Assembly (NCBI RefSeq): GCF_000317895.1
Contig: NC_019567.1
Span: forward strand, 62,001-126,000
Direction of reading: 5' to 3'
Length of the DNA stretch: 64,000 nucleotides
Source: Bdellovibrio bacteriovorus str. Tiberius
Lineage (GTDB): Bacteria > Bdellovibrionota > Bdellovibrionia > Bdellovibrionales > Bdellovibrionaceae
The position numbers and the translations under genes were made by a program. A model generated the notes under the pieces. That model was not told the DNA's origin and made no database searches. It worked only from the letters and a program-made list of their open reading frames with translations. Below, one piece after another: positions 1 to 64,000 of this stretch. Positions within the stretch are counted from its first letter, which is position 1. Each line of letters starts with the position of its first letter.

Positions 1-121
1 TTCTGGATCGGATGTCTGTTGCTAAAAAAAGCAGCGATTTATGCTCGACACGGGGTAGTCAGTATGTTACATCCTTACAGCTTAAGACCCATAGGTTAAA
101 TTATTTAGAAGGAATCAGGTC

Positions 122-367
122 ATGAAACAAAACCTACACCCAAAAGTAAATACTGTTGTATTTAAAGATATCTCTTGCGACTTCAGTTTCTTGGGAACAT
201 CTACTTTGCACTCTTCCGAAACTGTTAAATGGGAAGATGGTAAAGAATATCCACTAATCAAAGTTGAGATCTCTTCTGCATCTCACCCGTTCTTCACTGG
301 TAAGCAACGTGTGATGGATACTGAAGGTCGTATCGATCGTTTCAAAAAACGTTACGGCAAGAAGTAA
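122..367 (+). CDS. rpmE: 50S ribosomal protein L31, zinc-free (C-minus) form
   Basis: This 81-residue protein is a large-subunit ribosomal protein of the L31 family. It begins [10 protein letters not shown] and contains the family stretch [13 protein letters not shown], then RFKKRYGKK at the end. Only one cysteine is present, so the zinc-binding CxxC pairs of the C-plus form are absent; length and sequence fit the type B form. The start has a good ribosome site (AGAAGG, 109-114). It lies upstream of prfA, and a hairpin terminator follows, so the two may be partly uncoupled. In other bacteria zinc-free L31 is often induced by zinc limitation, but no Zur-type site was recognised here. The call is firm. 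Confidence 0.93.
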
Positions 368-402
368 ATTTCGGCCCTCCGTTCGGAGGACGTTCTTGTA
401 TG

Positions 403-436
403 AAATGCGGTTCAATCTTCGAACCGCATTTTCGTT
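403..436 (+). terminator. Hairpin terminator after rpmE
   Basis: Arms AAATGCGGTTC (403-413) and GAACCGCATTT (421-431) are perfectly complementary around a 7-base loop and are followed by TTCGTTTT. A shorter hairpin (CCTCC/GGAGG, 376-389) precedes it. Together they probably end or attenuate the rpmE transcript before prfA. Confidence 0.7.
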
Positions 437-514
437 TTCAGCGATGGTCCCAATCCCGATCAGCATGATTTATCAGACCTATCAATCGATCCGTTAGTAC
501 CAGGAGCCTCAGCC

Positions 515-1588
515 ATGTTCTCGAAGTTGGATGCAGTCGAATCTCGTTACGAAGAAGTCAATATGGCTCTTCAAAGACCGGACATTGCCTCTAATCAGAC
601 GCAATACCGTGCTTTGATGAAAGAACTGGGAAATCTGGAAAAGATCGTTCTGGTTTATCGCGACTATCGCAAAAAAACTGAAAATCTGAAAGCCAGCAAA
701 GAGCTTCTGACTGCGGAACAGGATGCAGAAATGCGTGAACTGATCCGTGAAGAGGTGAAAGAGCTTGAGGCTGAGCTACCTGATCTTGAACAACAGCTTA
801 AAATCGCATTGATTCCCAAAGACCCGAACGACGACAAGAATACCATTCTTGAGATTCGTGCCGGTGCCGGCGGGGACGAGGCGGCTTTGTTCGCGGATGA
901 AATGTTCCGCGGCTATGTTCACTATGCGACTTCTCAGGGCTGGAAAGTGGAAATGATCTCTTTCTCTGAAGGTAATGCCGGTGGCGCCAAAGAGATCATT
1001 GCCAGCATCACCGGTGACTCGGTCTTCAGTAAAATGAAGTTTGAGTCCGGTGTTCACCGCGTTCAGCGTGTTCCTAAAACGGAAGCCGCAGGCCGTATCC
1101 ACACGTCCACTGTGACAGTGGCGGTGATCCCAGAGGTTGAGGTTTCTGAAATCAAGATCCCGATGTCTGACGTGAGAATTGAGACCATGCGTTCTCAGGG
1201 TTCCGGCGGTCAGTCGGTGAACAGAACTGAATCAGCGGTTCGTGTCGTGCATTTGCCGACAGGTATCGACGTAAAATGTCAGGAAGGTAAATCACAGTCC
1301 ACGAACCGTGAGCGTGCTTTCCAGATCCTTTACGCAAAACTGCAGCAGATCGAGGACGAAAAGGCCCGTAAAGAGGCTTCCGATGTCCGTCTGGAGCAAA
1401 TCGGTACGGGAGATCGCTCGGAGCGCATCCGCACTTACAACTTCCCTCAGACCCGCATTACCGATCACCGTATCGGTTTGACGATCCACCAGCTGGATCA
1501 GGTCATGAGTGGTTCATTTGAGTTGCTGATCGACCCACTCGTTGCTAACTTCCAGGCAGAGGCACTTAAAAAACAAACCTCTGCTTAA
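515..1588 (+). CDS. prfA: Peptide chain release factor 1
   Basis: RF1 recognises UAA and UAG stop codons and triggers peptide release on the ribosome. At 357 residues it has the usual length. The catalytic GGQ motif lies in [11 protein letters not shown] (about residue 230), and the codon-reading loop carries PKT in [15 protein letters not shown], where E. coli RF1 has PAT. The ATG at 515 has AGGAG (502-506) upstream. It is followed after three bases by prmC, whose product methylates the GGQ glutamine, so enzyme and substrate are encoded together. The assignment as RF1 rather than RF2 rests on the P-x-T motif and on synteny. Confidence 0.97.
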
Positions 1589-1591
1589 AGA

Positions 1592-2473
1592 ATGAAACTC
1601 AAAGAAATACTCGATAAAACCACAGCTTTCTTCAAAGACAAAAAAATCGATACTCCACGTTTGGATGCGGAACTGCTTTTGGCCCATGGGCTGAAACTGG
1701 AACGCATTCAGCTTTATTTGCGCTTTGACCAGCCGATGAAGGATGAAGAGCTGGCCGTTCTGCGTGAACTGGTCCGCCGTCGTGCTTCGGGGGAACCTGT
1801 GGCATACATCCTGGGCTATCGCGATTTCTTTAATCACCGTTTTGAGGTGAACAACCAAGTGCTGATCCCGCGCCCGGAAACAGAACACATTGTTGAAGAC
1901 GTGCTTGCCTGGGCTTCCGATAAAGAAGCTTCCTTGGGTCTTGTTGATCTGGGGTGTGGTTCGGGGTGCATTGGACTAAGTTTGTTGAAGGAATATCCGA
2001 ACGCGAAACTGATCGCCGTGGACCTGCTTCCGGGGGCTATTGAAGTCGCCCAAAGAAATGCGCAAGCCCTTGAGGTGGCTGATCGGGTTCAATTCCTGAA
2101 CTTGGATGCGGGGAATGTGGAAGCCATCATGTCGGCTTACAAGGACTTCACCGGTTTGAGCGGTATTGATGTGCTGGTCTCCAACCCTCCTTACATCGCT
2201 TCGGATGACCCGCAGGTGGAAGAAAACGTTAAGAAGTTTGAACCCAACTCGGCTTTGTATGCCGAAGACAGCGGCCTGGCCCTACTAAAGGGATGGTCCC
2301 AAGCTTTCGCCCCCTACCTGAAGAAGCCGGGCTTGATGTTGATGGAAATGGGAATGAGTCAGGGGCCGGCGATGAAGCAGGTCTATGAAAGCTTAAAAAT
2401 ATTTAACGAAATCAGTGTCATCAAAGATCTTTCTGGGCATGATAGAGTCATCCGCGGAGAAACACATGGATAA
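1592..2473 (+). CDS. prmC: Release factor glutamine methyltransferase PrmC (HemK)
   Basis: This SAM-dependent methyltransferase modifies the GGQ glutamine of release factors. The 293-residue protein has a helical N-terminal domain, a SAM-binding glycine loop (LVDLGCGSGCIGL, about residues 117-129) and the diagnostic active-site motif NPPY (VLVSNPPYIASDD, about residue 200). It starts three bases after prfA stops, and its 3' end overlaps the murA start by 8 bp, so the three genes are probably translationally coupled. Nothing in the sequence looks damaged. Confidence 0.95.
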   Translation: MKLKEILDKTTAFFKDKKIDTPRLDAELLLAHGLKLERIQLYLRFDQPMKDEELAVLRELVRRRASGEPVAYILGYRDFFNHRFEVNNQVLIPRPETEHIVEDVLAWASDKEASLGLVDLGCGSGCIGLSLLKEYPNAKLIAVDLLPGAIEVAQRNAQALEVADRVQFLNLDAGNVEAIMSAYKDFTGLSGIDVLVSNPPYIASDDPQVEENVKKFEPNSALYAEDSGLALLKGWSQAFAPYLKKPGLMLMEMGMSQGPAMKQVYESLKIFNEISVIKDLSGHDRVIRGETHG

Positions 2474-3719
2474 AATGGTCGTCATGGGCAATGGCCCACT
2501 AAAAGGTACTGTCGCTACGAGTGGTGCAAAGAATGCCGCTCTTCCAATTTTGTTTTCGACTCTTCTTGCTGAAGGCAATCACGTCTTTACAAATATGCCG
2601 AAGCTGAAGGACATCGAATCCACTTCTGAACTTCTGAACAGCTTGGGTTGTGAAACGAAGTGGGTGGGTGAAGAGTTTCACGTCACTGTGAATAAACCTT
2701 CTTCTTTCGAAGCTTCTTACGACCTGGTTCGCAAGATGCGCGCAAGCTTTCTGTGCATGGGCCCGATGCTGGCAAAATACGGTGAAGCCGTTGTTTCCCA
2801 GCCGGGTGGTTGTGCTATCGGAAGCCGTCCAATTGATCTGCACCTTGATGGTTTCAGAGCTTTGGGCGCTACCATCACGCAAAAAGAAGGTTACGTTCAC
2901 GCAGGTTCCCCGAAACTAAAAGGTGGAACTTTCCTGTTTGAAACTGTGACGGTGGGTGGAACGGAGAACGTGATGATGGCAGCAACACTTGCTGATGGAA
3001 TCACAGTTCTGGAAAATGCTGCCAAAGAACCCGAGATTGTGGATCTGGCTGAATATCTGAACAAGATGGGCGCAAAGATCACCGGTCATGGTACCAGCGT
3101 GATTCGCATTGAAGGCGTGGCAAAACTGACGCCGGCAAAACACTCCATCATGCCAGATCGTATTGAAGCTGGAACTTTGCTGATTGCGGGCGCGATCACC
3201 AAAGGCCAAGTGACGGTGACCAAGTGTGTGCCGGCTCACCTGGAGGCATTGATCCTGAAAATGCGCGAAGCGGGCTTCAAGATTGAAACCACTAAAGACA
3301 CTATGACGGTCTTCCCTTGTGATCAGTGGGAGGCGGTGGATATCACGACGGCTCCTCACCCATTGTTCCCGACAGATCTTCAGGCGCAGTTTATGGCGCT
3401 GATGACGGTGGCTCACGGGACCAGTGTTATCACTGAAACCGTTTTCGAAAACCGTTTCATGCACGTGACTGAGCTTTGCCGTCTGGGTGCGGATATCACT
3501 CCGAAAACACGTGTGGCCGTTATCCGTGGCAGTCCTGGGCAGTTGACCGGTGCTCCGGTGATGGCGACAGACTTGCGGGCCAGTGCTTCACTGGTGCTTG
3601 CGGGCCTGGTGGCTTCGGGCGAAACCGTTGTCAGCCGCATCTATCACCTGGATCGTGGATATGAAAAGCTTGAAGACAAGCTTTCCTCCCTGGGTGCAAA
3701 GATCAGCAGAATTGAATAG
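2466..3719 (+). CDS. murA: UDP-N-acetylglucosamine 1-carboxyvinyltransferase MurA
   Basis: MurA transfers enolpyruvate from PEP to UDP-GlcNAc, the first committed step of peptidoglycan synthesis, in the cytoplasm. The start was set at 2466 ([14 protein letters not shown]) rather than at 2415: GGAG at 2456-2459 is six bases upstream, and the resulting 417 residues match the usual length of about 419. The substrate-binding KNAALPI motif is near residue 22. The catalytic loop [16 protein letters not shown] keeps the cysteine (about residue 115) that is the fosfomycin target. The gene overlaps prmC by 8 bp and ends in a strong terminator. Confidence 0.97.
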
Positions 3720-3725
3720 CAAAGT

Positions 3726-3757
3726 AAAAGGCTCCTTCACGGAGCCTTTTTTATTTT
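3726..3757. terminator. Bidirectional terminator between murA and the convergent protease-like gene
   Basis: GGCTCC (3730-3735) and GGAGCC (3741-3746) form a stem flanked by AAAA on the left and TTTTTT on the right. It therefore has a T-tract in both directions and can serve murA and the minus-strand gene ending at 3761. Confidence 0.85.
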
Positions 3758-3760
3758 TAC

Positions 3761-4558
3761 CTACTGTCTGTTCACGCAAGCCTGCACCGCTTTTCTAAAA
3801 TCAGAATTGCCAGTGATGGAAGTTCCAGAGTTCGTGTAGCGGGCGCCTGCCTTCACCACGTACTGGGCGCGACAGCCGCCATGAGTATTAATGCCAACAA
3901 GTTCATTGGTTTTTTCATTGATGACCGGCGCGCCCCAGCTGCCGTGAGATGTATCCGCATCGTGTTCAATGATGGAAGGAATCAGAAAGATTCCAGCCTT
4001 CACAAGTTTTCCATGGGAAACCTGCTGGGCAAAATGCATCTGCTCAGGATTTGAGTTAGCCGGCATGTTGCCTTGTTTGATGTCGTAAAGATCATTCAAA
4101 GCGTAGCCATAGCTGACAACACGGATCGGATCCCCGTTGTGGGATTTTCTGGTCGCCACACGATAGTAGCCTTGTGTCGCCCCCGCCTGTTTGCCGGTGA
4201 CTTCGTTGGGCTTCAGTCGAAGCACGGCCCACTGCTGACCAATGCCACGGGTGTTATGGCGTTCCGTTCCTTTTTCAACGTAGTAGCGGTCTTCCAAAGC
4301 AGCAGTCTGTGGCACGCCCGCAACTGAAACCGGAATATTAAATTCTGCATAATCACGATCCAATGCGCACGCACCAACAGTCACAACACAGCTGTCGCTG
4401 ACCAGAGTGACGTTGCAGCCCTTGGTTTCGCCTTCTTTCACAAGTCTGCCGACTTTGCTGTCAAAGGAAAGCGCACGATCGTCAGATTTACCGCAGATAT
4501 CGGCGTACGAAACAGATGCGAACAAAGAAGCCATCAGAACAAAAGCAACGAACTTCAT
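3761..4558 (-). CDS. Secreted trypsin-fold protein, apparently without its catalytic triad
   Basis: The 265-residue protein has a signal peptide (residues 1-19, cut after SVSYA). It follows the layout of chymotrypsin/V8-like proteases: a first block SCVVTVGACA, a second block QQWAVLRLKP, and a third block HGSWGAPVINEKTNELVGINTHGG. Where active enzymes have TAAHC, D-W-A-L/V-L-R-L and GxSGxP, this protein has TVGAC, Q-W-A-V-L-R-L and GSWGAP. The His, Asp and Ser positions therefore appear to be Ala, Gln and Trp. I infer a non-catalytic binding protein or pseudoprotease. The alignment was done by eye, so a shifted triad elsewhere is not excluded. The protein is cysteine-rich, which suits disulfides in the periplasm or outside the cell. 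Confidence 0.72.
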   Translation of the reverse strand: MKFVAFVLMASLFASVSYADICGKSDDRALSFDSKVGRLVKEGETKGCNVTLVSDSCVVTVGACALDRDYAEFNIPVSVAGVPQTAALEDRYYVEKGTERHNTRGIGQQWAVLRLKPNEVTGKQAGATQGYYRVATRKSHNGDPIRVVSYGYALNDLYDIKQGNMPANSNPEQMHFAQQVSHGKLVKAGIFLIPSIIEHDADTSHGSWGAPVINEKTNELVGINTHGGCRAQYVVKAGARYTNSGTSITGNSDFRKAVQACVNRQ

Positions 4559-4563
4559 AGGAA

Positions 4564-4586
4564 CCTTTCTAAAAAATTTAGAAAGG
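4564..4586 (-). promoter_or_regulatory. Hairpin sequestering the ribosome site of the protease-like gene
   Basis: Arms CCTTTCTAAA (4564-4573) and TTTAGAAAGG (4577-4586) form a perfect 10-bp stem with a 3-base loop. On the minus strand, the arm nearest the gene carries the AGAAAGG that would act as ribosome site, five bases before the ATG at 4558. When folded, the site is paired. Regulation by temperature, a protein or an sRNA is possible but inferred. Confidence 0.5.
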
Positions 4587-4689
4587 TCTTATGGAAATTC
4601 AAAGAACAAATCAAAACAAAGATCACCACTGCAACCATTGGCTGCGCAAACACATGCGTTCCAAAAATTAACAGAAACAGAAAGTGAAT

Positions 4690-5592
4690 TTACAAACCAA
4701 GAGCATCCATTTTTTCTTTTTCATAGGTGTCGTTTTCGCCGGGATAACGAAGTTCTGCTTCATGCTTTCCACTTTCTTTTGCCAGTGCCCAGATCAGGCT
4801 TTGTCCTGAAGGCATGCTGTCGGGAAGCTTTGTGAAGACCGGATCTTTGAATGCTATTTTGGCGTCGATGACTTTCCATCCGCGTTTTTTAAACATCGCA
4901 ATCAAATCATCCAGGAAAAGTGCATTCACCAGATTATAGTGGACCAATAAGGTGTGCTTCACTTCATGACCCAGAACCTTTTTGGAAAGGTCGTTGTAGT
5001 ATTGAGCGCGATCCCACATGTGCTGCAGATAAAAGTCACGGAACTTGGAAAGGTCAAAGTTGGGATCAGCGCCAAGTTTGTCGCGCAGGCGGCGGTCCAC
5101 ATACCAGTCGGAAGCATCAATGGTCACATGCCCGTTGCGATAGGAATTTTTCTTCATCCATTCACGAACGGCATCGCGCTTTTCAGCAGTGTCCCCTTCC
5201 GCCAGCATGGGAAAGCGGAAAATCTTTTCAAAGTTCTTCTGGTTTTTCAGCTGCTCTTCGCACTGCTGGATTTCAGCGATCTCGTCAGTGACGCTGACCT
5301 TGGCATCGAATCGTTTGTGATTCACCGTGTGGTTGCCGATCAGGTGGCCTTGGCGCGACCACTCAGCCAGCAGCTTTTCATCGCGGGGGGATTTCAGGTG
5401 TTTGCATGTCACAAACAAGGCGGCTTTGACTTTATGTTTTTTCAGGGCGCTTAAGATGGCTTCGTTTCTTTTGTCGGCCGGAAGGCGGGTGTCTTCATGC
5501 ACATTAAAGTCGTCCATGGTGATGCTGACTTCAGCGGCCTGGGTGAAACTGGAAACAACAAGAGATGCAAAAACAGCGATGAGTGATTTCAT
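4690..5592 (-). CDS. Secreted polysaccharide deacetylase (NodB fold, CE4)
   Basis: The protein (300 residues) has a signal peptide (residues 1-19, ending TQA|AE) and CE4 motifs in order: TMDD (motif 1, where TFDD is usual), HTVNH (motif 2, metal-binding histidines), RFPMLAEG (motif 3, RxP), DASDWY (motif 4) and LLVHYN (motif 5). It probably removes N-acetyl groups from peptidoglycan or another amino sugar in the periplasm. Bdellovibrio is known to deacetylate prey-wall peptidoglycan during invasion, but whether this paralogue does so cannot be told from sequence. It lies 98 bp downstream of the 5734-6132 gene behind two hairpins, so it needs its own promoter in a very short AT-rich gap. Confidence 0.85.
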   Translation of the reverse strand: MKSLIAVFASLVVSSFTQAAEVSITMDDFNVHEDTRLPADKRNEAILSALKKHKVKAALFVTCKHLKSPRDEKLLAEWSRQGHLIGNHTVNHKRFDAKVSVTDEIAEIQQCEEQLKNQKNFEKIFRFPMLAEGDTAEKRDAVREWMKKNSYRNGHVTIDASDWYVDRRLRDKLGADPNFDLSKFRDFYLQHMWDRAQYYNDLSKKVLGHEVKHTLLVHYNLVNALFLDDLIAMFKKRGWKVIDAKIAFKDPVFTKLPDSMPSGQSLIWALAKESGKHEAELRYPGENDTYEKEKMDALGL

Positions 5593-5640
5593 AAATCAAC
5601 CATGGCATTGAATTTCAAATTTTTGAATTTTAAAAAAAGA

Positions 5641-5675
5641 AAAGGCCTGCAAGGAGGGGGATCCGCAGGCCTTTT
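5641..5675 (-). terminator. Second of two tandem terminators
   Basis: AAAGGCCTGC (5641-5650) pairs with GCAGGCCTTT (5665-5674). On the minus strand the stem is followed by CTTTTTTT. It backs up the hairpin at 5688-5721. Confidence 0.75.
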
Positions 5676-5687
5676 AAGAGAAAAAAA

Positions 5688-5721
5688 CAGTCTCAGCCCG
5701 CGGAGGGGATGGGGCTGAGAC
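5688..5721 (-). terminator. Terminator after the 5734-6132 gene
   Basis: AGTCTCAGCCC (5688-5698) and GGGCTGAGACT (5711-5721) form a perfect 11-bp stem, and the minus-strand sequence after it is GTTTTTTTC. This is a textbook intrinsic terminator. Confidence 0.85.
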
Positions 5722-5733
5722 TTATGATTGAGA

Positions 5734-6132
5734 TTACTGAGTAACCTCGCTGATACCAAACACAAAGAAGACGACCGTTTTGTTCCCGAAGCCGAAACCA
5801 GGGAGGGGGTCCACAGTTTCCAGCTCAAAATTGGGAGCAAGTTGATGTTCAAGTTCAATACCGCTCATCATAACTTTAAAACCAATGTAAGGAGTCAGGT
5901 CGATTTGTGACTTCAAAAGGAAGAATGTTTGCTGGTCAGCCATCGCCAAAACGAGAGAGCCGTCAGCCAAAGCCACGATTTCACCTGTGTGAGTTTTGAA
6001 GTTGTAGTTTTGAAGATCGGAAACACCGACTTCTTCGCCCATTGCATTGTTTGGCAAAACACCAGCGCGCGCTACAGCGGAAATCGCCAGTACTACCAAG
6101 ATGTATGCTGCAATCAAAGCGTTACGAATCAC
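5734..6132 (-). CDS. Small secreted protein of unknown function
   Basis: This 132-residue protein starts with a hydrophobic signal or anchor (MIRNALIAAYILVVLAISAVARA, about residues 1-23). The remainder looks beta-rich, with a glycine/phenylalanine stretch PLPGFGFGNKTVVFF near the C-terminus. I do not recognise the family. It is transcribed alone, is closed by two tandem hairpins, and is divergent from the large TPR gene across a 260-bp spacer that holds both promoters. Tight termination suggests a well-expressed monocistronic gene; this is inference. Confidence 0.7.
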   Translation of the reverse strand: MIRNALIAAYILVVLAISAVARAGVLPNNAMGEEVGVSDLQNYNFKTHTGEIVALADGSLVLAMADQQTFFLLKSQIDLTPYIGFKVMMSGIELEHQLAPNFELETVDPLPGFGFGNKTVVFFVFGISEVTQ

Positions 6133-6377
6133 TACTTACTCCCCAAATCACGAACTTACGAAGACCTATAAAGCAAAGGCTGTGCCAACATGAGACAGCC
6201 ATGGAAATGCGTTTAATTCGATTTGATGTCTACCAGGCTCGACTTAAGCACTCAAATCGGAACCAGAGGTAATTCCATTATGGGTTTCAGGTTCTATTCT
6301 GGAACCAGTTTCCTTGACCAAAGCACAGACCTTTTTACGAACCCTTAAGCATCGTAACCTTTGTCAAAAAACCTTTG

Positions 6378-6383
6378 TATAAT
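6378..6383 (+). promoter_or_regulatory. Consensus -10 box close to the TPR gene start
   Basis: A perfect TATAAT ends nine bases before the ATG at 6393, with no good -35 box at the right distance. If used, the transcript would start almost at the start codon, giving a leaderless or nearly leaderless mRNA. It could also be chance. Confidence 0.35.
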
Positions 6384-6392
6384 CAGGTGTCT

Positions 6393-9290
6393 ATGTCACG
6401 CATTCAGGTCACTTGGGTTGTTAAAACTAGAAAAGGTCAGGTCAAAGGACCTTACTCTACTGAAGCCATTCTTAAAATGATTGGTGAGGGTGTCTTTTCC
6501 GGTCAGGAGATGATTTCAAAACTTCCCGATGGCCAATGGACTTTGATTTCCAAAGAGCCTGCTTTCTATGACAAACTTCTGGAAGCTTTGGAAGGCGTCG
6601 TTGATGTCGATCCGAAAAAAGCCCAGAAGATGGAAGCTGAAACCGTGATCGTGCAGGCGCCGAAAACTCCGCGCAACAACACGAACCCTCACAGCGCCCC
6701 TTCTGCCGATAGCTTTGCGAACATTCAACCGCAAAAGCCATTGTTGCAGCAAATCGACGTGCTGGATACGCCGGCCTATGTTCCTCCGGCGCAGAAGATT
6801 GCTTCCGTCAGCTCGGGTGATTCCAAGTCTGATTCGGTGATTGAACTTTCCAATATTAAGAACATGGAAAAAGGCGAGATCGCCAAGTCCCTGAAAATCC
6901 CCGCTTTGATTTTGATGGTGGTGATTGTTCTGGGGGTGTTCTTGCTATGGGACACCGGTCCCGCGGACGGATCCAAGATTCATCTTTTAGCACCCGGCAA
7001 GTCCACCGCCACGCTTTCAGATCAGCAGATCAAAGAAAAGCTGAACGAAGCCCTGTTTGCGATGGAGCAAGACACGTTTGAATCTTACGTGGCAGCTCAA
7101 AACAAACTGGTCAGCATCGTTGAAGGTGCGCCGATGAACATCGAAGTGCGTGCACTTCTTTGTGTGGTGTACTTTGAGTTGTGGCCGTTTGCGGTTCAAG
7201 ATGCCCAGGATATTAAAACCATCGCCGGGATCACTCAAGCCACGCGGGCTTTGAATGTAATCAGCCCGTTTGGACAGGTGTGTGAATCAGTAAAGCTGAT
7301 GACGGCGGGCCGCTACAAAGAAGCCAAGGGCACTATCGAGGCGACGCTGGAAGGGTCTGAACCTTTTTCGCTGTTGCCGGTGCTTTATGATTTCAAGGCC
7401 GAGCTTTTGGCGGGTGAAAAAGACTTTGTCAATGCCGTGCCTTACTATGAAAAAGCCGCCCAGCTTTGGGAAAAATGGCTGCATCCGCAGGTCGCCTTGG
7501 CTGAAGCGCTTTACCATCAGGGGGATTTCACTTCGGCTGCCGGTATTCTTAGAAATGTTCTGGCAAAAAACCCCAAACACAAAGAAGCCAAAGTGTTTGC
7601 CGGGATCGTGGAATACAACGGCTTTAAAAAATCCGATACAGCTTATGCGTTTTTGAATTCTGCCCTGGAATCAAAAGGTCGCATCCCGTCTTTGATTGAG
7701 GCGGAAGGTTTCGGCGCGTTGGCTGAAATCTTTGTTCTGCGTGGAGAGAAAAAGAAAGCTCTGGAAGTCGCGCAAAGAGCCTTCGGATTAAATCCCAACA
7801 ACGGCGAACTTCGCCAGTTGGTGATCCGTCTGGGTGGTACCGACAAGGTGAAGGGCGAAAAAGGCCGTAACAACGAATTGCTTTATCTGGGTGATCAGTA
7901 CGTGCGCCAAGGGGACTTCCTGGCAGCCCAAGCCGAATTCAAAGCGGCCTTTGAGGCGGATCCCAAGAACGGAACCGCCGCGATGAAGGCGGCCAAAGCG
8001 TTGTGGCAACTGAATCAAAGTTTTGAAGCGATCGAGTGGTTGAATAAAGCCATTAAGGCAGAACCAAAACTGGTGTCCGCTTACGTGCTTCAGGCTGACT
8101 ATATGTCTCAGCGTTTTGATTTCATCGGGGCCTTGCAGATTCTGACTAATGCCATGCGAATTGCGCCCAATAACTATGAAGTTTTGCGGGGACTGGCGCA
8201 GCTGGAGTTCCGCAAAAACAACATGCCTGGCACCGTGAACTATGCCCTGCGTGCGGCGAAAGCTTATGATGGGGATATTGATACTTATATCTTGCTGGCG
8301 AAAGCCAATGGCCTGCTGGCCCGTTCAATCATGCCGATCAACAAAAAGGAAATTGAGCGTAAAGAGAATGCCTCTAAAGATGCGATCCGCTATGCCACCA
8401 AGGCTGTGGAAATTGATGCGACCAATCCGGAAGCTCAAATCACTTACGCCAAGATGCTGGCGCAGACCAACGGGGTGGATTCCGGGATCACTTACCTGAA
8501 CGAGCTGATCAAGCGCTTTTCGTACACTCTGGATTACCGAATCGCTTTGGCGGAAGTATATAAATCCGAAGATCGCTACAGTCAGGCCAAGGACATTTAT
8601 GAAAAGGTCGCCGAGGCCGATCCGCGCAACAAGAAAGCATGGTTGGGCTTGGGTGAAAGTGAAAAGGCTTTGGGATTAAACGACAAAGCCCTGAAGGCGT
8701 TCTTAAGTGCCGCCGTTTTGGATCCCACTGATGGGGAGGCTTTATTCCAGGCCGGGAAACTGTATCTGGAAACCAGCCGTTTTGAAGAGGCCATTCAGCA
8801 GTTTAAACGGGTGCAGCGTCTGAACGCCAACTACCCGCGCACGCACTATTATGTTGGTAAGGCGGCGTTTGCTTCGGGGGATTTTGCGACGGCTCTGGAA
8901 GCGTCCAAGTCCGAGAAGAAGCTGAATCCGAACGTGGCTGATTCCTATATTCTGGCAGCGGAAGTGTTCACCGCCCGCCGGCAGTATGCCGAATGTGCGG
9001 CAGAGTACTCAACCGCCATGAAGCTTCGTCCGCAAGGGGCGGATATTTACGTGAAGTCCGCCCAGTGTTACCGCCAGTCGGGATCCCTGGATGTGGCTGA
9101 AGACATGCTGGCTCTGGCATCGGCCCGCGAAAGCGGATATGCGGAAATCTACCGGGAGCAAGGGGCCATTTACGAAATGAAGGGCGACACCCGCTCTGCG
9201 GCGCAGGCCTACAATAAATATCTTGGCCTCTCGCCAAATGCTTTGGATCGTGCTGAAATAGAAGCGAAAATCATGAGACTGGGCAACTAG
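6393..9290 (+). CDS. Membrane-anchored TPR protein with N-terminal GYF-like domain
   Basis: The protein has 965 residues. Residues 1-60 resemble a GYF-type domain (TWVVKTRKGQVKGPYS...DGQWTLI, with the W and G-P spacing of that fold). A variable linker rich in Pro, Gln and Ser follows, then one membrane helix at about 166-186 (IPALILMVVIVLGVFLLW). From about 235 to the end, repeated 34-residue helical units (A-x-x-L-x-x-x-P-x-N/K) form a TPR superhelix. The layout puts the GYF-like part in the cytoplasm and the TPR array in the periplasm, as a scaffold for an envelope complex; the partner is unknown. The start at 6393 (MSRIQVTW) is preferred over an upstream TTG. Confidence 0.82.
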   Translation: MSRIQVTWVVKTRKGQVKGPYSTEAILKMIGEGVFSGQEMISKLPDGQWTLISKEPAFYDKLLEALEGVVDVDPKKAQKMEAETVIVQAPKTPRNNTNPHSAPSADSFANIQPQKPLLQQIDVLDTPAYVPPAQKIASVSSGDSKSDSVIELSNIKNMEKGEIAKSLKIPALILMVVIVLGVFLLWDTGPADGSKIHLLAPGKSTATLSDQQIKEKLNEALFAMEQDTFESYVAAQNKLVSIVEGAPMNIEVRALLCVVYFELWPFAVQDAQDIKTIAGITQATRALNVISPFGQVCESVKLMTAGRYKEAKGTIEATLEGSEPFSLLPVLYDFKAELLAGEKDFVNAVPYYEKAAQLWEKWLHPQVALAEALYHQGDFTSAAGILRNVLAKNPKHKEAKVFAGIVEYNGFKKSDTAYAFLNSALESKGRIPSLIEAEGFGALAEIFVLRGEKKKALEVAQRAFGLNPNNGELRQLVIRLGGTDKVKGEKGRNNELLYLGDQYVRQGDFLAAQAEFKAAFEADPKNGTAAMKAAKALWQLNQSFEAIEWLNKAIKAEPKLVSAYVLQADYMSQRFDFIGALQILTNAMRIAPNNYEVLRGLAQLEFRKNNMPGTVNYALRAAKAYDGDIDTYILLAKANGLLARSIMPINKKEIERKENASKDAIRYATKAVEIDATNPEAQITYAKMLAQTNGVDSGITYLNELIKRFSYTLDYRIALAEVYKSEDRYSQAKDIYEKVAEADPRNKKAWLGLGESEKALGLNDKALKAFLSAAVLDPTDGEALFQAGKLYLETSRFEEAIQQFKRVQRLNANYPRTHYYVGKAAFASGDFATALEASKSEKKLNPNVADSYILAAEVFTARRQYAECAAEYSTAMKLRPQGADIYVKSAQCYRQSGSLDVAEDMLALASARESGYAEIYREQGAIYEMKGDTRSAAQAYNKYLGLSPNALDRAEIEAKIMRLGN

Positions 9291-9317
9291 GGACGGACAA
9301 CGGAAGGAATTTAAGCC

Positions 9318-9626
9318 ATGGGAATCGGCGATAAAATGAGAGGACTTGCCTCCAGCGCACAAGAGGGCGTGAAGTCTTCAACAATCTCACTTTTTCATAT
9401 CAGTTTGCGATTGATCACAGGATTGCTCCTGGGGTTGACGCTGGCTTTGATCGGCCAGGAACTGGTGGGTTACGGAACATTTGCCCTGCTTTTTGTCATG
9501 GTGGTGGTTGTGGCCGTTATCATGAAATTGCTGGCGAACTGGAGCATTGGTCAGATTTTAATTTTTGATTTGATCTGTGTGCTTGTGGTGATGCTTCTTA
9601 GAATGTATATACTGGTCGCGCCTTAG
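9318..9626 (+). CDS. Small integral membrane protein of unknown function
   Basis: The protein has 102 residues. An amphipathic N-terminus (about 25 residues) is followed by three likely membrane helices (about 28-46, 50-68 and 75-95), the last two rich in valine and leucine. AAGGA lies upstream of the ATG. It sits 27 bp behind the TPR gene and 32 bp before serS, so it may share their transcript. I do not recognise a family. Confidence 0.72.
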   Translation: MGIGDKMRGLASSAQEGVKSSTISLFHISLRLITGLLLGLTLALIGQELVGYGTFALLFVMVVVVAVIMKLLANWSIGQILIFDLICVLVVMLLRMYILVAP

Positions 9627-9658
9627 TAGAGGCGTTAGTTGGTTAAAAGGACGTTGAG

Positions 9659-10954
9659 ATGATTGATATTAAACTTCTTGAGAAAAAAGCTGAAACCGGA
9701 ACTTCTTACTATGATGAATACAAGCAGGGTCTTGTGAATCGTGGTGCTTCGACCGAAGTTCTTGAGCAGATCATGGAGCTTAATAAAAAGCGTAAAGAAC
9801 TGATCACTCAGGCGGAAACGGCCAAAGCCAGTCAGAACAAACTCAGCGGTGAGATTGGCAAAATCAAACGCGAAGGCGGCGACGCTTCTGCTATTTTGGC
9901 GGAAGTCGACGTTTTGAAAACCCAGGTGAAAGAGCTTGAAGCCAAGGCTGCGGAAGCCGACCAGCAAGTGACAAACCTGGCGTTGGTGATTCCGAACAAG
10001 CCGCATTCTTCTGTGCCTGTGGGTTCTTCTGAAAAAGACAATAAAGAGATCAAAGTTGTTGGCACTCCGACCCAGTTTTCTTTCAAGGCGAAAGAACACT
10101 GGGAACTGGGTGAAGCGCTGAACATTATTGATTTCGAGCGTGCAGGTAAAACCACCGGCACTCGTTTTGCCTTCCTGAAAGGGGCGGCGGCGCAAATGGA
10201 GCGCGCGTTGATCCAGTTCATGATGGACAAACACTCCATGAAACATGGTTACACCGAAATGATTCCTCCGTTCATGGTGAACAGCAACAGTTTGTTGGGC
10301 ACCGGGAACTTCCCGAAATTCAAAGAAGACGTGTTCCATCTGGAAGGCTCTGACTTGTATCTGATTCCAACCGCGGAAGTGCCGGTGACGAATTACTACA
10401 ACAACGAGATCCTGGATGAAAAAGATCTGCCACAAAGCTTCTGTGCGTATTCTCCGTGCTTCCGTTCTGAAGCGGGCTCAGCGGGTCGCGACACCAAAGG
10501 TCTGATTCGTCAGCACCAGTTCGACAAGGTTGAATTGATGGTGTTTGCTCATCCGGACAAGTCCCATGAAGTTCACGAGGCTTTGACCTCCCACGCTGAA
10601 CAGATCCTGATGGATCTGGAGCTTCCGTTCCGTCGTGTGCTTCTGTGCACCGGGGACATGGGCTTTGGATCTGCGAAAACTTATGATCTGGAAGTATGGT
10701 TGCCGGGTCAGAATGCGTATCGTGAGATCAGCTCTTGCTCTAACTTCGAAGATTTCCAGGCTCGTCGCGCGAACATCCGCTTCCGCAGTGCGGGTGGTAA
10801 ACCTCAGTTCGTTCACACCCTGAACGGCTCTGCTTTGGCGGTGGGAAGAACCTTGGTGGCCATCCTGGAAAACTACCAGCGTGAAGACGGTTCTGTGGGC
10901 ATTCCTAAGGCTTTGCAGCCTTATATGGGCGGCCGTACGGAGATTCGTAAGTAA
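9659..10954 (+). CDS. serS: Seryl-tRNA synthetase
   Basis: This enzyme charges tRNA-Ser (and tRNA-Sec where present) with serine. The 431-residue protein has the long helical N-terminal arm (about residues 30-100, [19 protein letters not shown] onward). The class II catalytic core follows, with motif 2 [15 protein letters not shown] (about 265-280) and motif 3 [16 protein letters not shown] (about 385-402). The ATG follows AAGGACG. A tRNA-Ser gene lies about 100 bp downstream on the same strand, so substrate and enzyme are neighbours. Confidence 0.97.
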
Positions 10955-10969
10955 GTCCTTTAAATCCAG

Positions 10970-10997
10970 GCAGCATGAGGCGGCGACCTCATGCTGC
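10970..10997 (+). terminator. Strong stem-loop after serS
   Basis: GCAGCATGAGG (10970-10980) and CCTCATGCTGC (10987-10997) form a perfect 11-bp stem with a 6-base loop. No T-tract follows, so it may stabilise the serS 3' end or end transcription inefficiently. Confidence 0.5.
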
Positions 10998-11050
10998 GTC
11001 ATGGAAACAACTGCTTGAATACTCTCGTCAAAACCCATAAAACGGTCGAC

Positions 11051-11140
11051 GGAGAGTTGGTAGAGCGGTTGAATACACCAGTCTTGAAAACTGGCAGCCC
11101 TTCGCGGGGCTCGAGGGTTCGAATCCCTCACTCTCCGCCA
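11051..11140 (+). tRNA. tRNA-Ser (anticodon UGA)
   Basis: The acceptor arm GGAGAGT pairs with ACTCTCC, followed by G and an encoded CCA. The anticodon stem CCAGT/ACTGG holds the loop CTTGAAA with anticodon TGA (11085-11087). A long variable arm (CAGCCCTTCGCGGGGCTCG) marks it as a serine tRNA, and the T arm has GGTTCGAATCC. Inverted repeats begin at its 3' end. Confidence 0.97.
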
Positions 11141-11256
11141 TTTTTGCCTTAGCAAAAATCCTCTAATGCTCCAATTTCTAATTTCTTTTCCCAATTCATA
11201 GTAAAGCAAGTTTTTCCGTGCGCAAAAATGGCTGGAAATTAGATATTAGAAATTGG
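11137..11256. repeat. Two interleaved inverted repeats abutting the tRNA-Ser 3' end
   Basis: GCCATTTTTGC (11137-11147, starting inside the tRNA CCA end) is repeated inverted at 11222-11232. CCAATTTCTAAT (11171-11182) is repeated inverted at 11245-11256. The order A-B-A'-B' cannot fold as two simple hairpins together. The area is AT-rich and has no ORF. It may be a remnant of an integration event at the tRNA end, or a folded regulatory RNA. Both are guesses. Confidence 0.5.
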
Positions 11257-11334
11257 ATTGGCATCTGAATAAATCTCCATTGCCTTTAAATCCCCGTATT
11301 GATTAGATCTGCTTAAAACAATGAGGTGATCACT

Positions 11335-12150
11335 ATGTCGGTTCTTTCCAAGATCTGTGTTTCATTGATGGCTTTGGCATTTCTTGCTGGCTGTGACAGC
11401 GGCGGCGGTGGTTCTAAAGATGGCAACAACAACACCAACGGAAAACCCAGCGTAAAAAACCGCATCAATTGGTCTTCCATTCCTTCCAAATACAATCCCT
11501 CTATTGAAGACGTTGAGTTCCGCGTGGACGGTTATGAAAAGATCAACGTGAACGTCTTTGGTTTTGATGACGACGTGGAAGTGGTCTATTCCAAAGATCT
11601 GCCTGCCGACTCCGGATTCCTGCGTATCTATCGTGTCTGGGCGAAATCGGCTTCCTGGGGTTCTGTGAATGAAAGACCCAACGGCACCACTTTGGATCTG
11701 ATTGGTAACGGCAGCTATTCTTGTTCTATAGCCACCAGCAACCGTGAAATCGTGCAGCTTGAAGGCGGCTGTTATGTGCGCATTCAGGTCTTCATGCCAG
11801 CGGGTGCCGAAATCGAGGTTTATAACGTCAACAAACTGATGACCAAAAGATTCTTTGCCATCAAAACGGATGTGATGCTGGAACAACTCGACAGAGCCTC
11901 CCGGGATGAAGACAAGTTTGCGGTGATTGAAACTTATCTGGCTTCTTATCGCGGGTTGAAAAAGAAACCGGAAATGCAGGCGGTTCAGCTGGGTGACGTG
12001 GTATCTGAATTCCCGTTCTCTGAAGGAAAATTCAAAGCGCTTCGTTTGTTGCATGCGACAGTTGTGGACCGAGAAAACCTGTCCAAGATGATTGAAGACA
12101 GATTCAGTTACTTCGATCGCGCAGAGGCCCGCCGCATCGTCGGGATCTGA
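11335..12150 (+). CDS. Lipoprotein with C-terminal DUF4476-like domain
   Basis: The protein has 271 residues. The lipobox LAGC, about 20 residues in, is followed by a Gly/Asn-rich linker. A beta-rich middle part follows (about 60-180). The C-terminal 90 residues (FPFSEGKFKALRLLHATVVD, then FSYFDRAEARRIV) resemble DUF4476, whose function is unknown. The start at 11335 has GAGGTG six bases upstream. DedA follows after 42 bp and may be cotranscribed. The protein is probably anchored in the inner or outer membrane, facing the periplasm. Confidence 0.78.
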   Translation: MSVLSKICVSLMALAFLAGCDSGGGGSKDGNNNTNGKPSVKNRINWSSIPSKYNPSIEDVEFRVDGYEKINVNVFGFDDDVEVVYSKDLPADSGFLRIYRVWAKSASWGSVNERPNGTTLDLIGNGSYSCSIATSNREIVQLEGGCYVRIQVFMPAGAEIEVYNVNKLMTKRFFAIKTDVMLEQLDRASRDEDKFAVIETYLASYRGLKKKPEMQAVQLGDVVSEFPFSEGKFKALRLLHATVVDRENLSKMIEDRFSYFDRAEARRIVGI

Positions 12151-12192
12151 TTTTTCTTGCGCTTGGGGGCCAATGCTAAGATTCTGGCCCCT

Positions 12193-12825
12193 ATGATGGA
12201 ACTCATTGATATTATATTGCACCTTGATAAGCACATCGCTGAATGGATCGTTTTCTTCGGACCATGGCTGTATGTGATTCTTTTCCTGATCATCTTTGCC
12301 GAAACCGGCCTGGTGGTGACACCGTTCCTGCCGGGGGATTCCCTGCTGTTTGCACTGGGTGCTTTCACCGCGGTGGAAGGTGGTTTGAATCTTTGGGTGA
12401 TTCTGATCAGTCTGACCATCGCCGGGATTCTGGGCGACACCGTGAACTATCATATCGGGAAGTATTTAGGACCGAAGGTCTTTGAGTCGGACTCCCGCTT
12501 CTTCAAGAAAAAATATCTGGAACAAACCCATGCCTTCTATGAGCGCTGGGGAGCTTTTACAATTGTAGCTGCCCGTTTTGCTCCGATCGTTCGCACGTTT
12601 GCACCGTTTGTTGCTGGTATCGGTGAAATGGAATACCGCAAGTTCATCGTTTACAACATCGGTGGCGCGATTGCGTGGGTGTGGATCTTTGTTCTGGCAG
12701 GTCACTTCTTCGGAAATCTTCCGGTGGTGAAGCAGAACTTCCATATCGTGATCTTCGGTGTGATCGGTGTTTCTTTGTTGCCGATGGTGTGGCCGTGGGT
12801 TTCAAGTAAATTCAAGAAAGCCTAG
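12193..12825 (+). CDS. DedA-family membrane protein
   Basis: DedA/VTT-family proteins are inner-membrane transporters; some flip undecaprenyl phosphate or other lipids. The 210-residue protein shows the family signatures FAETGLVVTPFLPGDSLLF (about 33-51) and RFAPIVRTFAPFVAGIG (about 135-151), whose charged residues are conserved in the family, plus several membrane helices. The start is uncertain: ATG at 12193 or 12196 fits the family N-terminus, but no good ribosome site is seen. A terminator follows. Confidence 0.88.
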   Translation: MMELIDIILHLDKHIAEWIVFFGPWLYVILFLIIFAETGLVVTPFLPGDSLLFALGAFTAVEGGLNLWVILISLTIAGILGDTVNYHIGKYLGPKVFESDSRFFKKKYLEQTHAFYERWGAFTIVAARFAPIVRTFAPFVAGIGEMEYRKFIVYNIGGAIAWVWIFVLAGHFFGNLPVVKQNFHIVIFGVIGVSLLPMVWPWVSSKFKKA

Positions 12826-12845
12826 ATAATCATCTTAGAATTTCG

Positions 12846-12877
12846 AAGCCCTGATGAAGAACCATCAGGGCTTTTTT
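12846..12877 (+). terminator. Terminator after the DedA gene
   Basis: AAGCCCTGATG (12846-12856) pairs with CATCAGGGCTT (12863-12873) and is followed by TTTT. It separates DedA from the orphan pair downstream. Confidence 0.85.
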
Positions 12878-12919
12878 GTATGTTGCACCGATGTTTCATT
12901 CTGAGACTGGAATCGCAAA

Positions 12920-13066
12920 TTGTCCAAAAAGTCGGACATCGACAATCAATCGCATTTATATGAGTGCTCGCGCGCCGTAGAATGTATACAATTTTATGTC
13001 GATGATTTGAAGCCTGAATACTTCGGTGAGGTCAAAATGATTTTGAGCAAATTTGAGGGGTTTTAA
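12920..13066 (+). CDS. Possible small protein gene (48 residues)
   Basis: An open frame from a TTG (12920) runs to a TAA at 13064-13066 and encodes a mixed, soluble-looking 48-residue peptide containing ECIQFYVDDLKPEYFGEVK. The stop is immediately followed, in the same frame, by the ATG of the next gene. This is either a coupled small gene or the 5' half of a longer gene split by a stop. No strong ribosome site is seen at the TTG, so the start is uncertain. I do not recognise it. Confidence 0.35.
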   Translation: MSKKSDIDNQSHLYECSRAVECIQFYVDDLKPEYFGEVKMILSKFEGF

Positions 13067-13390
13067 ATGATTACCAAATTAGAAGATAGAAAGAAATTAT
13101 TGATAAATAAAGTCGAAGTTAGTTTGCCGGCAGCTGTAAGAGGGTATTTGGAGTTCCAAGGTCTGGCAGTTGTTGTTCTTGAAAGAGAATATAGCTTGAG
13201 AAATATATATGCATATACTGCATCTGGTGAACTGAAGTGGATTATTGAACCGGTACCTTTTCAGGTCGCTCCCCCTGGATACTCAATGGTTGCGAATGAA
13301 AATGGTCAGCTGTTGGCCGTGGCAAAAGGAACATATGTTGTAGACTTTAATACGGGAGAAATTTTGAAGGAGATCAAGGAGTATAAGTAA
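13067..13390 (+). CDS. Orphan small protein with beta-repeat character
   Basis: The protein has 107 residues. A charged N-terminus is followed by beta-strand-like segments NIYAYTASGELKW and YVVDFNTGEILKE, which resemble units of quinoprotein-like propellers or of small stand-alone proteins built on this pattern. GAGGGG lies eight bases upstream of the ATG. The gene is more AT-rich than its neighbours and sits alone between a terminator and the 3' end of the cyclase gene, which suggests acquisition. Function unknown; an immunity-type role is conceivable, but no toxin gene is adjacent. Confidence 0.6.
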   Translation: MITKLEDRKKLLINKVEVSLPAAVRGYLEFQGLAVVVLEREYSLRNIYAYTASGELKWIIEPVPFQVAPPGYSMVANENGQLLAVAKGTYVVDFNTGEILKEIKEYK

Positions 13391-13455
13391 AGTCGATTTT
13401 GCTTTGGGTAACTTCATAAATAGGAAATGACGAGTTCCGGCGGTTGACTGAGATC

Positions 13456-15402
13456 TTAGGAGATCTTCCGCAAGAGATCTTTTAACATTGGATTGGTCTC
13501 GAAAAATATAGGGTCGGTATTTTTGTAGTGTTCTCCGAGAGACCTTACCACAAAACGTCCGCTGGCTTGGAATAGCGGATTCTTGGAATCCAGATATTCC
13601 TTCAGCTTCTCGGCAAGTTCCTTGTCAATATTACGTTTACCACTGACTAACAAAGCATCCGCAGAAACTCGGTTGTTCTTGGAATATACAAACCGTCTTA
13701 AGAAAGCGATGTCTTCCGCAAGGTCACCCAATACGATGATGGTATTGGCCTGAACGCGCGGGTCCGCATGTTCTAGACAAGAGCTTAGAACTTCCAGCAG
13801 GGATTCTTTCACCAGATAAGAAGGCACGAAGTTCGATGCTAGCGAGATAGCGGCAGAAAGAACTTTGTCGTTAGCTTTCCCGGTTTTGTTGGCGTTTTGA
13901 ATGGTTCGCAGGAAGCTTGTGAAGGCTTCGGCCTGCATATCCCCGCTCATTCGCACCTTGTAGGTTTTCAAGATACCAAAGGCCGTGAAGAAAGACTGAT
14001 CTTTTCCAGATTCAATTTCAGCACTTAAAAATTCATATGCGGCGCACAGGTCTTCATCACTGCGGAAGTAAGTCAGAAGGCTCACGTCTTTCTGCAAAGC
14101 TTCAGTCACCGTGGTGAAGTTTTTTGCGCGGAACAAAGTCGAAGGCTTGGAGAAGCCTTTCAGCAAGGTTTCTTTGGTGTCAGAGACGGTGCAAAGACCC
14201 TCCACCGAATCGGCGGCTTCCGCATAGAATGTGACCGAACTTGAAGCTTTGTCATCCACCTGGCTTAGAAGACGTGCGGATTCAATTAGCGGCAGACCGC
14301 TCAGGGCAAAGCCAGAATCCTGATTCACAAAACGAATCTTACCCAGAACAAAACTGCCTTTCACTTTGAAATAGTGATCGGCCCCTTCGGGAAGGCTCGC
14401 CTCAATCTGCTGAGCGGCTTCAAAGACACTGCGCAGGCACGCCAGCGCCAGGGCTTGGGAATTCTGTTTGTCTTCTTTGATATGAAAAACGATTTCATCC
14501 CCCACGTACTGATAGATCAAACCGTTATAGCGTTCGATCAGTTCGCGGGCTTTGATGAAGTAGGTGTTCATGATCTCGGTGACGTATTCGTCCTTCTTAT
14601 CCAGGAAGATCTGCGTGTATCCGTTCAGATCCACGCGGATCATGGTGCTTTGGAAAGCATAGGGAGCTTTCTGGCCGGACTTCATTTCGTGCAGGATCGC
14701 CGGGGTCAGGGAATCTGAGTAGTAGCGATTCTCGTACTCCAAGTACTTTTTGGTGCTTTCATAGCTTTGGGTGGCCGTGAGAAGTGTTTGACCCTCTTTG
14801 GAAAGTGACTTGAGGTTTGCAAGCTTCGATCGGTCGCGGTTTGCCAGAATCTGGGTCAGGTTGATGATGTCTTTTAAGAACAGGTAGACGACTAAGCCAA
14901 CCATCAAGGTCACAATGATAAGTTCTTGCAGGATCATGCCCTTCATTAACCAGATGTTTTGTTTCATGATTTCGGTGCGGTCCTGAAAGACGCCGGTCGT
15001 AAACCGATAGTCCATCAATTTGACTGTGCGGAATGCCAGGAGGTCATTTTGTAGAAGCTGATTAAAGACCTGATAGTCAACGTTGATTCCCTCAAGATTA
15101 TTGAAGTTGTTATACCAGGTCACTACTTCAGTGCCGTTCTGAAGGATGTAGAAGTCAATCAGATGAATCTTGCGGGCGTTCTCTAGTCGATCTTTCAGCA
15201 ATGCGAAATTTTCAGTAATCACCAATGGAGTGAAGGACTCCTGTACGAATTGCATTTGGCTTTGTCGGCGCAAGATTTCTTTTTCTGTCAGATCACGAAC
15301 GTTGAAGTAAAACTGAATGGAGCTTGAAATAATATAGGCCAGCCAGAAGACACCGACAATCAAAAGGACCACAGATTTGCTGCGTTTATTTTTGGCGGAC
15401 AA
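13456..15402 (-). CDS. Membrane class III adenylate/guanylate cyclase-like protein with HEAT-like repeats
   Basis: The protein has 648 residues: a membrane helix at about 10-30, an extracytoplasmic sensor region to about 150, and a second helix at about 155-175 (LIIVTLMVGLVVYLFL). A cyclase homology domain (about 250-430) follows, then a helical C-terminus with HEAT-like units (about 540-640). The two metal aspartates are present (IRVDLNGYTQIF and GDEIVFHI). In the VNxAxR motif of active enzymes this protein reads LIESARL: arginine kept, asparagine lost. Activity and nucleotide are therefore uncertain. It starts at a TTG (15402) after AAGGGG and overlaps the preceding gene by 17 bp, so the two are coupled. 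Confidence 0.8.
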   Translation of the reverse strand: MSAKNKRSKSVVLLIVGVFWLAYIISSSIQFYFNVRDLTEKEILRRQSQMQFVQESFTPLVITENFALLKDRLENARKIHLIDFYILQNGTEVVTWYNNFNNLEGINVDYQVFNQLLQNDLLAFRTVKLMDYRFTTGVFQDRTEIMKQNIWLMKGMILQELIIVTLMVGLVVYLFLKDIINLTQILANRDRSKLANLKSLSKEGQTLLTATQSYESTKKYLEYENRYYSDSLTPAILHEMKSGQKAPYAFQSTMIRVDLNGYTQIFLDKKDEYVTEIMNTYFIKARELIERYNGLIYQYVGDEIVFHIKEDKQNSQALALACLRSVFEAAQQIEASLPEGADHYFKVKGSFVLGKIRFVNQDSGFALSGLPLIESARLLSQVDDKASSSVTFYAEAADSVEGLCTVSDTKETLLKGFSKPSTLFRAKNFTTVTEALQKDVSLLTYFRSDEDLCAAYEFLSAEIESGKDQSFFTAFGILKTYKVRMSGDMQAEAFTSFLRTIQNANKTGKANDKVLSAAISLASNFVPSYLVKESLLEVLSSCLEHADPRVQANTIIVLGDLAEDIAFLRRFVYSKNNRVSADALLVSGKRNIDKELAEKLKEYLDSKNPLFQASGRFVVRSLGEHYKNTDPIFFETNPMLKDLLRKIS

Positions 15403-17437
15403 AGCGATCCCCTTGATCCAGGAAAATTACTTCGCCCTTGGAGGCTCCAACGGAGTTTCCATAGAGGTCCAGAACGGTGATTTTCTGTGACTCCAGTTGT
15501 TTGCCAAACGCGGGGTCAGACAGTCTCTGTTTTGCTTGTGAATAATTGCTGCGAGAGATGAAGGTGATCACTTCCTCACGAGCTGCTGATGCGGAAGCTC
15601 CCTCTCGATTTGCCGATTTATCCAACTTTTTATCAGCTGCCTTTGGGGCTGTGGTGGCCTCAGAAACGGCGGCTGGCCCTCGAGCGGGACCCGGTGCGCC
15701 GACATTACTACCGCCGGAAATTGATCCGATGTTTGAGCTTAGGGAGGAGCCTGTAAGACCTCCGCCGGATGAGCCCTCTGAGGCGGAGGCCACCTCGGAG
15801 GATCTACCAGCACTTGCAGCTGAAATAGAAGTTTGAGCTGTGGGGGCGGTGTCTGATGCAATGTTTCTGGAGCGAGAATCAGATGCAGGTTCCTTTGTGG
15901 TTGGTGCCTGTGATCCGTCAAGAGTGATTTGTTCCACCACTCGCTCATTAGTGCCGACTGAATTTCGTGCACTTGCCGCCAATAAATCTGCTGCCGGATT
16001 CTTTGTGGAAGACGTGACTTTATTAACACTTGTGCTAGCGGCCGAACGGGACACCTCGGAGGAAGAGGAATTATTGGAGGCCAAAGATGTGTCACCAGCA
16101 ACGGCCTGTGTGCTCAGGGCGCCCATCATATTGTTCGCAAGTCTCATAACTCCGTTGCTTTCAGATGCAGATCGTACGAGCGCCTGCTGAGAGCCTGATT
16201 CTGTGGCTGGTGGTGGGTTGGAGATGGACTCGGACAGCTGAGGTGCGGAAGGCACCTGAGACTGTGCAACCGTCATTTCAACTGGAATGCTGGCGGCCGT
16301 TTTGGTCGCCGCAGTTTGATTTGCGGTCTTTGGTGCTTCATTCGTCTTTTCGGAGGCAATAGTCCGAGTCTGATCTTTTTTTGGTGTAGCCTTGGCTGCG
16401 TCGGCTGTGTTGGCAGAACCCTTATCGGCGGCTTTATTGGCAGCGTCGGTGACACTGGCGTCGGTGATCACCTGTTGAACGCTTTTCAAGTTGCCAGGGC
16501 TAAGAGAAAGCCTATGTGATGCCTTACCACCACCGCTTTTGCAGAATTTTTCCAGTTCCGATACCTGCTTTTCATCTTTTAGACCGGCTCTGTGCAGTAG
16601 CTCGTGCTCAAGCTTGGAAGGGTCGATGAGTTTTCCAAGTTTTCTGATGTCCGAAGTATTTACCTGATCCGGATCCAGGTAAATGATTTTGGAACCCTCT
16701 TCAGTGGTCATCAGACTTTTTTGGTCTTTGTGCTTTTCGCATTTAATCAACGAGCTGAACTTGCCGTTACCTAGTTGCAAAGCTTGCAGTTTGTATTTTG
16801 CAGCGAGTAAGGCCGCCGGGGCGGTGTCTTTTGAATCGCCGGATGCATTCTTGGCGAAGTTTTCATTGGAAAGGCAGGTTCCAATTTGCCCCGCCCCTCT
16901 CAGCGCCGCATTCAACGATTGTTGCAGGCGTGAGCGCGCCTCTTTCGAAAGATTACCGCAGGATTTGTCCAACAACTTTCTATCAATGGATTCTTCGACG
17001 ATTTTTTCATCCAGCGCCTCAGCGAACTGGGCGATTTTGTTTTTCACCTTGTTGAGTTCGCAATTGGCATCTGGAAGATTCATGAGCTTGGGCTCGCGAA
17101 CTTGACTTCCTTTTAATCGCCACATACCCATTTCCAGGGCATAAACAATAGACCTAATTTCTTTGGGGTTGGTCTGCACGGCTTCTAACAGCACAGGTTG
17201 TCCGTCTTTGAAGTGCACAGCGACTTCCGTGGAGTCTTTTTTGATGTACCAAAGATCCACGCTTCCATCTAAATCGCTATCCAGACGCACGTCTTCGTAA
17301 TTTTTATAAGAGATCACGAATTGACCCACTCGTTCATCCGGATTGTAGATGATCTCTTCCGGCTTCAAATAGGTCTTACCCGGGGTTTGCGCCCCGGCGA
17401 ATTGAAGCAGGAAGGTGATTGCGATAAGGATTTTCAC
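15386..17437 (-). CDS. Secreted putative zinc metalloprotease with long Ser/Ala/Thr-rich tail
   Basis: The protein has 683 residues with a signal peptide (residues 1-16, ending FAGA). The N-terminal third holds a calcium-loop-like DSDLDGSVDLW and several cysteines. Near residues 278-289 is HELLHRAGLKDE, which fits HExxHxxGxxD, a metzincin-type zinc signature. The rest (about 320-610) is low-complexity and rich in Ala, Ser and Thr, like a surface stalk or linker, before a short folded C-terminus. Protease activity is inferred from that single motif; no family was recognised. It is the first gene of a two-gene unit with the cyclase and is divergent from the DUF333/papain pair. Confidence 0.6.
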   Translation of the reverse strand: MKILIAITFLLQFAGAQTPGKTYLKPEEIIYNPDERVGQFVISYKNYEDVRLDSDLDGSVDLWYIKKDSTEVAVHFKDGQPVLLEAVQTNPKEIRSIVYALEMGMWRLKGSQVREPKLMNLPDANCELNKVKNKIAQFAEALDEKIVEESIDRKLLDKSCGNLSKEARSRLQQSLNAALRGAGQIGTCLSNENFAKNASGDSKDTAPAALLAAKYKLQALQLGNGKFSSLIKCEKHKDQKSLMTTEEGSKIIYLDPDQVNTSDIRKLGKLIDPSKLEHELLHRAGLKDEKQVSELEKFCKSGGGKASHRLSLSPGNLKSVQQVITDASVTDAANKAADKGSANTADAAKATPKKDQTRTIASEKTNEAPKTANQTAATKTAASIPVEMTVAQSQVPSAPQLSESISNPPPATESGSQQALVRSASESNGVMRLANNMMGALSTQAVAGDTSLASNNSSSSEVSRSAASTSVNKVTSSTKNPAADLLAASARNSVGTNERVVEQITLDGSQAPTTKEPASDSRSRNIASDTAPTAQTSISAASAGRSSEVASASEGSSGGGLTGSSLSSNIGSISGGSNVGAPGPARGPAAVSEATTAPKAADKKLDKSANREGASASAAREEVITFISRSNYSQAKQRLSDPAFGKQLESQKITVLDLYGNSVGASKGEVIFLDQGDRFVRQK

Positions 17438-17555
17438 GGTCCTTAAATCGGCAGAAATTAGGTAATGGTTTATAGGACTTAATGCCAGCTGGCCCTAAGC
17501 CCAGATTTAGGCTCGAGACTTCCCTGCTAACCCCATCCATTTACAATGTTTAAAT

Positions 17556-17963
17556 ATGAGACAACTTTTATCTTTGTTGATTTCCGCGCTGGTTCTTTTC
17601 TTCTCGTCGGCGACAGTTGCATCTGCGATAAAAAAGCTGAAGCTGTTCAACGAAGATAAGAAAAAGTATGAAGTCGTGACGGTAATAGAGTATCAGGGCC
17701 TGACCCTGTCATCTACCTGCCAGAAAAACGGCAAGATGAACTGTGATGCGTGGAAGGCAGTGCAAAAAAAGGTGGCTCGGCAGGAAACTGCCAATGTTGG
17801 TGTTGTTGGAAATCCGGCCGCCCGCTACTGCTTGGCACAAAATTCCTTGAATCGAATTTTGAAAGATCAGCAGGGCCGTGAGTACGATTACTGCGTGTTC
17901 CCGGATGGCTCAGCCATTGACTCTTGGAGCCTTTTTAACAAACACTTTGCAGAGAAGAAATAA
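17556..17963 (+). CDS. Secreted DUF333-domain protein
   Basis: The protein has 135 residues with a signal peptide (about 1-24, ending ASA). The C-terminal part NPAARYCLAQ...YDYCVFPDGSAIDSWSLF matches the DUF333 pattern (NPAxxYC...CxFpDGS..W), a small cysteine-containing domain sometimes labelled putative hemolysin without experimental support. No ribosome site precedes the ATG; instead a TACAAT box ends eight bases before it (17542-17547), so the mRNA may be leaderless. The papain-like gene follows after three bases, and the two products may act together. Confidence 0.72.
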   Translation: MRQLLSLLISALVLFFSSATVASAIKKLKLFNEDKKKYEVVTVIEYQGLTLSSTCQKNGKMNCDAWKAVQKKVARQETANVGVVGNPAARYCLAQNSLNRILKDQQGREYDYCVFPDGSAIDSWSLFNKHFAEKK

Positions 17964-17966
17964 GAT

Positions 17967-19070
17967 ATGCTCAAAGCACTTTCTTTGATTTTACTTTTTC
18001 TTGCGCCTCAGGCCTTCGCGGCATTCGGCATGGATCCGGTTCCTAGAGAACTTCTGAATGACAAGACTGGCGTCCTGGATGTTCCCAATATGCCTCGGGT
18101 GCGGTCACAGGATTCTTTGGGAGTTTGTTATTCCTTTGTTGCGGCTACTCTGCTGGATCAGGCTAACTGCGTGACTAACAATGTAGCAGATTGTTCGAAG
18201 GTTCCGGATTCTGAAAAAAACTCTCCGCTGGATATGGCTCGTTACAGTGTAGAGTTGCCCGATGAAGTCGACGGTTCGGACCGTTTTAACTATGAGGGCC
18301 TGAGCGAAGGCGGGTCTTCCGCACTTGCGATGTACAATGCCTTGAGAACCCAACAAACAGCCAGGGAATCCTGCGCCCCCTTTGATCAGGTGGCGGCCAA
18401 AGGTAAAACTCCTCAAGAGACTCAGCAGCTGGAACTGGCGATGTGGAAGAAATTTAAGGACAGCTATGAGGCCCACAAGAAGAAAGCCAAAGAGTGCGCG
18501 AACTGCGGCCTGGAATATGCCACCGCGAAAACCCAAGAGCTGAAAGAAAACTACAATCTGAAAGCCTCCAATCTGGAAATTCTGGAAGCCTTTTCTCAAG
18601 ACACGTACGGAAAGTTCCTAGATCGCCTTTTGGTTCCGGATACGTGCTGGGATTTGAAGAATTCCGTTGGGAACAAGGGCGGTTGGAAGGTGAAGCAGTT
18701 CCCGGAAAGCGGTCAGAAGGCCGAATACAATTCTGCCATCGGCAAGATCAAGGAGCTATTGACCAAAAAGCGTCCGGTCAGTTTAGGTTTCTGTGCACAG
18801 GAAACGCTGACCGTGAAATCCATGAAGGCTTGTGGAGCCCTCAAGGACCCTGCGGGCAATGATGTTGGCGCGGGCCACGAGATCATTATCAAGGGCTACC
18901 GCAAGGTATGTAAGAGTGCTAATGACTGTTATGAAGCGCTGCAAATTCAGAACTCTTGGGGTGAATCTTGGCAAAGCTCCAATAGTGATGGCTGGGTGGA
19001 TGCAAAAGTACTTTTAAATCGATCCTTCTATGAACCAGGAGCCATGACTTGGCTTGAGCCGAGTCAGTAA
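17967..19070 (+). CDS. Secreted papain-like (C1 family) cysteine protease
   Basis: The protein has 367 residues with a signal peptide (1-18, ending AFA). The C1 catalytic set looks complete: Gln and Cys in RSQDSLGVCYSFVAATLLDQ (about 47-66), with spacing Q-x5-C as in papain; His in AGHEIIIKGYRK; and Asn in QIQNSWGESW. There is no obvious inhibitory propeptide before the catalytic Cys, unlike classical papains, so control may come from the partner or the export route. It lies in an operon with the DUF333 protein and converges on the collagen-like gene with a 5-bp gap. A role in digesting prey protein is a reasonable guess. Confidence 0.85.
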   Translation: MLKALSLILLFLAPQAFAAFGMDPVPRELLNDKTGVLDVPNMPRVRSQDSLGVCYSFVAATLLDQANCVTNNVADCSKVPDSEKNSPLDMARYSVELPDEVDGSDRFNYEGLSEGGSSALAMYNALRTQQTARESCAPFDQVAAKGKTPQETQQLELAMWKKFKDSYEAHKKKAKECANCGLEYATAKTQELKENYNLKASNLEILEAFSQDTYGKFLDRLLVPDTCWDLKNSVGNKGGWKVKQFPESGQKAEYNSAIGKIKELLTKKRPVSLGFCAQETLTVKSMKACGALKDPAGNDVGAGHEIIIKGYRKVCKSANDCYEALQIQNSWGESWQSSNSDGWVDAKVLLNRSFYEPGAMTWLEPSQ

Positions 19071-19075
19071 AAGAA

Positions 19076-20290
19076 CTACTGGATAATAGAGTTCTTTAAG
19101 CCATTCAGCTCAATGGTTCCCAGATTTCCAGGCGACCCGTTTTCTCCATCACGGCCCGGTTTGCCGCTTTGACCGTCTTTTCCTTTTTGCGCAGGCTTAC
19201 ATACTTTCTGCTGATCCAAGGTACCAGGCGCTCCGCCTTTCCCGCCGGGTTTACCCGGGGCTCCGGCGCCACCAAGTCCGCCAGTGCCGGGCATCACGGA
19301 AACATTTAATGTAAAATAGGAGTCATCTTTGATTTGAACAAAGAGACTTCCACTATCGCCGCCTCGGACCCCAGCTTCTCCATCTTGTCCGTTGGCGCCG
19401 TTTTCTCCATCTTCACCGTTTGAGGGCTGATTGGTGCATCGGATGTTGATGACGCCGCAGCGCTGCTGGCCACTGAAACGGTCTTCCGTGCAGTCTTCAT
19501 CGCCGTCCCATTCGCCGGGATCTCCGTCAAAACCATTACGTGCACTTGAGAGGCCTCGTGTATGTTCGATTTCTGTGCCGGAGCGTCCGTTCTTGCCTTT
19601 GGCACCTTGAAGGTTAATAATTAAGTACCCAGATGCCTTCTTAGCTCGAATTGAAATAGAACCGCCGGATTGCTGGGCACTTGACGTCCAGATATCATTC
19701 TGGTCGAAGTTCAATATTCTTGAGTTTCGGCCAACTAATATCTGATTGGCTTCAATCGACAACAAGTACCCGTTGGTCTTTAGGACGGAATCTTCGTTCA
19801 AATAAAGCCTTCCAATTTTTAGATTAAGATCCTTCTGCAAAGGATAAAGACCCGAGACCACAATATCTAGGGGTACTTCTATAAGTTTGGTCGCATTTAG
19901 AACAAGTACGCCAGCGCTGTTATAGGCAGTGATTGTAAATTTCAGTTTTTTGCCGCCCTCAGCGTCCAAAACAATTCCGGAATGCAAATTTGGAATATTG
20001 CTTTCCAAGGCAATGTAGACAACGAGCCCTTCGATAGTTGGATAGTGGATTGAAACAGAGTATTGATTCGCAGTCTTGCCCTCGTGAACTTCAAAATCAA
20101 AGTCCTCAAGTTTAATGGTCTGCTTCTTTAAGGCCTCTTGTTTAACGCGCTCAATTTCCGTTACGACTTCTTCGGCTGTAGTACTTTGTTTGGCGTCCTT
20201 TTTATCAGCTTTTTTAAAGGCACAGCCAACTCCATTTAAAAGAATGAAAGACAGGAAAGAAGAGGCAAAGAGTAGTTTACTTTGTTTCAT
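19076..20290 (-). CDS. Collagen-like repeat lipoprotein (second of a pair)
   Basis: The protein has 404 residues with a lipobox ending NGVGC near residue 23. An N-terminal region of about 190 residues looks beta-rich. The second half contains several runs of Gly-x-y triplets (for example GEDGENGANGQDGEAG and GKDGQSGKPGRDGENG), as in collagen-like surface proteins. The blocks are interrupted by a beta-like segment that includes FTLNVSVMPGTGG. It is a paralogue of the gene upstream, overlaps that gene by 4 bp and is probably made from the same mRNA. A fibrous surface or periplasmic structure is inferred. Confidence 0.8.
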   Translation of the reverse strand: MKQSKLLFASSFLSFILLNGVGCAFKKADKKDAKQSTTAEEVVTEIERVKQEALKKQTIKLEDFDFEVHEGKTANQYSVSIHYPTIEGLVVYIALESNIPNLHSGIVLDAEGGKKLKFTITAYNSAGVLVLNATKLIEVPLDIVVSGLYPLQKDLNLKIGRLYLNEDSVLKTNGYLLSIEANQILVGRNSRILNFDQNDIWTSSAQQSGGSISIRAKKASGYLIINLQGAKGKNGRSGTEIEHTRGLSSARNGFDGDPGEWDGDEDCTEDRFSGQQRCGVINIRCTNQPSNGEDGENGANGQDGEAGVRGGDSGSLFVQIKDDSYFTLNVSVMPGTGGLGGAGAPGKPGGKGGAPGTLDQQKVCKPAQKGKDGQSGKPGRDGENGSPGNLGTIELNGLKNSIIQ

Positions 20291-21528
20291 AGTGTTCCCA
20301 AGTCAAAGATGCGTTGTTTGGCCACATTGGAGTTGATAGTTCCGACCTTCCCATTTATGCCATCTTTTCCGTCGACACCATTAGGCCCCTGGGCACCTTT
20401 TTGTCCAGCCTGGGGCTTTTGCGCGCAAGTCCCACGAACTTGTCCTGGGGCGCCGCCATTGCCACCTTCGTGGCCTTGGGCGCCAACCCCTCCTTTGCCG
20501 GCTTTTCCCGGCAAAGTGCCTATTTCCAGAGCGAATTGATCGTGCTGCAGCACTGTAACAAGAAGGTTCCCGGTGCTGCCGCCGTCTTGGCCGTTTTCAG
20601 CATTGGTTCCAGCAGCACCTGACTTGCCGTTTTGGCCATCGGATGCGGCCTGAACACATACTGTTTCTGCCGGACTGTCGGGAGTTTTTGGGATTCTTTT
20701 TGAAACTTCATCCGTTCCATTTGCCCCATCGAGCTGCGGATTGCGCTGGCGAATGATGCCTTTGCTTTTTTCCAACTCGTCACCGTTACGTCCATTGCGC
20801 CCGTTAAAGCCGATCATTGCCACACGCAAAGTACCGACTGCCTTGTGAGCATTGATGGTGATACTGGAGTTGAGAGCGTGGAAGTCGTCGGTGGCGTAGT
20901 TCTGGGCGCTTTGTGTTCGGATGTGTGCGTGATTTACAAATAGTTTTCCAGAATCAATGGGTCCTTCAAGTAAAAGTGATTTGACTGAAATGCTTAGCAA
21001 GTGTCCATTCGTCTGGATAAATGCACCCTCTAATATGTACATTCTGTTGGCTTCCATTTGCATGCCTTTACCTAGATATAGAGGTTTGTCGATGATTGTG
21101 TCGACCGGCGCTGTGGTGACGTGGGTATAAACCGAGATTGGTGCACCAAAAGAATCAATGGCTGTAAGCTCAATCTTCTGGGCTTGGCTATGTACTACAG
21201 TAATAGTGGCTGTATTGGACCCTGAGACAATTTCTTTAAATTCATTTACAATGATCTGAACCTTAGCCACCTCAGAGGGCCATGAGATGGCCATATTATA
21301 GAATCCCATTTCAGCTTCAGTAAAAGTCACCTGCACATTATCAGCGGTCAACTGCCCATTGAAAGCTTCTTTGGCGCGCTCAGTTTTGATTTGCTCAATG
21401 ACGTCGGTTGGAGTTTCACCGGGTTTGGCTTTCGGGGCATTGTCCTTTTTAAAGGCACACCCAGGCCCATTGAGAAGCACAAACGCGAACAACCACAAAA
21501 TTGTAAAGCCGGCTTTTTGGTGTTTCAT
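20287..21528 (-). CDS. Collagen-like repeat lipoprotein (first of a pair)
   Basis: The protein has 413 residues, with lipobox NGPGC followed by AFKK, the same start as its neighbour, which points to tandem duplication. The N-terminal half again has the DVIEQIKTERAKE-type helix and beta-rich stretches. The C-terminal half has Gly-x-y blocks (GQNGKSGAAGTNAENGQDGG and GKAGKGGVGAQGHEGGNGG). The stop overlaps the next start (ATGA-type, 20287-20290). The promoter should lie in the 21529-21650 spacer, next to the hipBA operators. Confidence 0.8.
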   Translation of the reverse strand: MKHQKAGFTILWLFAFVLLNGPGCAFKKDNAPKAKPGETPTDVIEQIKTERAKEAFNGQLTADNVQVTFTEAEMGFYNMAISWPSEVAKVQIIVNEFKEIVSGSNTATITVVHSQAQKIELTAIDSFGAPISVYTHVTTAPVDTIIDKPLYLGKGMQMEANRMYILEGAFIQTNGHLLSISVKSLLLEGPIDSGKLFVNHAHIRTQSAQNYATDDFHALNSSITINAHKAVGTLRVAMIGFNGRNGRNGDELEKSKGIIRQRNPQLDGANGTDEVSKRIPKTPDSPAETVCVQAASDGQNGKSGAAGTNAENGQDGGSTGNLLVTVLQHDQFALEIGTLPGKAGKGGVGAQGHEGGNGGAPGQVRGTCAQKPQAGQKGAQGPNGVDGKDGINGKVGTINSNVAKQRIFDLGTL

Positions 21529-21651
21529 AATCTGAAGTTATAACCTATTGGTGTGGGGACCTCTATATTCCAGCTCTGGGCGGGGAAATCTTATATCCGG
21601 GCTCTGAAAATGGCTAAAAGATAGACAAGTTTGGATAGACCAGATTAAAAA

Positions 21652-21679
21652 AATAAATCTCCCTTCAGGGAGATTTATT
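21652..21679. promoter_or_regulatory. hipBA operator 1
   Basis: AATAAATCTCCCT and AGGGAGATTTATT are perfect 13-bp arms around a 2-bp centre. The core TCTCCCT-nn-AGGGAGA recurs at 21703-21728 and 21755-21774. It is the probable HipB binding site farthest from the genes. Confidence 0.72.
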
Positions 21680-21702
21680 AGATCTTCCCCTGAACAAAGG
21701 CC

Positions 21703-21728
21703 CAAATTCTCCCTAAAGGGAGAATTTG
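21703..21728. promoter_or_regulatory. hipBA operator 2
   Basis: CAAATTCTCCCT and AGGGAGAATTTG are perfect 12-bp arms around AA. The centre is 50 bp from operator 1 and 49 bp from operator 3, so bound dimers would be nearly evenly spaced along the DNA. Confidence 0.72.
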
Positions 21729-21754
21729 ATACCAATGCCTCAGACTTTAGGTAG

Positions 21755-21774
21755 AATCTCCCTAGGGGGAGATT
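21755..21774. promoter_or_regulatory. hipBA operator 3, overlapping the ribosome site
   Basis: AATCTCCC and GGGAGATT surround a 4-base centre, and the palindrome ends one base before the ATG at 21775. Its right arm GGGGGAGA also serves as the ribosome site. A TAGAAT -10-like box (21752-21757) overlaps the left arm, so repressor bound here would block transcription directly. Confidence 0.68.
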
Positions 21775-22005
21775 ATGGCCATCAAATCGATTAAAAGCAC
21801 CAAGGACCTCTCTCTGCTATTGAAAGCGAGAAGAGAAGAACTGGGAATTTCTCAGGCCGAACTGGCTCAGCTCTGCAATCTTTCCGTGAACGGTATCAGC
21901 AAACTAGAAAGCAATAAAGACGGCAGCCGAGAAGTAAAACTTTCGACGCTTTTTAAGCTCGGAAAATTTTTAGGCTTTGAACTGGCTCTGAAGGTCGAAG
22001 AATGA
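21775..22005 (+). CDS. hipB: HipB-like antitoxin, Xre-type HTH
   Basis: This 76-residue protein has a helix-turn-helix of the Xre/HipB kind (LLKARREELGISQAELAQLCNLSVNGISKLES). It should bind the three palindromes upstream and repress its own operon, with HipA as co-repressor and target. The stop overlaps the hipA start by 4 bp (ATGA at 22002-22005), the typical arrangement in such modules. Gene symbols follow the family; specificity is inferred. Confidence 0.85.
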   Translation: MAIKSIKSTKDLSLLLKARREELGISQAELAQLCNLSVNGISKLESNKDGSREVKLSTLFKLGKFLGFELALKVEE

Positions 22006-23315
22006 AGTCACTTAATGTGTTTTTTCAAGACATCCTGGTGGGACGCCTTCTTCAAAGCGAAGATCTCACCTATTCGTTTTCGTACTCCCAGCAGTGGCTA
22101 GGTTATAAAAATAAGTTCTCGCTTAGTTTGGCGATGCCATTGCAGGCAGAGCCCTTTGGTAATCGCATCACTTTATCATTCTTTGAAAATTTATTACCTG
22201 AAGGAGGCGTTCGAGAGGCAATCGCCAGATCTCGTCAAACACAAGGTCCCTACGAGTTTTTAAAAGAATATGGAGAAGACTGCGCCGGAGCGGTGATTAT
22301 CAGTGGTAAAGAAAAATCCCCATACAATCCGGCCTTAGAATCCAAGAATGTTCCGATTAATATGGAGAGAGTCTACGACGCTATTGAGAATCATCATTCT
22401 GTTGCGCACGTAATAGCCGAACTTGAACCTGGGTATCTTTCATTGGCCGGCGCTCAAGATAAATTTCCGGCGATATATGCCGACGGGATCTTTTTTTTGC
22501 CGGATAATGCTGGCCCCACGACCCATATCATCAAAGTTCCCATCAATCGCCAGGGCATTAAAGAGTCCGTTTTTAACGAGTACTATTGTATGCAGCTGGC
22601 AAGTCTTTGTGGTTTCAACATTCCGGTAAATCAGATTGTTTACAGCGGCAAGCATCCTCTTTTTGTGATCGAAAGATATGATCGGGAAAAAGACAGAAAG
22701 GGTGTAGTTCGTCGAATTCACCAACAGGATTTTTGTCAGGCTCAAGGCTTCACCAGCGAAAAAAAATACGAAAGTAAAGGCGGACCTTCTATTTTAGACA
22801 ATTATAAATTGATCGTTGATAATGTGACAATCAAGGAGCGCCTTCGAAGTACTTATGCCTACCTAGACTGGATTTGCTTTAATCTGCTTATTGGGAATAA
22901 TGATTCGCATTCAAAAAATATCTCCTTCTTGCTGAGGGATAATAGAATTGAACTTGCCCCCTTTTATGATCTGGTGTCGACTGCTCTCTATCCGAGTTTA
23001 AATCGTCAATTTTCTTTTAAAATTGGTGGTCGGGACGAGTATTCGCAGATTGGCAAAAATCAATTCGCCGAACTTGATCGAGAACTTGGTTTGAAGGTTG
23101 GTACTATGGCCGATCGAATGAAGCACACCTATCAAAATATCAATGCTCATAAAGACGATCTTGCGAAAAATATTACAGAGATGTTTAGCGAAGTGCGAAT
23201 AGTAAGTCGAATCTCTGAGCTTATCGAGCATCGTGCCAAGGGCTTTTCCCAGCAAGGGGTTGAACTTTTATTTTCACCTATTAGTCCGTTTGCGGCGGGT
23301 TCTATTAAGAAATGA
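22002..23315 (+). CDS. hipA: HipA-like Ser/Thr kinase toxin
   Basis: This 437-residue protein is of the HipA family, which phosphorylates aminoacyl-tRNA synthetases or other targets and causes growth arrest. Visible features are the N-terminal beta domain (FFQDILVGRL...FFENLLPEGGVR), the mobile loop SLAGAQDKF (about 147-155) that carries the autophosphorylated serine in E. coli HipA, the catalytic stretch GNNDSHSKNISFLL (about 303-316, catalytic Asp) and APFYDLVS (metal-binding Asp). All key residues look intact. The codon usage and AT content differ from the flanking genes, in keeping with horizontal gain. Confidence 0.9.
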   Translation: MKSLNVFFQDILVGRLLQSEDLTYSFSYSQQWLGYKNKFSLSLAMPLQAEPFGNRITLSFFENLLPEGGVREAIARSRQTQGPYEFLKEYGEDCAGAVIISGKEKSPYNPALESKNVPINMERVYDAIENHHSVAHVIAELEPGYLSLAGAQDKFPAIYADGIFFLPDNAGPTTHIIKVPINRQGIKESVFNEYYCMQLASLCGFNIPVNQIVYSGKHPLFVIERYDREKDRKGVVRRIHQQDFCQAQGFTSEKKYESKGGPSILDNYKLIVDNVTIKERLRSTYAYLDWICFNLLIGNNDSHSKNISFLLRDNRIELAPFYDLVSTALYPSLNRQFSFKIGGRDEYSQIGKNQFAELDRELGLKVGTMADRMKHTYQNINAHKDDLAKNITEMFSEVRIVSRISELIEHRAKGFSQQGVELLFSPISPFAAGSIKK

Positions 23316-23385
23316 GCCCTTCTTAAATTTGGACGCCATGCCTCAACTTGACTAACTCCATGAGTCCCCATAAATTCGTCGGCCT

Positions 23386-23853
23386 ATGAACAAAGAATTT
23401 ATGTTAAGAGCCATCGAGCTTTCCAGAAACAACATGCGTGCCGGCGCAGGCGGTCCTTTTGGGGCAGTCATTGTTAAAGACGGCAAAATCATCGGTGAAG
23501 GTTGGAACAAAGTGACTTCCTCCAACGACCCGACCGCGCATGCTGAAGTTTCTGCTATCCGCGACGCTTGCTCCAAAATCAGTAATTTTGAACTGGCTGG
23601 TGCGGAAATCTATACAAGCTGCGAACCTTGTCCAATGTGCTTGTCTGCCATCTACTGGGCCCGCATTGAAAAGATTTATTACGGCAACACCCGTAAAGAC
23701 GCCGCTGAAATCAACTTCGACGACGACTTCCTTTATCAGGAAATTCCAAAAGACCTCAAAGACCGCAAAGTACCCATGGTTCAATGCGCTCACACAGAAG
23801 CATTGGAAGTTTTCAAAGAGTGGGACAGTAAGACCGACAAGGTTCCGTACTAA
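23386..23853 (+). CDS. guaD: Guanine deaminase, cytidine-deaminase fold
   Basis: The enzyme converts guanine to xanthine and ammonia. At 155 residues it fits Bacillus-type GuaD closely: AGGPFGAVIVKDGKII, the zinc/catalytic motif HAEVSAIRDAC and the zinc pair CEPCPMC, then IYWARIEKIYYGNTRKDAAE. The latter part separates it from TadA tRNA deaminases, though that alternative cannot be fully dismissed. A predator taking up prey nucleobases could use it for purine salvage together with hpt, which also lies in this window. No upstream partner is evident. Confidence 0.88.
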   Translation: MNKEFMLRAIELSRNNMRAGAGGPFGAVIVKDGKIIGEGWNKVTSSNDPTAHAEVSAIRDACSKISNFELAGAEIYTSCEPCPMCLSAIYWARIEKIYYGNTRKDAAEINFDDDFLYQEIPKDLKDRKVPMVQCAHTEALEVFKEWDSKTDKVPY

Positions 23854-23870
23854 AGCCCAGTAAATAGTTT

Positions 23871-23886
23871 TGGGACTGCAGTCCCA
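23871..23886. repeat. 16-bp perfect palindrome
   Basis: TGGGACTGCAGTCCCA lies between guaD and the exported lipoprotein gene, 25 bp before that gene's ATG (23912). With no loop it is more like a dimeric-protein site than a terminator. Confidence 0.4.
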
Positions 23887-23911
23887 TTCACAAGTCAGAG
23901 AGAATAAAGGA

Positions 23912-25948
23912 ATGAAAGCACTTTCATTCCTTTTTCTTTTTTTGAGCGTTGTTGTCTCTTTGTCCTGCCAGCACAAGGAAAAACAAATCCCCCGCGATAT
24001 CGCTTCTCTTCAAGCCAATGGCGGCATGGAAGGTATTTGGTTCTTGCAAGGAACTTCCTCCACCCGCGGGCCTTATAATGGTGAGCTGGAACTGCGCAAG
24101 GCATCCGATGGAACTTTTGATGTGGTTCGCGTGGTCACCTATATCAATTACTTCTTTGATGGTTTGAAAGTGCAGGAAGTTTGGACCGGAAAGGCCGTGG
24201 CCACGCATGATTCCCTGACGATTTCCTATGACCTCCGCCAGGGTGATTTCATCACAAAGCTTGGCAATCAAAAGCGAGATCCGTCGGACTTCGATGCTCC
24301 GATCACGGTGCTTTCTCGCTATGTGGTGACTCCGAATGGCCTTGCGACTCACTATGCAGATAAAAAAGTTTCTAACTACAACGAATGGATCACCACCCGT
24401 CGTGATCTTGAAGCGCAACCGTTGTGGGTGAATCAGCGCCAGACCATCAGTGCCCAGGGACCGAAAGTTCCTCTGGTGGTTCGTGGCGTGATCAATCTTT
24501 TCAAAAAAGACATTGGTTACGAAAAAGATCCTTTGGTGAAGTCCTACAAAAACCGCCCCGAGTATAAAAACGAAAATCCGTACATCGTTTTTGATCCCAC
24601 GGACTTCCAGTTCTATCGCAACAACAAGGATGTGATTCGTGTCACCAACAAGATCGTCGATGACATCAGCATCACCGAAGCGGCGGTGAAACGAAATGCC
24701 TATGCTCCGACGTTAGAGGAAAAAGCCAACAGCTATGACAAAAACACCCGCGATTTCCATATCAATGAAGCCGGCATGGTCGCGCACGCCGTGCTGGACG
24801 AAAACGGAAGACTGTTGAACTATTCCTTTGATGGGGATGCCGCCCTGTGGACGGGAATGTATCTGGGCTCTCAGGCGATGCGCTATCTGAAAACCAAGGA
24901 CAGCGAAGCCTTGGACAACGTGAAAAAGTCCCTGCGCGGTCTGATGACTTTGATGGAGATCACCAATGATCCGCAGCAATTCGCGCGCACGTTGGCGCTG
25001 TACAATCCCGCCCAGCCGGTTCCGGCCAAGTGGCATCGAGGTGAAGGCAAGTTCCAGCACTTGATCTGGCTTGAAGGCGGCAACAACGACATGATCAAAG
25101 GGATCACTCACGGCTTCTTGTGGGCCGGAATGGTGCTGCCACAAAGTGAAACCGAACTTTGGAAAGAGCTTCGTGCCAATTCCCGCAAGCTGATTGATCT
25201 GCAGGTTGTGAACGACAAATCCCAGAACCGTCCGGCGGCGTTGGGACTGGCAGCCTGGCTGACAAATGATGCCTCTTTCAAAGAGCAGTACATCAAGTAT
25301 TATGACAAGATTAAAACCAAGGTGACTGGTTACAGCTTCGACACCACTTTCTACTGGCATGGATCTGCGGACTGGAGTGGGATCAATTTGGGGTTGGTGG
25401 GTGATATCACCGACATCACGCTGGCAGACCTGCTGGGTCAAAGTAAAATCCGCGATCAGTTGCGCGAGCGCCTGATGGATGCCTGGGTGACCTATTCCCC
25501 GGCGCAAAGACATTTGCAAACACTGGTGGCTTACGGCTTTGCTTATAAACACGGAACCCGTGGTGGGAACTTCCGATCTGAAAGCAGCGAAGCGCAGTTT
25601 AATGCTTCGTTGAACCAGGCCGCTTGGGGTCTTCGTGAAATCCCGTATCCGCGCCCGAATCTGGATGTGACGATCGATCATTCATTGCGCCCGGATTGGT
25701 GCATGTCTCCGATTCCAAGGTTGTTCTGGAAGTCCCTGAAAAAGCCGGAACCACCGGTCAGCTACTTCTATCAGGGTTTGTATAATTATCCGGTATTTGA
25801 GCTGCAGGCCTTCACCAGTAACTTTGTCTGGAAAGACGGGGCCTTCCTGTATCAGGATTCTCACCGAAAAGGTGTGGAAAACTCAGGGGTGGATTACCTG
25901 TATGGCTACTGGCTGGCTCGTTACATTGGCGCCACCAATATCAACTAG
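23912..25948 (+). CDS. Large exported lipoprotein, probable alpha/alpha-barrel
   Basis: The protein has 678 residues from the ATG at 23912, which has AAAGG just upstream. The hydrophobic leader ends with lipobox SLSC, and a beta-rich N-terminal region follows (to about 260). From about 300 to 640 there are paired helices of the kind seen in six-hairpin glycosidase folds (FDGDAALWTGMYLGSQAMRYL, WLEGGNNDMIKG). I cannot name the family or substrate. A carbohydrate-active or toroid-type periplasmic protein is inferred from these patterns only. Confidence 0.7.
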   Translation: MKALSFLFLFLSVVVSLSCQHKEKQIPRDIASLQANGGMEGIWFLQGTSSTRGPYNGELELRKASDGTFDVVRVVTYINYFFDGLKVQEVWTGKAVATHDSLTISYDLRQGDFITKLGNQKRDPSDFDAPITVLSRYVVTPNGLATHYADKKVSNYNEWITTRRDLEAQPLWVNQRQTISAQGPKVPLVVRGVINLFKKDIGYEKDPLVKSYKNRPEYKNENPYIVFDPTDFQFYRNNKDVIRVTNKIVDDISITEAAVKRNAYAPTLEEKANSYDKNTRDFHINEAGMVAHAVLDENGRLLNYSFDGDAALWTGMYLGSQAMRYLKTKDSEALDNVKKSLRGLMTLMEITNDPQQFARTLALYNPAQPVPAKWHRGEGKFQHLIWLEGGNNDMIKGITHGFLWAGMVLPQSETELWKELRANSRKLIDLQVVNDKSQNRPAALGLAAWLTNDASFKEQYIKYYDKIKTKVTGYSFDTTFYWHGSADWSGINLGLVGDITDITLADLLGQSKIRDQLRERLMDAWVTYSPAQRHLQTLVAYGFAYKHGTRGGNFRSESSEAQFNASLNQAAWGLREIPYPRPNLDVTIDHSLRPDWCMSPIPRLFWKSLKKPEPPVSYFYQGLYNYPVFELQAFTSNFVWKDGAFLYQDSHRKGVENSGVDYLYGYWLARYIGATNIN

Positions 25949-25975
25949 GTGCCTGTAAAAGATACCGTTGCTAAT

Positions 25976-26006
25976 CATGGGGATATCTCTTAAAAAGGTC
26001 CCCATG
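25976..26006 (+). promoter_or_regulatory. Hairpin enclosing the queF start codon
   Basis: CATGGGGA (25976-25983) and TCCCCATG (25999-26006) form a perfect 8-bp stem. Its right arm contains the queF ATG, and its 15-base loop holds the ribosome site AAAAAGG. The left arm holds another in-frame ATG. Folding would block initiation at 26004. It does not match a preQ1 riboswitch consensus that I can recognise. Confidence 0.5.
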
Positions 26007-26516
26007 AAAAAGAAAAACGGCCGTGATTCCAAAGAGCTTGCTGATTTCGCCTTGGGTGAAATTCAGACCCACTATCCAGAAACATATGCTCCAGAAGTTC
26101 TGGAGGCCTTTGACAACAAAAACCCGGGCAAGATCGCCTGGACAACTTTTGTGTGCACTGAATTCACGTCGTTGTGCCCTAAGACCCGTCAGCCGGATTT
26201 CGCAAAGATCTTTATCAACTACATCGCTGACAAGAAAATGGTCGAATCCAAATCCCTGAAACTGTATCTGTTCAGCTTCCGTAACCACGGGGACTTCCAC
26301 GAAGACTGCGTGCAGACCATCTGTGATGATCTGGTGAAGTTGATGAAGCCCAAATACATCGAAGTTATCGGCGAGTTTACTCCGCGCGGGGGGATTGCGA
26401 TTTACCCTTACGCGAACTATGCGGCGAAAGATAAGTTCTTCCAGGATCTTTATAAAAAGCGCATGAGCGAATACGCTCCGGGTAAGTACTCTATGGAGCT
26501 TTCAAAGCTCTACTAA
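26004..26516 (+). CDS. queF: NADPH-dependent 7-cyano-7-deazaguanine reductase QueF
   Basis: QueF reduces preQ0 to preQ1 in queuosine biosynthesis (tRNA wobble modification). The 170-residue protein is the short, type I form. The catalytic Cys lies in EFTSLCPKTRQPDF and the substrate-binding Glu in VESKSLKLYLFSFRNHGDFHEDC; FTPRGGIAIYPY is also conserved. The start was set at 26004 because it gives the normal length and has AAAAAGG upstream; an in-frame ATG at 25977 remains possible. Other queuosine genes are not nearby. Confidence 0.93.
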   Translation: MKKKNGRDSKELADFALGEIQTHYPETYAPEVLEAFDNKNPGKIAWTTFVCTEFTSLCPKTRQPDFAKIFINYIADKKMVESKSLKLYLFSFRNHGDFHEDCVQTICDDLVKLMKPKYIEVIGEFTPRGGIAIYPYANYAAKDKFFQDLYKKRMSEYAPGKYSMELSKLY

Positions 26517-26540
26517 GCACATACATCAATTTTGAATTCA

Positions 26541-26582
26541 AAAGGCTCTGTCAGGATTTTTGACAGGGCCTTTCTTTTTTTC
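26541..26582 (+). terminator. Terminator after queF
   Basis: AAAGGCTCTGTCA (26541-26553) pairs with TGACAGGGCCTTT (26561-26573), including one G-T pair, and is followed by CTTTTTTTT. Confidence 0.9.
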
Positions 26583-26661
26583 GGACACGTGAGTTGCTAA
26601 GGCAAGAATTAGTGGGCTGCAGTAGTATGGCGTCGATAATAACTATTTTGTGGAGTCCAAG

Positions 26662-27081
26662 ATGAAGAAATTTGCCCTTGTTTCGTTGATGATGTTTTTT
26701 GCGACCGCTTCCCAGGCTTCCGAGATGGGAACTTACACTCTTAACAAATCCCGCTCTTTGTTTAGTGGCGCTCAAGTGTTTCAATTGGAACTGTCCGAAG
26801 GCTTTCAAATGAGCTTTACCAGCAAGGAACTGGGTCATTGCAGTACCAGTAAAAAGCTGACGAACACCAACTATGTTTATGCTTTGGCAGAGGGCCCTGG
26901 CATGGCCGAAAATCTTTGGGGCACCGTTTTCTGCGATAACAAGCAGTGGTTCACGGTTTATCTGAAAGTCAAAGGCGGTTATTTGCCAGGGTCGGGCGAG
27001 ACAGTTTCTGGTAACTTAAGAATTTCGGATTCTTCTTTTGATGAAGTTTTTGAAGCCAAAGTAGCAATTACGAAACACTAG
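26662..27081 (+). CDS. Small secreted protein of unknown function
   Basis: The protein has 139 residues with a signal peptide (about 1-20, ending ASQAS). The mature part is probably beta-rich and carries two cysteines (GHCSTSK and TVFCDNKQW). The ATG at 26662 has GGAG upstream. It is a single gene between the queF terminator and the convergent tRNA-Ser(GCU). I do not recognise the family. Confidence 0.68.
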   Translation: MKKFALVSLMMFFATASQASEMGTYTLNKSRSLFSGAQVFQLELSEGFQMSFTSKELGHCSTSKKLTNTNYVYALAEGPGMAENLWGTVFCDNKQWFTVYLKVKGGYLPGSGETVSGNLRISDSSFDEVFEAKVAITKH

Positions 27082-27102
27082 ATAAGTAACGCCCAGAAAC
27101 AC

Positions 27103-27126
27103 AAAAACCTGCTCGAAGGCAGGTTT
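27103..27126 (-). terminator. Terminator of tRNA-Ser(GCU)
   Basis: AAACCTGC (27105-27112) and GCAGGTTT (27119-27126) enclose a 6-base loop. On the minus strand the stem is followed by TTGTG after a run of T. It lies just past the tRNA 3' end. Confidence 0.7.
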
Positions 27127-27129
27127 AAG

Positions 27130-27220
27130 TGGCGGAGAAGGAGGGATTCGAACCCTCGGTACACTTTTGGTGTACGAGCATTTAGCAAACGCTTGGTTTC
27201 AGCCACTCACCCACCTCTCC
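27130..27220 (-). tRNA. tRNA-Ser (anticodon GCU)
   Basis: On the minus strand the acceptor arm GGAGAGG pairs with CTTCTCC and is followed by G and an encoded CCA. The anticodon stem AGCGT/ATGCT holds loop TTGCTAA (anticodon GCT). A long variable arm (CTCGTACACCAAAAGTGTACCGAG) marks a serine tRNA. Confidence 0.96.
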
Positions 27221-27316
27221 GCGGTCGGTTTTCTCGACTGAGGATCCAAATTGCCATAGCCCAGCCCGTTAATCAAGGTCTTGCCTCGACTCTTTTTGTA
27301 AAATTATCAAGAATGC

Positions 27317-27345
27317 TTGATTTTTCCCTGGCCGCAGTCTATCTA
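27317..27345 (+). promoter_or_regulatory. Promoter of tRNA-Arg
   Basis: TTGATT (27317-27322), a 17-bp spacer, then TATCTA (27340-27345), about 18 bp before the tRNA 5' end. Confidence 0.55.
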
Positions 27346-27362
27346 TACGTCTCTTTCTCAGT

Positions 27363-27439
27363 GCACTCGTAGCTCAGCTGGATAGAGTACTTGACTACGA
27401 ATCAAGTGGTCAGAGGTTCGAATCCTCTCGAGTGCACCA
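27363..27439 (+). tRNA. tRNA-Arg (anticodon ACG)
   Basis: The acceptor arm GCACTCG pairs with CGAGTGC, with A then CCA encoded. The anticodon stem CTTGA/TCAAG holds loop CTACGAA (anticodon ACG, 27397-27399). The first base should be edited to inosine by TadA. The T arm reads AGAGGTTCGAATCCTCT. Confidence 0.97.
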
Positions 27440-27507
27440 TTTTTTCCCTCTTTTTACTTCCCATGTTATAGCTAGCCAGTTTCAACTCGCCGAGTTACGT
27501 TTGAGCG

Positions 27508-27963
27508 ATGAAAAGCACGTTTTATCTTAAAATCGGCATGATGGTTCTGGCTCTGGTGGGTGTCTTCTATGGCATGAAGGCCCTGGACGGCGGCGCTTTA
27601 GAAGACAAAGCCTCGGACCCGCAAAGCGCGCTGGGTCTTCTGATCGGCAGCGACTATCGCCCTTTGAACTGGTGCCCGGAAAAAGCCCCTAAAGTGGAGA
27701 TTTTTGACCAAACCGGCACCGTGATTAAAACCTTGGAAAAACCTGAAGACATCAGCTCTGTCTGTGAAATCATGATGGGGGCCTTTTCCATGGAAGGCAT
27801 TGAGGAAAGCTCATTTAAAAAGAGCCTAGCTGCCCACGGCGGCTCGGCCGGAGAAATCGTGATCCTGGAACAGGTTCCGGGAAAGCCGGTTTTCCGCGTC
27901 AAAGGGATGCCCTTTAGTTCTCCGATGCTTTCCAAGGCTTTGGATAGGCTTGCAGCCCCTTAA
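27508..27963 (+). CDS. Membrane-anchored small protein of unknown function
   Basis: The protein has 151 residues. An N-terminal helix (about 7-23, IGMMVLALVGVFYGM) could be an anchor or an uncleaved signal. The rest looks like a small soluble alpha/beta domain with two cysteines (NWCPEK, SVCEIM). It lies between the tRNA-Arg and tRNA-Asn genes, and no partner is visible. The family is not recognised. Confidence 0.65.
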   Translation: MKSTFYLKIGMMVLALVGVFYGMKALDGGALEDKASDPQSALGLLIGSDYRPLNWCPEKAPKVEIFDQTGTVIKTLEKPEDISSVCEIMMGAFSMEGIEESSFKKSLAAHGGSAGEIVILEQVPGKPVFRVKGMPFSSPMLSKALDRLAAP

Positions 27964-27975
27964 GATTATTTCTGT

Positions 27976-28005
27976 TTGACAAGAACCGCCCAAAGCCGCT
28001 AATTT
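27976..28005 (+). promoter_or_regulatory. Promoter of tRNA-Asn
   Basis: Perfect TTGACA (27976-27981), an 18-bp spacer and TAATTT (28000-28005), 15 bp before the tRNA. This is one of the clearest sigma-70 promoters in the window. Confidence 0.75.
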
Positions 28006-28020
28006 AGCCCTTCACCGAGT

Positions 28021-28096
28021 TCAGAAGTAGCTCAGTCGGTAGAGCAAGCGGCTGTTAACCGCTGGGTCGGGGGTTCGAGTCCCTCCTTCTGAGCCA
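28021..28096 (+). tRNA. tRNA-Asn (anticodon GUU)
   Basis: The acceptor arm TCAGAAG pairs with CTTCTGA, with G then CCA encoded. The anticodon stem AGCGG/CCGCT holds loop CTGTTAA (anticodon GTT, 28054-28056). It is the natural substrate for queuosine, whose gene queF lies 2 kb upstream. Confidence 0.97.
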
Positions 28097-28119
28097 ATCT
28101 TTTTTAGATTGTGATTAAG

Positions 28120-28150
28120 AAAACCAAGTCCATAAGACTTGGTTTTTTTA
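28120..28150 (+). terminator. Terminator of tRNA-Asn
   Basis: AAACCAAGTC (28121-28130) and GACTTGGTTT enclose a short loop (CATAA) and are followed by a run of T. Confidence 0.85.
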
Positions 28151-28202
28151 TTTTTAAGGCCCGTAAAGTTCGATAGCATGAAACTCTGACGAGGAGTTCA
28201 TC

Positions 28203-29312
28203 ATGAAGCTTTGGGTTTTCAGCGCGTTGATTCTTCCCATCCAGGTTTTGGCTTCCCCGCCAGCTTTTCAAGAGTCCGTTGCTAGCATTAATCCGCATTT
28301 AAAAAAATCCGCTAAATTTGAAGTTCCGGCAGCCAACGACAAAGACCTGTATCTTCGCATGGAAAAAGCGCTGACGTCGGAAAATCCCGAGCAGTCTTTG
28401 CGCACTTTGGCTGAAGAAGGTGACTTCACGACGTGTTCAGCTTTTCAGGCAACAACCTCTTCGGGGTTGCTGCCGATGACGGGGCTTTTGGATATTTCAA
28501 AAAAACTGAATGACGAGGCCATCACTGCCAAATCCTGGGAACAAAGTCTGAAACTTGCAAATCTGTGGTGGCACTTTGGTAATTGTGAAATGCCAGTGAT
28601 TACCGGGCAAATCGGCATGGCGCTGTTGAAAGATTCACTGATGGAAATGGCGAAACTTTCCAAGGAAAACATGAGCGATGAAGACCGCACCAAGTTGTCG
28701 GAACTAAAGCGCAACATCAAGGACTGGAGCCCTTCAGCCCATCTGGAAAAAGAATTCCGATTTGAAATGGCTTTAACCCCCGCTTTGCTGCTGCCAGAGC
28801 TGAAATCCGGAAAGTTTGAATTTAACAAAGAAGAGCTTGAGGAAAGTTCAGAAGAAACTGCGTTGGTTGGATTTCCGGGTCTGATCAAGCTTCTTTATCC
28901 GGAAGGCTATGGCGCCTTTGACTGGAATGAAGGGGCAAAGCCCGTGGCCGCAGTGATAGATCAGATCAAGGGCGCAAAAAATCCTGCCGCAGCGATGGGA
29001 AAAGCCGTCGACGAACAGGAGGCAAAATATATTAAGTCCTTCCATGAAGAACTAAAGCTGCGCGACCAGGGTGTGAAGTCCGTAAAGGATCTTATGAAAG
29101 ATGCCAAAGCCACCGAGCTGATTGCGACTTTGCAAAAAGACGAAGAGCTGCTGAAAGCAAAACGCGAGCTTGCGCAAAACTATAAAGACAAATCCGCCTT
29201 CATGATGGCGGTGTTGGTGTTTAAGCTGACGACGCCGAATTTTTCCAAGTCCATTGATAAGAAAGCGCAGACCCTGCACAAGGATCTGATCCGCCTGAGC
29301 AAGCCGCTGTAG
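28203..29312 (+). CDS. Secreted mostly helical protein of unknown function
   Basis: The protein has 369 residues with a signal peptide (about 1-18, ending VLAS). The mature protein is rich in Lys, Glu and Leu and appears largely helical, with coiled-coil-like stretches near the end (ELLKAKRELAQNYKDK). Two short regions hold single cysteines. GAGGAG lies before the ATG. A G+C-rich hairpin follows. I do not recognise a family. Confidence 0.7.
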   Translation: MKLWVFSALILPIQVLASPPAFQESVASINPHLKKSAKFEVPAANDKDLYLRMEKALTSENPEQSLRTLAEEGDFTTCSAFQATTSSGLLPMTGLLDISKKLNDEAITAKSWEQSLKLANLWWHFGNCEMPVITGQIGMALLKDSLMEMAKLSKENMSDEDRTKLSELKRNIKDWSPSAHLEKEFRFEMALTPALLLPELKSGKFEFNKEELEESSEETALVGFPGLIKLLYPEGYGAFDWNEGAKPVAAVIDQIKGAKNPAAAMGKAVDEQEAKYIKSFHEELKLRDQGVKSVKDLMKDAKATELIATLQKDEELLKAKRELAQNYKDKSAFMMAVLVFKLTTPNFSKSIDKKAQTLHKDLIRLSKPL

Positions 29313-29318
29313 CCGTCA

Positions 29319-29339
29319 CAGGGCCCAATCCGGGCCCTG
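29319..29339 (+). terminator. G+C-rich hairpin after the 28203 gene
   Basis: CAGGGCCC (29319-29326) and GGGCCCTG (29332-29339) enclose a 5-base loop. Only a weak T-stretch follows, so its efficiency is uncertain. Confidence 0.5.
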
Positions 29340-29500
29340 CTTTGTATCAATTTCCTGTAAAGCCTATTTTGTCTCAATGTGACCCAATTGGGCCCCTCTT
29401 AGGGGTCCAAATCGTTTATATTGCAAATGAGCCATCTTTCGCCGGGCATAGCCTTTGTATTATGGGGACTTGGAATTATCGGACGTCTGCTGGAGGACTC

Positions 29501-30007
29501 ATGCGCCTTATTAAATATCTGCCCCTTGTCGCCTTTTGGAGCCTGACGGCTTTCACAATGAAAGCTGGCGCCGAAGTGAAGAGCTATCGGGAGTGGAAAA
29601 CTGAAAGAGTTCAACAGGCTCAAGTCAAAGTAACGACTTTGAAGACCCAGATCGACGCCCGTAAAGGCATCCGCCTGGCAGCGGCCGGTACGGACCCCAA
29701 TATGGTTCACCGCGGGGGCTTGGAGGCAGTGGCTTCTCAGGATATCTCTGTGGAAAAGCTGGAACGCGAACTTCGTGAGGAAATCTATGACCTTGAGGTC
29801 GCCAAAGACCTGTCCGTGACGGACTATTTCGTGGGTTATCTCACCAAGGTTCAGGATAAAAAGACCGCTTTTAATGAAGTGGCCGGTAAATTGTCCCCGG
29901 AAGAGGTCGCCGAGCTGATGACGGCCTATGCGAACTCGGTTTTCGGGGCGCATTCTTCGGACCTTCCAGTCAGCGCAAATAACTTTGGCAAAGACGGCAT
30001 TAAGTAA
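29501..30007 (+). CDS. Secreted helical protein of unknown function
   Basis: The protein has 168 residues from the ATG at 29501, chosen because GGAGG lies just upstream and a signal peptide begins there (MRLIKYLPLVAFWSLTAF..., cut near KAGA). The mature part begins with a helical, coiled-coil-like segment (SYREWKTERVQQAQVKVTTL) and ends with LSPEEVAELMTAYANSVFG. It is placed 160 bp before groES with no recognised relation to it. Family not recognised. Confidence 0.68.
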   Translation: MRLIKYLPLVAFWSLTAFTMKAGAEVKSYREWKTERVQQAQVKVTTLKTQIDARKGIRLAAAGTDPNMVHRGGLEAVASQDISVEKLERELREEIYDLEVAKDLSVTDYFVGYLTKVQDKKTAFNEVAGKLSPEEVAELMTAYANSVFGAHSSDLPVSANNFGKDGIK

Positions 30008-30088
30008 GCCTTTGTAAATCCTCAGTAAGCTCTAATCTTTATTCGGTGCGCCATTGAATTTCTATTCAGAAAAATGGAGCCCCTGACC

Positions 30089-30118
30089 TTGACTCTTTTC
30101 ACAGCCGATTCATATTAG
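30089..30118 (+). promoter_or_regulatory. Promoter of groES-groEL
   Basis: TTGACT (30089-30094) and a -10 region CATATT/TATTAG (30111-30118) have near-standard spacing. No CIRCE inverted repeat (TTAGCACTC-N9-GAGTGCTAA) is present, so HrcA control of the usual kind is not supported here. Confidence 0.55.
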
Positions 30119-30168
30119 CTTCCGTATATAAATCATTTAAATAATGAGTTTTAAAACGGAGGCTCACA

Positions 30169-30471
30169 ATGGCTAAGAACGAAATTGGCGTTCGCCCACT
30201 TCACGACAGAATTCTAGTTCGCAGAATGGCGGAAGAAGAAAAAACCGCTGGCGGTCTTTTCATCCCTGACACAGCAAAAGAAAAACCACAAAAAGGCGAA
30301 ATCATCGCGACTGGCAAAGGCCGCGTGACTGAAGATGGCAAGATCCTTCCATTGGAAGTTAAAGTTGGCGATAAAGTTCTTTTCGGCAAATACGCTGGAA
30401 CTGAATTGAAACTGGATGGCGCAGAATACCTGATGATGCGCGAAGAAGACATCCTGGGCGTATTCAACTAA
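30169..30471 (+). CDS. groES: Co-chaperonin GroES
   Basis: GroES caps the GroEL folding chamber. The 100-residue protein has IRPLHDRI-type start [12 protein letters not shown], a mobile loop KTAGGLFIP (about 25-33) that contacts GroEL, and the conserved end [15 protein letters not shown] precedes the ATG. The codons are strongly biased, as in very highly expressed genes. Confidence 0.98.
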
Positions 30472-30484
30472 ATCAATTTTTTAA

Positions 30485-32173
<1,689 letters not shown>

Positions 32174-32247
32174 TGAGCTTAGCCTACGGCTAAGCCATTA
32201 CACCCCGCCGAAGCTATCAGCGACGGCGGGTTACTGCTTCAAAAAAC

Positions 32248-32278
32248 AAAAGCCTGGGCTATAACCCAGGCTTTTTTT
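32248..32278. terminator. Bidirectional terminator between groEL and the convergent barrel gene
   Basis: AAAGCCTGGG (32249-32258) and CCCAGGCTTT (32265-32274) are flanked by A-run and T-run on either side. Two more hairpins (GCTTAGCC/GGCTAAGC and CCCGCCG/CGGCGGG) lie between groEL and it. Confidence 0.88.
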
Positions 32279-32297
32279 ATTTTTAAATTAGACGGTC

Positions 32298-33884
32298 TTA
32301 GAACAGATACTGAACCCCGCCAAACAACGTCGTCATCTTGTGACTGGTGCTTGTTGCTCGGGTCGCACCCGAGAAATCCGTGCTGTAATTTTCAATCATC
32401 AGTTCGCCGCGAATCTTGAATCGCGTCTTCATTTTATAATCCATAAAGAAGCTGAAGGAATTGATCTTGCTGTCGGATCCTGAACCGCTGTCCTGGGATT
32501 CGCTCATGCCGGGATTCATATAGAAATCAAAGCGTCCGCCGATATCCACAGGGATTTCCTCAGACAGCGGGAACTGACCCGCCAGGCTGATCAGGAAGCC
32601 GCTATAGTCCATGCTGGTGAACGTGGTGGGCGTGCTGCCATCCACGGTGAACTTGGTCGTCATGTAACCCGCACCGATTTGCAGCTTCGGACCGAAGAAG
32701 TCATTGGTCAGCAGGAAGTTATAGCCTGCATTCACGCCGTATTGGCCCACAGACATGTTCAAAGACGAAGGGGAGCTTCCGGCCTGGTTATTATCAACCG
32801 AGAACACAGACTGGCGCAGGTGAACGCCCATGTACCATTCCGGGTTCAGCCACAATTCACCACGCACCAGGATATTCGGAGCGAAGTTGTTGCTGCCACT
32901 CACCGACTCTGGCGTCGTCAGGCTGGTGTTTTGGGTGTAGTTGCCAAAGCCCGCCATCAATTCGACTTTACCGAACTGTGGAGGCATTGTCGGCAGCCAT
33001 TCCGTCGGTTCCTCACCGAATGCCACGTCTTTGTCCGGACGGGTGCTGATGTCCTGCAAAACTTTTCCGGAAGGAGTGGTGATGGGGGTTGAGTACTTCA
33101 CAAACTCGTCCGGCATTACTTTGGATCCGACGGCGATCACGCCCGGATCTTTTTCCATTTCGACGTAACCAAAGCTCATGAACGGTTCAACTTTGAAAAG
33201 TTTCACGCGACCCAGAACCTCTTTTTCGGTGCTGACCATGAATTTTAGTTTTGGATGACGGTTGATCTTGATGATCTGAACCACGGACACGCGGCTGTCA
33301 GGTTTAAGCCCGTAATTGCTGCCCAGATTCAGGGTCACCTGCTGGCCACGGCGGCTTAAGATGGTGGCTCTGAAAGGCATGCGGTACTTTAGATTTTCAA
33401 ACAGGCGGTGGACTTCGTTTTTGATTTCCGCAGTTTCAAAACCTTTGTAGTCATTCAGGGATTCCTGCAGCAGCGGCAGGCCTTCGCGGCCCACAAACAA
33501 AGTCAGCGTGATGGAAATCCCGCGGGGACCACGGATGATTTTTGAAGTCAGGGCTGCTTCGCTTTGCGTGGATTGCAAAACGGTTTGAACTTCCGACGGG
33601 TTTTCATCCAGGGTTTCAGATTTGATTTTCAGATCTTTTGGAAAGTTGGACAAAGACCACTGCTTGTCTTCGTTTAACAAAGTTCTTAGTTCTTCTTCAG
33701 CGGGTTTTGCATAAATGCCGCCCACATTGTCAGTGGTTGGAACCAGCACGATGGATTTGATGGCAAGATCTTGGTCGGCAGCGCTGACGTAAACGTTCTG
33801 GGCATTGGTCTGGGCCCACGCAGTCGGGCTGATTGAAATGAAACAGGACGCGACGAAGAGAGAACTCAGCAAGAATGATTTCAT
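32298..33884 (-). CDS. Outer-membrane beta-barrel protein with N-terminal periplasmic domain
   Basis: The protein has 528 residues with a signal peptide (1-24, ending AWA). Residues 25 to about 290 form a soluble region. A C-terminal barrel of alternating beta strands (about 300-528) ends with YLF, the terminal aromatic expected for BAM recognition. The barrel includes VELMAGFGNY and SFFMDYKMKTRFKIRG. Function unknown. It is divergent from another barrel protein at 33962, and the two may share a 77-bp promoter region. Confidence 0.75.
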   Translation of the reverse strand: MKSFLLSSLFVASCFISISPTAWAQTNAQNVYVSAADQDLAIKSIVLVPTTDNVGGIYAKPAEEELRTLLNEDKQWSLSNFPKDLKIKSETLDENPSEVQTVLQSTQSEAALTSKIIRGPRGISITLTLFVGREGLPLLQESLNDYKGFETAEIKNEVHRLFENLKYRMPFRATILSRRGQQVTLNLGSNYGLKPDSRVSVVQIIKINRHPKLKFMVSTEKEVLGRVKLFKVEPFMSFGYVEMEKDPGVIAVGSKVMPDEFVKYSTPITTPSGKVLQDISTRPDKDVAFGEEPTEWLPTMPPQFGKVELMAGFGNYTQNTSLTTPESVSGSNNFAPNILVRGELWLNPEWYMGVHLRQSVFSVDNNQAGSSPSSLNMSVGQYGVNAGYNFLLTNDFFGPKLQIGAGYMTTKFTVDGSTPTTFTSMDYSGFLISLAGQFPLSEEIPVDIGGRFDFYMNPGMSESQDSGSGSDSKINSFSFFMDYKMKTRFKIRGELMIENYSTDFSGATRATSTSHKMTTLFGGVQYLF

Positions 33885-33961
33885 AAATTTATTCTGCCCT
33901 GCCTCTGAAAACAGGTCAATTTGACGTCAAGTAATACGGACCGAAAGCCGAAAGATTTCTT

Positions 33962-35152
33962 ATGAAGTCTTCATTTTCCTTTCTGATTTTTGCAGCTCTT
34001 TTTGCTTCCGCCTTTCCGGCAAAGGCCCAAGTTGGTCTGGAAGGTTTTTCTTCCGGGCGCTATGAAGTTCGTAAAGCCAACAAGCGCAGTCCAGCGTCTG
34101 AAACAGAAGCAACTCCGGTGATCACTGATTCCGACGGCGTGGCGGTCAGAACCCTGAAGACCAGCGAGCTTGAGGCCGAGAAAAAGGCTGAAGCCGAAAA
34201 GAAGGAAAAGGAACTGGCAGCCAAGAAGGAAGCTGAAGCCAAGGCAGTCGCTGAAGCTCAAGCCGCGGCAGCAGCGACAGCTGCGCCTGCGGTTCCCGCA
34301 GCCGCGCCAAAAGTGGCGGGTGCTGAGACCTCGTCTGAAGTCGAGGAGCCCACCATCAGCGAGCAGGCCGAGAGCCTTTTTTCTGACAAAGCTTCCAAGA
34401 TCTTTGAATTTTACCGTGAGCAAATCCACGAAGACGACATTCGCAACAACCGCCTGGAGCTGGATGTGATGCCGGTGGTGGCTTACAATGATTCCCAGTC
34501 CAATTACACATTCCGTGACTATCAGAGCTTCTTTAATGCGCTGAAGATTCGCACCAATGTTTGGTTCACGCCACTTATTGGTGTGAGCGGACAGATTCTA
34601 TTCTCGTTTGCAGCGGATGTGGACTCTATCCAGGCTGATCAGTCCCGGGTTTCGGCAAAGTATGAATTTGTCGATCTGGGTTTGAACTTCCGTAAGTTCT
34701 TCGGCGTTTCCCGTAAATCCAATTCATTGGAATTTTCTTTGTTGTTCAGTGATAACAAGATGACCGTTCCAAGTGACAACACCTCCCGAGCCCGTCTTAA
34801 AACTCAAGGGTTGGGTGTGGGTCTGAAAGCGCGCATTCCGACGTCTGCGAACTATGCCTGGACTCTGGGGGGCAGCTTCTTTCCGCGTCTGCAGCATTCT
34901 GAAAGTGCCACGGGTGTAAATATCCAGTCCGGCGCTTCGGAAGAAAGCGTGCGCATTGGTTTGGATGTCGGTGGTGAATGGAAGTTCACCCGCGAAAGTC
35001 AGATGATCTGGAGCTTGGGTGCTTCGGCTGAAAGAAACGTCTTCGACGGTGCCGCCGGCCTGCCAGACCCTGGTACAGGTTTGACTCCGAACAATGTCAG
35101 CGTGACCAATTCGCTTTATATGTTCTCACTGGGCTATCGTTGGGGTCACTAA
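33962..35152 (+). CDS. Outer-membrane barrel protein with TolA-like helical linker
   Basis: The protein has 396 residues with a signal peptide (about 1-22, ending AKA). It has a charged helical stretch of E-A-E-K-K repeats (about 65-110, like TolA domain II), an Ala/Pro-rich segment, then a barrel from about 160 to the end. The last strand reads YMFSLGYRWGH, so the C-terminal residue is His rather than Phe. The helical part could span the periplasm toward the wall. Unknown role. The response regulator gene follows 42 bp downstream. Confidence 0.72.
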   Translation: MKSSFSFLIFAALFASAFPAKAQVGLEGFSSGRYEVRKANKRSPASETEATPVITDSDGVAVRTLKTSELEAEKKAEAEKKEKELAAKKEAEAKAVAEAQAAAAATAAPAVPAAAPKVAGAETSSEVEEPTISEQAESLFSDKASKIFEFYREQIHEDDIRNNRLELDVMPVVAYNDSQSNYTFRDYQSFFNALKIRTNVWFTPLIGVSGQILFSFAADVDSIQADQSRVSAKYEFVDLGLNFRKFFGVSRKSNSLEFSLLFSDNKMTVPSDNTSRARLKTQGLGVGLKARIPTSANYAWTLGGSFFPRLQHSESATGVNIQSGASEESVRIGLDVGGEWKFTRESQMIWSLGASAERNVFDGAAGLPDPGTGLTPNNVSVTNSLYMFSLGYRWGH

Positions 35153-35194
35153 AATCCACTCACAAAATAGCCTGCTAAATTCTATACTGGCGGT

Positions 35195-35587
35195 ATGAAG
35201 ATTCGTTTTGCTGTAATTGATGATGCCGCCTTCTTGCGTGAACTTATCAAAAATCTTGTGACCTCTGAAGGAGGCCTTTGCGTCGGCGAGGCTGCCAACG
35301 GGGACGAGGCGGTAGCGCTGGTGTCAGCGACTCTGCCCGATCTGGTATTTTTGGATATGGTCATGCCTCTTCGTAATGGCATCGAAACCGCAAAGATTCT
35401 GAAAGAGCTTCATCCCGAAATCAAGATCATCGGTTGTTCCACAATCGATCAGGAAGCTCTGGTGCAGAAAGCCTTCGAGGCGGGCTTTGATGCTTATCTG
35501 CCAAAACCATTCAGCAAAGAACAGCTTTTAAAAGAAATCACAAAAGTATTACCGCATCTGGGAGAATCCACTCATGGAAGAACTTAA
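35195..35587 (+). CDS. Stand-alone CheY-like response regulator
   Basis: The 130-residue receiver domain has no output domain. The acidic pair is in FAVIDDAAF, the phospho-acceptor Asp in LVFLDMVMPLRNG (about 54), the Ser/Thr position is Ser in CSTIDQ, and the conserved Lys is in YLPKPF. All key residues are present. No histidine kinase is adjacent. Its 3' end overlaps the next gene by 14 bp, linking the two in translation. Targets unknown. Confidence 0.88.
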   Translation: MKIRFAVIDDAAFLRELIKNLVTSEGGLCVGEAANGDEAVALVSATLPDLVFLDMVMPLRNGIETAKILKELHPEIKIIGCSTIDQEALVQKAFEAGFDAYLPKPFSKEQLLKEITKVLPHLGESTHGRT

Positions 35588-35834
35588 ATTTGTATTCAAA
35601 TGTTTTGCTGCAACGGCCTTGCTGATTGTTTTGATGCAGGTGAAAGTGGGCGGCGATTCGATTGAATCTCATTCTTTCCGCTGGTTGCAGAAATCCACGG
35701 TGTCTCAGTATATTCAGAGTGCGGCAGCCGGTGGTGCCATGGCGATCAGAAATCTGGGTCGTTCATTGGGTGATGGCGTGGCCAGCACGGTGGACGGATT
35801 CCAGGAAGGCGCTCACGAAAAAGCAATTCGCTAG
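35574..35834 (+). CDS. Small membrane protein coupled to the response regulator
   Basis: The protein has 86 residues. One likely membrane helix (about 7-23, VFKCFAATALLIVLMQV) is followed by a short amphipathic region with AAAGGAMAIRNLGRSLGDG. The gene overlaps the CheY-like gene by 14 bp in another frame, which makes translational coupling likely. No family recognised; perhaps an envelope target of the regulator, by proximity only. Confidence 0.65.
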   Translation: MEELKFVFKCFAATALLIVLMQVKVGGDSIESHSFRWLQKSTVSQYIQSAAAGGAMAIRNLGRSLGDGVASTVDGFQEGAHEKAIR

Positions 35835-35861
35835 TACACCCTGCCCTTTTAAAAAAGGGGA

Positions 35862-35900
35862 AGGGAGAGCGACTGTAAGGGGGGGATAGTCACTCTCCCT
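35862..35900. terminator. Hairpin between convergent genes
   Basis: AGGGAGAGCGACT (35862-35874) and AGTCACTCTCCCT (35888-35900) pair with a single mismatch. It lies between the 35574 gene and the minus-strand 35934 gene and may end both transcripts. A preceding A/T-rich hairpin (CCCTTTT/AAAAGGG) is at 35844-35860. Confidence 0.55.
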
Positions 35901-35933
35901 AGGGGGCATATTCAATTCAAGCCTGGGCGTGGA

Positions 35934-36134
35934 TTAGTTCCAGCCTTTGCTTGTTTTCTCTTTGGAAGTCTTCGTCGAAGTGTCTTTAGCAACCTTCGCT
36001 TTAAACTCCTGCTTGAACGCCGTCGTGGAATGACGACCGCTCGCGCTGTTGTTTTTGCAAGAAACACCGGTGTTCGCCATTGCCACAGAGGCGATCAAAG
36101 ACATAGCAATAGTGGCTTGTACGATTTTCTTCAT
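35934..36134 (-). CDS. Very small secreted lysine-rich protein
   Basis: The protein has 66 residues with a clear signal peptide (MKKIVQATIAMSLIASVAMA, 1-20). The mature part of about 46 residues is basic, rich in Lys, Thr and Ser, with a single Cys (GVSCKNN) and a KTSKEKTSKGWN tail. GGAGAG-type ribosome site before the ATG. A tiny exported basic protein just downstream of the hit locus; function unknown. Confidence 0.6.
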   Translation of the reverse strand: MKKIVQATIAMSLIASVAMANTGVSCKNNSASGRHSTTAFKQEFKAKVAKDTSTKTSKEKTSKGWN

Positions 36135-36256
36135 AAAACTCTCCTTTATCTATACACACTTAAAAACATCATTAAGAACTCATAGAGCTCTATTGCATCG
36201 CGTGTGCCAGTTTTTTTGTCTCAGGATGAGACGAATCGGAGGGTTTCAGGGCAAAA

Positions 36257-36286
36257 AAAAGGGCTTTGGATGTCCAAAGCCCTTTT
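36257..36286 (-). terminator. Terminator of the hit locus
   Basis: AAAAGGGCTTTGGA (36257-36270) and TCCAAAGCCCTTTT (36273-36286) form a perfect 14-bp stem around TG. On the minus strand a run of eight T follows. This is one of the strongest terminators in the window. Confidence 0.9.
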
Positions 36287-36322
36287 GTGTAAGGCGAGTG
36301 TCAGGTTTCTAGACAGATCAGA

Positions 36323-36628
36323 TTACTGTCTTCCGGTGCTGGTTTTCTCAGATCCACCAGGGGTCGCGCTGGAGCCCTTGACTTCACGGGAAACGGTGTC
36401 GTCATGACGACGGGAGCCTTTACCAGTGGTGGCGCCTGTACGGTAGGCGATACATTCACGGCAGTCACCCAAAGCCGATGTGGTGGCTTCAAATGGAGTC
36501 GATCTGAAGGCCTCATTCGGGTCTTCGCCTGGATTAGCCGGGCGGTTGGCATTTTCGTCAGCAGAGGCTGTTCCCGCGAAGGAGAAGCCCAGGGTCAGCA
36601 AGATGGAAAGAACCAAGAGTCTTTTCAT
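36323..36628 (-). CDS. hit: Host-interaction (hit) locus protein, secreted
   Basis: The 101-residue protein has a signal peptide (1-23, ending GTASA), a CxxC pair (DCRECIAY, Cys 56 and 59) and a low-complexity, Gly/Ser/Thr/Lys-rich tail. Its size, order and neighbours match what I recall of Bdellovibrio Bd0108, the hit gene. Mutations in hit free the predator for prey-independent growth, and its product has been linked to pilus extrusion. Residues 70-72 and 84-86 both read KGS, encoded by near-identical repeats 42 bp apart. The frame is intact here, so this copy looks wild-type. It lies 15 bp behind the YD-repeat gene with a good AAGGAG ribosome site. The identification is from memory, not a search. 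Confidence 0.85.
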   Translation of the reverse strand: MKRLLVLSILLTLGFSFAGTASADENANRPANPGEDPNEAFRSTPFEATTSALGDCRECIAYRTGATTGKGSRRHDDTVSREVKGSSATPGGSEKTSTGRQ

Positions 36629-36643
36629 ATAATCACCTTCTCC

Positions 36644-38296
36644 TTACAGGTAAAGTTCCGCAGTTGCGGGAGCAATGATATCCAAGAGGTTATTAAATGT
36701 GCTGGCTACCTGCATGGCTACAGATGGCCCCTCTTTGCTGTCCACTTTGTTGATTTCACCATTTGGTTTATAGGATACCACAATTGTGCCCAAACCGGGA
36801 CGGGTAACTACGGATGGTTTACCATAGCGTTCCTCGTACTCGATTTTAACCACTTTCTTGGCCTGATCTGTAATGGTCGCAATACGGCCGCGGTTATCAT
36901 ATGTCATATTGATCTTCTGGCCATCGCTGTTCTGGGCATAGGAAAGGTTTCCTTTGCCATCGTATTTGAACTGAGCGGCCTTGGTGGCTACTTTGGCACC
37001 CTTTTCGTTAAAGTAGGTGCTGTTCACAGAGCTGACCTTTTTAACCTTGGCATCGTACTCAAACGCCATCTTCATGTTCGGTGCGGCTTTCACCTTCACC
37101 AAACCATCTGGATAGTATTCATAAGAGATACGGTCGGCATTACGACGGATGGAAACCGGTTTGCCAAAGACTTCATGATAAGTGATGTCGGTGACGTTGC
37201 CGTTCACAGTCGTCATCACGCGCTGAAGATAGAATTGACCGTCAGCGCGCTGCTGGTGCCAGAATTCGTACTTATTATCCGCCATCACTTCCTTGCCGCA
37301 GGTCTTTTTCACTGTGGACCAGTAGTGATTTTTCGGATCTGTCGGGGAGTCTTCGTATTTGTAGGTCTCGATACATTTATCGCGGTCTGCAAATGCCAAA
37401 ACCCAGTCTTTTTGTTTGTCGTACTTCAAAGCGACAAACGTTTTGTCCGGCCAAGTCGCCTTGGTCAGATTGTGAAGCTCATCGTATTCGTAAGTGTACG
37501 TTTTCAACCAGGCATTCTTTACGGAAGCCAGGTCATCCAGGTTGGCGAACTTGTATTCCGCCATCAGACCATTCGGGCCGGTGATGGTTTTAACTTTTTT
37601 GTTCTGGAAGTATTTGAAAGTCAGACGACGACCGTTGTTGTCCTGGAGTGTGGAAATCACGTCCTTGTCATAGTCGAACTTCAGGAAGTTGTTGTTCTTG
37701 TCATAGATATGAGTCAGTTTTCCCTGCGGGTTGAAGCGCTGAGAGCTGCCGTCAGGAAGATTTCTGGTGTAATACGTTTTGTTGAACGTGAAGTGTTCAA
37801 CTTCGCGGCCGTTGGCGTAGAACTTGGTGCCTTCTTTAACCGGAACCGTGATTCCGTATTGACGGGCATAGTCCGCGCGCAGGCTGTCGTCTTCAAGCAA
37901 TTGTGTTTTCAGCGTGTTGATCGCCGCCTCGGTCAGGCCGACTTTCTTTTCCGCTTTCATCTTGTTCACGATTTGCGCGATAGAGCTGTCGACATCCTTA
38001 CGGGTGATTTCACGAGGCGAGAAGGTCACTTCAAGGCCGCCACCGCATTCTTTTACCTTGATATTGCCTTCGGCAGTGACTTCCATCCCGGTTTCAAAAT
38101 CAGAGCACCAGCCAAAGCCGAACATGCCGTTGAAAAGTGAACGGCTGTTATAAGTGCGCACGATTTTAAGATCATACCCGCTGCCCGGAACATCCATATC
38201 GATCCAGGTGTTGGAGTAGTTGGCATTTTTCATATCCACAAGCGCGAACGCCTGGGCAGAAAAAAGAAAGGCGAACGCCAAGAGTGCTTTCTTCAT
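36644..38296 (-). CDS. Exported YD-repeat (RHS-like) protein of the hit locus
   Basis: The 550-residue protein has a signal peptide (1-18, ending AQAFA). It then resembles the front of RHS proteins: a DUF6531-like part (YNSRSLFNGMFGFGWCSDFE) and many YD-type repeats (YDKNNNFLKFDYDKD, YEYDELHNLTKATWPD, YDGKGNLSYAQNSDG, YDNRGRIATITDQ). Unlike toxin-bearing RHS proteins it is short and ends without a variable C-terminal domain. It corresponds in my recollection to Bd0109, reported to be exported and to act with the hit protein. It starts 30 bp behind the last pilus gene and may be read from the tad operon. Confidence 0.85.
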   Translation of the reverse strand: MKKALLAFAFLFSAQAFALVDMKNANYSNTWIDMDVPGSGYDLKIVRTYNSRSLFNGMFGFGWCSDFETGMEVTAEGNIKVKECGGGLEVTFSPREITRKDVDSSIAQIVNKMKAEKKVGLTEAAINTLKTQLLEDDSLRADYARQYGITVPVKEGTKFYANGREVEHFTFNKTYYTRNLPDGSSQRFNPQGKLTHIYDKNNNFLKFDYDKDVISTLQDNNGRRLTFKYFQNKKVKTITGPNGLMAEYKFANLDDLASVKNAWLKTYTYEYDELHNLTKATWPDKTFVALKYDKQKDWVLAFADRDKCIETYKYEDSPTDPKNHYWSTVKKTCGKEVMADNKYEFWHQQRADGQFYLQRVMTTVNGNVTDITYHEVFGKPVSIRRNADRISYEYYPDGLVKVKAAPNMKMAFEYDAKVKKVSSVNSTYFNEKGAKVATKAAQFKYDGKGNLSYAQNSDGQKINMTYDNRGRIATITDQAKKVVKIEYEERYGKPSVVTRPGLGTIVVSYKPNGEINKVDSKEGPSVAMQVASTFNNLLDIIAPATAELYL

Positions 38297-38326
38297 TATC
38301 GATACCTCTTCCTTGAAACTGACAAA

Positions 38327-39202
38327 CTACACTTTAATGGTAACAAGCTTTTTAATAAGCACGCCACCGATTATTTGCAGACCCAGCATCGCTGCCAGTA
38401 ACACTAGACCTAGGGTTGTGTTAAACATAGGTTTGATGAAAGCCGGATCGATCACCAGGAATACGGCCATCAAGATAAATGGAATCAGAGTGACGATTAT
38501 CCCTTGCATCATCCCCTGAGCGGTCAAAGCCTGAATTTTTTTCTCTACTTTTTGTCGTTCGCGCACGACCAGTACGATGGTCTGGAAAGTTTCTGCCAGA
38601 TTACCACCGGTCTCTTTGAGGATGTTGATGGAGGTCACAAACATCTGCACATCCGGGCGCGGGATGCGGTTCCCCAGGTCATTCAGGGCGCTTTCAAAGC
38701 TGTCACCGACTTGCATCTGATACAAAACTTGCGCAAATTCCTGACTCATGGGATTTCCCATAATCTCCACAACGCGCTTCATGGATTCCTGCGGATTGGA
38801 TCCGGCCTTGATACCGTTGGCCATGATCGTAAGACCATCGACCATCTGATCGACAAACTTGGTGCAGCGGTTTTCATAGATCATGCGCACCAAAAGCAAA
38901 GGCAGCTGCCAGCCCGCCACGGTGATGGAAGCACCAAAGAAGGCGCCCATCAAAACACTGGGCCAGAAGACCAGGAAGACCAAAGCACCCAGACCGAAAC
39001 TCATCAGCAGGATGATCAGCGTGACTTTCTTTTCGTCAACGTCCATTCCCATCACACGAAGAATCTTGATCACCTCGTCGCGCTGGCCAAGGCTGCGCTT
39101 GTGCAACCATGCAATCGCCTTGTCAGCCCACAGGATGACGATGACGAAAACACAGATGCCAAACAGAGGGATCATAACCCATTCGTTAAACAGGAAACTC
39201 AT
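38327..39202 (-). CDS. Tad pilus inner-membrane platform protein (T2SF family)
   Basis: This 291-residue TadB/TadC-type protein anchors the Flp pilus assembly machine in the inner membrane. It has membrane helices near the start (about 8-26), at about 60-105 and at the end, and the T2SF core (FVDQMVDGLTIMANGIKAGSNPQESMKRV...ALNDLGNRIPRPDVQMF...LKETGGNLAETFQTI). Most Tad systems have two such genes; only one is here, so the partner is elsewhere or absent. It lies 3 bp behind the TadZA gene. Confidence 0.87.
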   Translation of the reverse strand: MSFLFNEWVMIPLFGICVFVIVILWADKAIAWLHKRSLGQRDEVIKILRVMGMDVDEKKVTLIILLMSFGLGALVFLVFWPSVLMGAFFGASITVAGWQLPLLLVRMIYENRCTKFVDQMVDGLTIMANGIKAGSNPQESMKRVVEIMGNPMSQEFAQVLYQMQVGDSFESALNDLGNRIPRPDVQMFVTSINILKETGGNLAETFQTIVLVVRERQKVEKKIQALTAQGMMQGIIVTLIPFILMAVFLVIDPAFIKPMFNTTLGLVLLAAMLGLQIIGGVLIKKLVTIKV

Positions 39203-39205
39203 GGC

Positions 39206-41425
39206 TTACCCCGATTTTTTCACTGGAGCCACGCCTGGCATTTTTGGCGCCATCGCAGCTGGGATTGGTGGTTTTGCAGGAGCGGCCGCTGCCGGTGTGC
39301 CTGCGTTCGGATCATTGGCAAAGATCTCACGCGGAATCACAACACCCTTGTCGCTCAATTTTTGGATAAAGCTTGGGATGGTACCGGTTGCCTGAAAAGT
39401 CCCCTGGATTTTTCTGTTCTTGTCGTAACCGGTTTCTTTGAATCTGAAGATTTCAGCCAAAGTCACCACGTCCCCTTGCATGCCTGCCACTTCGGTGATG
39501 CTCAGGATTTTACGGCTACCATCCGACAGACGGGAGATCTGCACAATCAGATTCACTGCGCCGGCGATCTGTTCGCGGATCGCACGCATTGGCAGATCCA
39601 TACCGGACATCATACAAAGTGTTTCCAGACGGGCCACACATTCACGCGGAGAGTTTGCGTGAGTCGTGGTCATGGAACCATCGTGACCCGTGTTCATGGC
39701 CTGCAACATGTCCAAAGCGGCGCCGTCACGGCACTCACCGACGATGATACGGTCCGGACGCATACGCAGGGCATTCTTGATCAGGTCACGGATATGAATG
39801 GCGTTAGAGCCTTCCATCGAAGCCGGGCGTGTCTCCAGGCGCACAACGTGCTCCTGTTGCAGCTGCAGCTCGGCCGCATCCTCGACCGTGATGACACGTT
39901 CGTTGGACGGGATGAAGGAAGACAGCATATTCAGCAGGGATGTTTTACCTGAACCGGTACCACCAGAGATCACCACGTTCAGACCGTTTTCCACGCAGAT
40001 GCGCAGGAAGTCGATCATGTTCTTGGTGATACTTCCGTAACCGATATATTTTTCAGCGGTGATACCGCCTTTTTTAAATTTACGAATTGTCAGTGCCGGG
40101 CCGTCGATCGCCAAAGGCTCAATCACGGCGTTCACACGCGAACCGTCTTTCAAACGCGCATCCACATACGGAGTGGAGTCATTGATCTGACGACCCAGCG
40201 GTGTCACGATACGCTCGATAATACGGCGCAAGTGATCGTTGGAGGTGAAGGTCACCGGGCTTAGCTGAACCTTGCCGCTTTTCTCGACGAAGACCCGTTT
40301 GTTACCGTTGACCATGATCTCGGTGACATCCGGATCAGCCAGTAGATCTTCCAGCGGACCCAGTCCCAGAGCTTCTTCCAAAACCTCTTTGATAAGCTTG
40401 GAGCGTTCTTCACGGGCGGAATCCGGGGCTTCACGATCCACGATCAAGGTGATTTCGCGTTTGGTTTTTTCCCGGACTTCTTTTTCTTTGTTTTCATCCT
40501 GCTTGCCGTCGACCAATAGCTTTTTAAGATCCACGGTGCGAATCAGTTCGTTATGAATGCGAATTTTTAGCAGGGTGCGTGCATCCATTCCTTGCGTGGA
40601 ACCCGTGCTGGCGCTGTCGCCAGCGGCCGCTGCCGCCGCCGGGGCTGGCTTTGGACGAGACAGGGTTTTCAGGCGCTGCAAAATCCCGCCGGTCAGTTTA
40701 CGGGCAACATCATAGTACGCGGCCGTGACCGGAGCTTTCGGGGCGGAGATCACAAACGGCGTGTACTTTTGCAGGGACATCATGGCAGTGGCTTCATCCT
40801 GAGGAATGATTCCCAGGAAAGGCAGTTGCAGCTGATTGGAGATCGTCTGCGGGGAAAGACCCGTCGGAGAAGCCTTGTTGATCACCAGCTGGAACATGTC
40901 TTTAGGTAAAGTGGCAGAAAGAAGTTCATTCACCAGACGCTGCGTCTGCGTCACCACCAGAACTTCCGGAGTCGTCACGATCATGATTGCAGTGGCTTCC
41001 TGAAGCACGGCCATTTGCGCCGGGCCCAGATCCGTACCCACATCGACGATGATAAATTTATAAGCGCGGGAGAAGAACTCCACCAGTTTTCCCAAAAGAT
41101 CCGGATTGATGTTCAGGCTTTCTTCCGGGCCGCGAACCGCACCTAAATAAGCCAAACCTGACTGGTGCATTGTGACGAGTGTGTTCATCGGCTGGGAGTT
41201 CAAAGAGCCCTGGAAGCTTGCAAGTTCCTTCAGTGTTTTCTGGGGTTTCAGTCCCATGATCACGTTCTGATCGCCGACGCTGCGAGCATCAGCATCGATC
41301 AGAAGAACCTGGCTGCGGAGTTCGTTCATGATGGTGCAGGCGAAATTGGCTGCGAAGACGGATTTTCCAACGCCGCCTTTACCGCCAACCACTGCGATGA
41401 GATTACAATTAGGATTGATAGCCAA
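39206..41425 (-). CDS. TadZ-TadA fusion: MinD-like ATPase joined to the pilus assembly ATPase (CpaE-CpaF)
   Basis: The 739-residue protein has two domains usually encoded by separate genes. Residues about 8-260 are a MinD/ParA-like ATPase (deviant Walker [25 protein letters not shown]). Residues about 330-680 are a secretion ATPase of the TadA/CpaF kind (Walker [12 protein letters not shown], Asp box, [29 protein letters not shown]). An Ala/Gln-rich linker separates them, and a Pro/Ala-rich tail follows. The frame is continuous. Fusion would tie polar placement directly to pilus power. It lies between the secretin and the T2SF gene. Confidence 0.9.
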
Positions 41426-41462
41426 ACAGACCTCCAGCTTTCCTATCGGCTGAAACAGGAGG

Positions 41463-41494
41463 TCCGTTTACGAGACCCTAGTCGCGTAAACGGA
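41463..41494 (-). terminator. Hairpin at the secretin 3' end
   Basis: TCCGTTTACG (41463-41472) and CGTAAACGGA (41485-41494) form a perfect 10-bp stem whose loop contains the secretin stop codon (41478-41480). No T-tract follows, so it may act as a partial terminator or a processing site before TadZA. Confidence 0.45.
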
Positions 41495-43007
41495 ACTTCT
41501 TCTTAATTTGCTCAGCCCCGGAGCTGGCAGAAGTCTTAACTATCGGTGTGACAAAGACCACGAACTGGCTTTGTTGCTTGATGAAGTCTTTGGATGCATA
41601 AAGGCTGATGATCGGATTCTTCTGACCAGCCGGACGATTGTATCCGGTCGAGGTCGAGTTACGGATCAAACCACCCACCGCCGCGCTTTGACGATCTCGC
41701 ACCGTCACGGTGGAGGTCATTTCATTCGCACTGGTGATCGGCGCACCACTTGGAGTGTTACCCAGAAGGCTGGACACCTTAAAGGCCATTTCCATGTGCA
41801 CGCTGCCGGACTTTTCACCCAGCAATACCGGTGTGATCGCCGTCACGATACCCACTTCGGCAAATGCGGTCCCTTGAGTGCCGTCTTTACCGATGACTGG
41901 ATAAGGCTGATTGGTCACCTGTTTGATTTCACCTTTTTTACCGTCTTCCACAATCAGACTGGTGCTTTCAAGCACGCGCGCATGACCGTGTTGTTTTGCC
42001 CAGTTCAGTTTAGGCAAAAGATTGGAAACAGTTCCGGTGATCGAGCTGATCACACCACCCGGAGAATCACCACCGGTCTGGAAGGTCATCTGCGAGTTGT
42101 CACCCAGTTCCGGAGTGAACTGGAACTTGAAGGCCTTGGAATAGTCCTTGTTCAGTTCCACATAGTGCACCACCAGCTGGATCATTTTGCTTGGTGGTTT
42201 CGCCGGAGCTTCTTTGATCTGAATCAGATTGATCACACCATCATTCGCCGGGCGGCGTTTTTTAATAACACCCTTTTCCTCGGCCGCCTCGATCACGATG
42301 TCGGGCAGATAGGTCTTGGCGATGATCTCGGCACGTTTGGCTTCTTCATCAGAATTGGCCCAGCCCTGCAGAATGATTTTTTCATTCACCGCACGGACTT
42401 CGATTTCCGGATTGTTGATGTCCCGGGCGATGAATTCCGCTATTTTCTTCTGCGCCAGCGGGCTCAGGGTCACAAGCGAGGACGCCTGTTCACCGAACTG
42501 CTGAACCACGTTATAGATACGCGCCAGATCTTTTGGCAAAAGGATCTGACCATCCACAACCACGCGGTTGTTCACGATCTTGATGTTGATACCTTCGATG
42601 TCACCCAGAAGGGCGCGCATCTCACGCACCACTTTGTCGAGTTTGCTTTTCTTGACGTCAATGCGGAATTCCGCGACGATCTTGCCGTTGCGTTTGTCGT
42701 GAATGGTCAGGGTCGCAAAACCCTCACCCTTCGGAGTAAAACGCATGACGTTCAGATCCTTTGCATAGGCGGCAGTCACGATACGACGGAAGTCACCTTT
42801 AAATTCAATGCTGTCCGGAAGCGGGGGAAGCTTCTCGTCCTGCTCAATGCCGAGGGTGAGATTGATGAATTTGCGAGAACGGTATACGCCCTCTTCACCT
42901 TCTGTGGATGATGTCGGCGAGGCTTCCAGTTCTTCCTGGGCCCAGGCCACACTTCCACTGATCATAAACAGACTTAGCAGTCCGGTGATCAGAATTTTAC
43001 GTCTCAT
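41478..43007 (-). CDS. Flp pilus secretin (CpaC/RcpA-like)
   Basis: The 509-residue protein forms the outer-membrane channel. It has a signal peptide (about 1-23, ending AWAQ), an N-terminal pilus-type domain (FKGDFRRIVTAAYAKDLNVM...), BON-like modules (about 150-230, INIKIVNNRVVVDGQILL and VNEKIILQGWANSDEEA) and the secretin core with TSTVTVRDRQSAAVGGLIRNS and FIKQQSQFVVFVTPIV. The normal order cpaB-secretin-TadZA is preserved. Confidence 0.9.
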   Translation of the reverse strand: MRRKILITGLLSLFMISGSVAWAQEELEASPTSSTEGEEGVYRSRKFINLTLGIEQDEKLPPLPDSIEFKGDFRRIVTAAYAKDLNVMRFTPKGEGFATLTIHDKRNGKIVAEFRIDVKKSKLDKVVREMRALLGDIEGINIKIVNNRVVVDGQILLPKDLARIYNVVQQFGEQASSLVTLSPLAQKKIAEFIARDINNPEIEVRAVNEKIILQGWANSDEEAKRAEIIAKTYLPDIVIEAAEEKGVIKKRRPANDGVINLIQIKEAPAKPPSKMIQLVVHYVELNKDYSKAFKFQFTPELGDNSQMTFQTGGDSPGGVISSITGTVSNLLPKLNWAKQHGHARVLESTSLIVEDGKKGEIKQVTNQPYPVIGKDGTQGTAFAEVGIVTAITPVLLGEKSGSVHMEMAFKVSSLLGNTPSGAPITSANEMTSTVTVRDRQSAAVGGLIRNSTSTGYNRPAGQKNPIISLYASKDFIKQQSQFVVFVTPIVKTSASSGAEQIKKKFRLRD

Positions 43008-43041
43008 ATATCCCCCTTAAATTCCCCTGAATCAGACCCAA

Positions 43042-43953
43042 TTACAAAGTTTGAAACCCGTTGGCGCGTGGTCTTTGTGCTGGCGGAGGTGCTGCCCTCT
43101 GTTGTTGAACCGGTGGTACGTAAGGTCGTGGCGGCATCGCGATTGCCGGTGCGGCCGGAGCGTCCATAGAGACCATCGGTTTTCCCAATACACTGTCAGA
43201 CGTCGAACTTGGCATGCGCGGTGGAATTGTTCTGTCGCTTGGATTTCTCAAAGCCATGAACAGGTTCCCCGGAGCCGTGGAAAGAATATAGAACAGATCC
43301 TGCGCCTCTTTCGGAGTCGCTTCGACCGTGATCGTGGTGTACTTGGTGTCACCAGTCAGGGCGATCTGTGTCAGATTCTTTCCGGTTGAATCCAGTTCAA
43401 ACATGCGGGGAATGTTGTTCACAACACTCACACCCGTTGCCAGAACGACCACGTCGTTCATCATGGTGAAGACTTCACGGCGCTGGTTCACACCCTTGCC
43501 GGAATCCACCGCGGCATAAATATCAATGCGGTCCCCAGGGCGGATCAGTTTCGCAACCCCGCGCACTTCATCCACTGGAATAGTCACAGCACGCTTGCTT
43601 GGTGCGACCTGCAGGGAAATCCCTGTGTCCGGGCCCGGAGTCAGAAGATTATTCTTCACGACCATCTGGCCTTTTCTGATAGGCACAGCGGCCACGTTGC
43701 CGATAATCTCGTCAGGAATTGTGATGGCGTCAGGCTGAATGAAATCCGCCGGAAGCTCTTTGGTTTCAACCATCGTGTCGTAGATGGTTTGCATTTCAGC
43801 GATGTCTTCCTTGGCAACAACCACACGCTTAGTGGAACCGAAACGTTTGTCGTACTCGGCCTTCTTTTCCTGGGAATAGCTGTACAGCAGGAACGTCGCA
43901 AAGACACCTGCAGCAATCGAAAGCCATAAATTTCTAGTTTCGTTTGATCCCAT
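43042..43953 (-). CDS. cpaB: Flp pilus assembly protein CpaB/RcpC
   Basis: The protein has 303 residues from the ATG at 43953, with a membrane helix at about 8-24 and a SAF-like domain (VVVAKEDIAEMQTIYDTMVETKELP...IRKGQMVVKNNLL). A second conserved part (VTIPVDEVRGVAKLIRPGDRIDIYAAV) and a Pro/Ala-rich tail follow. It probably works at the periplasmic face of the secretin. Upstream in-frame extension to 43989 is possible but less likely. Confidence 0.87.
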   Translation of the reverse strand: MGSNETRNLWLSIAAGVFATFLLYSYSQEKKAEYDKRFGSTKRVVVAKEDIAEMQTIYDTMVETKELPADFIQPDAITIPDEIIGNVAAVPIRKGQMVVKNNLLTPGPDTGISLQVAPSKRAVTIPVDEVRGVAKLIRPGDRIDIYAAVDSGKGVNQRREVFTMMNDVVVLATGVSVVNNIPRMFELDSTGKNLTQIALTGDTKYTTITVEATPKEAQDLFYILSTAPGNLFMALRNPSDRTIPPRMPSSTSDSVLGKPMVSMDAPAAPAIAMPPRPYVPPVQQQRAAPPPAQRPRANGFQTL

Positions 43954-43967
43954 AATGTCCCACTCTC

Positions 43968-44474
43968 TTAGCTTCCGGTGCCTGCGCACTCGGAGTTAAG
44001 GCAAATTCCATACGTCGTTTTAATCCAGATCGGATTCACTGAAAGACTTTCGTTTCTTCCGCCTGGAAGAGAACGGGTCTTTTCGTGTTCCGGTTTCGTT
44101 CCCGCAATTTCTGCGGCCTCACGCTGCAAAGTCATAAAGTCAATGCGGCGGGAGCTGGCCACCCAGTCATTCGCACCCTCTTTGGTGTTCTCAGACAGGG
44201 TTCCATGCACACGCATGCCGACCTTATCGTAAGTCAGAGCCACATCCGAATTCGGAGTGGAACGGAAGTAGGTAAGGTTGGCGCGGTTGCGGAAAGTTTC
44301 AAAGGCATAGTTCCGGGAGGCAATTGAATTCAGGATCCCGGTGTGAATGGCGCCAAAGAACCCCAAAGAGAAGTTCACCAGCAGCACGATCACAATGATA
44401 ATAGGGACGAGCTCTAGTACAGCCATCCCTTTCTCGTTATTTATGGAGGATTTGCGTTTTTGCTTTTTCAGCAT
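43968..44474 (-). CDS. TadE-like pilus protein
   Basis: The protein has 168 residues. A short basic leader NNEKG precedes the hydrophobic segment MAVLELVPIIIVIVLLVNFSLG, with Glu at position 5 after the likely cut (G|MAVLE), as in TadE/pseudopilin proteins. The rest is extracytoplasmic and ends with a CLNSEC pair. It overlaps the preceding gene by 7 bp. Confidence 0.75.
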   Translation of the reverse strand: MLKKQKRKSSINNEKGMAVLELVPIIIVIVLLVNFSLGFFGAIHTGILNSIASRNYAFETFRNRANLTYFRSTPNSDVALTYDKVGMRVHGTLSENTKEGANDWVASSRRIDFMTLQREAAEIAGTKPEHEKTRSLPGGRNESLSVNPIWIKTTYGICLNSECAGTGS

Positions 44475-45109
44475 CCGTTATCCTCCGAAGGAATATAGCC
44501 TGCGGTGTCGCGGGCCATTTCTTTAAATCGTTGATCCAGATTCAAAACCGCTTCATAGCGGCGTTTGATCTGAAGTTCGTAGCATTCTTTCTGAGTCGGT
44601 TCGCGAATCAGGAATGCTGTGACCTTGGCGTTGAAACCTGCATCGTCCTCGTTCGTCGGCCCCAGGAAGGCGACTTTCAGACTGAGCAGCTTGGCTGTAA
44701 AATCAAAACGCACGCCCACTTGCGGGACGCGCTCTTCGGTGTAGCGATAGTCGTTGTCAAAGGTGCGACCGGATTCACCACCACCACGAACATCAATCTG
44801 CGGGGACAGGACGAACCAGCCGCCATCAGGCTTGTTGAACAGAGGTTTAAGCTCTTTGTTGTTGATCAGGGAAAGGTATTTGTCCTTGGCCATCTGTTCC
44901 TGCTTGTCCTGATCGATATGCCCGGCTGCGTGAGCGCGGGAAGCAGAGAACGCGATGTACTGGGCGATTTCGGCCATGGATAGAGTGAAATTCAGAGCGA
45001 AGAAGACAATACAAAGCCCCGCCGCAATGACGATGGCAAAAATGAACTCTGCGGAAATCATCCCGCGTTCATTTTGTATTGTTCTGGAGAAGCTCTTCGT
45101 TCTGCTCAT
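44468..45109 (-). CDS. TadE/F-like minor pilin
   Basis: The protein has 213 residues. The leader ends NERG, followed by MISAEFIFAIVIAAGLCIVFFAL, so the cleavage G|MISAE with Glu 5 is apparent. A long extracytoplasmic part (about 170 residues) follows. It lies in the middle of the tight pilin-like run 43968-45797 and may form part of the pilus tip or initiation complex. Confidence 0.75.
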   Translation of the reverse strand: MSRTKSFSRTIQNERGMISAEFIFAIVIAAGLCIVFFALNFTLSMAEIAQYIAFSASRAHAAGHIDQDKQEQMAKDKYLSLINNKELKPLFNKPDGGWFVLSPQIDVRGGGESGRTFDNDYRYTEERVPQVGVRFDFTAKLLSLKVAFLGPTNEDDAGFNAKVTAFLIREPTQKECYELQIKRRYEAVLNLDQRFKEMARDTAGYIPSEDNGC

Positions 45110-45118
45110 TTTCTCCTT

Positions 45119-45367
45119 TTAAGGTTCTGCGGTCAGAGACCTGCGAACCTGGTTGGGATGCTTGGCCCGTGCGTTTTCCGGGGTGTCCCAGACGCCAGAC
45201 TCAATCATTCCGGAAACTTTCTGCCAGGGGCTTGAGATCAGTTTTGCAAGATACTTGTTCTCGCGCAGCTGACCGGTTGCCCAGATCAGAGCTCCCACCA
45301 TGAAAGTCATCAGCAGGACGGACTCGACAAGGAATTGGCCTTTGTTGTTGTTAACATGCCTTTTCAT
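45119..45367 (-). CDS. Small pseudopilin-like protein
   Basis: The protein has 82 residues. A short basic leader ends NNKG, then QFLVESVLLMTFMVGALIWATG: probable cut G|QFLVE with Glu 5. A short periplasmic tail follows. Its start overlaps the stop of the preceding gene (4 bp). The product is small enough to be a minor subunit. Confidence 0.7.
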   Translation of the reverse strand: MKRHVNNNKGQFLVESVLLMTFMVGALIWATGQLRENKYLAKLISSPWQKVSGMIESGVWDTPENARAKHPNQVRRSLTAEP

Positions 45368-45558
45368 CTTGTTTCTCCGTCCCAGCCAATGTGATTTCCA
45401 TCAATGGGCTTGAAACCTGCTCCTGTCGTGAGCTGCTGTTCGATGCGTGCACCCAGCCGCGGGCCTGATGTTTTAAAGGCCTCGGCCGGAGCAGTCATGA
45501 ACGCCTTCAGGATAAAGAAGAAGGTCGCAAATAGTAAAAGCACATACTCTACGGTCAT
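45364..45558 (-). CDS. Leaderless pilin-like small protein
   Basis: The protein has 64 residues and begins directly MTVEYVLLLFATFFFILKAF, which resembles a mature Flp/pseudopilin N-terminus with no leader. The residues encoded just before the ATG are not leader-like, and a strong ribosome site AAAGGGGG precedes the ATG, so the short start seems real. Without a peptidase cut site it may act as a membrane-bound assembly factor, or not be processed at all. Confidence 0.65.
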   Translation of the reverse strand: MTVEYVLLLFATFFFILKAFMTAPAEAFKTSGPRLGARIEQQLTTGAGFKPIDGNHIGWDGETR

Positions 45559-45608
45559 TGGGTCCCCCTTTATATTCCCAGCTTGACAGCGGAAATCGTC
45601 AGGAGAAA

Positions 45609-45797
45609 TCAGTTACCGGTGAAGCCTGTGATATCACTAGCCAATGAACCCACTTTTTCTTCCATTGCGCTTTTGATTTTATCTTTGAAGATAACCACCA
45701 AAGCGACTACAACCACCAGCAACAGGATGTATTCTGTCGCACCTTGGCCGCGTTCATTCTTCAATAGCTTCTTGGAAAAGTTCTTAAACTTCTTCAT
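45609..45797 (-). CDS. flp: Flp major pilin precursor
   Basis: The 62-residue protein is a type IVb pilin. Its basic leader ends KNERG, cleaved before QGATEYILLLVVVVALVVIF (Glu 5 and the following Tyr are conserved in Flp pilins). The mature pilin is about 45 residues. AGGAGGA lies before the ATG. It is the first gene of the tad operon. Flp pilins of Bdellovibrio are reported as needed for predation in some species. Confidence 0.93.
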   Translation of the reverse strand: MKKFKNFSKKLLKNERGQGATEYILLLVVVVALVVIFKDKIKSAMEEKVGSLASDITGFTGN

Positions 45798-45891
45798 GGA
45801 TGTTCCTCCTTAGAGACAATATCGGATAATTTTGGGATTCTCTTTAGAGGACGGATTACAGAAACTGAACTACGCGCACGTCTCATTCTGA

Positions 45892-45923
45892 GAAAATGAA
45901 AAGGGAGGTCCCTGGACCTCCCT
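45892..45923 (-). terminator. Terminator after the 45951 gene
   Basis: GGGAGGTCC (45903-45911) pairs with GGACCTCCC (45914-45922) around a 2-base loop. The minus strand then reads TTTTCATTTT. It isolates the flp operon from the gene upstream. Confidence 0.8.
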
Positions 45924-45950
45924 GGCGTAAAAAACTTAGACGATTTCGCT

Positions 45951-46259
45951 CTATTTACACTCAGCTTTGTCGGCGAAAGTCTTGCCAAGATCCTTGCCAT
46001 CAAATTTGACAGTCACGGATTTCTCAGTCAGCGTGCCTTTACGGATGATTTTAGAGCTTTTCTCGCCCCATTTCAGGCAGGCTTCCTCGCTGTCCAGTTT
46101 TTTGGATTCATCAGTCGGGTTTTTGCCGTTGTAAGGTTTTAGCGCATCAGTTTCCTTGCCGGCACAGGCCTTACGGCTGGTTGTGATCGTGCAATCACCT
46201 GCGTGAGCGGCAACAGATCCAAAAACAATCAAAGCGGCGATCAATGTGGATTTCTTCAT
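45951..46259 (-). CDS. Small secreted cysteine-containing protein
   Basis: The protein has 102 residues with a signal peptide (about 1-20, ending AHAG). The mature domain has four cysteines (GDCTI, KACAG, EACLKW, AECK), likely making two disulfides, and is rich in Lys and Asp. It is 10 bp from the chemoreceptor gene and terminated by its own hairpin. Not recognised. Confidence 0.68.
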   Translation of the reverse strand: MKKSTLIAALIVFGSVAAHAGDCTITTSRKACAGKETDALKPYNGKNPTDESKKLDSEEACLKWGEKSSKIIRKGTLTEKSVTVKFDGKDLGKTFADKAECK

Positions 46260-46269
46260 GGATAACTCC

Positions 46270-47757
46270 TTAAATGGCGGACTCGATTTCCTCGGGTCCG
46301 TGTTTGGTTTCGTTTTCTTTGTTTATATCTTCTTTATGTCCGACCAGAATGTGAAGTTCGCACATCATTTTGTGTAATTCTTCAGACTGGGTTTGCATGT
46401 CTTCAGTGGATCCGGTGACAGCACCCATCGAAGACGCCACACCCTGCAGGCTTTGGTCAATTTCGGTCAAAGCCTTGTTCATTTGCTCAATTCCCTGGGA
46501 TTGTTCATGGGACCCTTGCGCGACGGTCTGAATAAGCTCTGACACTTTACGGGTATTCTGAACGATGACTTTCAGCGCGGACTCGCTTTCGGCCGCCAGA
46601 TTCACGCCCTGTTTGGATTTCTCAGTGGCTTCATGAATCAGACCGCTGATCTCTTTGGCGGCGCCGGCACTTTTTTGCGCCAGTGCGCGAACCGCGTCGG
46701 CCACGACGGCAAATCCTTTTCCCTGTTCACCGGCGCGGGCGGCTTCAACTGCCGCATTCAGCGCCAGCAAATTCGTCTGAAAGGCAATATCGTCGATCAT
46801 GGTCAGGATCTCTTCGATTTTTTTCGAGTTGTTTGAGATTTCACTGATGACCTGAACCAGCAGTTCCAGCTTCTTCTGCCCCTCATCAACACTGCGCTGA
46901 CCCTCGATGGAAATGTCAGCCGCCTGCGTAGAGTTCAAAGAGTTCTGTCGCACCGTCGCGGTCAGTTCTTCCATCGAAGCCACGATTTCTTCCAAAGAGG
47001 CCGCTGTGGAAGTGGAGCTTGAGGAAATCTGATCACTGGAGGTAACCAGTTCCGTGGCGCGGTTACGAATGGTTGAGGAGCTTTCATCCAAACCTCCCGC
47101 CACCAGATTCAGGGACTTTTGCACTTTGCGGATATTCCAGATGCTGACCAACAGCCCCAGCAAAAGACTGATGCCGATTGTGGCTGCGAGAATGTAGATG
47201 GTCAGCTTGAAGTTTTTGGCGACGTTCTCAGCGTTCGTGACGCCCGCCATATAGCTGTCGTCGGTAAGTTTTTTCAGTGAATCATAGGCTTTGGTGTACT
47301 GGGCGTTAGAGGTGCCCTGCAGGATCTCTTCTGCGAGTTTTTCGTTTTCCTGATCGACAGCGGCTTTGAATTTTTCGCTTTCTTCCTGATAAGCTTCCCA
47401 GCCGGCCAGGAATTCTTCATAGGTTTTGCGAAGATCATCGGTCGTCAGTAAAGGATCCAGAACCTTCGAATAGATCGTGATATTGCCAAGCAGGCTGTCC
47501 ATTTCATCCAGGATCTGAGTGCGTTCATCGGTGCTTTGGGTGGCCAGCAGATTGAATTCCAGCTTGCGATAATTGGCCAGATTGATGTTCAGATCCGCGG
47601 CTTTGCTGACCGCTGGAAGCCATACTTCGCCGATTTCCCCGGTGACCTTATTCTGAAAGCGCAGGCGATCCAAAGAAAGCAGATTGGTGATCAGCGCGAT
47701 CGCCATCAGCAGCCCGGTCACCATCAGAAAGCGGCCTTTGAGTGAAAGTTGGTTCAT
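46270..47757 (-). CDS. Methyl-accepting chemotaxis protein
   Basis: The protein has 495 residues from the ATG at 47757 (with GGAGG nine bases upstream). It has a membrane helix (about 10-28), a four-helix-bundle type ligand-binding domain (to about 180) and a second helix (about 186-206). The cytoplasmic signalling hairpin has the highly conserved tip [33 protein letters not shown], which binds CheA and CheW. The ligand is unknown. Confidence 0.92.
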
Positions 47758-47914
47758 AAAAGGGGTCCTCCGGCCAGATTCTTCGGAGTCCTTAAATGCC
47801 AAACCGAGTCCGGCCCGACCATTTTGAGTGGGTCAGAGCCAGAATACGAGGCGGTATTAAATCTTATATAAGTGATTTTTGTTTAGAAAATTGGACCTAG
47901 GTTGGGGTCCTGTG

Positions 47915-47943
47915 TTGACGAAGGTCTTAAGACTCTCTAGATT
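47915..47943 (+). promoter_or_regulatory. Promoter of the 24-residue ORF
   Basis: TTGACG (47915-47920), a 17-bp spacer and TAGATT (47938-47943). A start would fall near 47950, just at the AGGAGA ribosome site. Confidence 0.65.
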
Positions 47944-47965
47944 GGGGCTTAGGAGACTTCTCAGC

Positions 47966-48040
47966 ATGCCTAAGCACCTTGTTTTTCTCTACGCTTTTTG
48001 TGTGGTAATTCTATTCGTGGTAAACGTCGTCGTTTCTTAA
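47966..48040 (+). CDS. Possible 24-residue hydrophobic membrane peptide
   Basis: The ORF reads MPKHLVFLYAFCVVILFVVNVVVS, with the last two thirds continuously hydrophobic, enough for one membrane helix. It has AGGAGA (47951-47956) at nine bases, its own sigma-70-like promoter, and a hairpin (AACGTCGT/ACGACGTT, 48023-48047) that overlaps its end. The arrangement resembles small regulatory membrane proteins or type I toxin peptides, but no antisense RNA was found. It is only 14 bp from the convergent hpt gene. No standard annotation would be likely to include it. Confidence 0.5.
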   Translation: MPKHLVFLYAFCVVILFVVNVVVS

Positions 48041-48054
48041 CGACGTTCCCGTGA

Positions 48055-48573
48055 TTAGTTTTTAAGCGCGTAAATATCCGGATAATTTCTGCCGAGCTCT
48101 TCGGAATCCATCCCGTATCCAACAACATAACGGTCTTCAATAGTCTTCCCGATGTAGTCAGCTTTGATTGGCAGTTCACGGCGTGCAGGTTTATCCAGCA
48201 GGGTCACGATCTTCAATGAGGCCGGAGCAGATGCAAACAGACGGCTTCTTAGGAAGCTCAAGGTTCTGCCGGTGTCGATGATTTCTTCAACCACGATCAC
48301 GTGTTTGCCCGCGATGTTTACAGAGATGTCTTTAACGATCTTGATCGCGCCACCGCGTTCAACCGCCTGCACGTGAACGAAGTCCACTTGCTGAGGCAGG
48401 TCCACTTTACGCATCAAATCCGCAGTGAAGTGGATGGATCCGCGCAGAGGGCAGATGAACACAATTTCCTTTCCTTCATAGTCAGCCTCGATTTGGTCAG
48501 CCAGAGTCTCGACAAGGTCTTTGATCTCGTCGTTTGTCAGGAAGGGAACCATTTGATCTTTAAGTTGTGCCAT
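48055..48573 (-). CDS. hpt: Hypoxanthine phosphoribosyltransferase
   Basis: The enzyme salvages hypoxanthine or guanine to IMP or GMP using PRPP. At 172 residues it is of the usual size. The PRPP-binding motif is VIVVEEIIDTGRTL (about 92-105), and the PPi-loop region is FICPLRGSIHF (CPLRG). The end of the protein, YVVGYGMDSEELGRNYPDIYAL, is typical of HPRT. It is the last gene of the operon 50865 to 48055 and, with guaD, fits a purine-salvaging lifestyle. Confidence 0.93.
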   Translation of the reverse strand: MAQLKDQMVPFLTNDEIKDLVETLADQIEADYEGKEIVFICPLRGSIHFTADLMRKVDLPQQVDFVHVQAVERGGAIKIVKDISVNIAGKHVIVVEEIIDTGRTLSFLRSRLFASAPASLKIVTLLDKPARRELPIKADYIGKTIEDRYVVGYGMDSEELGRNYPDIYALKN

Positions 48574-48585
48574 GTTGTGTGCCTC

Positions 48586-49308
48586 TTACAAGTCGATGGA
48601 AGTGATGCCAGCAGCCTGCGCCATTTTCAGATAGCGCAAAGCCTCGGGATGTTGCGGATCCCGAATAAGGATATTCTCCCATTGTTCAGTGGCTTCAGCA
48701 ATATTGTTTGAGTTGTAGTAAATCGCCCCAAGCTTTAGGCGAGCTGGAATAAGGTGTGGGTATTCGCGAATCAGGGACTTCAGATCCTTGATCGCACGGT
48801 CACCCTGGCCCAGTTGCACATGAACTTCAGCAATGCGCATGGTGATTTCGGCTTTTCTGCTGGAAAGCTTCTGCGCTTTCAGCAGTTGTTCCAAAGCTTC
48901 GTTGTAGCGTTTGTACTGATAATACAGGTCCGCCAGCTCTTCGTGTTTGGAGGCGATTTTTTCGTCCACAAACGGGTCCTGCTTACCGGATTTTTTCTCC
49001 AGCTGGGATTGAGCATCCAGGAACACCTGTTTGCCTTCATCGTATTTGCCCAGATCATTCAAGATAATCGACAAACCCACGCTGGCGTCAGTGTAAGTGG
49101 GATCAATTTCCAAAGCGCGGCGGAAGGTTTTGATCGCCTTGCTGAACTGGCCTTTGTCGTAAAAGATCGTCGCCAGCATCTGATAAACTTCCGGGTTGCG
49201 GGTGTTCTGCAGAAGCATTTGGTTCAGAATCGGCTCGGCCATCTTGTAGTTCCCGTTGATAAAGTATCCACGGGCTTCAGAGAGCATATCGTCATGAAGA
49301 GCGTTCAT
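48586..49308 (-). CDS. TPR protein
   Basis: This 240-residue protein is almost entirely made of tetratricopeptide repeats (EVYQMLATIFYDKGQFSKAIKTFRRALEIDP is typical; about six repeats). There is no signal peptide, so it is probably cytoplasmic. It overlaps the bamD-like stop by one base and precedes hpt by 12 bp. Likely a scaffold; partners not known. Confidence 0.85.
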   Translation of the reverse strand: MNALHDDMLSEARGYFINGNYKMAEPILNQMLLQNTRNPEVYQMLATIFYDKGQFSKAIKTFRRALEIDPTYTDASVGLSIILNDLGKYDEGKQVFLDAQSQLEKKSGKQDPFVDEKIASKHEELADLYYQYKRYNEALEQLLKAQKLSSRKAEITMRIAEVHVQLGQGDRAIKDLKSLIREYPHLIPARLKLGAIYYNSNNIAEATEQWENILIRDPQHPEALRYLKMAQAAGITSIDL

Positions 49309-50045
49309 TACTCAAGCTCCTTTTCGGCGTCTTTCAGTTCACGGCTGCCAGGGAAGTCACGGGCCAGAACGGCTTCGTATTTTTTTGCCTTGGCGGTATC
49401 GCCGATTTTCTGTGCCGAGATCGTGGCACGGGAAAGGGCTTTGGCATCAAAGCCAAGTCCGCGATAGTTGTTGTACAAGCCCTCGTAGCGGCCCAGAGCA
49501 CTGTCGAAGATTTTGCGTTTGAAATAGAAATCCGCGATGTATTCTTCTTTTTCCGCCAGCATGCGAATCGCCGCCGTGCGCTTTTCTTTGGCTTCGTTTA
49601 CGAACTCAGAGTTCGGATATTTCTTAATCAAATCAGAAAGATTCAAGATCGTGTCATTGGCCAGAGTTAGATCGCGGTCAATGGTGGAAGGAAGCTGGTT
49701 GTAATAGCTCATGCCGATGCGGAACTGAACGTAATCAGAATTCGGCACCGTCGGGTGAAGCTCTTTGAACATCTGGTAAGACACTTGCGCTTCTGCGAAG
49801 GATTCCTGTTTGTAGTAAACATCCGCAATCGCAAGTTCGGCCTTGGTGGCAAAGTTGCTGTACGGGAATTTGTTTTTTACTTCAGTGTAGCGACGGATGG
49901 CTTCTTCATAACGCTCAGATTTGTCGTACTCTTCCGCAATGGCGAAAGCCCCTTCCGGCGTATTGGAGTTCTTTTCAGTGGAGGCGCAGGAAACAAGAGT
50001 TCCCAAGGCCGCGAGAATGACTATGACTCGGAGCGTTTTCAACAT
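49308..50045 (-). CDS. bamD: BamD-like outer-membrane assembly lipoprotein
   Basis: The protein has 245 residues with a lipobox LVSCAS near residue 19. The rest is TPR-like in the manner of BamD/YfiO: ERYEEAIRRYTEVKNKFPYSNFATKAELAIADVYYKQESFAEAQVSYQMFKELHP. It should sit on the inner face of the outer membrane and help BamA insert beta-barrels, of which this window encodes at least two. Length agrees with the family. Confidence 0.85.
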   Translation of the reverse strand: MLKTLRVIVILAALGTLVSCASTEKNSNTPEGAFAIAEEYDKSERYEEAIRRYTEVKNKFPYSNFATKAELAIADVYYKQESFAEAQVSYQMFKELHPTVPNSDYVQFRIGMSYYNQLPSTIDRDLTLANDTILNLSDLIKKYPNSEFVNEAKEKRTAAIRMLAEKEEYIADFYFKRKIFDSALGRYEGLYNNYRGLGFDAKALSRATISAQKIGDTAKAKKYEAVLARDFPGSRELKDAEKELE

Positions 50046-50079
50046 AGATGTAAATCATATTTGGACCAAGGTCCCGCTG

Positions 50080-50865
50080 TCAACGCGTCAAAAGCAGGGA
50101 GGATTTTTTAATCCAGCCGGTAAGAGAACCGGGGTAAGTCACCTGCACCCAGTCACCTTGGGTGGTGTGGGCCACAACCTCCATTCCGCCGAATAAATCG
50201 AGGATGGAGACCTGGTTTTCGCCTGGGGCGGTTTGCAATGCGACTTTCTCTTCGATGATGGTTCCGCGAGTCACCGAATGGTCATAGATTTTCAACCCCA
50301 GAAGCCCTGTAAATATAACAAAGCCCACGGTCAAAATGACGGCCACGGTCGGGAATCTTGGCAGTGCGGTTTCTTCATTCAGGGCGCGGCGTCTAGCGCC
50401 GGCATAACCCAAAAGCAACCATCCCGCGACAAAGAAAAGCAGAGTGGAAAGAATGAGATACGCCGTCAGTGGAACCGGCTGCAGCAGATTCTTTCGAAGG
50501 GTTTCATAGGTTTCAATCTGGTGCGGAACTTCCTTTACCTGCATCTGTGACAACACAAACTTTAGTCCAGCCACCGCAGTGGAAAGTTCCGGTTCTGAAT
50601 CCAAAGCTTTGCGCAGAAGGCCAACTGCCAGGGGCTTGTTCCCAAGCTGAAATTCACTCAATGCAAGGTTGGTAAGAACCGTCGCGTTGTGCGGATCGTT
50701 CTGCAGGGCTTTAGAGAAGCTTTCTTTCGCTTTTGCATAGTCCTTCGCGACATAAAACTGAGCTCCCTGCTTAAAAAGATCTGCAGAGGTCTCTGTTTGC
50801 GCCGCGCCTAGAGAGGGCAAAATCAGAAAAAGAAAGAACACAGAGAGCAATTTTAAGTTCGACAT
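50080..50865 (-). CDS. BatE-like membrane protein: TPR, two membrane helices, SH3-type end
   Basis: The protein has 261 residues. A signal-like N-terminus (ending GAA) is followed by TPR units (about 25-90), a membrane helix (about 132-150) and another (about 175-193). The C-terminal 65 residues form an SH3-like module (ALQTAPGENQVSILDLFGGMEVV...WVQVTYPGSLTGWIKKSSL). The order matches BatE of the Bat aerotolerance cluster, but the other Bat genes are not here. The start was chosen at 50865, with GAGA upstream. Confidence 0.72.
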   Translation of the reverse strand: MSNLKLLSVFFLFLILPSLGAAQTETSADLFKQGAQFYVAKDYAKAKESFSKALQNDPHNATVLTNLALSEFQLGNKPLAVGLLRKALDSEPELSTAVAGLKFVLSQMQVKEVPHQIETYETLRKNLLQPVPLTAYLILSTLLFFVAGWLLLGYAGARRRALNEETALPRFPTVAVILTVGFVIFTGLLGLKIYDHSVTRGTIIEEKVALQTAPGENQVSILDLFGGMEVVAHTTQGDWVQVTYPGSLTGWIKKSSLLLTR

Positions 50866-50913
50866 AGCTCTCAAAGTTTACAGATAAAAGTCTCTTGATG
50901 TCTAGGGCGTGGC

Positions 50914-50942
50914 TTGTCTTAGTCCTGACCCAGGAGTAAACT
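50914..50942 (+). promoter_or_regulatory. Promoter of the ast-like operon
   Basis: TTGTCT (50914-50919), a 17-bp spacer and TAAACT (50937-50942), about 60 bp before the aminotransferase ATG. It faces away from the batE-like gene. Confidence 0.55.
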
Positions 50943-51000
50943 AGACGGGCATTTCAAAAAACAATGGGTCCTGCTTAGATTAGGCCCCGCGAAAGGTATT

Positions 51001-52377
51001 ATGAGTTCTCTTGTAGGTCATCAGATACAGCAATCCGATAAAATCAAATCCATGGTTCAGGATCTTGTTGGCGAAGTTGGAAAGCTGAACGCACAGATCA
51101 CTGGCATTCGCCCCGCAATGGATGAGTTTAAAGATTCTGGAAAACAAAAGATTGATCTTGCCGGTCAGTTCCGTGGTCGTCCTTTGCACTATCCGTACAT
51201 GGGCACGGGTGCAGGTCGCGGTCCTTACGTTGAGCTTGAAGACGGCAGCGTGAAACTGGATTTGATCAACGGTATCGGTATTCACCTGATGGGCCATTCT
51301 CACCCACGTGTGATTGCGGCCGCTGTGCGCGGATCTTTGGCGGACATTCTGACTCAAGGCAATTTGCAGCCGAACAACGAATACCGCCTGTTCACTGAAA
51401 AAATCGTTAAGCTGGCCAGTAAAAAAAGCCGCATGAAATATGCATGGATCGCCACTTGCGGCACCATGGCCAATGAAAATGCGCTGAAACTTTCCCGTCA
51501 GAAAAATTCCCCGGCTCGTTTCGTGATGGGCTTTAAAGACGCTTTCGCGGGTCGTTCCACAATGATGGCGGAAGTCACTGACAACCCGGCTTACAAGCAG
51601 GGTTTGCCAGAATATCACGAAGTTCTGCGTGTGCCGTTCTTTGATAAACGCGATCCGAAATCCGGTGAAAAAGCTTTGAACGTGATGAAAGAGCACGTGG
51701 CAAAACATGAAGGCAACATTTCTGTCTTTGGTTTTGAACCAATGCTGGGTGAGGGCGGTTATCAGGCAGCTCCTCGCGAATTCTTCATTCCACTTCTGGA
51801 TTTCTGTAAATCCAAAAACATCGCTATCTGGGCGGACGAGGTTCAGACCTTCACGCGCACGGGCGAATACTTTGCTTTTGAAACTTTGGATATCGGTCAG
51901 TACGTCGACATCTGCACGATTGCAAAAACAGCGCAGGTGGGTGCGACTCTTTACACTGAAGAATACAATCCAAAACCAGGTCTGATCGCGGGCACGTTCT
52001 CTGGCTCCACACCTTCCTTGACGGCGGGTATGGAAATGCTGGACATGCTGGGTGAAGGATTCCTGGGTCCTCAGGGTCGTATCAATCAGATTCACAGACG
52101 TTTCATCGACGGCATCAACCGTTTGAATGAAACCACATGCAAAGGCATCGCTCAGGATGCGGGTGGTATGGGTCTGATGATCGCGTTCACTCCGCACGAC
52201 GGCAAAAAAGAAAGCGTGAATGCATTCCTGAATAAACTGTTCCAAAACGGCGTGATCGCTTTCCCTTGCGGTAAAGATCCGGTGCGCGCGCGTTTCCTGG
52301 TGCCGGCGATCATTGAAGACGCGGACATCGACATCGCCCTGAAAGCGATTGAAAAAACTTTGCTTGAAGGAGTCTAG
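51001..52377 (+). CDS. Class III aminotransferase (AstC/acetylornithine type)
   Basis: The 458-residue, PLP-dependent enzyme has ADEVQTFTRTGEYFAFE (about 279-295; the Asp binds PLP) and the Lys that forms the Schiff base in CTIAKTAQVGATL (about 306-318). The N-terminal 45 residues are an extension not seen in short acetylornithine aminotransferases. Context with arginine succinyltransferase and ALDH genes points to succinylornithine aminotransferase, but substrate is inferred. It stops where the M20 gene starts (TAG then TTG). Confidence 0.82.
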   Translation: MSSLVGHQIQQSDKIKSMVQDLVGEVGKLNAQITGIRPAMDEFKDSGKQKIDLAGQFRGRPLHYPYMGTGAGRGPYVELEDGSVKLDLINGIGIHLMGHSHPRVIAAAVRGSLADILTQGNLQPNNEYRLFTEKIVKLASKKSRMKYAWIATCGTMANENALKLSRQKNSPARFVMGFKDAFAGRSTMMAEVTDNPAYKQGLPEYHEVLRVPFFDKRDPKSGEKALNVMKEHVAKHEGNISVFGFEPMLGEGGYQAAPREFFIPLLDFCKSKNIAIWADEVQTFTRTGEYFAFETLDIGQYVDICTIAKTAQVGATLYTEEYNPKPGLIAGTFSGSTPSLTAGMEMLDMLGEGFLGPQGRINQIHRRFIDGINRLNETTCKGIAQDAGGMGLMIAFTPHDGKKESVNAFLNKLFQNGVIAFPCGKDPVRARFLVPAIIEDADIDIALKAIEKTLLEGV

Positions 52378-53724
52378 TTGGACTTCATCGAGGCCTGCCG
52401 ACAACTGATCGCTATCGACAGCTCACCCACCCACGGCAATAAAGAATTGTCCAAGTGGGTGGCGGCCTTTTGCCGTCAGCGTGGATTGCACGTTGAAGAA
52501 CAAGAGGAAGTTGTCGGGGACCTTGAGCAGGCAAATGTGATTGCCCGCCCCGTGGCAGAGCGCCCGGAAGCTGAGTTCCTGCTGCAAACGCATCTGGATA
52601 CAGTGGACCCCGGGCCTTTTTCGCTTTGGACGGACACGGGCAGCAATCCGTTTGATGCGCATATCATCGATGGAAAAATCTACGGCCTGGGGGCTGCGGA
52701 TGTGAAGCTGGATTTCCTTTGCAAACTGGAAGCTCTGGCGTCTTTCGGTGCCGACCGTGCGTGGCGTTTGCCGCCGGTGCTGGTTGGAACCTTTGGTGAA
52801 GAATCCGGCATGCAGGGGGCCCTGAAACTGATTCGCAAAAACAAGATTTCTGCGAAGATGGCCTTGATCGGGGAGCCCAGCGACTTGCGCGTGATTAATG
52901 CGGCCAAGGGTTTTGCCAGTGTTGAAATTCACGTGCCGTTCTCGGATGAAGAGATGCGCTATCGTGAAGAACACAACATGCGTGAAAGCACCTCGACACA
53001 GTCGAAAATTTTCCGCGGCAAGGCGGCCCACTCTTCCACTCCTCATTTGGGGGAAAGTGCGATTGCCAAGATGTTTGAATATCTCATGATGCTGCCGGAT
53101 TCGGTGAACGTCATGGAGATGGATGGCGGCATTAACTTTAACACCGTTCCCAGTCATGCATTTTTGGAAATCGATATGGTGACCCAGATTGCCGAACCTA
53201 TTTCCCGCAAGATTGCCAATATCTATCGCGCGGTGAAGGCTTTGGAGCTGGAGTTTTTGGATCACAAGGATGATGATTTTTATCCGACGACGCCGACACT
53301 GAATATTGGACTTATCCGCACGAATGAAGGTGACATTCAGATTTCTGGTTCCTGCCGTATCCCTCCGGTGATCACGCATGAAATCTATGAAGGCTGGATG
53401 GATCGTCTGCGCCAGGTGTGCGAAGCCAACGGCGCCACCTTCCGCGTGAATGATTATAAAAAACCCTTCCGAACCGAAGTGACTTCGATTCTGGCTAAGG
53501 GATGTCTGGATGAACTGCGGGCGATGGGTCTTGATGACAAGCCGATCACCCAGGCTTCGACGAACGAAGCCAGCATCTTCAGCCGCGTGGGCATTGAATG
53601 TGTGTGTTTCGGTCCCGGCAAAAGGGAAGGAAACGTACACACCCCTCAAGAGCATGTCTTGATTGAGGATCTACACAAAGCAATAGAGTTTTATAAAAGG
53701 ATCATCGAAAGGTTTTGTTTATGA
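52378..53724 (+). CDS. M20-family deacylase/peptidase
   Basis: The enzyme (448 residues) is related to ArgE/DapE. Zinc ligands are visible: His and Asp in LQTHLDTV and GLGAADVK, GluGlu in FGEESGM, Glu/Asp near IGEPSD, and a His near NVHTPQEHV. It begins with TTG directly after the previous stop, with AAGGA upstream. In the usual ast pathway AstE (another fold) removes succinate; this M20 enzyme may take that step. It may instead act on an N-acyl-arginine or -ornithine. It overlaps astA by 4 bp. Confidence 0.78.
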   Translation: MDFIEACRQLIAIDSSPTHGNKELSKWVAAFCRQRGLHVEEQEEVVGDLEQANVIARPVAERPEAEFLLQTHLDTVDPGPFSLWTDTGSNPFDAHIIDGKIYGLGAADVKLDFLCKLEALASFGADRAWRLPPVLVGTFGEESGMQGALKLIRKNKISAKMALIGEPSDLRVINAAKGFASVEIHVPFSDEEMRYREEHNMRESTSTQSKIFRGKAAHSSTPHLGESAIAKMFEYLMMLPDSVNVMEMDGGINFNTVPSHAFLEIDMVTQIAEPISRKIANIYRAVKALELEFLDHKDDDFYPTTPTLNIGLIRTNEGDIQISGSCRIPPVITHEIYEGWMDRLRQVCEANGATFRVNDYKKPFRTEVTSILAKGCLDELRAMGLDDKPITQASTNEASIFSRVGIECVCFGPGKREGNVHTPQEHVLIEDLHKAIEFYKRIIERFCL

Positions 53725-54749
53725 GTTTCATAATACGTCCGGTACATCACGATGATTTGAATCAACTGGTGGACCTCGCCAAGCAGTTCAATTTATTGAA
53801 CCTGCCAGGCGATAAAAAAGTGATCGGTGAAAAGATCGATCGCAGTGAACAGTCGTTTGCAGGCAAACTTTCCAAAACCCAGTCCGAATATCTTTTCGTT
53901 CTGGAAGACGTCGAAGAAAAATACGTCGTGGGAAGTTCCCTGGTTCTGGCCAAACACGGTAACGACGAAGTTCCCCACAGTTATTTCAAAATTTTCAAAC
54001 GTGACCACTTTTCCCAGGACTTGGGAGTGGGCTTTATTCATCAAGTTTTGCGCTTTCAGCTGGATTTTGACGGTCCAACAGAAATCGGAGGACTTCTTGT
54101 TGATAAGTCTTACAGACGTCGTCCGGAAAAGCTGGGAAAGCAGATCAGTCTTTCCCGTTTCCTGTATATGGGTCTTTATCCGGAACGTTTTGAAGATCGC
54201 GTGTTGTGTGAACTGACGCCGCCATTGACAGATGAGGGCCGCAGTGAATTCTGGGAGGCCCTGGGCCGCCGGTTCACGGGCCTTCCGTATCAGGAAGCGG
54301 ATTTGTTGTCCCAGTCTCACAAGGAATTTATCGAAAGCCTGTTCCCGCAAGATGACATTTACCTGTGTCTGCTGGATGCAAAAGCGCGTCTGGTACTGGG
54401 GCGTGTGGGTGAAGCCACGAAGCCTGCTCAGCATCTTCTGGAAAGCATCGGCTTTAGCTATCTTGATGAGGTCGATCCTTTTGACGGCGGTCCTCACTAT
54501 GGTGCAAACGTGTCCCAGATTCTGCCAATCACTCAAGGTCGTCGTTTGCGTGTGACCGAATTCAAAGATGCTGCTTACAAAGAGCAGGGTCTGGTGGCCA
54601 CTACCGGCGAGGACTTTAAAGCTTCGTTGGCTTCTGCGGATATCCGTGGCAACGACGTGGCGTTGGCGCCGAAAGTGCGTCAGCTTTTGGGTATTGAAAC
54701 CGGCGAAGAAATTTATATGTCTCCATTTAATTACAACAGAGGAAAATAG
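53721..54749 (+). CDS. astA: Arginine N-succinyltransferase AstA
   Basis: The enzyme joins succinyl-CoA to the alpha-amino group of arginine (or ornithine). The 342-residue protein follows the AstA family throughout: start IIRPVHHDDLNQLVDLAKQF, YLFVLEDVEEKYVVG, EIGGLLVDKSYRR, FWEALGRRF and FDGGPHYGANVSQI. The ATG at 53721 overlaps the previous stop (ATGA) and has GAAAGG eight bases upstream. No succinylarginine dihydrolase (AstB) gene is in the cluster. Confidence 0.9.
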   Translation: MSFIIRPVHHDDLNQLVDLAKQFNLLNLPGDKKVIGEKIDRSEQSFAGKLSKTQSEYLFVLEDVEEKYVVGSSLVLAKHGNDEVPHSYFKIFKRDHFSQDLGVGFIHQVLRFQLDFDGPTEIGGLLVDKSYRRRPEKLGKQISLSRFLYMGLYPERFEDRVLCELTPPLTDEGRSEFWEALGRRFTGLPYQEADLLSQSHKEFIESLFPQDDIYLCLLDAKARLVLGRVGEATKPAQHLLESIGFSYLDEVDPFDGGPHYGANVSQILPITQGRRLRVTEFKDAAYKEQGLVATTGEDFKASLASADIRGNDVALAPKVRQLLGIETGEEIYMSPFNYNRGK

Positions 54750-54752
54750 AAA

Positions 54753-56270
54753 ATGAGCACCACCATCTTCCCAATCAAATACAAAGGTGACTTTATCAAC
54801 GGACGTTTTGTTCCGGTCAGCAAAGGGGACGGCGAATTTAAGGACATCAGTCCTGCGGATCTGTCGGACCTGGTCATGACGGTGCCATTTAAACACGACC
54901 ACATCGATGAGGCTTGCGTGGCCGCAAAGAAAGCCTATACAGGCTGGGCGATGCTGTCTGTGGACGAGCGCCGCGGTTATCTGATGCGTTTGAAAGAGCT
55001 TTTTGATTCCCACGCTGAACAAATGGCGCAGGTGATTTCCCGTGATACGGGTAAACCAACTTGGGAAGCATTGACTGAAGCAAAAGCCCTGGGCGCAAAA
55101 ATCGACATCACTTTGAATCAGTCATTGAATCTGGTGGCGGAAGAAAGAATCCCCAACGCTCTTCCACAGGTGGAAGGTGTGATCCGTTATCGCTCCCGCG
55201 GGGTGATGGCGGTGGTGGGTCCGTTCAACTTCCCGGCGCATTTGCCGAATGGTCATATCATTCCGGCTTTGATCGCAGGCAACACAGTCGTATTCAAACC
55301 TTCTGAACAAACTCCGGCCGTGGGTCAGTTTATGGCTGAAATCTATGAAAAAGCCCAGTTCCCTCCGGGTGTATTCAACCTGGTTCAGGGCGATGGCGCT
55401 GCGGGCGGCCGCCTGGTGGCAAGCGAGCACGTGGACGGTATCTTGTTCACGGGTTCTTATGAAGTCGGTTTGAAAATCAAACAGGAAACCCTGACACACT
55501 ACTGGAAAATTCTGGCTCTTGAAATGGGCGGCAAGAACGCCACAGTTGTCTGGGATGACGCTGATATGGACAAGGCGATCTATGAAAGCCTTGTGGGTTC
55601 ATACATGACTGCGGGTCAGCGCTGCTCCTGCACCAGCCGAATCATTCTGCATCCGAAAATCGCCGAAGAATTCACAGAAAGATTCTATCAGGCAGCGAAA
55701 AAACTGACGATTGGTCACTGGACAGAAAACAACTTCATGGGTCCATTGATCAATGAAGCGGCGGTGGAAAAATACATTCGCTTCCAGGAAATCGCCAATC
55801 GCGAAAATTGTGAAAGCCTGATGCGTGGTAAAGCGCTGGATTTGAAACACAAAGGTTACTATGTAACGCCGTCGATCCATCTGGTGAACAAGTTTGATCC
55901 AAACAGTGTTTATCAGAAAAGCGAGATCTTTGGTCCGAACGTGGCAATCTATCAGTCTGACAACTTTGAAGAGGCGATGAACATCGTGAACTCTTCTGGA
56001 TATGGCCTGGTGATGGCGCTGTTCTCCAAGAACAAGGAACTTTACGAGCAGGCTTTGTTGAAGGCTCGTGTCGGTCTTCTGAACTGGAATCGCACGACAA
56101 ACGGATCCAGCTCCCGTCTGCCGTTTGGTGGCATGGGTAAATCCGGCAATGACCGTCCGTCCGCGCACTTTGCAATTCAGTATTGCACAGTTCCGGTTGC
56201 AAGCCTTGAAGATGCGACTCCTTTTGACCCGACAAAAATTCTGCCGGGCATGAACTTGGATATGAAGTAA
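54753..56270 (+). CDS. astD: Aldehyde dehydrogenase, succinylglutamate-semialdehyde type
   Basis: The protein has 505 residues of the ALDH family. The catalytic Cys lies in AGQRCSCTSR (about 290) and the general base Glu in LALEMGGKNATVVW (about 252-265), with the NAD-binding region FNFPAHLPNGHIIPALIAGNTVVFKPS upstream. Context with astA supports oxidation of N-succinylglutamate semialdehyde. Its last base is the first of mltG. Confidence 0.85.
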   Translation: MSTTIFPIKYKGDFINGRFVPVSKGDGEFKDISPADLSDLVMTVPFKHDHIDEACVAAKKAYTGWAMLSVDERRGYLMRLKELFDSHAEQMAQVISRDTGKPTWEALTEAKALGAKIDITLNQSLNLVAEERIPNALPQVEGVIRYRSRGVMAVVGPFNFPAHLPNGHIIPALIAGNTVVFKPSEQTPAVGQFMAEIYEKAQFPPGVFNLVQGDGAAGGRLVASEHVDGILFTGSYEVGLKIKQETLTHYWKILALEMGGKNATVVWDDADMDKAIYESLVGSYMTAGQRCSCTSRIILHPKIAEEFTERFYQAAKKLTIGHWTENNFMGPLINEAAVEKYIRFQEIANRENCESLMRGKALDLKHKGYYVTPSIHLVNKFDPNSVYQKSEIFGPNVAIYQSDNFEEAMNIVNSSGYGLVMALFSKNKELYEQALLKARVGLLNWNRTTNGSSSRLPFGGMGKSGNDRPSAHFAIQYCTVPVASLEDATPFDPTKILPGMNLDMK

Positions 56271-57352
56271 TGAAGAAAACGATTTTGGTTTTGGTTCTTG
56301 CGGTGGTGATCCTTTTGGCCTCTGTCGGTGGCGGCGTGGCCTATTTGGCGTATCAGTTTACCAGCTCCCGCCCTAGTGATGTGGCTCAGGATGTGGTTTA
56401 CGAAGTCACTCCGGGAAAGGGTTTTGCCACGATTGCCAAAGAGCTTGAAGAAAAAGGCCTGGTGAAAAACGCCACGTTCTTTAATCTTTTTGCCCGCTTT
56501 AAAGGGGATCGTTCCAAAATCAAAGTCGGTGAATATCTTCTTCGTACCAACATGATTCCCGCTGAGGTTCTTGAGGCGATCACTTCCGGAAAAAGCATCG
56601 CCCGAAGCTTCACCGTCAGTGAGGGTCTTAGCACTTACGAGATTGCTGAACTTTACGAAAAGCAGGGCTTTGGCACGGCCGAAAGCTTCATGGCTTTGGT
56701 GCGTGACCCGGCTTTGATTCAAAGTCTTTTGGGTGAAAAAGCCGACAGTCTGGAAGGTTATCTGTTCCCGGAAACTTACATGCTGACCAAGTATACGGAC
56801 ACAAAAACGCTGATCTCAAACATGGTGAAGCGTTTCTTGTACGTTTATAACGAGGTGATGGCGCAGGCCGAAATCAAATCCATGACCCGCAATCAGGTTG
56901 TGACTTTGGCAAGTATCATCGAAAAGGAAACCGGGGCGCCGGAAGAACGTCCGCTGATTTCTTCAGTCTTCCACAATCGTCTGGCAAAGAAAATGCGTCT
57001 GCAAACGGATCCAACGGTGATTTACGGAAAAGCCGCAGCCTTGGGTAAAATCGTGATCAACATCACGCGCGCCGATCTGCAAACGCCGACTCGTTACAAC
57101 ACTTATGTGATCTACGGTTTGCCTCCGGGGCCGATTGCGAATCCGGGGCGTGAGGCGATTTTGGCGGCGGTGAAGCCTCAGGAAAGTCAGTATTTGTTCT
57201 TTGTCAGTCAGAACGACGGAACCCACGTGTTTTCTGAAGACTACAAAGGCCACCAGCGTGCGGTTCAGAAATTCCAGTTGGATCGTAAAGCGCGTGAAGG
57301 AAAATCCTGGAGAGACCTGCAAAAACGCCCAGGCACTCCGGATAAAAACTAG
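56270..57352 (+). CDS. mltG: Endolytic murein transglycosylase MltG
   Basis: MltG cuts nascent peptidoglycan strands at the inner membrane. The 360-residue protein has a membrane anchor (about 5-25), a LysM-like region (about 45-100) and the catalytic Glu in ASIIEKETGAPEERPLISSVFHNRL (about 209-233), then QTDPTVIYG and TPTRYNTYVIYGLPPGPI. It begins on the last base of astD (TAATG), so translation is coupled to the amino-acid operon even though the functions look unrelated. Confidence 0.92.
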   Translation: MKKTILVLVLAVVILLASVGGGVAYLAYQFTSSRPSDVAQDVVYEVTPGKGFATIAKELEEKGLVKNATFFNLFARFKGDRSKIKVGEYLLRTNMIPAEVLEAITSGKSIARSFTVSEGLSTYEIAELYEKQGFGTAESFMALVRDPALIQSLLGEKADSLEGYLFPETYMLTKYTDTKTLISNMVKRFLYVYNEVMAQAEIKSMTRNQVVTLASIIEKETGAPEERPLISSVFHNRLAKKMRLQTDPTVIYGKAAALGKIVINITRADLQTPTRYNTYVIYGLPPGPIANPGREAILAAVKPQESQYLFFVSQNDGTHVFSEDYKGHQRAVQKFQLDRKAREGKSWRDLQKRPGTPDKN

Positions 57353-57843
57353 GGCTCAAAGCCCTCAGGAGCTGTCGCCCGGTCGAAGGATTTCGTATGC
57401 GGGTTGTAGCGGAAGATATTCAGTCTTGGCACCATCTGTTCATCGTAGGTTGGTGCCACAATCTCAAATGTCCCGTCCTTGTCCACATCCGTCAGTGCCA
57501 GATTCGTGGCATTTCCCTGAACCAGAACAAAGCCATCACGAACTTCATAAAGCGGCAGTCGGGCCATCAGGGTCAGGCCTTCGGCTGCGGCATCATAAAC
57601 CTCAAGGCTGAGGCTGTTGCGGCTTTGAATTTTTAGCACCACCACTTTGGGGCCTTCCGGGCCCAGCGTGCCGTCCACTTTGGCGACGATCTTGCGCTCC
57701 GAACTTAAGAAAGCATCTTTGACTTTTCCGCGCAGGGAAGGGACCACGGCCACCACGGTCAGTGCCATGGCCACAAGGGCAAGGGCTCCCATAAGGATGA
57801 TTTCTTTTTTCTTGAAAGTCGTTTCAGAGGTGGTCGCGTTCAT
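57349..57843 (-). CDS. Membrane-anchored protein with VCBS/FG-GAP-like repeat
   Basis: The protein has 164 residues from the ATG at 57843. One helix (about 14-32, IILMGALALVAMALTVVAVV) is followed by an extracytoplasmic part that includes LALTDVDKDGTFEIVAPTYDE, a calcium-binding-like FG-GAP/VCBS unit. It converges on mltG with a 4-bp overlap. Function unknown. Confidence 0.62.
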   Translation of the reverse strand: MNATTSETTFKKKEIILMGALALVAMALTVVAVVPSLRGKVKDAFLSSERKIVAKVDGTLGPEGPKVVVLKIQSRNSLSLEVYDAAAEGLTLMARLPLYEVRDGFVLVQGNATNLALTDVDKDGTFEIVAPTYDEQMVPRLNIFRYNPHTKSFDRATAPEGFEP

Positions 57844-57927
57844 AGGGAAAGTCTGCCATAAAAGTCGTTGAATGAAAAAGCATAACCGCATTAGGATATT
57901 CCCTGGCCCAAGGGCCAAGGAGTGCAT

Positions 57928-59310
57928 GTGGCAAAACTGGTGGTTTCTAAATTTGGCGGCACCTCCATGGGGGATGCAGACTGTATGCTTCGTAGCGCGG
58001 AAGTCAGCTTCCGTCAGGGCTCTGGCCTGGTGGTCGTGTCGGCGACTTCTGGCACCACCAACGATCTTATTTCTTTGGGTAAGACGGCCGAATCCCAAGC
58101 CTGGCCGGAATCAGAAAAAATCCTTTCCAAGATTCAGGACAAACACAACAAGATCGCCCAGGATTTAAAACTGCCAGCGGATGCCAAAGCCCAACTTGAA
58201 ACTCTGTTTGAAGAAATGAGCTCTTTGGCAAAAGGTGTGCATCTTTTGAAAGACTGCTCGGTGAAGGCCATGGACACCCTGATGAGTCTGGGCGAAAGAA
58301 TGTCTTCGGTCCTTTTCACCGAAGCGATGTCTCAGGTTTTGAAAAAACACGGCGGCGTAAAAACGGCCGAGCTTTTGGATGTGCGCACGGTTCTGCGCAC
58401 GGATGATCAGTTCGGTAAAGCCAAGCCCCTGACTTCTGAAGTCGCATCCTTGTGTCAGAAAAATCTTTCTTTCCTGCGCGATGGAAAGAAAGTCATGTGC
58501 ACGCAAGGTTACATCGGCATGACCGAAGAAGGCATCACCACCACTCTGGGGCGTGGAGGTAGTGACTATTCCGCAGCGATTCTGGCGGAAGGTATTTCTG
58601 CTGACGTTTTGGAAATCTGGACGGATGTGGCGGGGATTGCAACGACCGATCCTCGTCTGTGCCCGAAGGCGCAGCCGATCAGCGAAATCTCCTTTAAGGA
58701 AGCTTCCGAACTTGCGACTTTCGGGGCGAAGATCTTGCATCCGGCAACTTTGCTGCCAGCAATTCGTAAGAACATTCCGGTTTTTGTAGGCTCCAGTTTC
58801 GATGCGGAAGCGCGTGGCACCTGGGTGCGCATGGATGTGAAAGATCACCCTTTGATTCGCGCGATGGCGCTAAGAAAAAAGCAGGTTCTGGTGACGCTTT
58901 CCACTCCGGAAATGTTGTACGCTCACGGTTTCCTGTTTCAGATTTTCAAGATCTTCAATGATCACAAGGTCAGCATTGATGCGATCACGACCTCTGAAAT
59001 TTCAGTCAGTGTGACGTTGGATGACTCGACTTTGCTGAATAAAAATCTGATCAAAGATCTTTCCCAGATCGCCGATGTTCAGGTGGAAGAAAATCTGGCA
59101 TTGATTTCTTTGATCGGAAACAACATCAACCACACGCCGGGCTTGGGAAAGAAAATCTTTGAAGCCATCCCGGACATCAACGTGCGTATGATCTGCCTGG
59201 GTGCGAGCAAACACAACTTCTGCTTCCTCGTTGCGGACGAACAAGGCCCTGAAGCCATCAAACGCCTGCATGCCTGCTTCATCGAAGCCGGCATCGAAGA
59301 AATGGCCTAA
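57928..59310 (+). CDS. lysC: Aspartokinase (lysine-sensitive type, LysC)
   Basis: The enzyme phosphorylates aspartate, the first step to lysine, threonine, methionine and diaminopimelate for the wall. The 460-residue protein starts at a GTG (57928) with AAGGAG six bases upstream. The N-terminal VVSKFGGTSMGD binds ATP/Asp, a kinase core runs to about 290, and the C-terminal half holds two ACT domains for allosteric control (LVTLSTPEMLYAHG, LALISLIGNNINHTPG). It is monofunctional. Confidence 0.93.
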   Translation: MAKLVVSKFGGTSMGDADCMLRSAEVSFRQGSGLVVVSATSGTTNDLISLGKTAESQAWPESEKILSKIQDKHNKIAQDLKLPADAKAQLETLFEEMSSLAKGVHLLKDCSVKAMDTLMSLGERMSSVLFTEAMSQVLKKHGGVKTAELLDVRTVLRTDDQFGKAKPLTSEVASLCQKNLSFLRDGKKVMCTQGYIGMTEEGITTTLGRGGSDYSAAILAEGISADVLEIWTDVAGIATTDPRLCPKAQPISEISFKEASELATFGAKILHPATLLPAIRKNIPVFVGSSFDAEARGTWVRMDVKDHPLIRAMALRKKQVLVTLSTPEMLYAHGFLFQIFKIFNDHKVSIDAITTSEISVSVTLDDSTLLNKNLIKDLSQIADVQVEENLALISLIGNNINHTPGLGKKIFEAIPDINVRMICLGASKHNFCFLVADEQGPEAIKRLHACFIEAGIEEMA

Positions 59311-59329
59311 AAGGTACCTGCTACCTTTT
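59309..59329 (+). terminator. Hairpin at the lysC 3' end
   Basis: AAAAGGTA (59309-59316) and TACCTTTT (59322-59329) enclose a 5-base loop, with the left arm overlapping the stop codon. It is a short terminator-like element. Confidence 0.5.
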
Positions 59330-59361
59330 GCATAAACGGTGCGACATGAAAGGATTTACGA

Positions 59362-59946
59362 ATGGAAAAGAATGAATTTTACCAACTGTTGGAATCAAGA
59401 AAGTCCATTCGTAAGTACAAGGCCGAGCCGGTTCCTAAAGATGTGATCGAACGTGTGCTGGCCGCCGGGATGCAGGCGCCTTCGGGAAAGAATCGTCAGA
59501 ACTGGAGATTCTTTGTTGTGACCGGAAATAAGCGCGACGAATATTTGAAGTACTCGCAAAAATCCTGGTTGGGTATCAAGGATGTTTTGTCGCAGCGACT
59601 GAAGCCTTCATTGTATGATTTCACCGAAAGATTTTTCTACACGCTGGGTGATGCGCCGGTGATTGTGTTCGCCTATTCCCACAACGATTCGGAAGAGCGC
59701 TATCACACCAGCATCGGTTCGGTGTACATGGCGGTGGAAAACATGAATCTGGCATGTCTGATGGAAGGTCTTGGCAGTTGCACGATGGGCGCCCCTTTGG
59801 AAATCAAAGAAGAGGTCGATCAGTTCCTGGGTGTGGATAAACTTCCGGAATACCAGCGAGGGGAGCTGGAGCTTCTGTGTGCGATGGTGATGGGATACCC
59901 GGATCACAACCCCCCGAAAGCCCCCGCCAAACCGAGGGTCGCGTAA
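59362..59946 (+). CDS. Nitroreductase-family flavoprotein
   Basis: The protein has 194 residues. It starts with FYQLLESRKSIRKYK, the RxSxRxY pattern that contacts FMN, followed by AAGMQAPSGKNRQNWRF, and later has LACLMEGLGSCTMGAP. These are typical of NAD(P)H-dependent nitroreductases. The substrate cannot be told. AAAGGA lies before the ATG. Confidence 0.85.
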   Translation: MEKNEFYQLLESRKSIRKYKAEPVPKDVIERVLAAGMQAPSGKNRQNWRFFVVTGNKRDEYLKYSQKSWLGIKDVLSQRLKPSLYDFTERFFYTLGDAPVIVFAYSHNDSEERYHTSIGSVYMAVENMNLACLMEGLGSCTMGAPLEIKEEVDQFLGVDKLPEYQRGELELLCAMVMGYPDHNPPKAPAKPRVA

Positions 59947-60001
59947 CTTGGTTTGAATAAGGAAAGTTAAGTATATAAAATCATTTATTTTTATTTAAAC
60001 T

Positions 60002-60027
60002 AAAGGGTCCTTCCGGGCCCTTTTTCT
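60002..60027 (+). terminator. Terminator after the nitroreductase gene
   Basis: AAAGGGTCC (60002-60010) and GGGCCCTTT (60015-60023) pair, with one G-T, around TTCC, and are followed by TTCTTTG. Confidence 0.8.
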
Positions 60028-60192
60028 TTGTCTTAAAACCACCTCAATCGAATAGAGATCCCGCGGGAAGGCGGATTCCCCGTAAAGTCCGTGGTCATCC
60101 GGCCTGAAAAACCTATAAGCTCTCGATTTCTTTTGTTTATTCGGCGGTTTTCTCTATCCATGGAAAGGGGATTTTGATATATCGCTTCCCCT

Positions 60193-61206
60193 ATGAATCC
60201 AGTTGAAGCCTTAAAGACAAATCCCTTTGTCCTTGCCCCTATGGCCGGGATCACGGATCACGCTTTTCGCACCTTTATCAAAAAATTAGATGCCAGTGTT
60301 GTCGTCACCGAACTTGTCAGTGCCAGTGGTATTGAATACAAGTCTGATCGCACGTTGAAGTTGATGAGCTTTGATGAATCTCAGCGCCCCATCGGTATCC
60401 AGCTTTTTGGTGAAGAACCAGAAATCGTGGCTCGCGCGGCACAAGTGGCCGAGGCTGACGGCTGTGATTTCGTGGATCTGAACTTTGGTTGTCCTGTTCC
60501 GAAGGTCGTGAAGAAGGGGGCGGGTTCCGCCATCCTGAAAGACCCGGCCGCTGTGCAAAAGATGGTTTCCACCGTCAAAGCGGCGATTAAAATTCCTCTG
60601 ACAATCAAGATCCGTACGGGCTGGGATGCGAATTCCCGCAACGCCACTGAGATTTGTAATATTGCCTACAACGAAGGGGTGTCCTGGGTTGCGATCCATG
60701 GGCGCACCCGCGCTCAGTCCTATACCGGACTTGCGGACTGGGACTTCATCGCCGACGTAAAAGCCAATACCAAGATTCCCATTCTTGGAAACGGAGACAT
60801 CCTCACTCCTCGCCAGGCGAATTTGAGACTGCAGCAGTCCGGTTGTGACGGGGTTATGATCGGCCGTGGATGCCTTAAAAATCCATTTATCTTCATGGAT
60901 GCCCTGTCCTTGTGGCGGGGCGAGCCGGTTAAGGACGTGAAGAGGGATTATGTGAGTCTGTTCCAGGGTCTGCAGAAAGAGATCGTGGCGCATTGTGATG
61001 AGCACATCACCGGGATCCAGCTCAGAAAGTTTGCAGCTTGGTTCTCAACAGGGTATTCTGGAGCGGCTCAATTCCGTAAGAATCTATTCCAGTCCAAAAG
61101 CAATGACGAGATCATGGCCTTAGCGAATGAGTTTTTCGCTGGGATTGGAAATGTAGAACAAGAAGACACCAGTCAGGAAGATTTCTTAATGGGCGGTCAC
61201 GGTTAA
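60193..61206 (+). CDS. tRNA-dihydrouridine synthase
   Basis: The 337-residue FMN enzyme reduces uridine to dihydrouridine in tRNA. It has NPFVLAPMAGITDHAFR (about 9-25), the catalytic Cys in VDLNFGCPVPKVVKKGAGS, AIHGRTRAQSYTG and GNGDI; the family is DusB-like. No good ribosome site precedes the ATG. AGGGGA (60166-60171) and TCCCCT (60187-60192) can form a hairpin ending right before the ATG. A hairpin also overlaps the stop. Confidence 0.9.
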   Translation: MNPVEALKTNPFVLAPMAGITDHAFRTFIKKLDASVVVTELVSASGIEYKSDRTLKLMSFDESQRPIGIQLFGEEPEIVARAAQVAEADGCDFVDLNFGCPVPKVVKKGAGSAILKDPAAVQKMVSTVKAAIKIPLTIKIRTGWDANSRNATEICNIAYNEGVSWVAIHGRTRAQSYTGLADWDFIADVKANTKIPILGNGDILTPRQANLRLQQSGCDGVMIGRGCLKNPFIFMDALSLWRGEPVKDVKRDYVSLFQGLQKEIVAHCDEHITGIQLRKFAAWFSTGYSGAAQFRKNLFQSKSNDEIMALANEFFAGIGNVEQEDTSQEDFLMGGHG

Positions 61207-61216
61207 CAAACCGTGA
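61197..61216 (+). terminator. Hairpin overlapping the dus stop codon
   Basis: TCACGGTT (61197-61204) and AACCGTGA (61209-61216) form a perfect 8-bp stem around AACA. A weaker second stem (GGGGCC/GGCTTT) followed by T runs lies about 15 bp downstream. Confidence 0.5.
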
Positions 61217-61328
61217 ACTGCAGGGGCCTCTGATGGCTTTTTGACAAGAGCCTGACGAGCATTTGTTTTGATTTTAGTTTAAGTTTTAAGTGTTTTGTTT
61301 TTAGAGAGTTTCATAACGAAGGGTAAAT

Positions 61329-63140
61329 ATGATTCAAGATCCGAAGAAAATTAGAAATATCGCGATCATCGCGCACGTCGACCACGGTAAGACGACACTG
61401 GTTGACCACTTGATTAAACAAGCAGGTACTTTCCGTGACAATGAGCACGTTGAAGAGCGCCTGATGGACTCCATGGATCTTGAAAAAGAACGCGGGATCA
61501 CAATCGCGGCGAAGAATGCTTCCTTCATGTACAAAGATATCAAAGTTAACATCGTCGATACACCGGGGCACAGTGACTTCGGCGGCGAAGTTGAGCGTAT
61601 CCTGAACATGGTTGATGGTTGTATCCTTCTTTGTGATGCTTCCGAAGGTCCATTGCCACAGACTCGTTTCGTTTTGAAAAAAGCTCTAGAGGGCGGCAAA
61701 AAAGTTATCGTTTGTATCAATAAAATTGACCGTTCTGATGCTCGTATTCAGGAAGTTCACAATGAATTGTTCGACTTGTTCATCGACCTTGATGCAACTG
61801 AAGAGCAATGTGATTTCCACACTGTATACGCTATCGCGCGTGAAGGTATGGCGACTTTGGATCCAGCGGTTAACACTGGTTCCCTGGAAGTTCTTTACGA
61901 TGCAATCGTAAACCTGGTTCCGCCTCCAACAATTGAAGAAAACGCTCCACTTCAGGTTATGGTTTCCAACATCTCTTACAATGACTACGTAGGTCGTTTG
62001 GCGATCGGTCGTATGAGAGCGGGAACAATCAAAGTTGGTGACGAAGTTCTTTGCGTTCAGGCGAATGTTCAGAAGAAAGTTAAAGTATCCGCTTTGTTCC
62101 AGTACAAAGTCAGCTCTCAGGTTCCGGCTCAGGAAGTTGGCGCCGGTGACATGGTTGTTATCGCGGGTATGGAAGATTTCACTATCGGTGACACCATCAC
62201 TTCTGTTTTGGATCCTCGTCCACTTCCGCGTATTCGCGTTGAAGAGCCGACTGTCGGCATGGTCTTCTCTGTAAATAACGGACCTTTCGCTGGTCTTGAC
62301 GGTAAGAACGTTACTTCCCGTAAAATCATCGAGCGTCTTGAAAGAGAACTTCTGTACAACGTGGCAATTCGCGTTGAGAAAACAGACAGCACTGACGCCT
62401 TTAAAGTTGTAGGCCGTGGTGAGCTTCAATTGGGCGTTTTGATCGAACAAATGCGTCGTGAAGGCTTCGAGCTTCTTGTTTCCAAACCAACTGTTGTCTT
62501 CAAAGAAGAAAACGGCAAGAAAATGGAACCAATGGAAATCGCGGTTATCGATATCGAAGACGCTTACGTTGGTGCCGTAACTGAAAAGTTGGGTAAACGT
62601 AAGGGTGTGATGACCAACATGGTTCAAAAAGGTTCCGGCCGTACTCGTCTTGAGTTCCGTATTCCTTCCCGTGGTCTGATCGGCTACCGTTCTGAGTTCC
62701 TGACTGACACTCGTGGTACAGGTTTGCTGAACACCCAGTTCGACGGTTGGGATGACTACCGTGGCGAAATCGAACACCGTTTGAACGGTGCGATGATTTC
62801 TGACCGTAAAGGCACTGCAACATCTTACGCGATCTGGAATCTTCAAGAACGCGGTATTATGATGGTTGAGCACGGTGACGATGTGTACGAAGGCATGATC
62901 GTTGGTGAACACGCCAAGGAAAATGATCTAGAAGTGAACATCACTCGTGAAAAGAAATTGTCAAACGTACGTGCTTCGGGTTCTGATGAAGCTATCCGTC
63001 TGGTTCCAGTGAAAAAATTCACTTTGGAAAGAGCGATGGAATGGATCAAAGAATCTGAGCTGATCGAAGTTACGCCGAAGAACATCCGTCTTCGTTTGCG
63101 TGAATTGGATCCGCACAAGCGTAAAACATCGAAGGAATAA
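61329..63140 (+). CDS. typA: GTP-binding ribosome factor TypA/BipA
   Basis: This 603-residue translational GTPase is of the EF-G-like kind and helps ribosome assembly and stress adaptation. G motifs are AHVDHGKTTL (G1, about 15-24), DTPGHSDFGGE (G3), NKIDR (G4) and the later EF-G-like domains with VGRGELQLGVLIEQMRREGFEL. GAAGG before the ATG. The ABC gene begins on its last base (TAATG), so the two are coupled. Confidence 0.96.
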   Translation: MIQDPKKIRNIAIIAHVDHGKTTLVDHLIKQAGTFRDNEHVEERLMDSMDLEKERGITIAAKNASFMYKDIKVNIVDTPGHSDFGGEVERILNMVDGCILLCDASEGPLPQTRFVLKKALEGGKKVIVCINKIDRSDARIQEVHNELFDLFIDLDATEEQCDFHTVYAIAREGMATLDPAVNTGSLEVLYDAIVNLVPPPTIEENAPLQVMVSNISYNDYVGRLAIGRMRAGTIKVGDEVLCVQANVQKKVKVSALFQYKVSSQVPAQEVGAGDMVVIAGMEDFTIGDTITSVLDPRPLPRIRVEEPTVGMVFSVNNGPFAGLDGKNVTSRKIIERLERELLYNVAIRVEKTDSTDAFKVVGRGELQLGVLIEQMRREGFELLVSKPTVVFKEENGKKMEPMEIAVIDIEDAYVGAVTEKLGKRKGVMTNMVQKGSGRTRLEFRIPSRGLIGYRSEFLTDTRGTGLLNTQFDGWDDYRGEIEHRLNGAMISDRKGTATSYAIWNLQERGIMMVEHGDDVYEGMIVGEHAKENDLEVNITREKKLSNVRASGSDEAIRLVPVKKFTLERAMEWIKESELIEVTPKNIRLRLRELDPHKRKTSKE

Positions 63141-64000
63141 TGAGTACGAATGTCGCCATTGAAATCAAGGATCTGACCAAAAAATACGACGACAAGATCG
63201 CCGTAGACGGAATCAATCTGGAGATTTACAAAGGCGAATGTTTCGGGCTTCTTGGTCCAAACGGGGCTGGCAAATCAACTGCAATGAAGATGATGTATTG
63301 CTCAGCCCTGGTTTCAAGCGGAGAACTTTATGTTCTCGGCCTGAATGTTAAAAAGAATTACCGCGAAATCAAATCTCGCATAGGGGTCGTCCCGCAAGAG
63401 GACGGCCTTGATCCTGACTTCACAGTCCTTGAAAACCTTCTCGTCTACGCAAGCTTTCATAATATCCCTGTTGCTGAGGCCGATCTTCGGGCTCAAGCCT
63501 TGCTGCGTCTGATGAAGCTGGAAGAATATCAGGACCGCTCGGTGGAAACGCTTAGCGGGGGCATGAAGCGCCGTCTGGCGATTGCCCGTGGACTGATTAA
63601 TTCCCCGGAAGTGGTTTTCCTGGATGAGCCAACCACCGGTCTTGATCCGCAGGCGCGGGTTTGGATCTGGGATTTCTTCAAACATCTGAAATCTGAAAAA
63701 AGCACTCTGGTGCTGACGACCCACTATATGGAAGAAGCCGAGCAGATGTGTGATCGTGTGGCGATCATCGATGGCGGCCGCATTCTGACTGTCGGCAAGC
63801 CCCGCGATCTGATTCGCGAGCTGATTGGCAAGGAAGTGGTGGAGTTCGACACAAACCCTGTGGATCTGAACTATTACCTGGGCCGCTTGCGTGCCGAGGG
63901 GTTCTCTTATCAGGTTATCAAAGACACAGTTTCTGTTCTGGTGAAAGAAAATCAGGAAGGCCGCCGCGTGGTGGACCTGATTGCCAGCGACAAGATCTTC
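63140..64000 (+). CDS. ABC transporter ATPase (partial, runs off the window)
   Basis: The 287 codons visible stay open to the window edge. Walker A GPNGAGKST (about 40-48), Q-loop VVPQEDG, signature LSGGMKRR, Walker B VVFLDEPT and the H-loop LTTHYMEEAEQ are all present. It resembles exporters of the NodI/DrrA/CcmA type (one ATPase with a separate permease). The permease should follow at the right. Start ATG shares one base with the typA stop. The 3' end is beyond the window, so its length is unknown. Confidence 0.92.
   Translation, partial: MSTNVAIEIKDLTKKYDDKIAVDGINLEIYKGECFGLLGPNGAGKSTAMKMMYCSALVSSGELYVLGLNVKKNYREIKSRIGVVPQEDGLDPDFTVLENLLVYASFHNIPVAEADLRAQALLRLMKLEEYQDRSVETLSGGMKRRLAIARGLINSPEVVFLDEPTTGLDPQARVWIWDFFKHLKSEKSTLVLTTHYMEEAEQMCDRVAIIDGGRILTVGKPRDLIRELIGKEVVEFDTNPVDLNYYLGRLRAEGFSYQVIKDTVSVLVKENQEGRRVVDLIASDKIF

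Follow-up and report, generated by a model that had tools for sequence, protein, structure and literature searches.

Mutations in one small gene, bd0108, release Bdellovibrio from its dependence on prey, and how they do so has been a question for about 30 years. The gene belongs to the host-interaction (hit) locus, which is analysed here in Bdellovibrio bacteriovorus Tiberius within a window of 64,000 nucleotides, the whole stretch of DNA studied, whose numbering is used for all positions in this strain. The question is which products the locus encodes, which genes accompany it in related bacteria, and how its proteins might act together.

Identity of the locus

The locus is bd0108/bd0109, the hit genes of B. 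bacteriovorus Tiberius; the pair has already been published. The initial annotation had placed a secreted 101-residue protein at 36323-36628 and a YD-repeat protein at 36644-38296, and both open reading frames are real and lie exactly there, on the minus strand. The first, bd0108 (bdt0101), encodes a 101-aa exported, disordered protein with a CxxC at residues 56-59; along its whole length it is hit by the curated NCBIfam equivalog NF053838 'hit_Bd0108' (E 4.1e-29; score 100.9 bits, cut-off 40; model positions 1-94 of 94). The second, bd0109, encodes a 550-aa exported protein that exceeds the Pfam cut-offs for RHS_repeat (PF05593, 38.7 bits against 22) and DUF6531 (PF20148, 35.3 against 24.1).

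The genes are arranged in the order Tad ATPase, Tad platform gene, bd0109, and then bd0108 directly behind bd0109. The platform protein (Pfam T2SSF; the bd0110 equivalent) is encoded at 38327-39202, minus strand, immediately upstream of bd0109, and the TadA ATPase, recognised by Pfam and NCBIfam with a fused ParA/CpaE-like N-terminal domain, at 39206-41425 on the same strand. Of the neighbourhood first described, a Flp pilus operon on one side and groESL on the other, the Tad/Flp genes do begin next to the locus, at 38327, whereas groES/groEL (30169-32173) are separated from it by four open reading frames. The background given in the initial annotation, namely host-independence mutations, a connection with pili and a YD-repeat protein that lacks a toxin tip, is correct. 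It named Bd0108 and Bd0109 correctly but overlooked a third gene on the same strand at 35934-36134, here called orf66, which was found from its open reading frame, a codon test and synteny, and which would encode a 66-aa exported basic protein with a single cysteine.

Two further observations concern the Tad genes. The reading frame at 39206-41425 is one protein of 739 aa that joins TadA to a ParA/CpaE-like ATPase domain, with near-full-length matches in many genomes of the phylum. Just past the Tad genes, 45951-46259 encodes an exported Cys-rich protein of 102 aa with no Pfam match.

Bd0108 and the 42-bp deletion

Mutations in bd0108 are present in many host-independent strains (PMC4267844), and they lead to prey-independent growth together with an effect on type IV pili (PMC3818213, PMC11323537). 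Deleting the gene leaves almost no pili, while a 42-bp deletion within it gives more pili (PMC3818213). The latter removes residues 73-86 and accounted for 46% of the mutated strains in one series (PMC4267844). Taking the residue range from that work, the equivalent stretch in Tiberius, RRHDDTVSREVKGS, lies at 36371-36412 on the minus strand. In the alignment of the Bd0108 family, the deletion takes out the family's RLxDxT-like motif (RRHDDT here), and the CxxC stays.

The deletion is flanked by a direct repeat, which measures 10 bp in HD100 (CAAAGGCTCC) and 6 bp in Tiberius (GGCTCC; 36371-36418). Given the shorter repeat, fewer 42-bp deletions are predicted in Tiberius. Six host-independent isolates of this strain have an unchanged bdt0101, with no 42-bp deletion; as they carry no bdt0101 mutation of any kind, the strain has another route to host independence that bypasses the switch.

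Between Tiberius and HD100, bd0108 evolves with a dN/dS of 0.08, and the protein differs, from HD100 to Tiberius, by V31A, I83V, A96T and G97S. The published differences are V31A, A86T and G97S, with I83V absent from the text, and so disagree with the sequences compared here. The published A86T is probably a slip for A96T, judging from these sequences.

Modelled structure of Bd0109

An AlphaFold2 model of Bd0109 has a mean pLDDT of 88 and superposes on the Rhs core 8qjb with a Z score of 28.2 and 2.4 Å over 335 residues, the alignment with the Rhs core starting from residue 18. The YD part is followed at once by a strongly conserved C-terminal helix (524-545), and cysteines 64, 84, 308 and 333 are invariant in the alignment. 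Searches of Pfam and NCBIfam found no C-terminal toxin or protease domain. In this model Bd0109 corresponds to the N-terminal half of an Rhs shell that lacks a toxin. Residues 20-63 had earlier been threaded by PHYRE on the pilin PapG (PMC3818213); here the same residues match DUF6531 and align with the start of the Rhs core, with no pilin among the matches listed.

Bd0109 was also considered as a Rhs polymorphic toxin, which would carry a variable C-terminal toxin behind an autoprotease, and was rejected as such because Pfam and NCBIfam show no such region and the protein ends in the conserved helix. A looser form of this idea makes it a relative of those toxins, with the small downstream genes as immunity proteins. 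The Rhs fold and the position of the small genes directly 3' of bd0109 would suit it, but the conserved helix ends the protein where a toxin would be expected, both Bd0108 and orf66 have signal peptides and look disordered, and attempts to delete bd0109 failed even when bd0108 was there (PMC3818213). We consider this explanation hardly credible.

Published experiments support an association of the two proteins. Quenching, protease protection, ITC and NMR all indicate a Bd0109-Bd0108 interaction (PMC3818213, PMC4267844), in which the disordered Bd0108 binds weakly via residues 24-66 (PMC4267844). The suggestion in the initial annotation that the YD-repeat protein is a structural carrier for its small partner had in fact been made in print, as encapsulation of Bd0108 by the Rhs shell Bd0109 (PMC4267844).

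Coding potential of the hit-locus transcript

In HD100, a transcript at 96455-96716, downstream of bd0108, was detected by RNA-seq and RT-PCR and described as a non-coding sRNA; its level is raised in bd0108 mutants (PMC3818213). The HD100 copy of orf66 occupies 96486-96683 plus the stop codon and lies wholly within this transcript. The predicted protein has 66 aa, starts MKKIVQATIAMSLIASVAMANTGVSCKNNS and ends KGWN, with a signal peptide and one cysteine. In Tiberius the gene is preceded by a Shine-Dalgarno site, AAAGGAGAG, at 36139-36147 on the minus strand, in which AAGGAGAG is invariant across three strains. A hairpin at 36257-36286 (minus strand; -20.1 kcal/mol, z -5.8), followed by a T run, separates bd0108 from orf66, and a second terminator-like hairpin, with a T run close behind, follows orf66 at 35862-35900 (minus strand; -21.8 kcal/mol, z -6.9). 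The former was found by folding, the terminator scan having missed it, and its position as a terminator between the two genes implies that orf66 is transcribed separately. The promoter scan of the minus strand returned nothing usable, and Rfam identified only tRNAs across the window, with no family at the hit locus.

The substitutions in orf66 follow the pattern of a coding sequence. Comparing HD100 with Tiberius gives 15 synonymous changes over about 43 sites and 3 non-synonymous ones over about 155, a dN/dS of 0.04. Ratios of synonymous to non-synonymous changes in four pairs were 15:3, 12:1, 15:0 and 14:0, and dN/dS ranged from 0.02 to 0.10 in the three closest strains. The differences were distributed over codon positions 1, 2 and 3 as 4/2/32 (32/38 at the third position), and as 0/0/32 (32/32) in a trio from a second species, whose orf66 proteins are identical despite 3-15 synonymous changes per pair. 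These values indicate selection on the orf66 protein about as strong as that on Bd0108.

Given this third-position bias and low dN/dS, the transcript is read as an mRNA, since a non-coding sRNA should lack conserved coding potential. As far as sequence can tell, then, the hit-locus 'sRNA' is the mRNA of an exported 66-aa protein, orf66. The published interpretation, a regulatory non-coding sRNA with a coincidental reading frame, can draw on the RNA-seq and RT-PCR data with which it was proposed and on the stable hairpins on both flanks. It would not explain the codon pattern, nor why a reading frame with a signal peptide and a Shine-Dalgarno site occurs at the same place in 70 of 96 species, and we regard it as very improbable. 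A dual function, in which the transcript encodes the protein and also regulates other mRNAs as RNA, has two points in its favour: the sequence 5' of the orf66 start codon is conserved in three strains, and other host-independent mutants carry mutations in RNA-processing genes (PMC3818213). The coding part, however, diverges as codon constraint dictates and Rfam has no family at the locus, which leaves a dual function quite unlikely.

Nothing in the literature searched reports orf66 at the protein level. A hypothetical gene, BD_RS00505, has been annotated between Bd0108 and Bd0103 (PMC5941755) and is probably the orf66 reading frame; the literature search found no paper linking it with the hit-locus sRNA. 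NF053838 does not match orf66, and Pfam gave only scattered weak matches to the orf66 family.

Similar cases may exist elsewhere in these genomes. The HD100 attack-phase list (PMC3627812) contains further intergenic 'sRNAs', roughly 100-210 nt long, that may likewise encode small exported proteins. Separately, a protein of the same kind as orf66, exported, 59 aa long and with a single Cys (MTFTKIITAAIITMSATASFGATKCADKANMGRHAHTASQSKFSPTVKVVKTTTNSGIQ), is encoded about 430 kb into the Tiberius genome (locus L168, 1495-1674; G000:C1:430410-430586, minus strand), with relatives in many other Bdellovibrio genomes, away from the hit locus.

Distribution among the Bdellovibrionota

Among 141 genomes of the order, 135 have a bd0109 match; of 241 sampled from the phylum, 218 have one and 240 have a TadA match. 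In all 99 order loci for which upstream sequence was available, bd0109 is preceded on its own strand by homologs of the Tad platform and TadA genes, and in all but one of these loci the platform gene ends no more than 300 nt from bd0109. In the rest of the phylum, the same genes precede bd0109 in 39/39 sampled loci, with the platform end at most 200 nt away.

Downstream of bd0109, small exported proteins were sought as ATG open reading frames of 40-140 aa with a Shine-Dalgarno site and a signal peptide, the latter called by a simple custom hydropathy rule that was identical for test and control slots. Slot 1, at -10 to +60 nt after bd0109, is occupied in 76 of 96 order loci, and slot 2, at +250 to +720 nt, in 70 of 96, while six control slots were filled 0-2 times. 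With wider windows, the counts are 80/96 and 70/96 in the order, and 30/37 and 17/37 in the rest of the phylum, controls again being filled 0-2 times. Two results count against a fixed cassette: TadA but not Bd0109 is matched, at the thresholds applied, in 22 of the genomes sampled, and about a quarter of the order loci and half of the others have no recognisable slot 2. Taken together, and as judged by sequence and gene order, the hit gene set and the Tad genes occur together in most of the genomes sampled from the Bdellovibrionota.

Bd0108 has been described as unique to Bdellovibrio (PMC3818213). A plain BLAST-type search with it does give matches within the genus only (one, in a contig collection, is also Bdellovibrio). 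The relatives outside the genus came from synteny and the curated model; NF053838 reaches two slot-1 proteins of other genera (E 7.7e-10, 39.2 bits; E 2.9e-6, 27.7 bits), both under its 40-bit cut-off. Given that one or two small exported, cysteine-bearing proteins usually follow bd0109, Bd0108 is not specific to Bdellovibrio, and 'unique' no longer holds.

Individual loci add detail. Locus L204, whose genome we take to be Halobacteriovorax marinus strain SJ, has a Bd0109 homolog and two small signal-peptide genes behind Tad genes. In L105 (G044), presumably B. exovorus JSS, the bd0109 copy at the Tad locus has its own first small protein (124 aa, with the GEDPN motif kept and no Cys) and a second one; on gene order, the hit locus in synteny seems to be this copy and not the A11Q_2207/2208 pair. 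In some Bdellovibrio loci (L082, L084, L085-L088) the tandem extends to a third small exported protein, at about +910 to +970 from bd0109. A 57-aa tandem copy with its stop codon amounts to 174 bp, the size of an unexplained insert reported for strain SKB1291214.

The two small proteins might act directly on the pilus or envelope and have only an operon neighbourhood in common with Bd0109. The weakness of the Bd0108-Bd0109 binding and the separate transcript of orf66 behind a terminator point that way, but the interaction is supported by four techniques and the synteny is kept across the order; we consider direct action unlikely.

The two small-protein families

In the order, slot-1 proteins mostly have two cysteines (54/76), often as CxxC (42/76), and are mostly acidic, while slot-2 proteins have exactly one cysteine in 67 of 71 cases and are basic; the charge difference is significant (p 9e-20). 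Beyond the order, most slot-1 proteins have one Cys and the CxxC is not kept, while slot-2 proteins are not basic, so that the two no longer contrast in charge.

These features could describe a redox pair, in which the lone orf66 cysteine reacts with the disulfide in the Bd0108 CxxC to give a mixed disulfide that serves as the signal. The cysteine counts and opposite mean charges within the order would fit, as would the C56-C59 disulfide of Bd0108 inferred by NMR (PMC4267844). The same pattern fails outside the order, however, and the first small protein of the B. exovorus-like genome lacks cysteine altogether, so that a redox pair seems rather doubtful, if less so than direct action.

Both families share short motifs. 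L-x-[DNKS]-[ND]-T, the motif whose Bd0108 version is lost in the 42-bp deletion, follows the Cys in 15 of 76 slot-1 and 14 of 71 slot-2 proteins, against 1.5 and 0.9 in shuffles, and within the genus Gly is the third residue from the end in 19/22 and 17/23, respectively (shuffle maxima 10 and 6). An hhalign comparison of slot 1 with slot 2 lines the motifs up with each other but does not reach significance alone (P 0.042, Prob 1.2), and cross-profile scores of the Bd0108 and orf66 families are little above those of shuffled decoys. Common descent of Bd0108 and orf66 is hence only suggestive; orf66 has motif features in common with Bd0108, yet is not classed as a member of its family. Co-variation of the last residue of both small proteins within a genome was not significant (14 observed, 10.2 expected).

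Proposed mechanism

Gene identities, synteny and the coding status of orf66, as judged from the comparisons above, can be combined with published work into a model. Bd0109 would form an open half-shell where the Tad exit path lies, holding Bd0108 or orf66 as alternative disordered clients. A common C-terminal module, made up of Cys, xLxxxT and a tail with G-x-x at its end, would be what a partner in the pilus or envelope reads, and the Bd0108/orf66 ratio would report pilus or prey contact and decide between attack and growth. With Bd0108 bound, the cell would be kept in the attack state; on loss of Bd0108, or of its motif through the 42-bp deletion, orf66 or empty shells would signal growth.

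The genes, synteny, selection and fold class, together with the published binding, phenotypes and transcript response, make up everything but one step of this model, and we regard that part as highly probable. The remaining step, that orf66 binds the half-shell at the Tad exit, competes there with Bd0108 and is read out, is proposed only tentatively. Against the model, it is the type IVa PilA pilus, and not the Tad pilus, that bd0108 mutations were reported to affect (PMC3818213). Equally speculative is its extension to most Tad pili of the Bdellovibrionota, each with an exported toxin-less Rhs half-shell and two alternative disordered clients whose ratio sets attack or growth. As a whole, the Tiberius hit locus, seen as a Tad-pilus gene set widespread in the Bdellovibrionota and acting by the client model, probably offers the best explanation of the data.

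Significance

The bd0108/bd0109 pair is known; new here are the coding status of orf66, the Tad cassette across the phylum, the motif deleted in host-independent strains and the Rhs half-shell model. As a conserved, presumably exported third product whose transcript rises on loss of Bd0108, orf66 would be the obvious missing player, and mutant phenotypes hitherto discussed via an 'sRNA' need rereading. The conserved motif lost in the 42-bp deletion offers a concrete target. If the two-client reading is true, the second client was missed in B. bacteriovorus because its mRNA was taken as non-coding.

Comparison with known systems

The HD100 hit locus (PMC3818213, PMC4267844) has the same genes, order and Tad neighbours, and its proteins are 96-99% identical to those of Tiberius, whose Bd0108 has four substitutions (A31, V83, T96, S97). 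The HD100 sRNA at 96455-96716 (PMC3818213) occupies the same place and strand as orf66, which is read here as coding.

In comparison with Rhs/YD-repeat shells, such as T6SS Rhs effectors, the BC components of Tc toxins and teneurins, Bd0109 is alike in its Rhs repeats and core fold, but has about half the Rhs core length, a signal peptide and a link to Tad genes. A further parallel is BMS_0182-0184 of H. marinus (Bacteriovorax marinus in PMC4267844), a Bd0109 homolog with two small signal-peptide neighbours that have diverged too far for a significant Bd0108 match. The synteny across order and phylum marks the hit locus as an accessory set of the Tad pilus and not a peculiarity of Bdellovibrio, and connects it with the contact killing, Tad-dependent and Kil-like, that other predators use.
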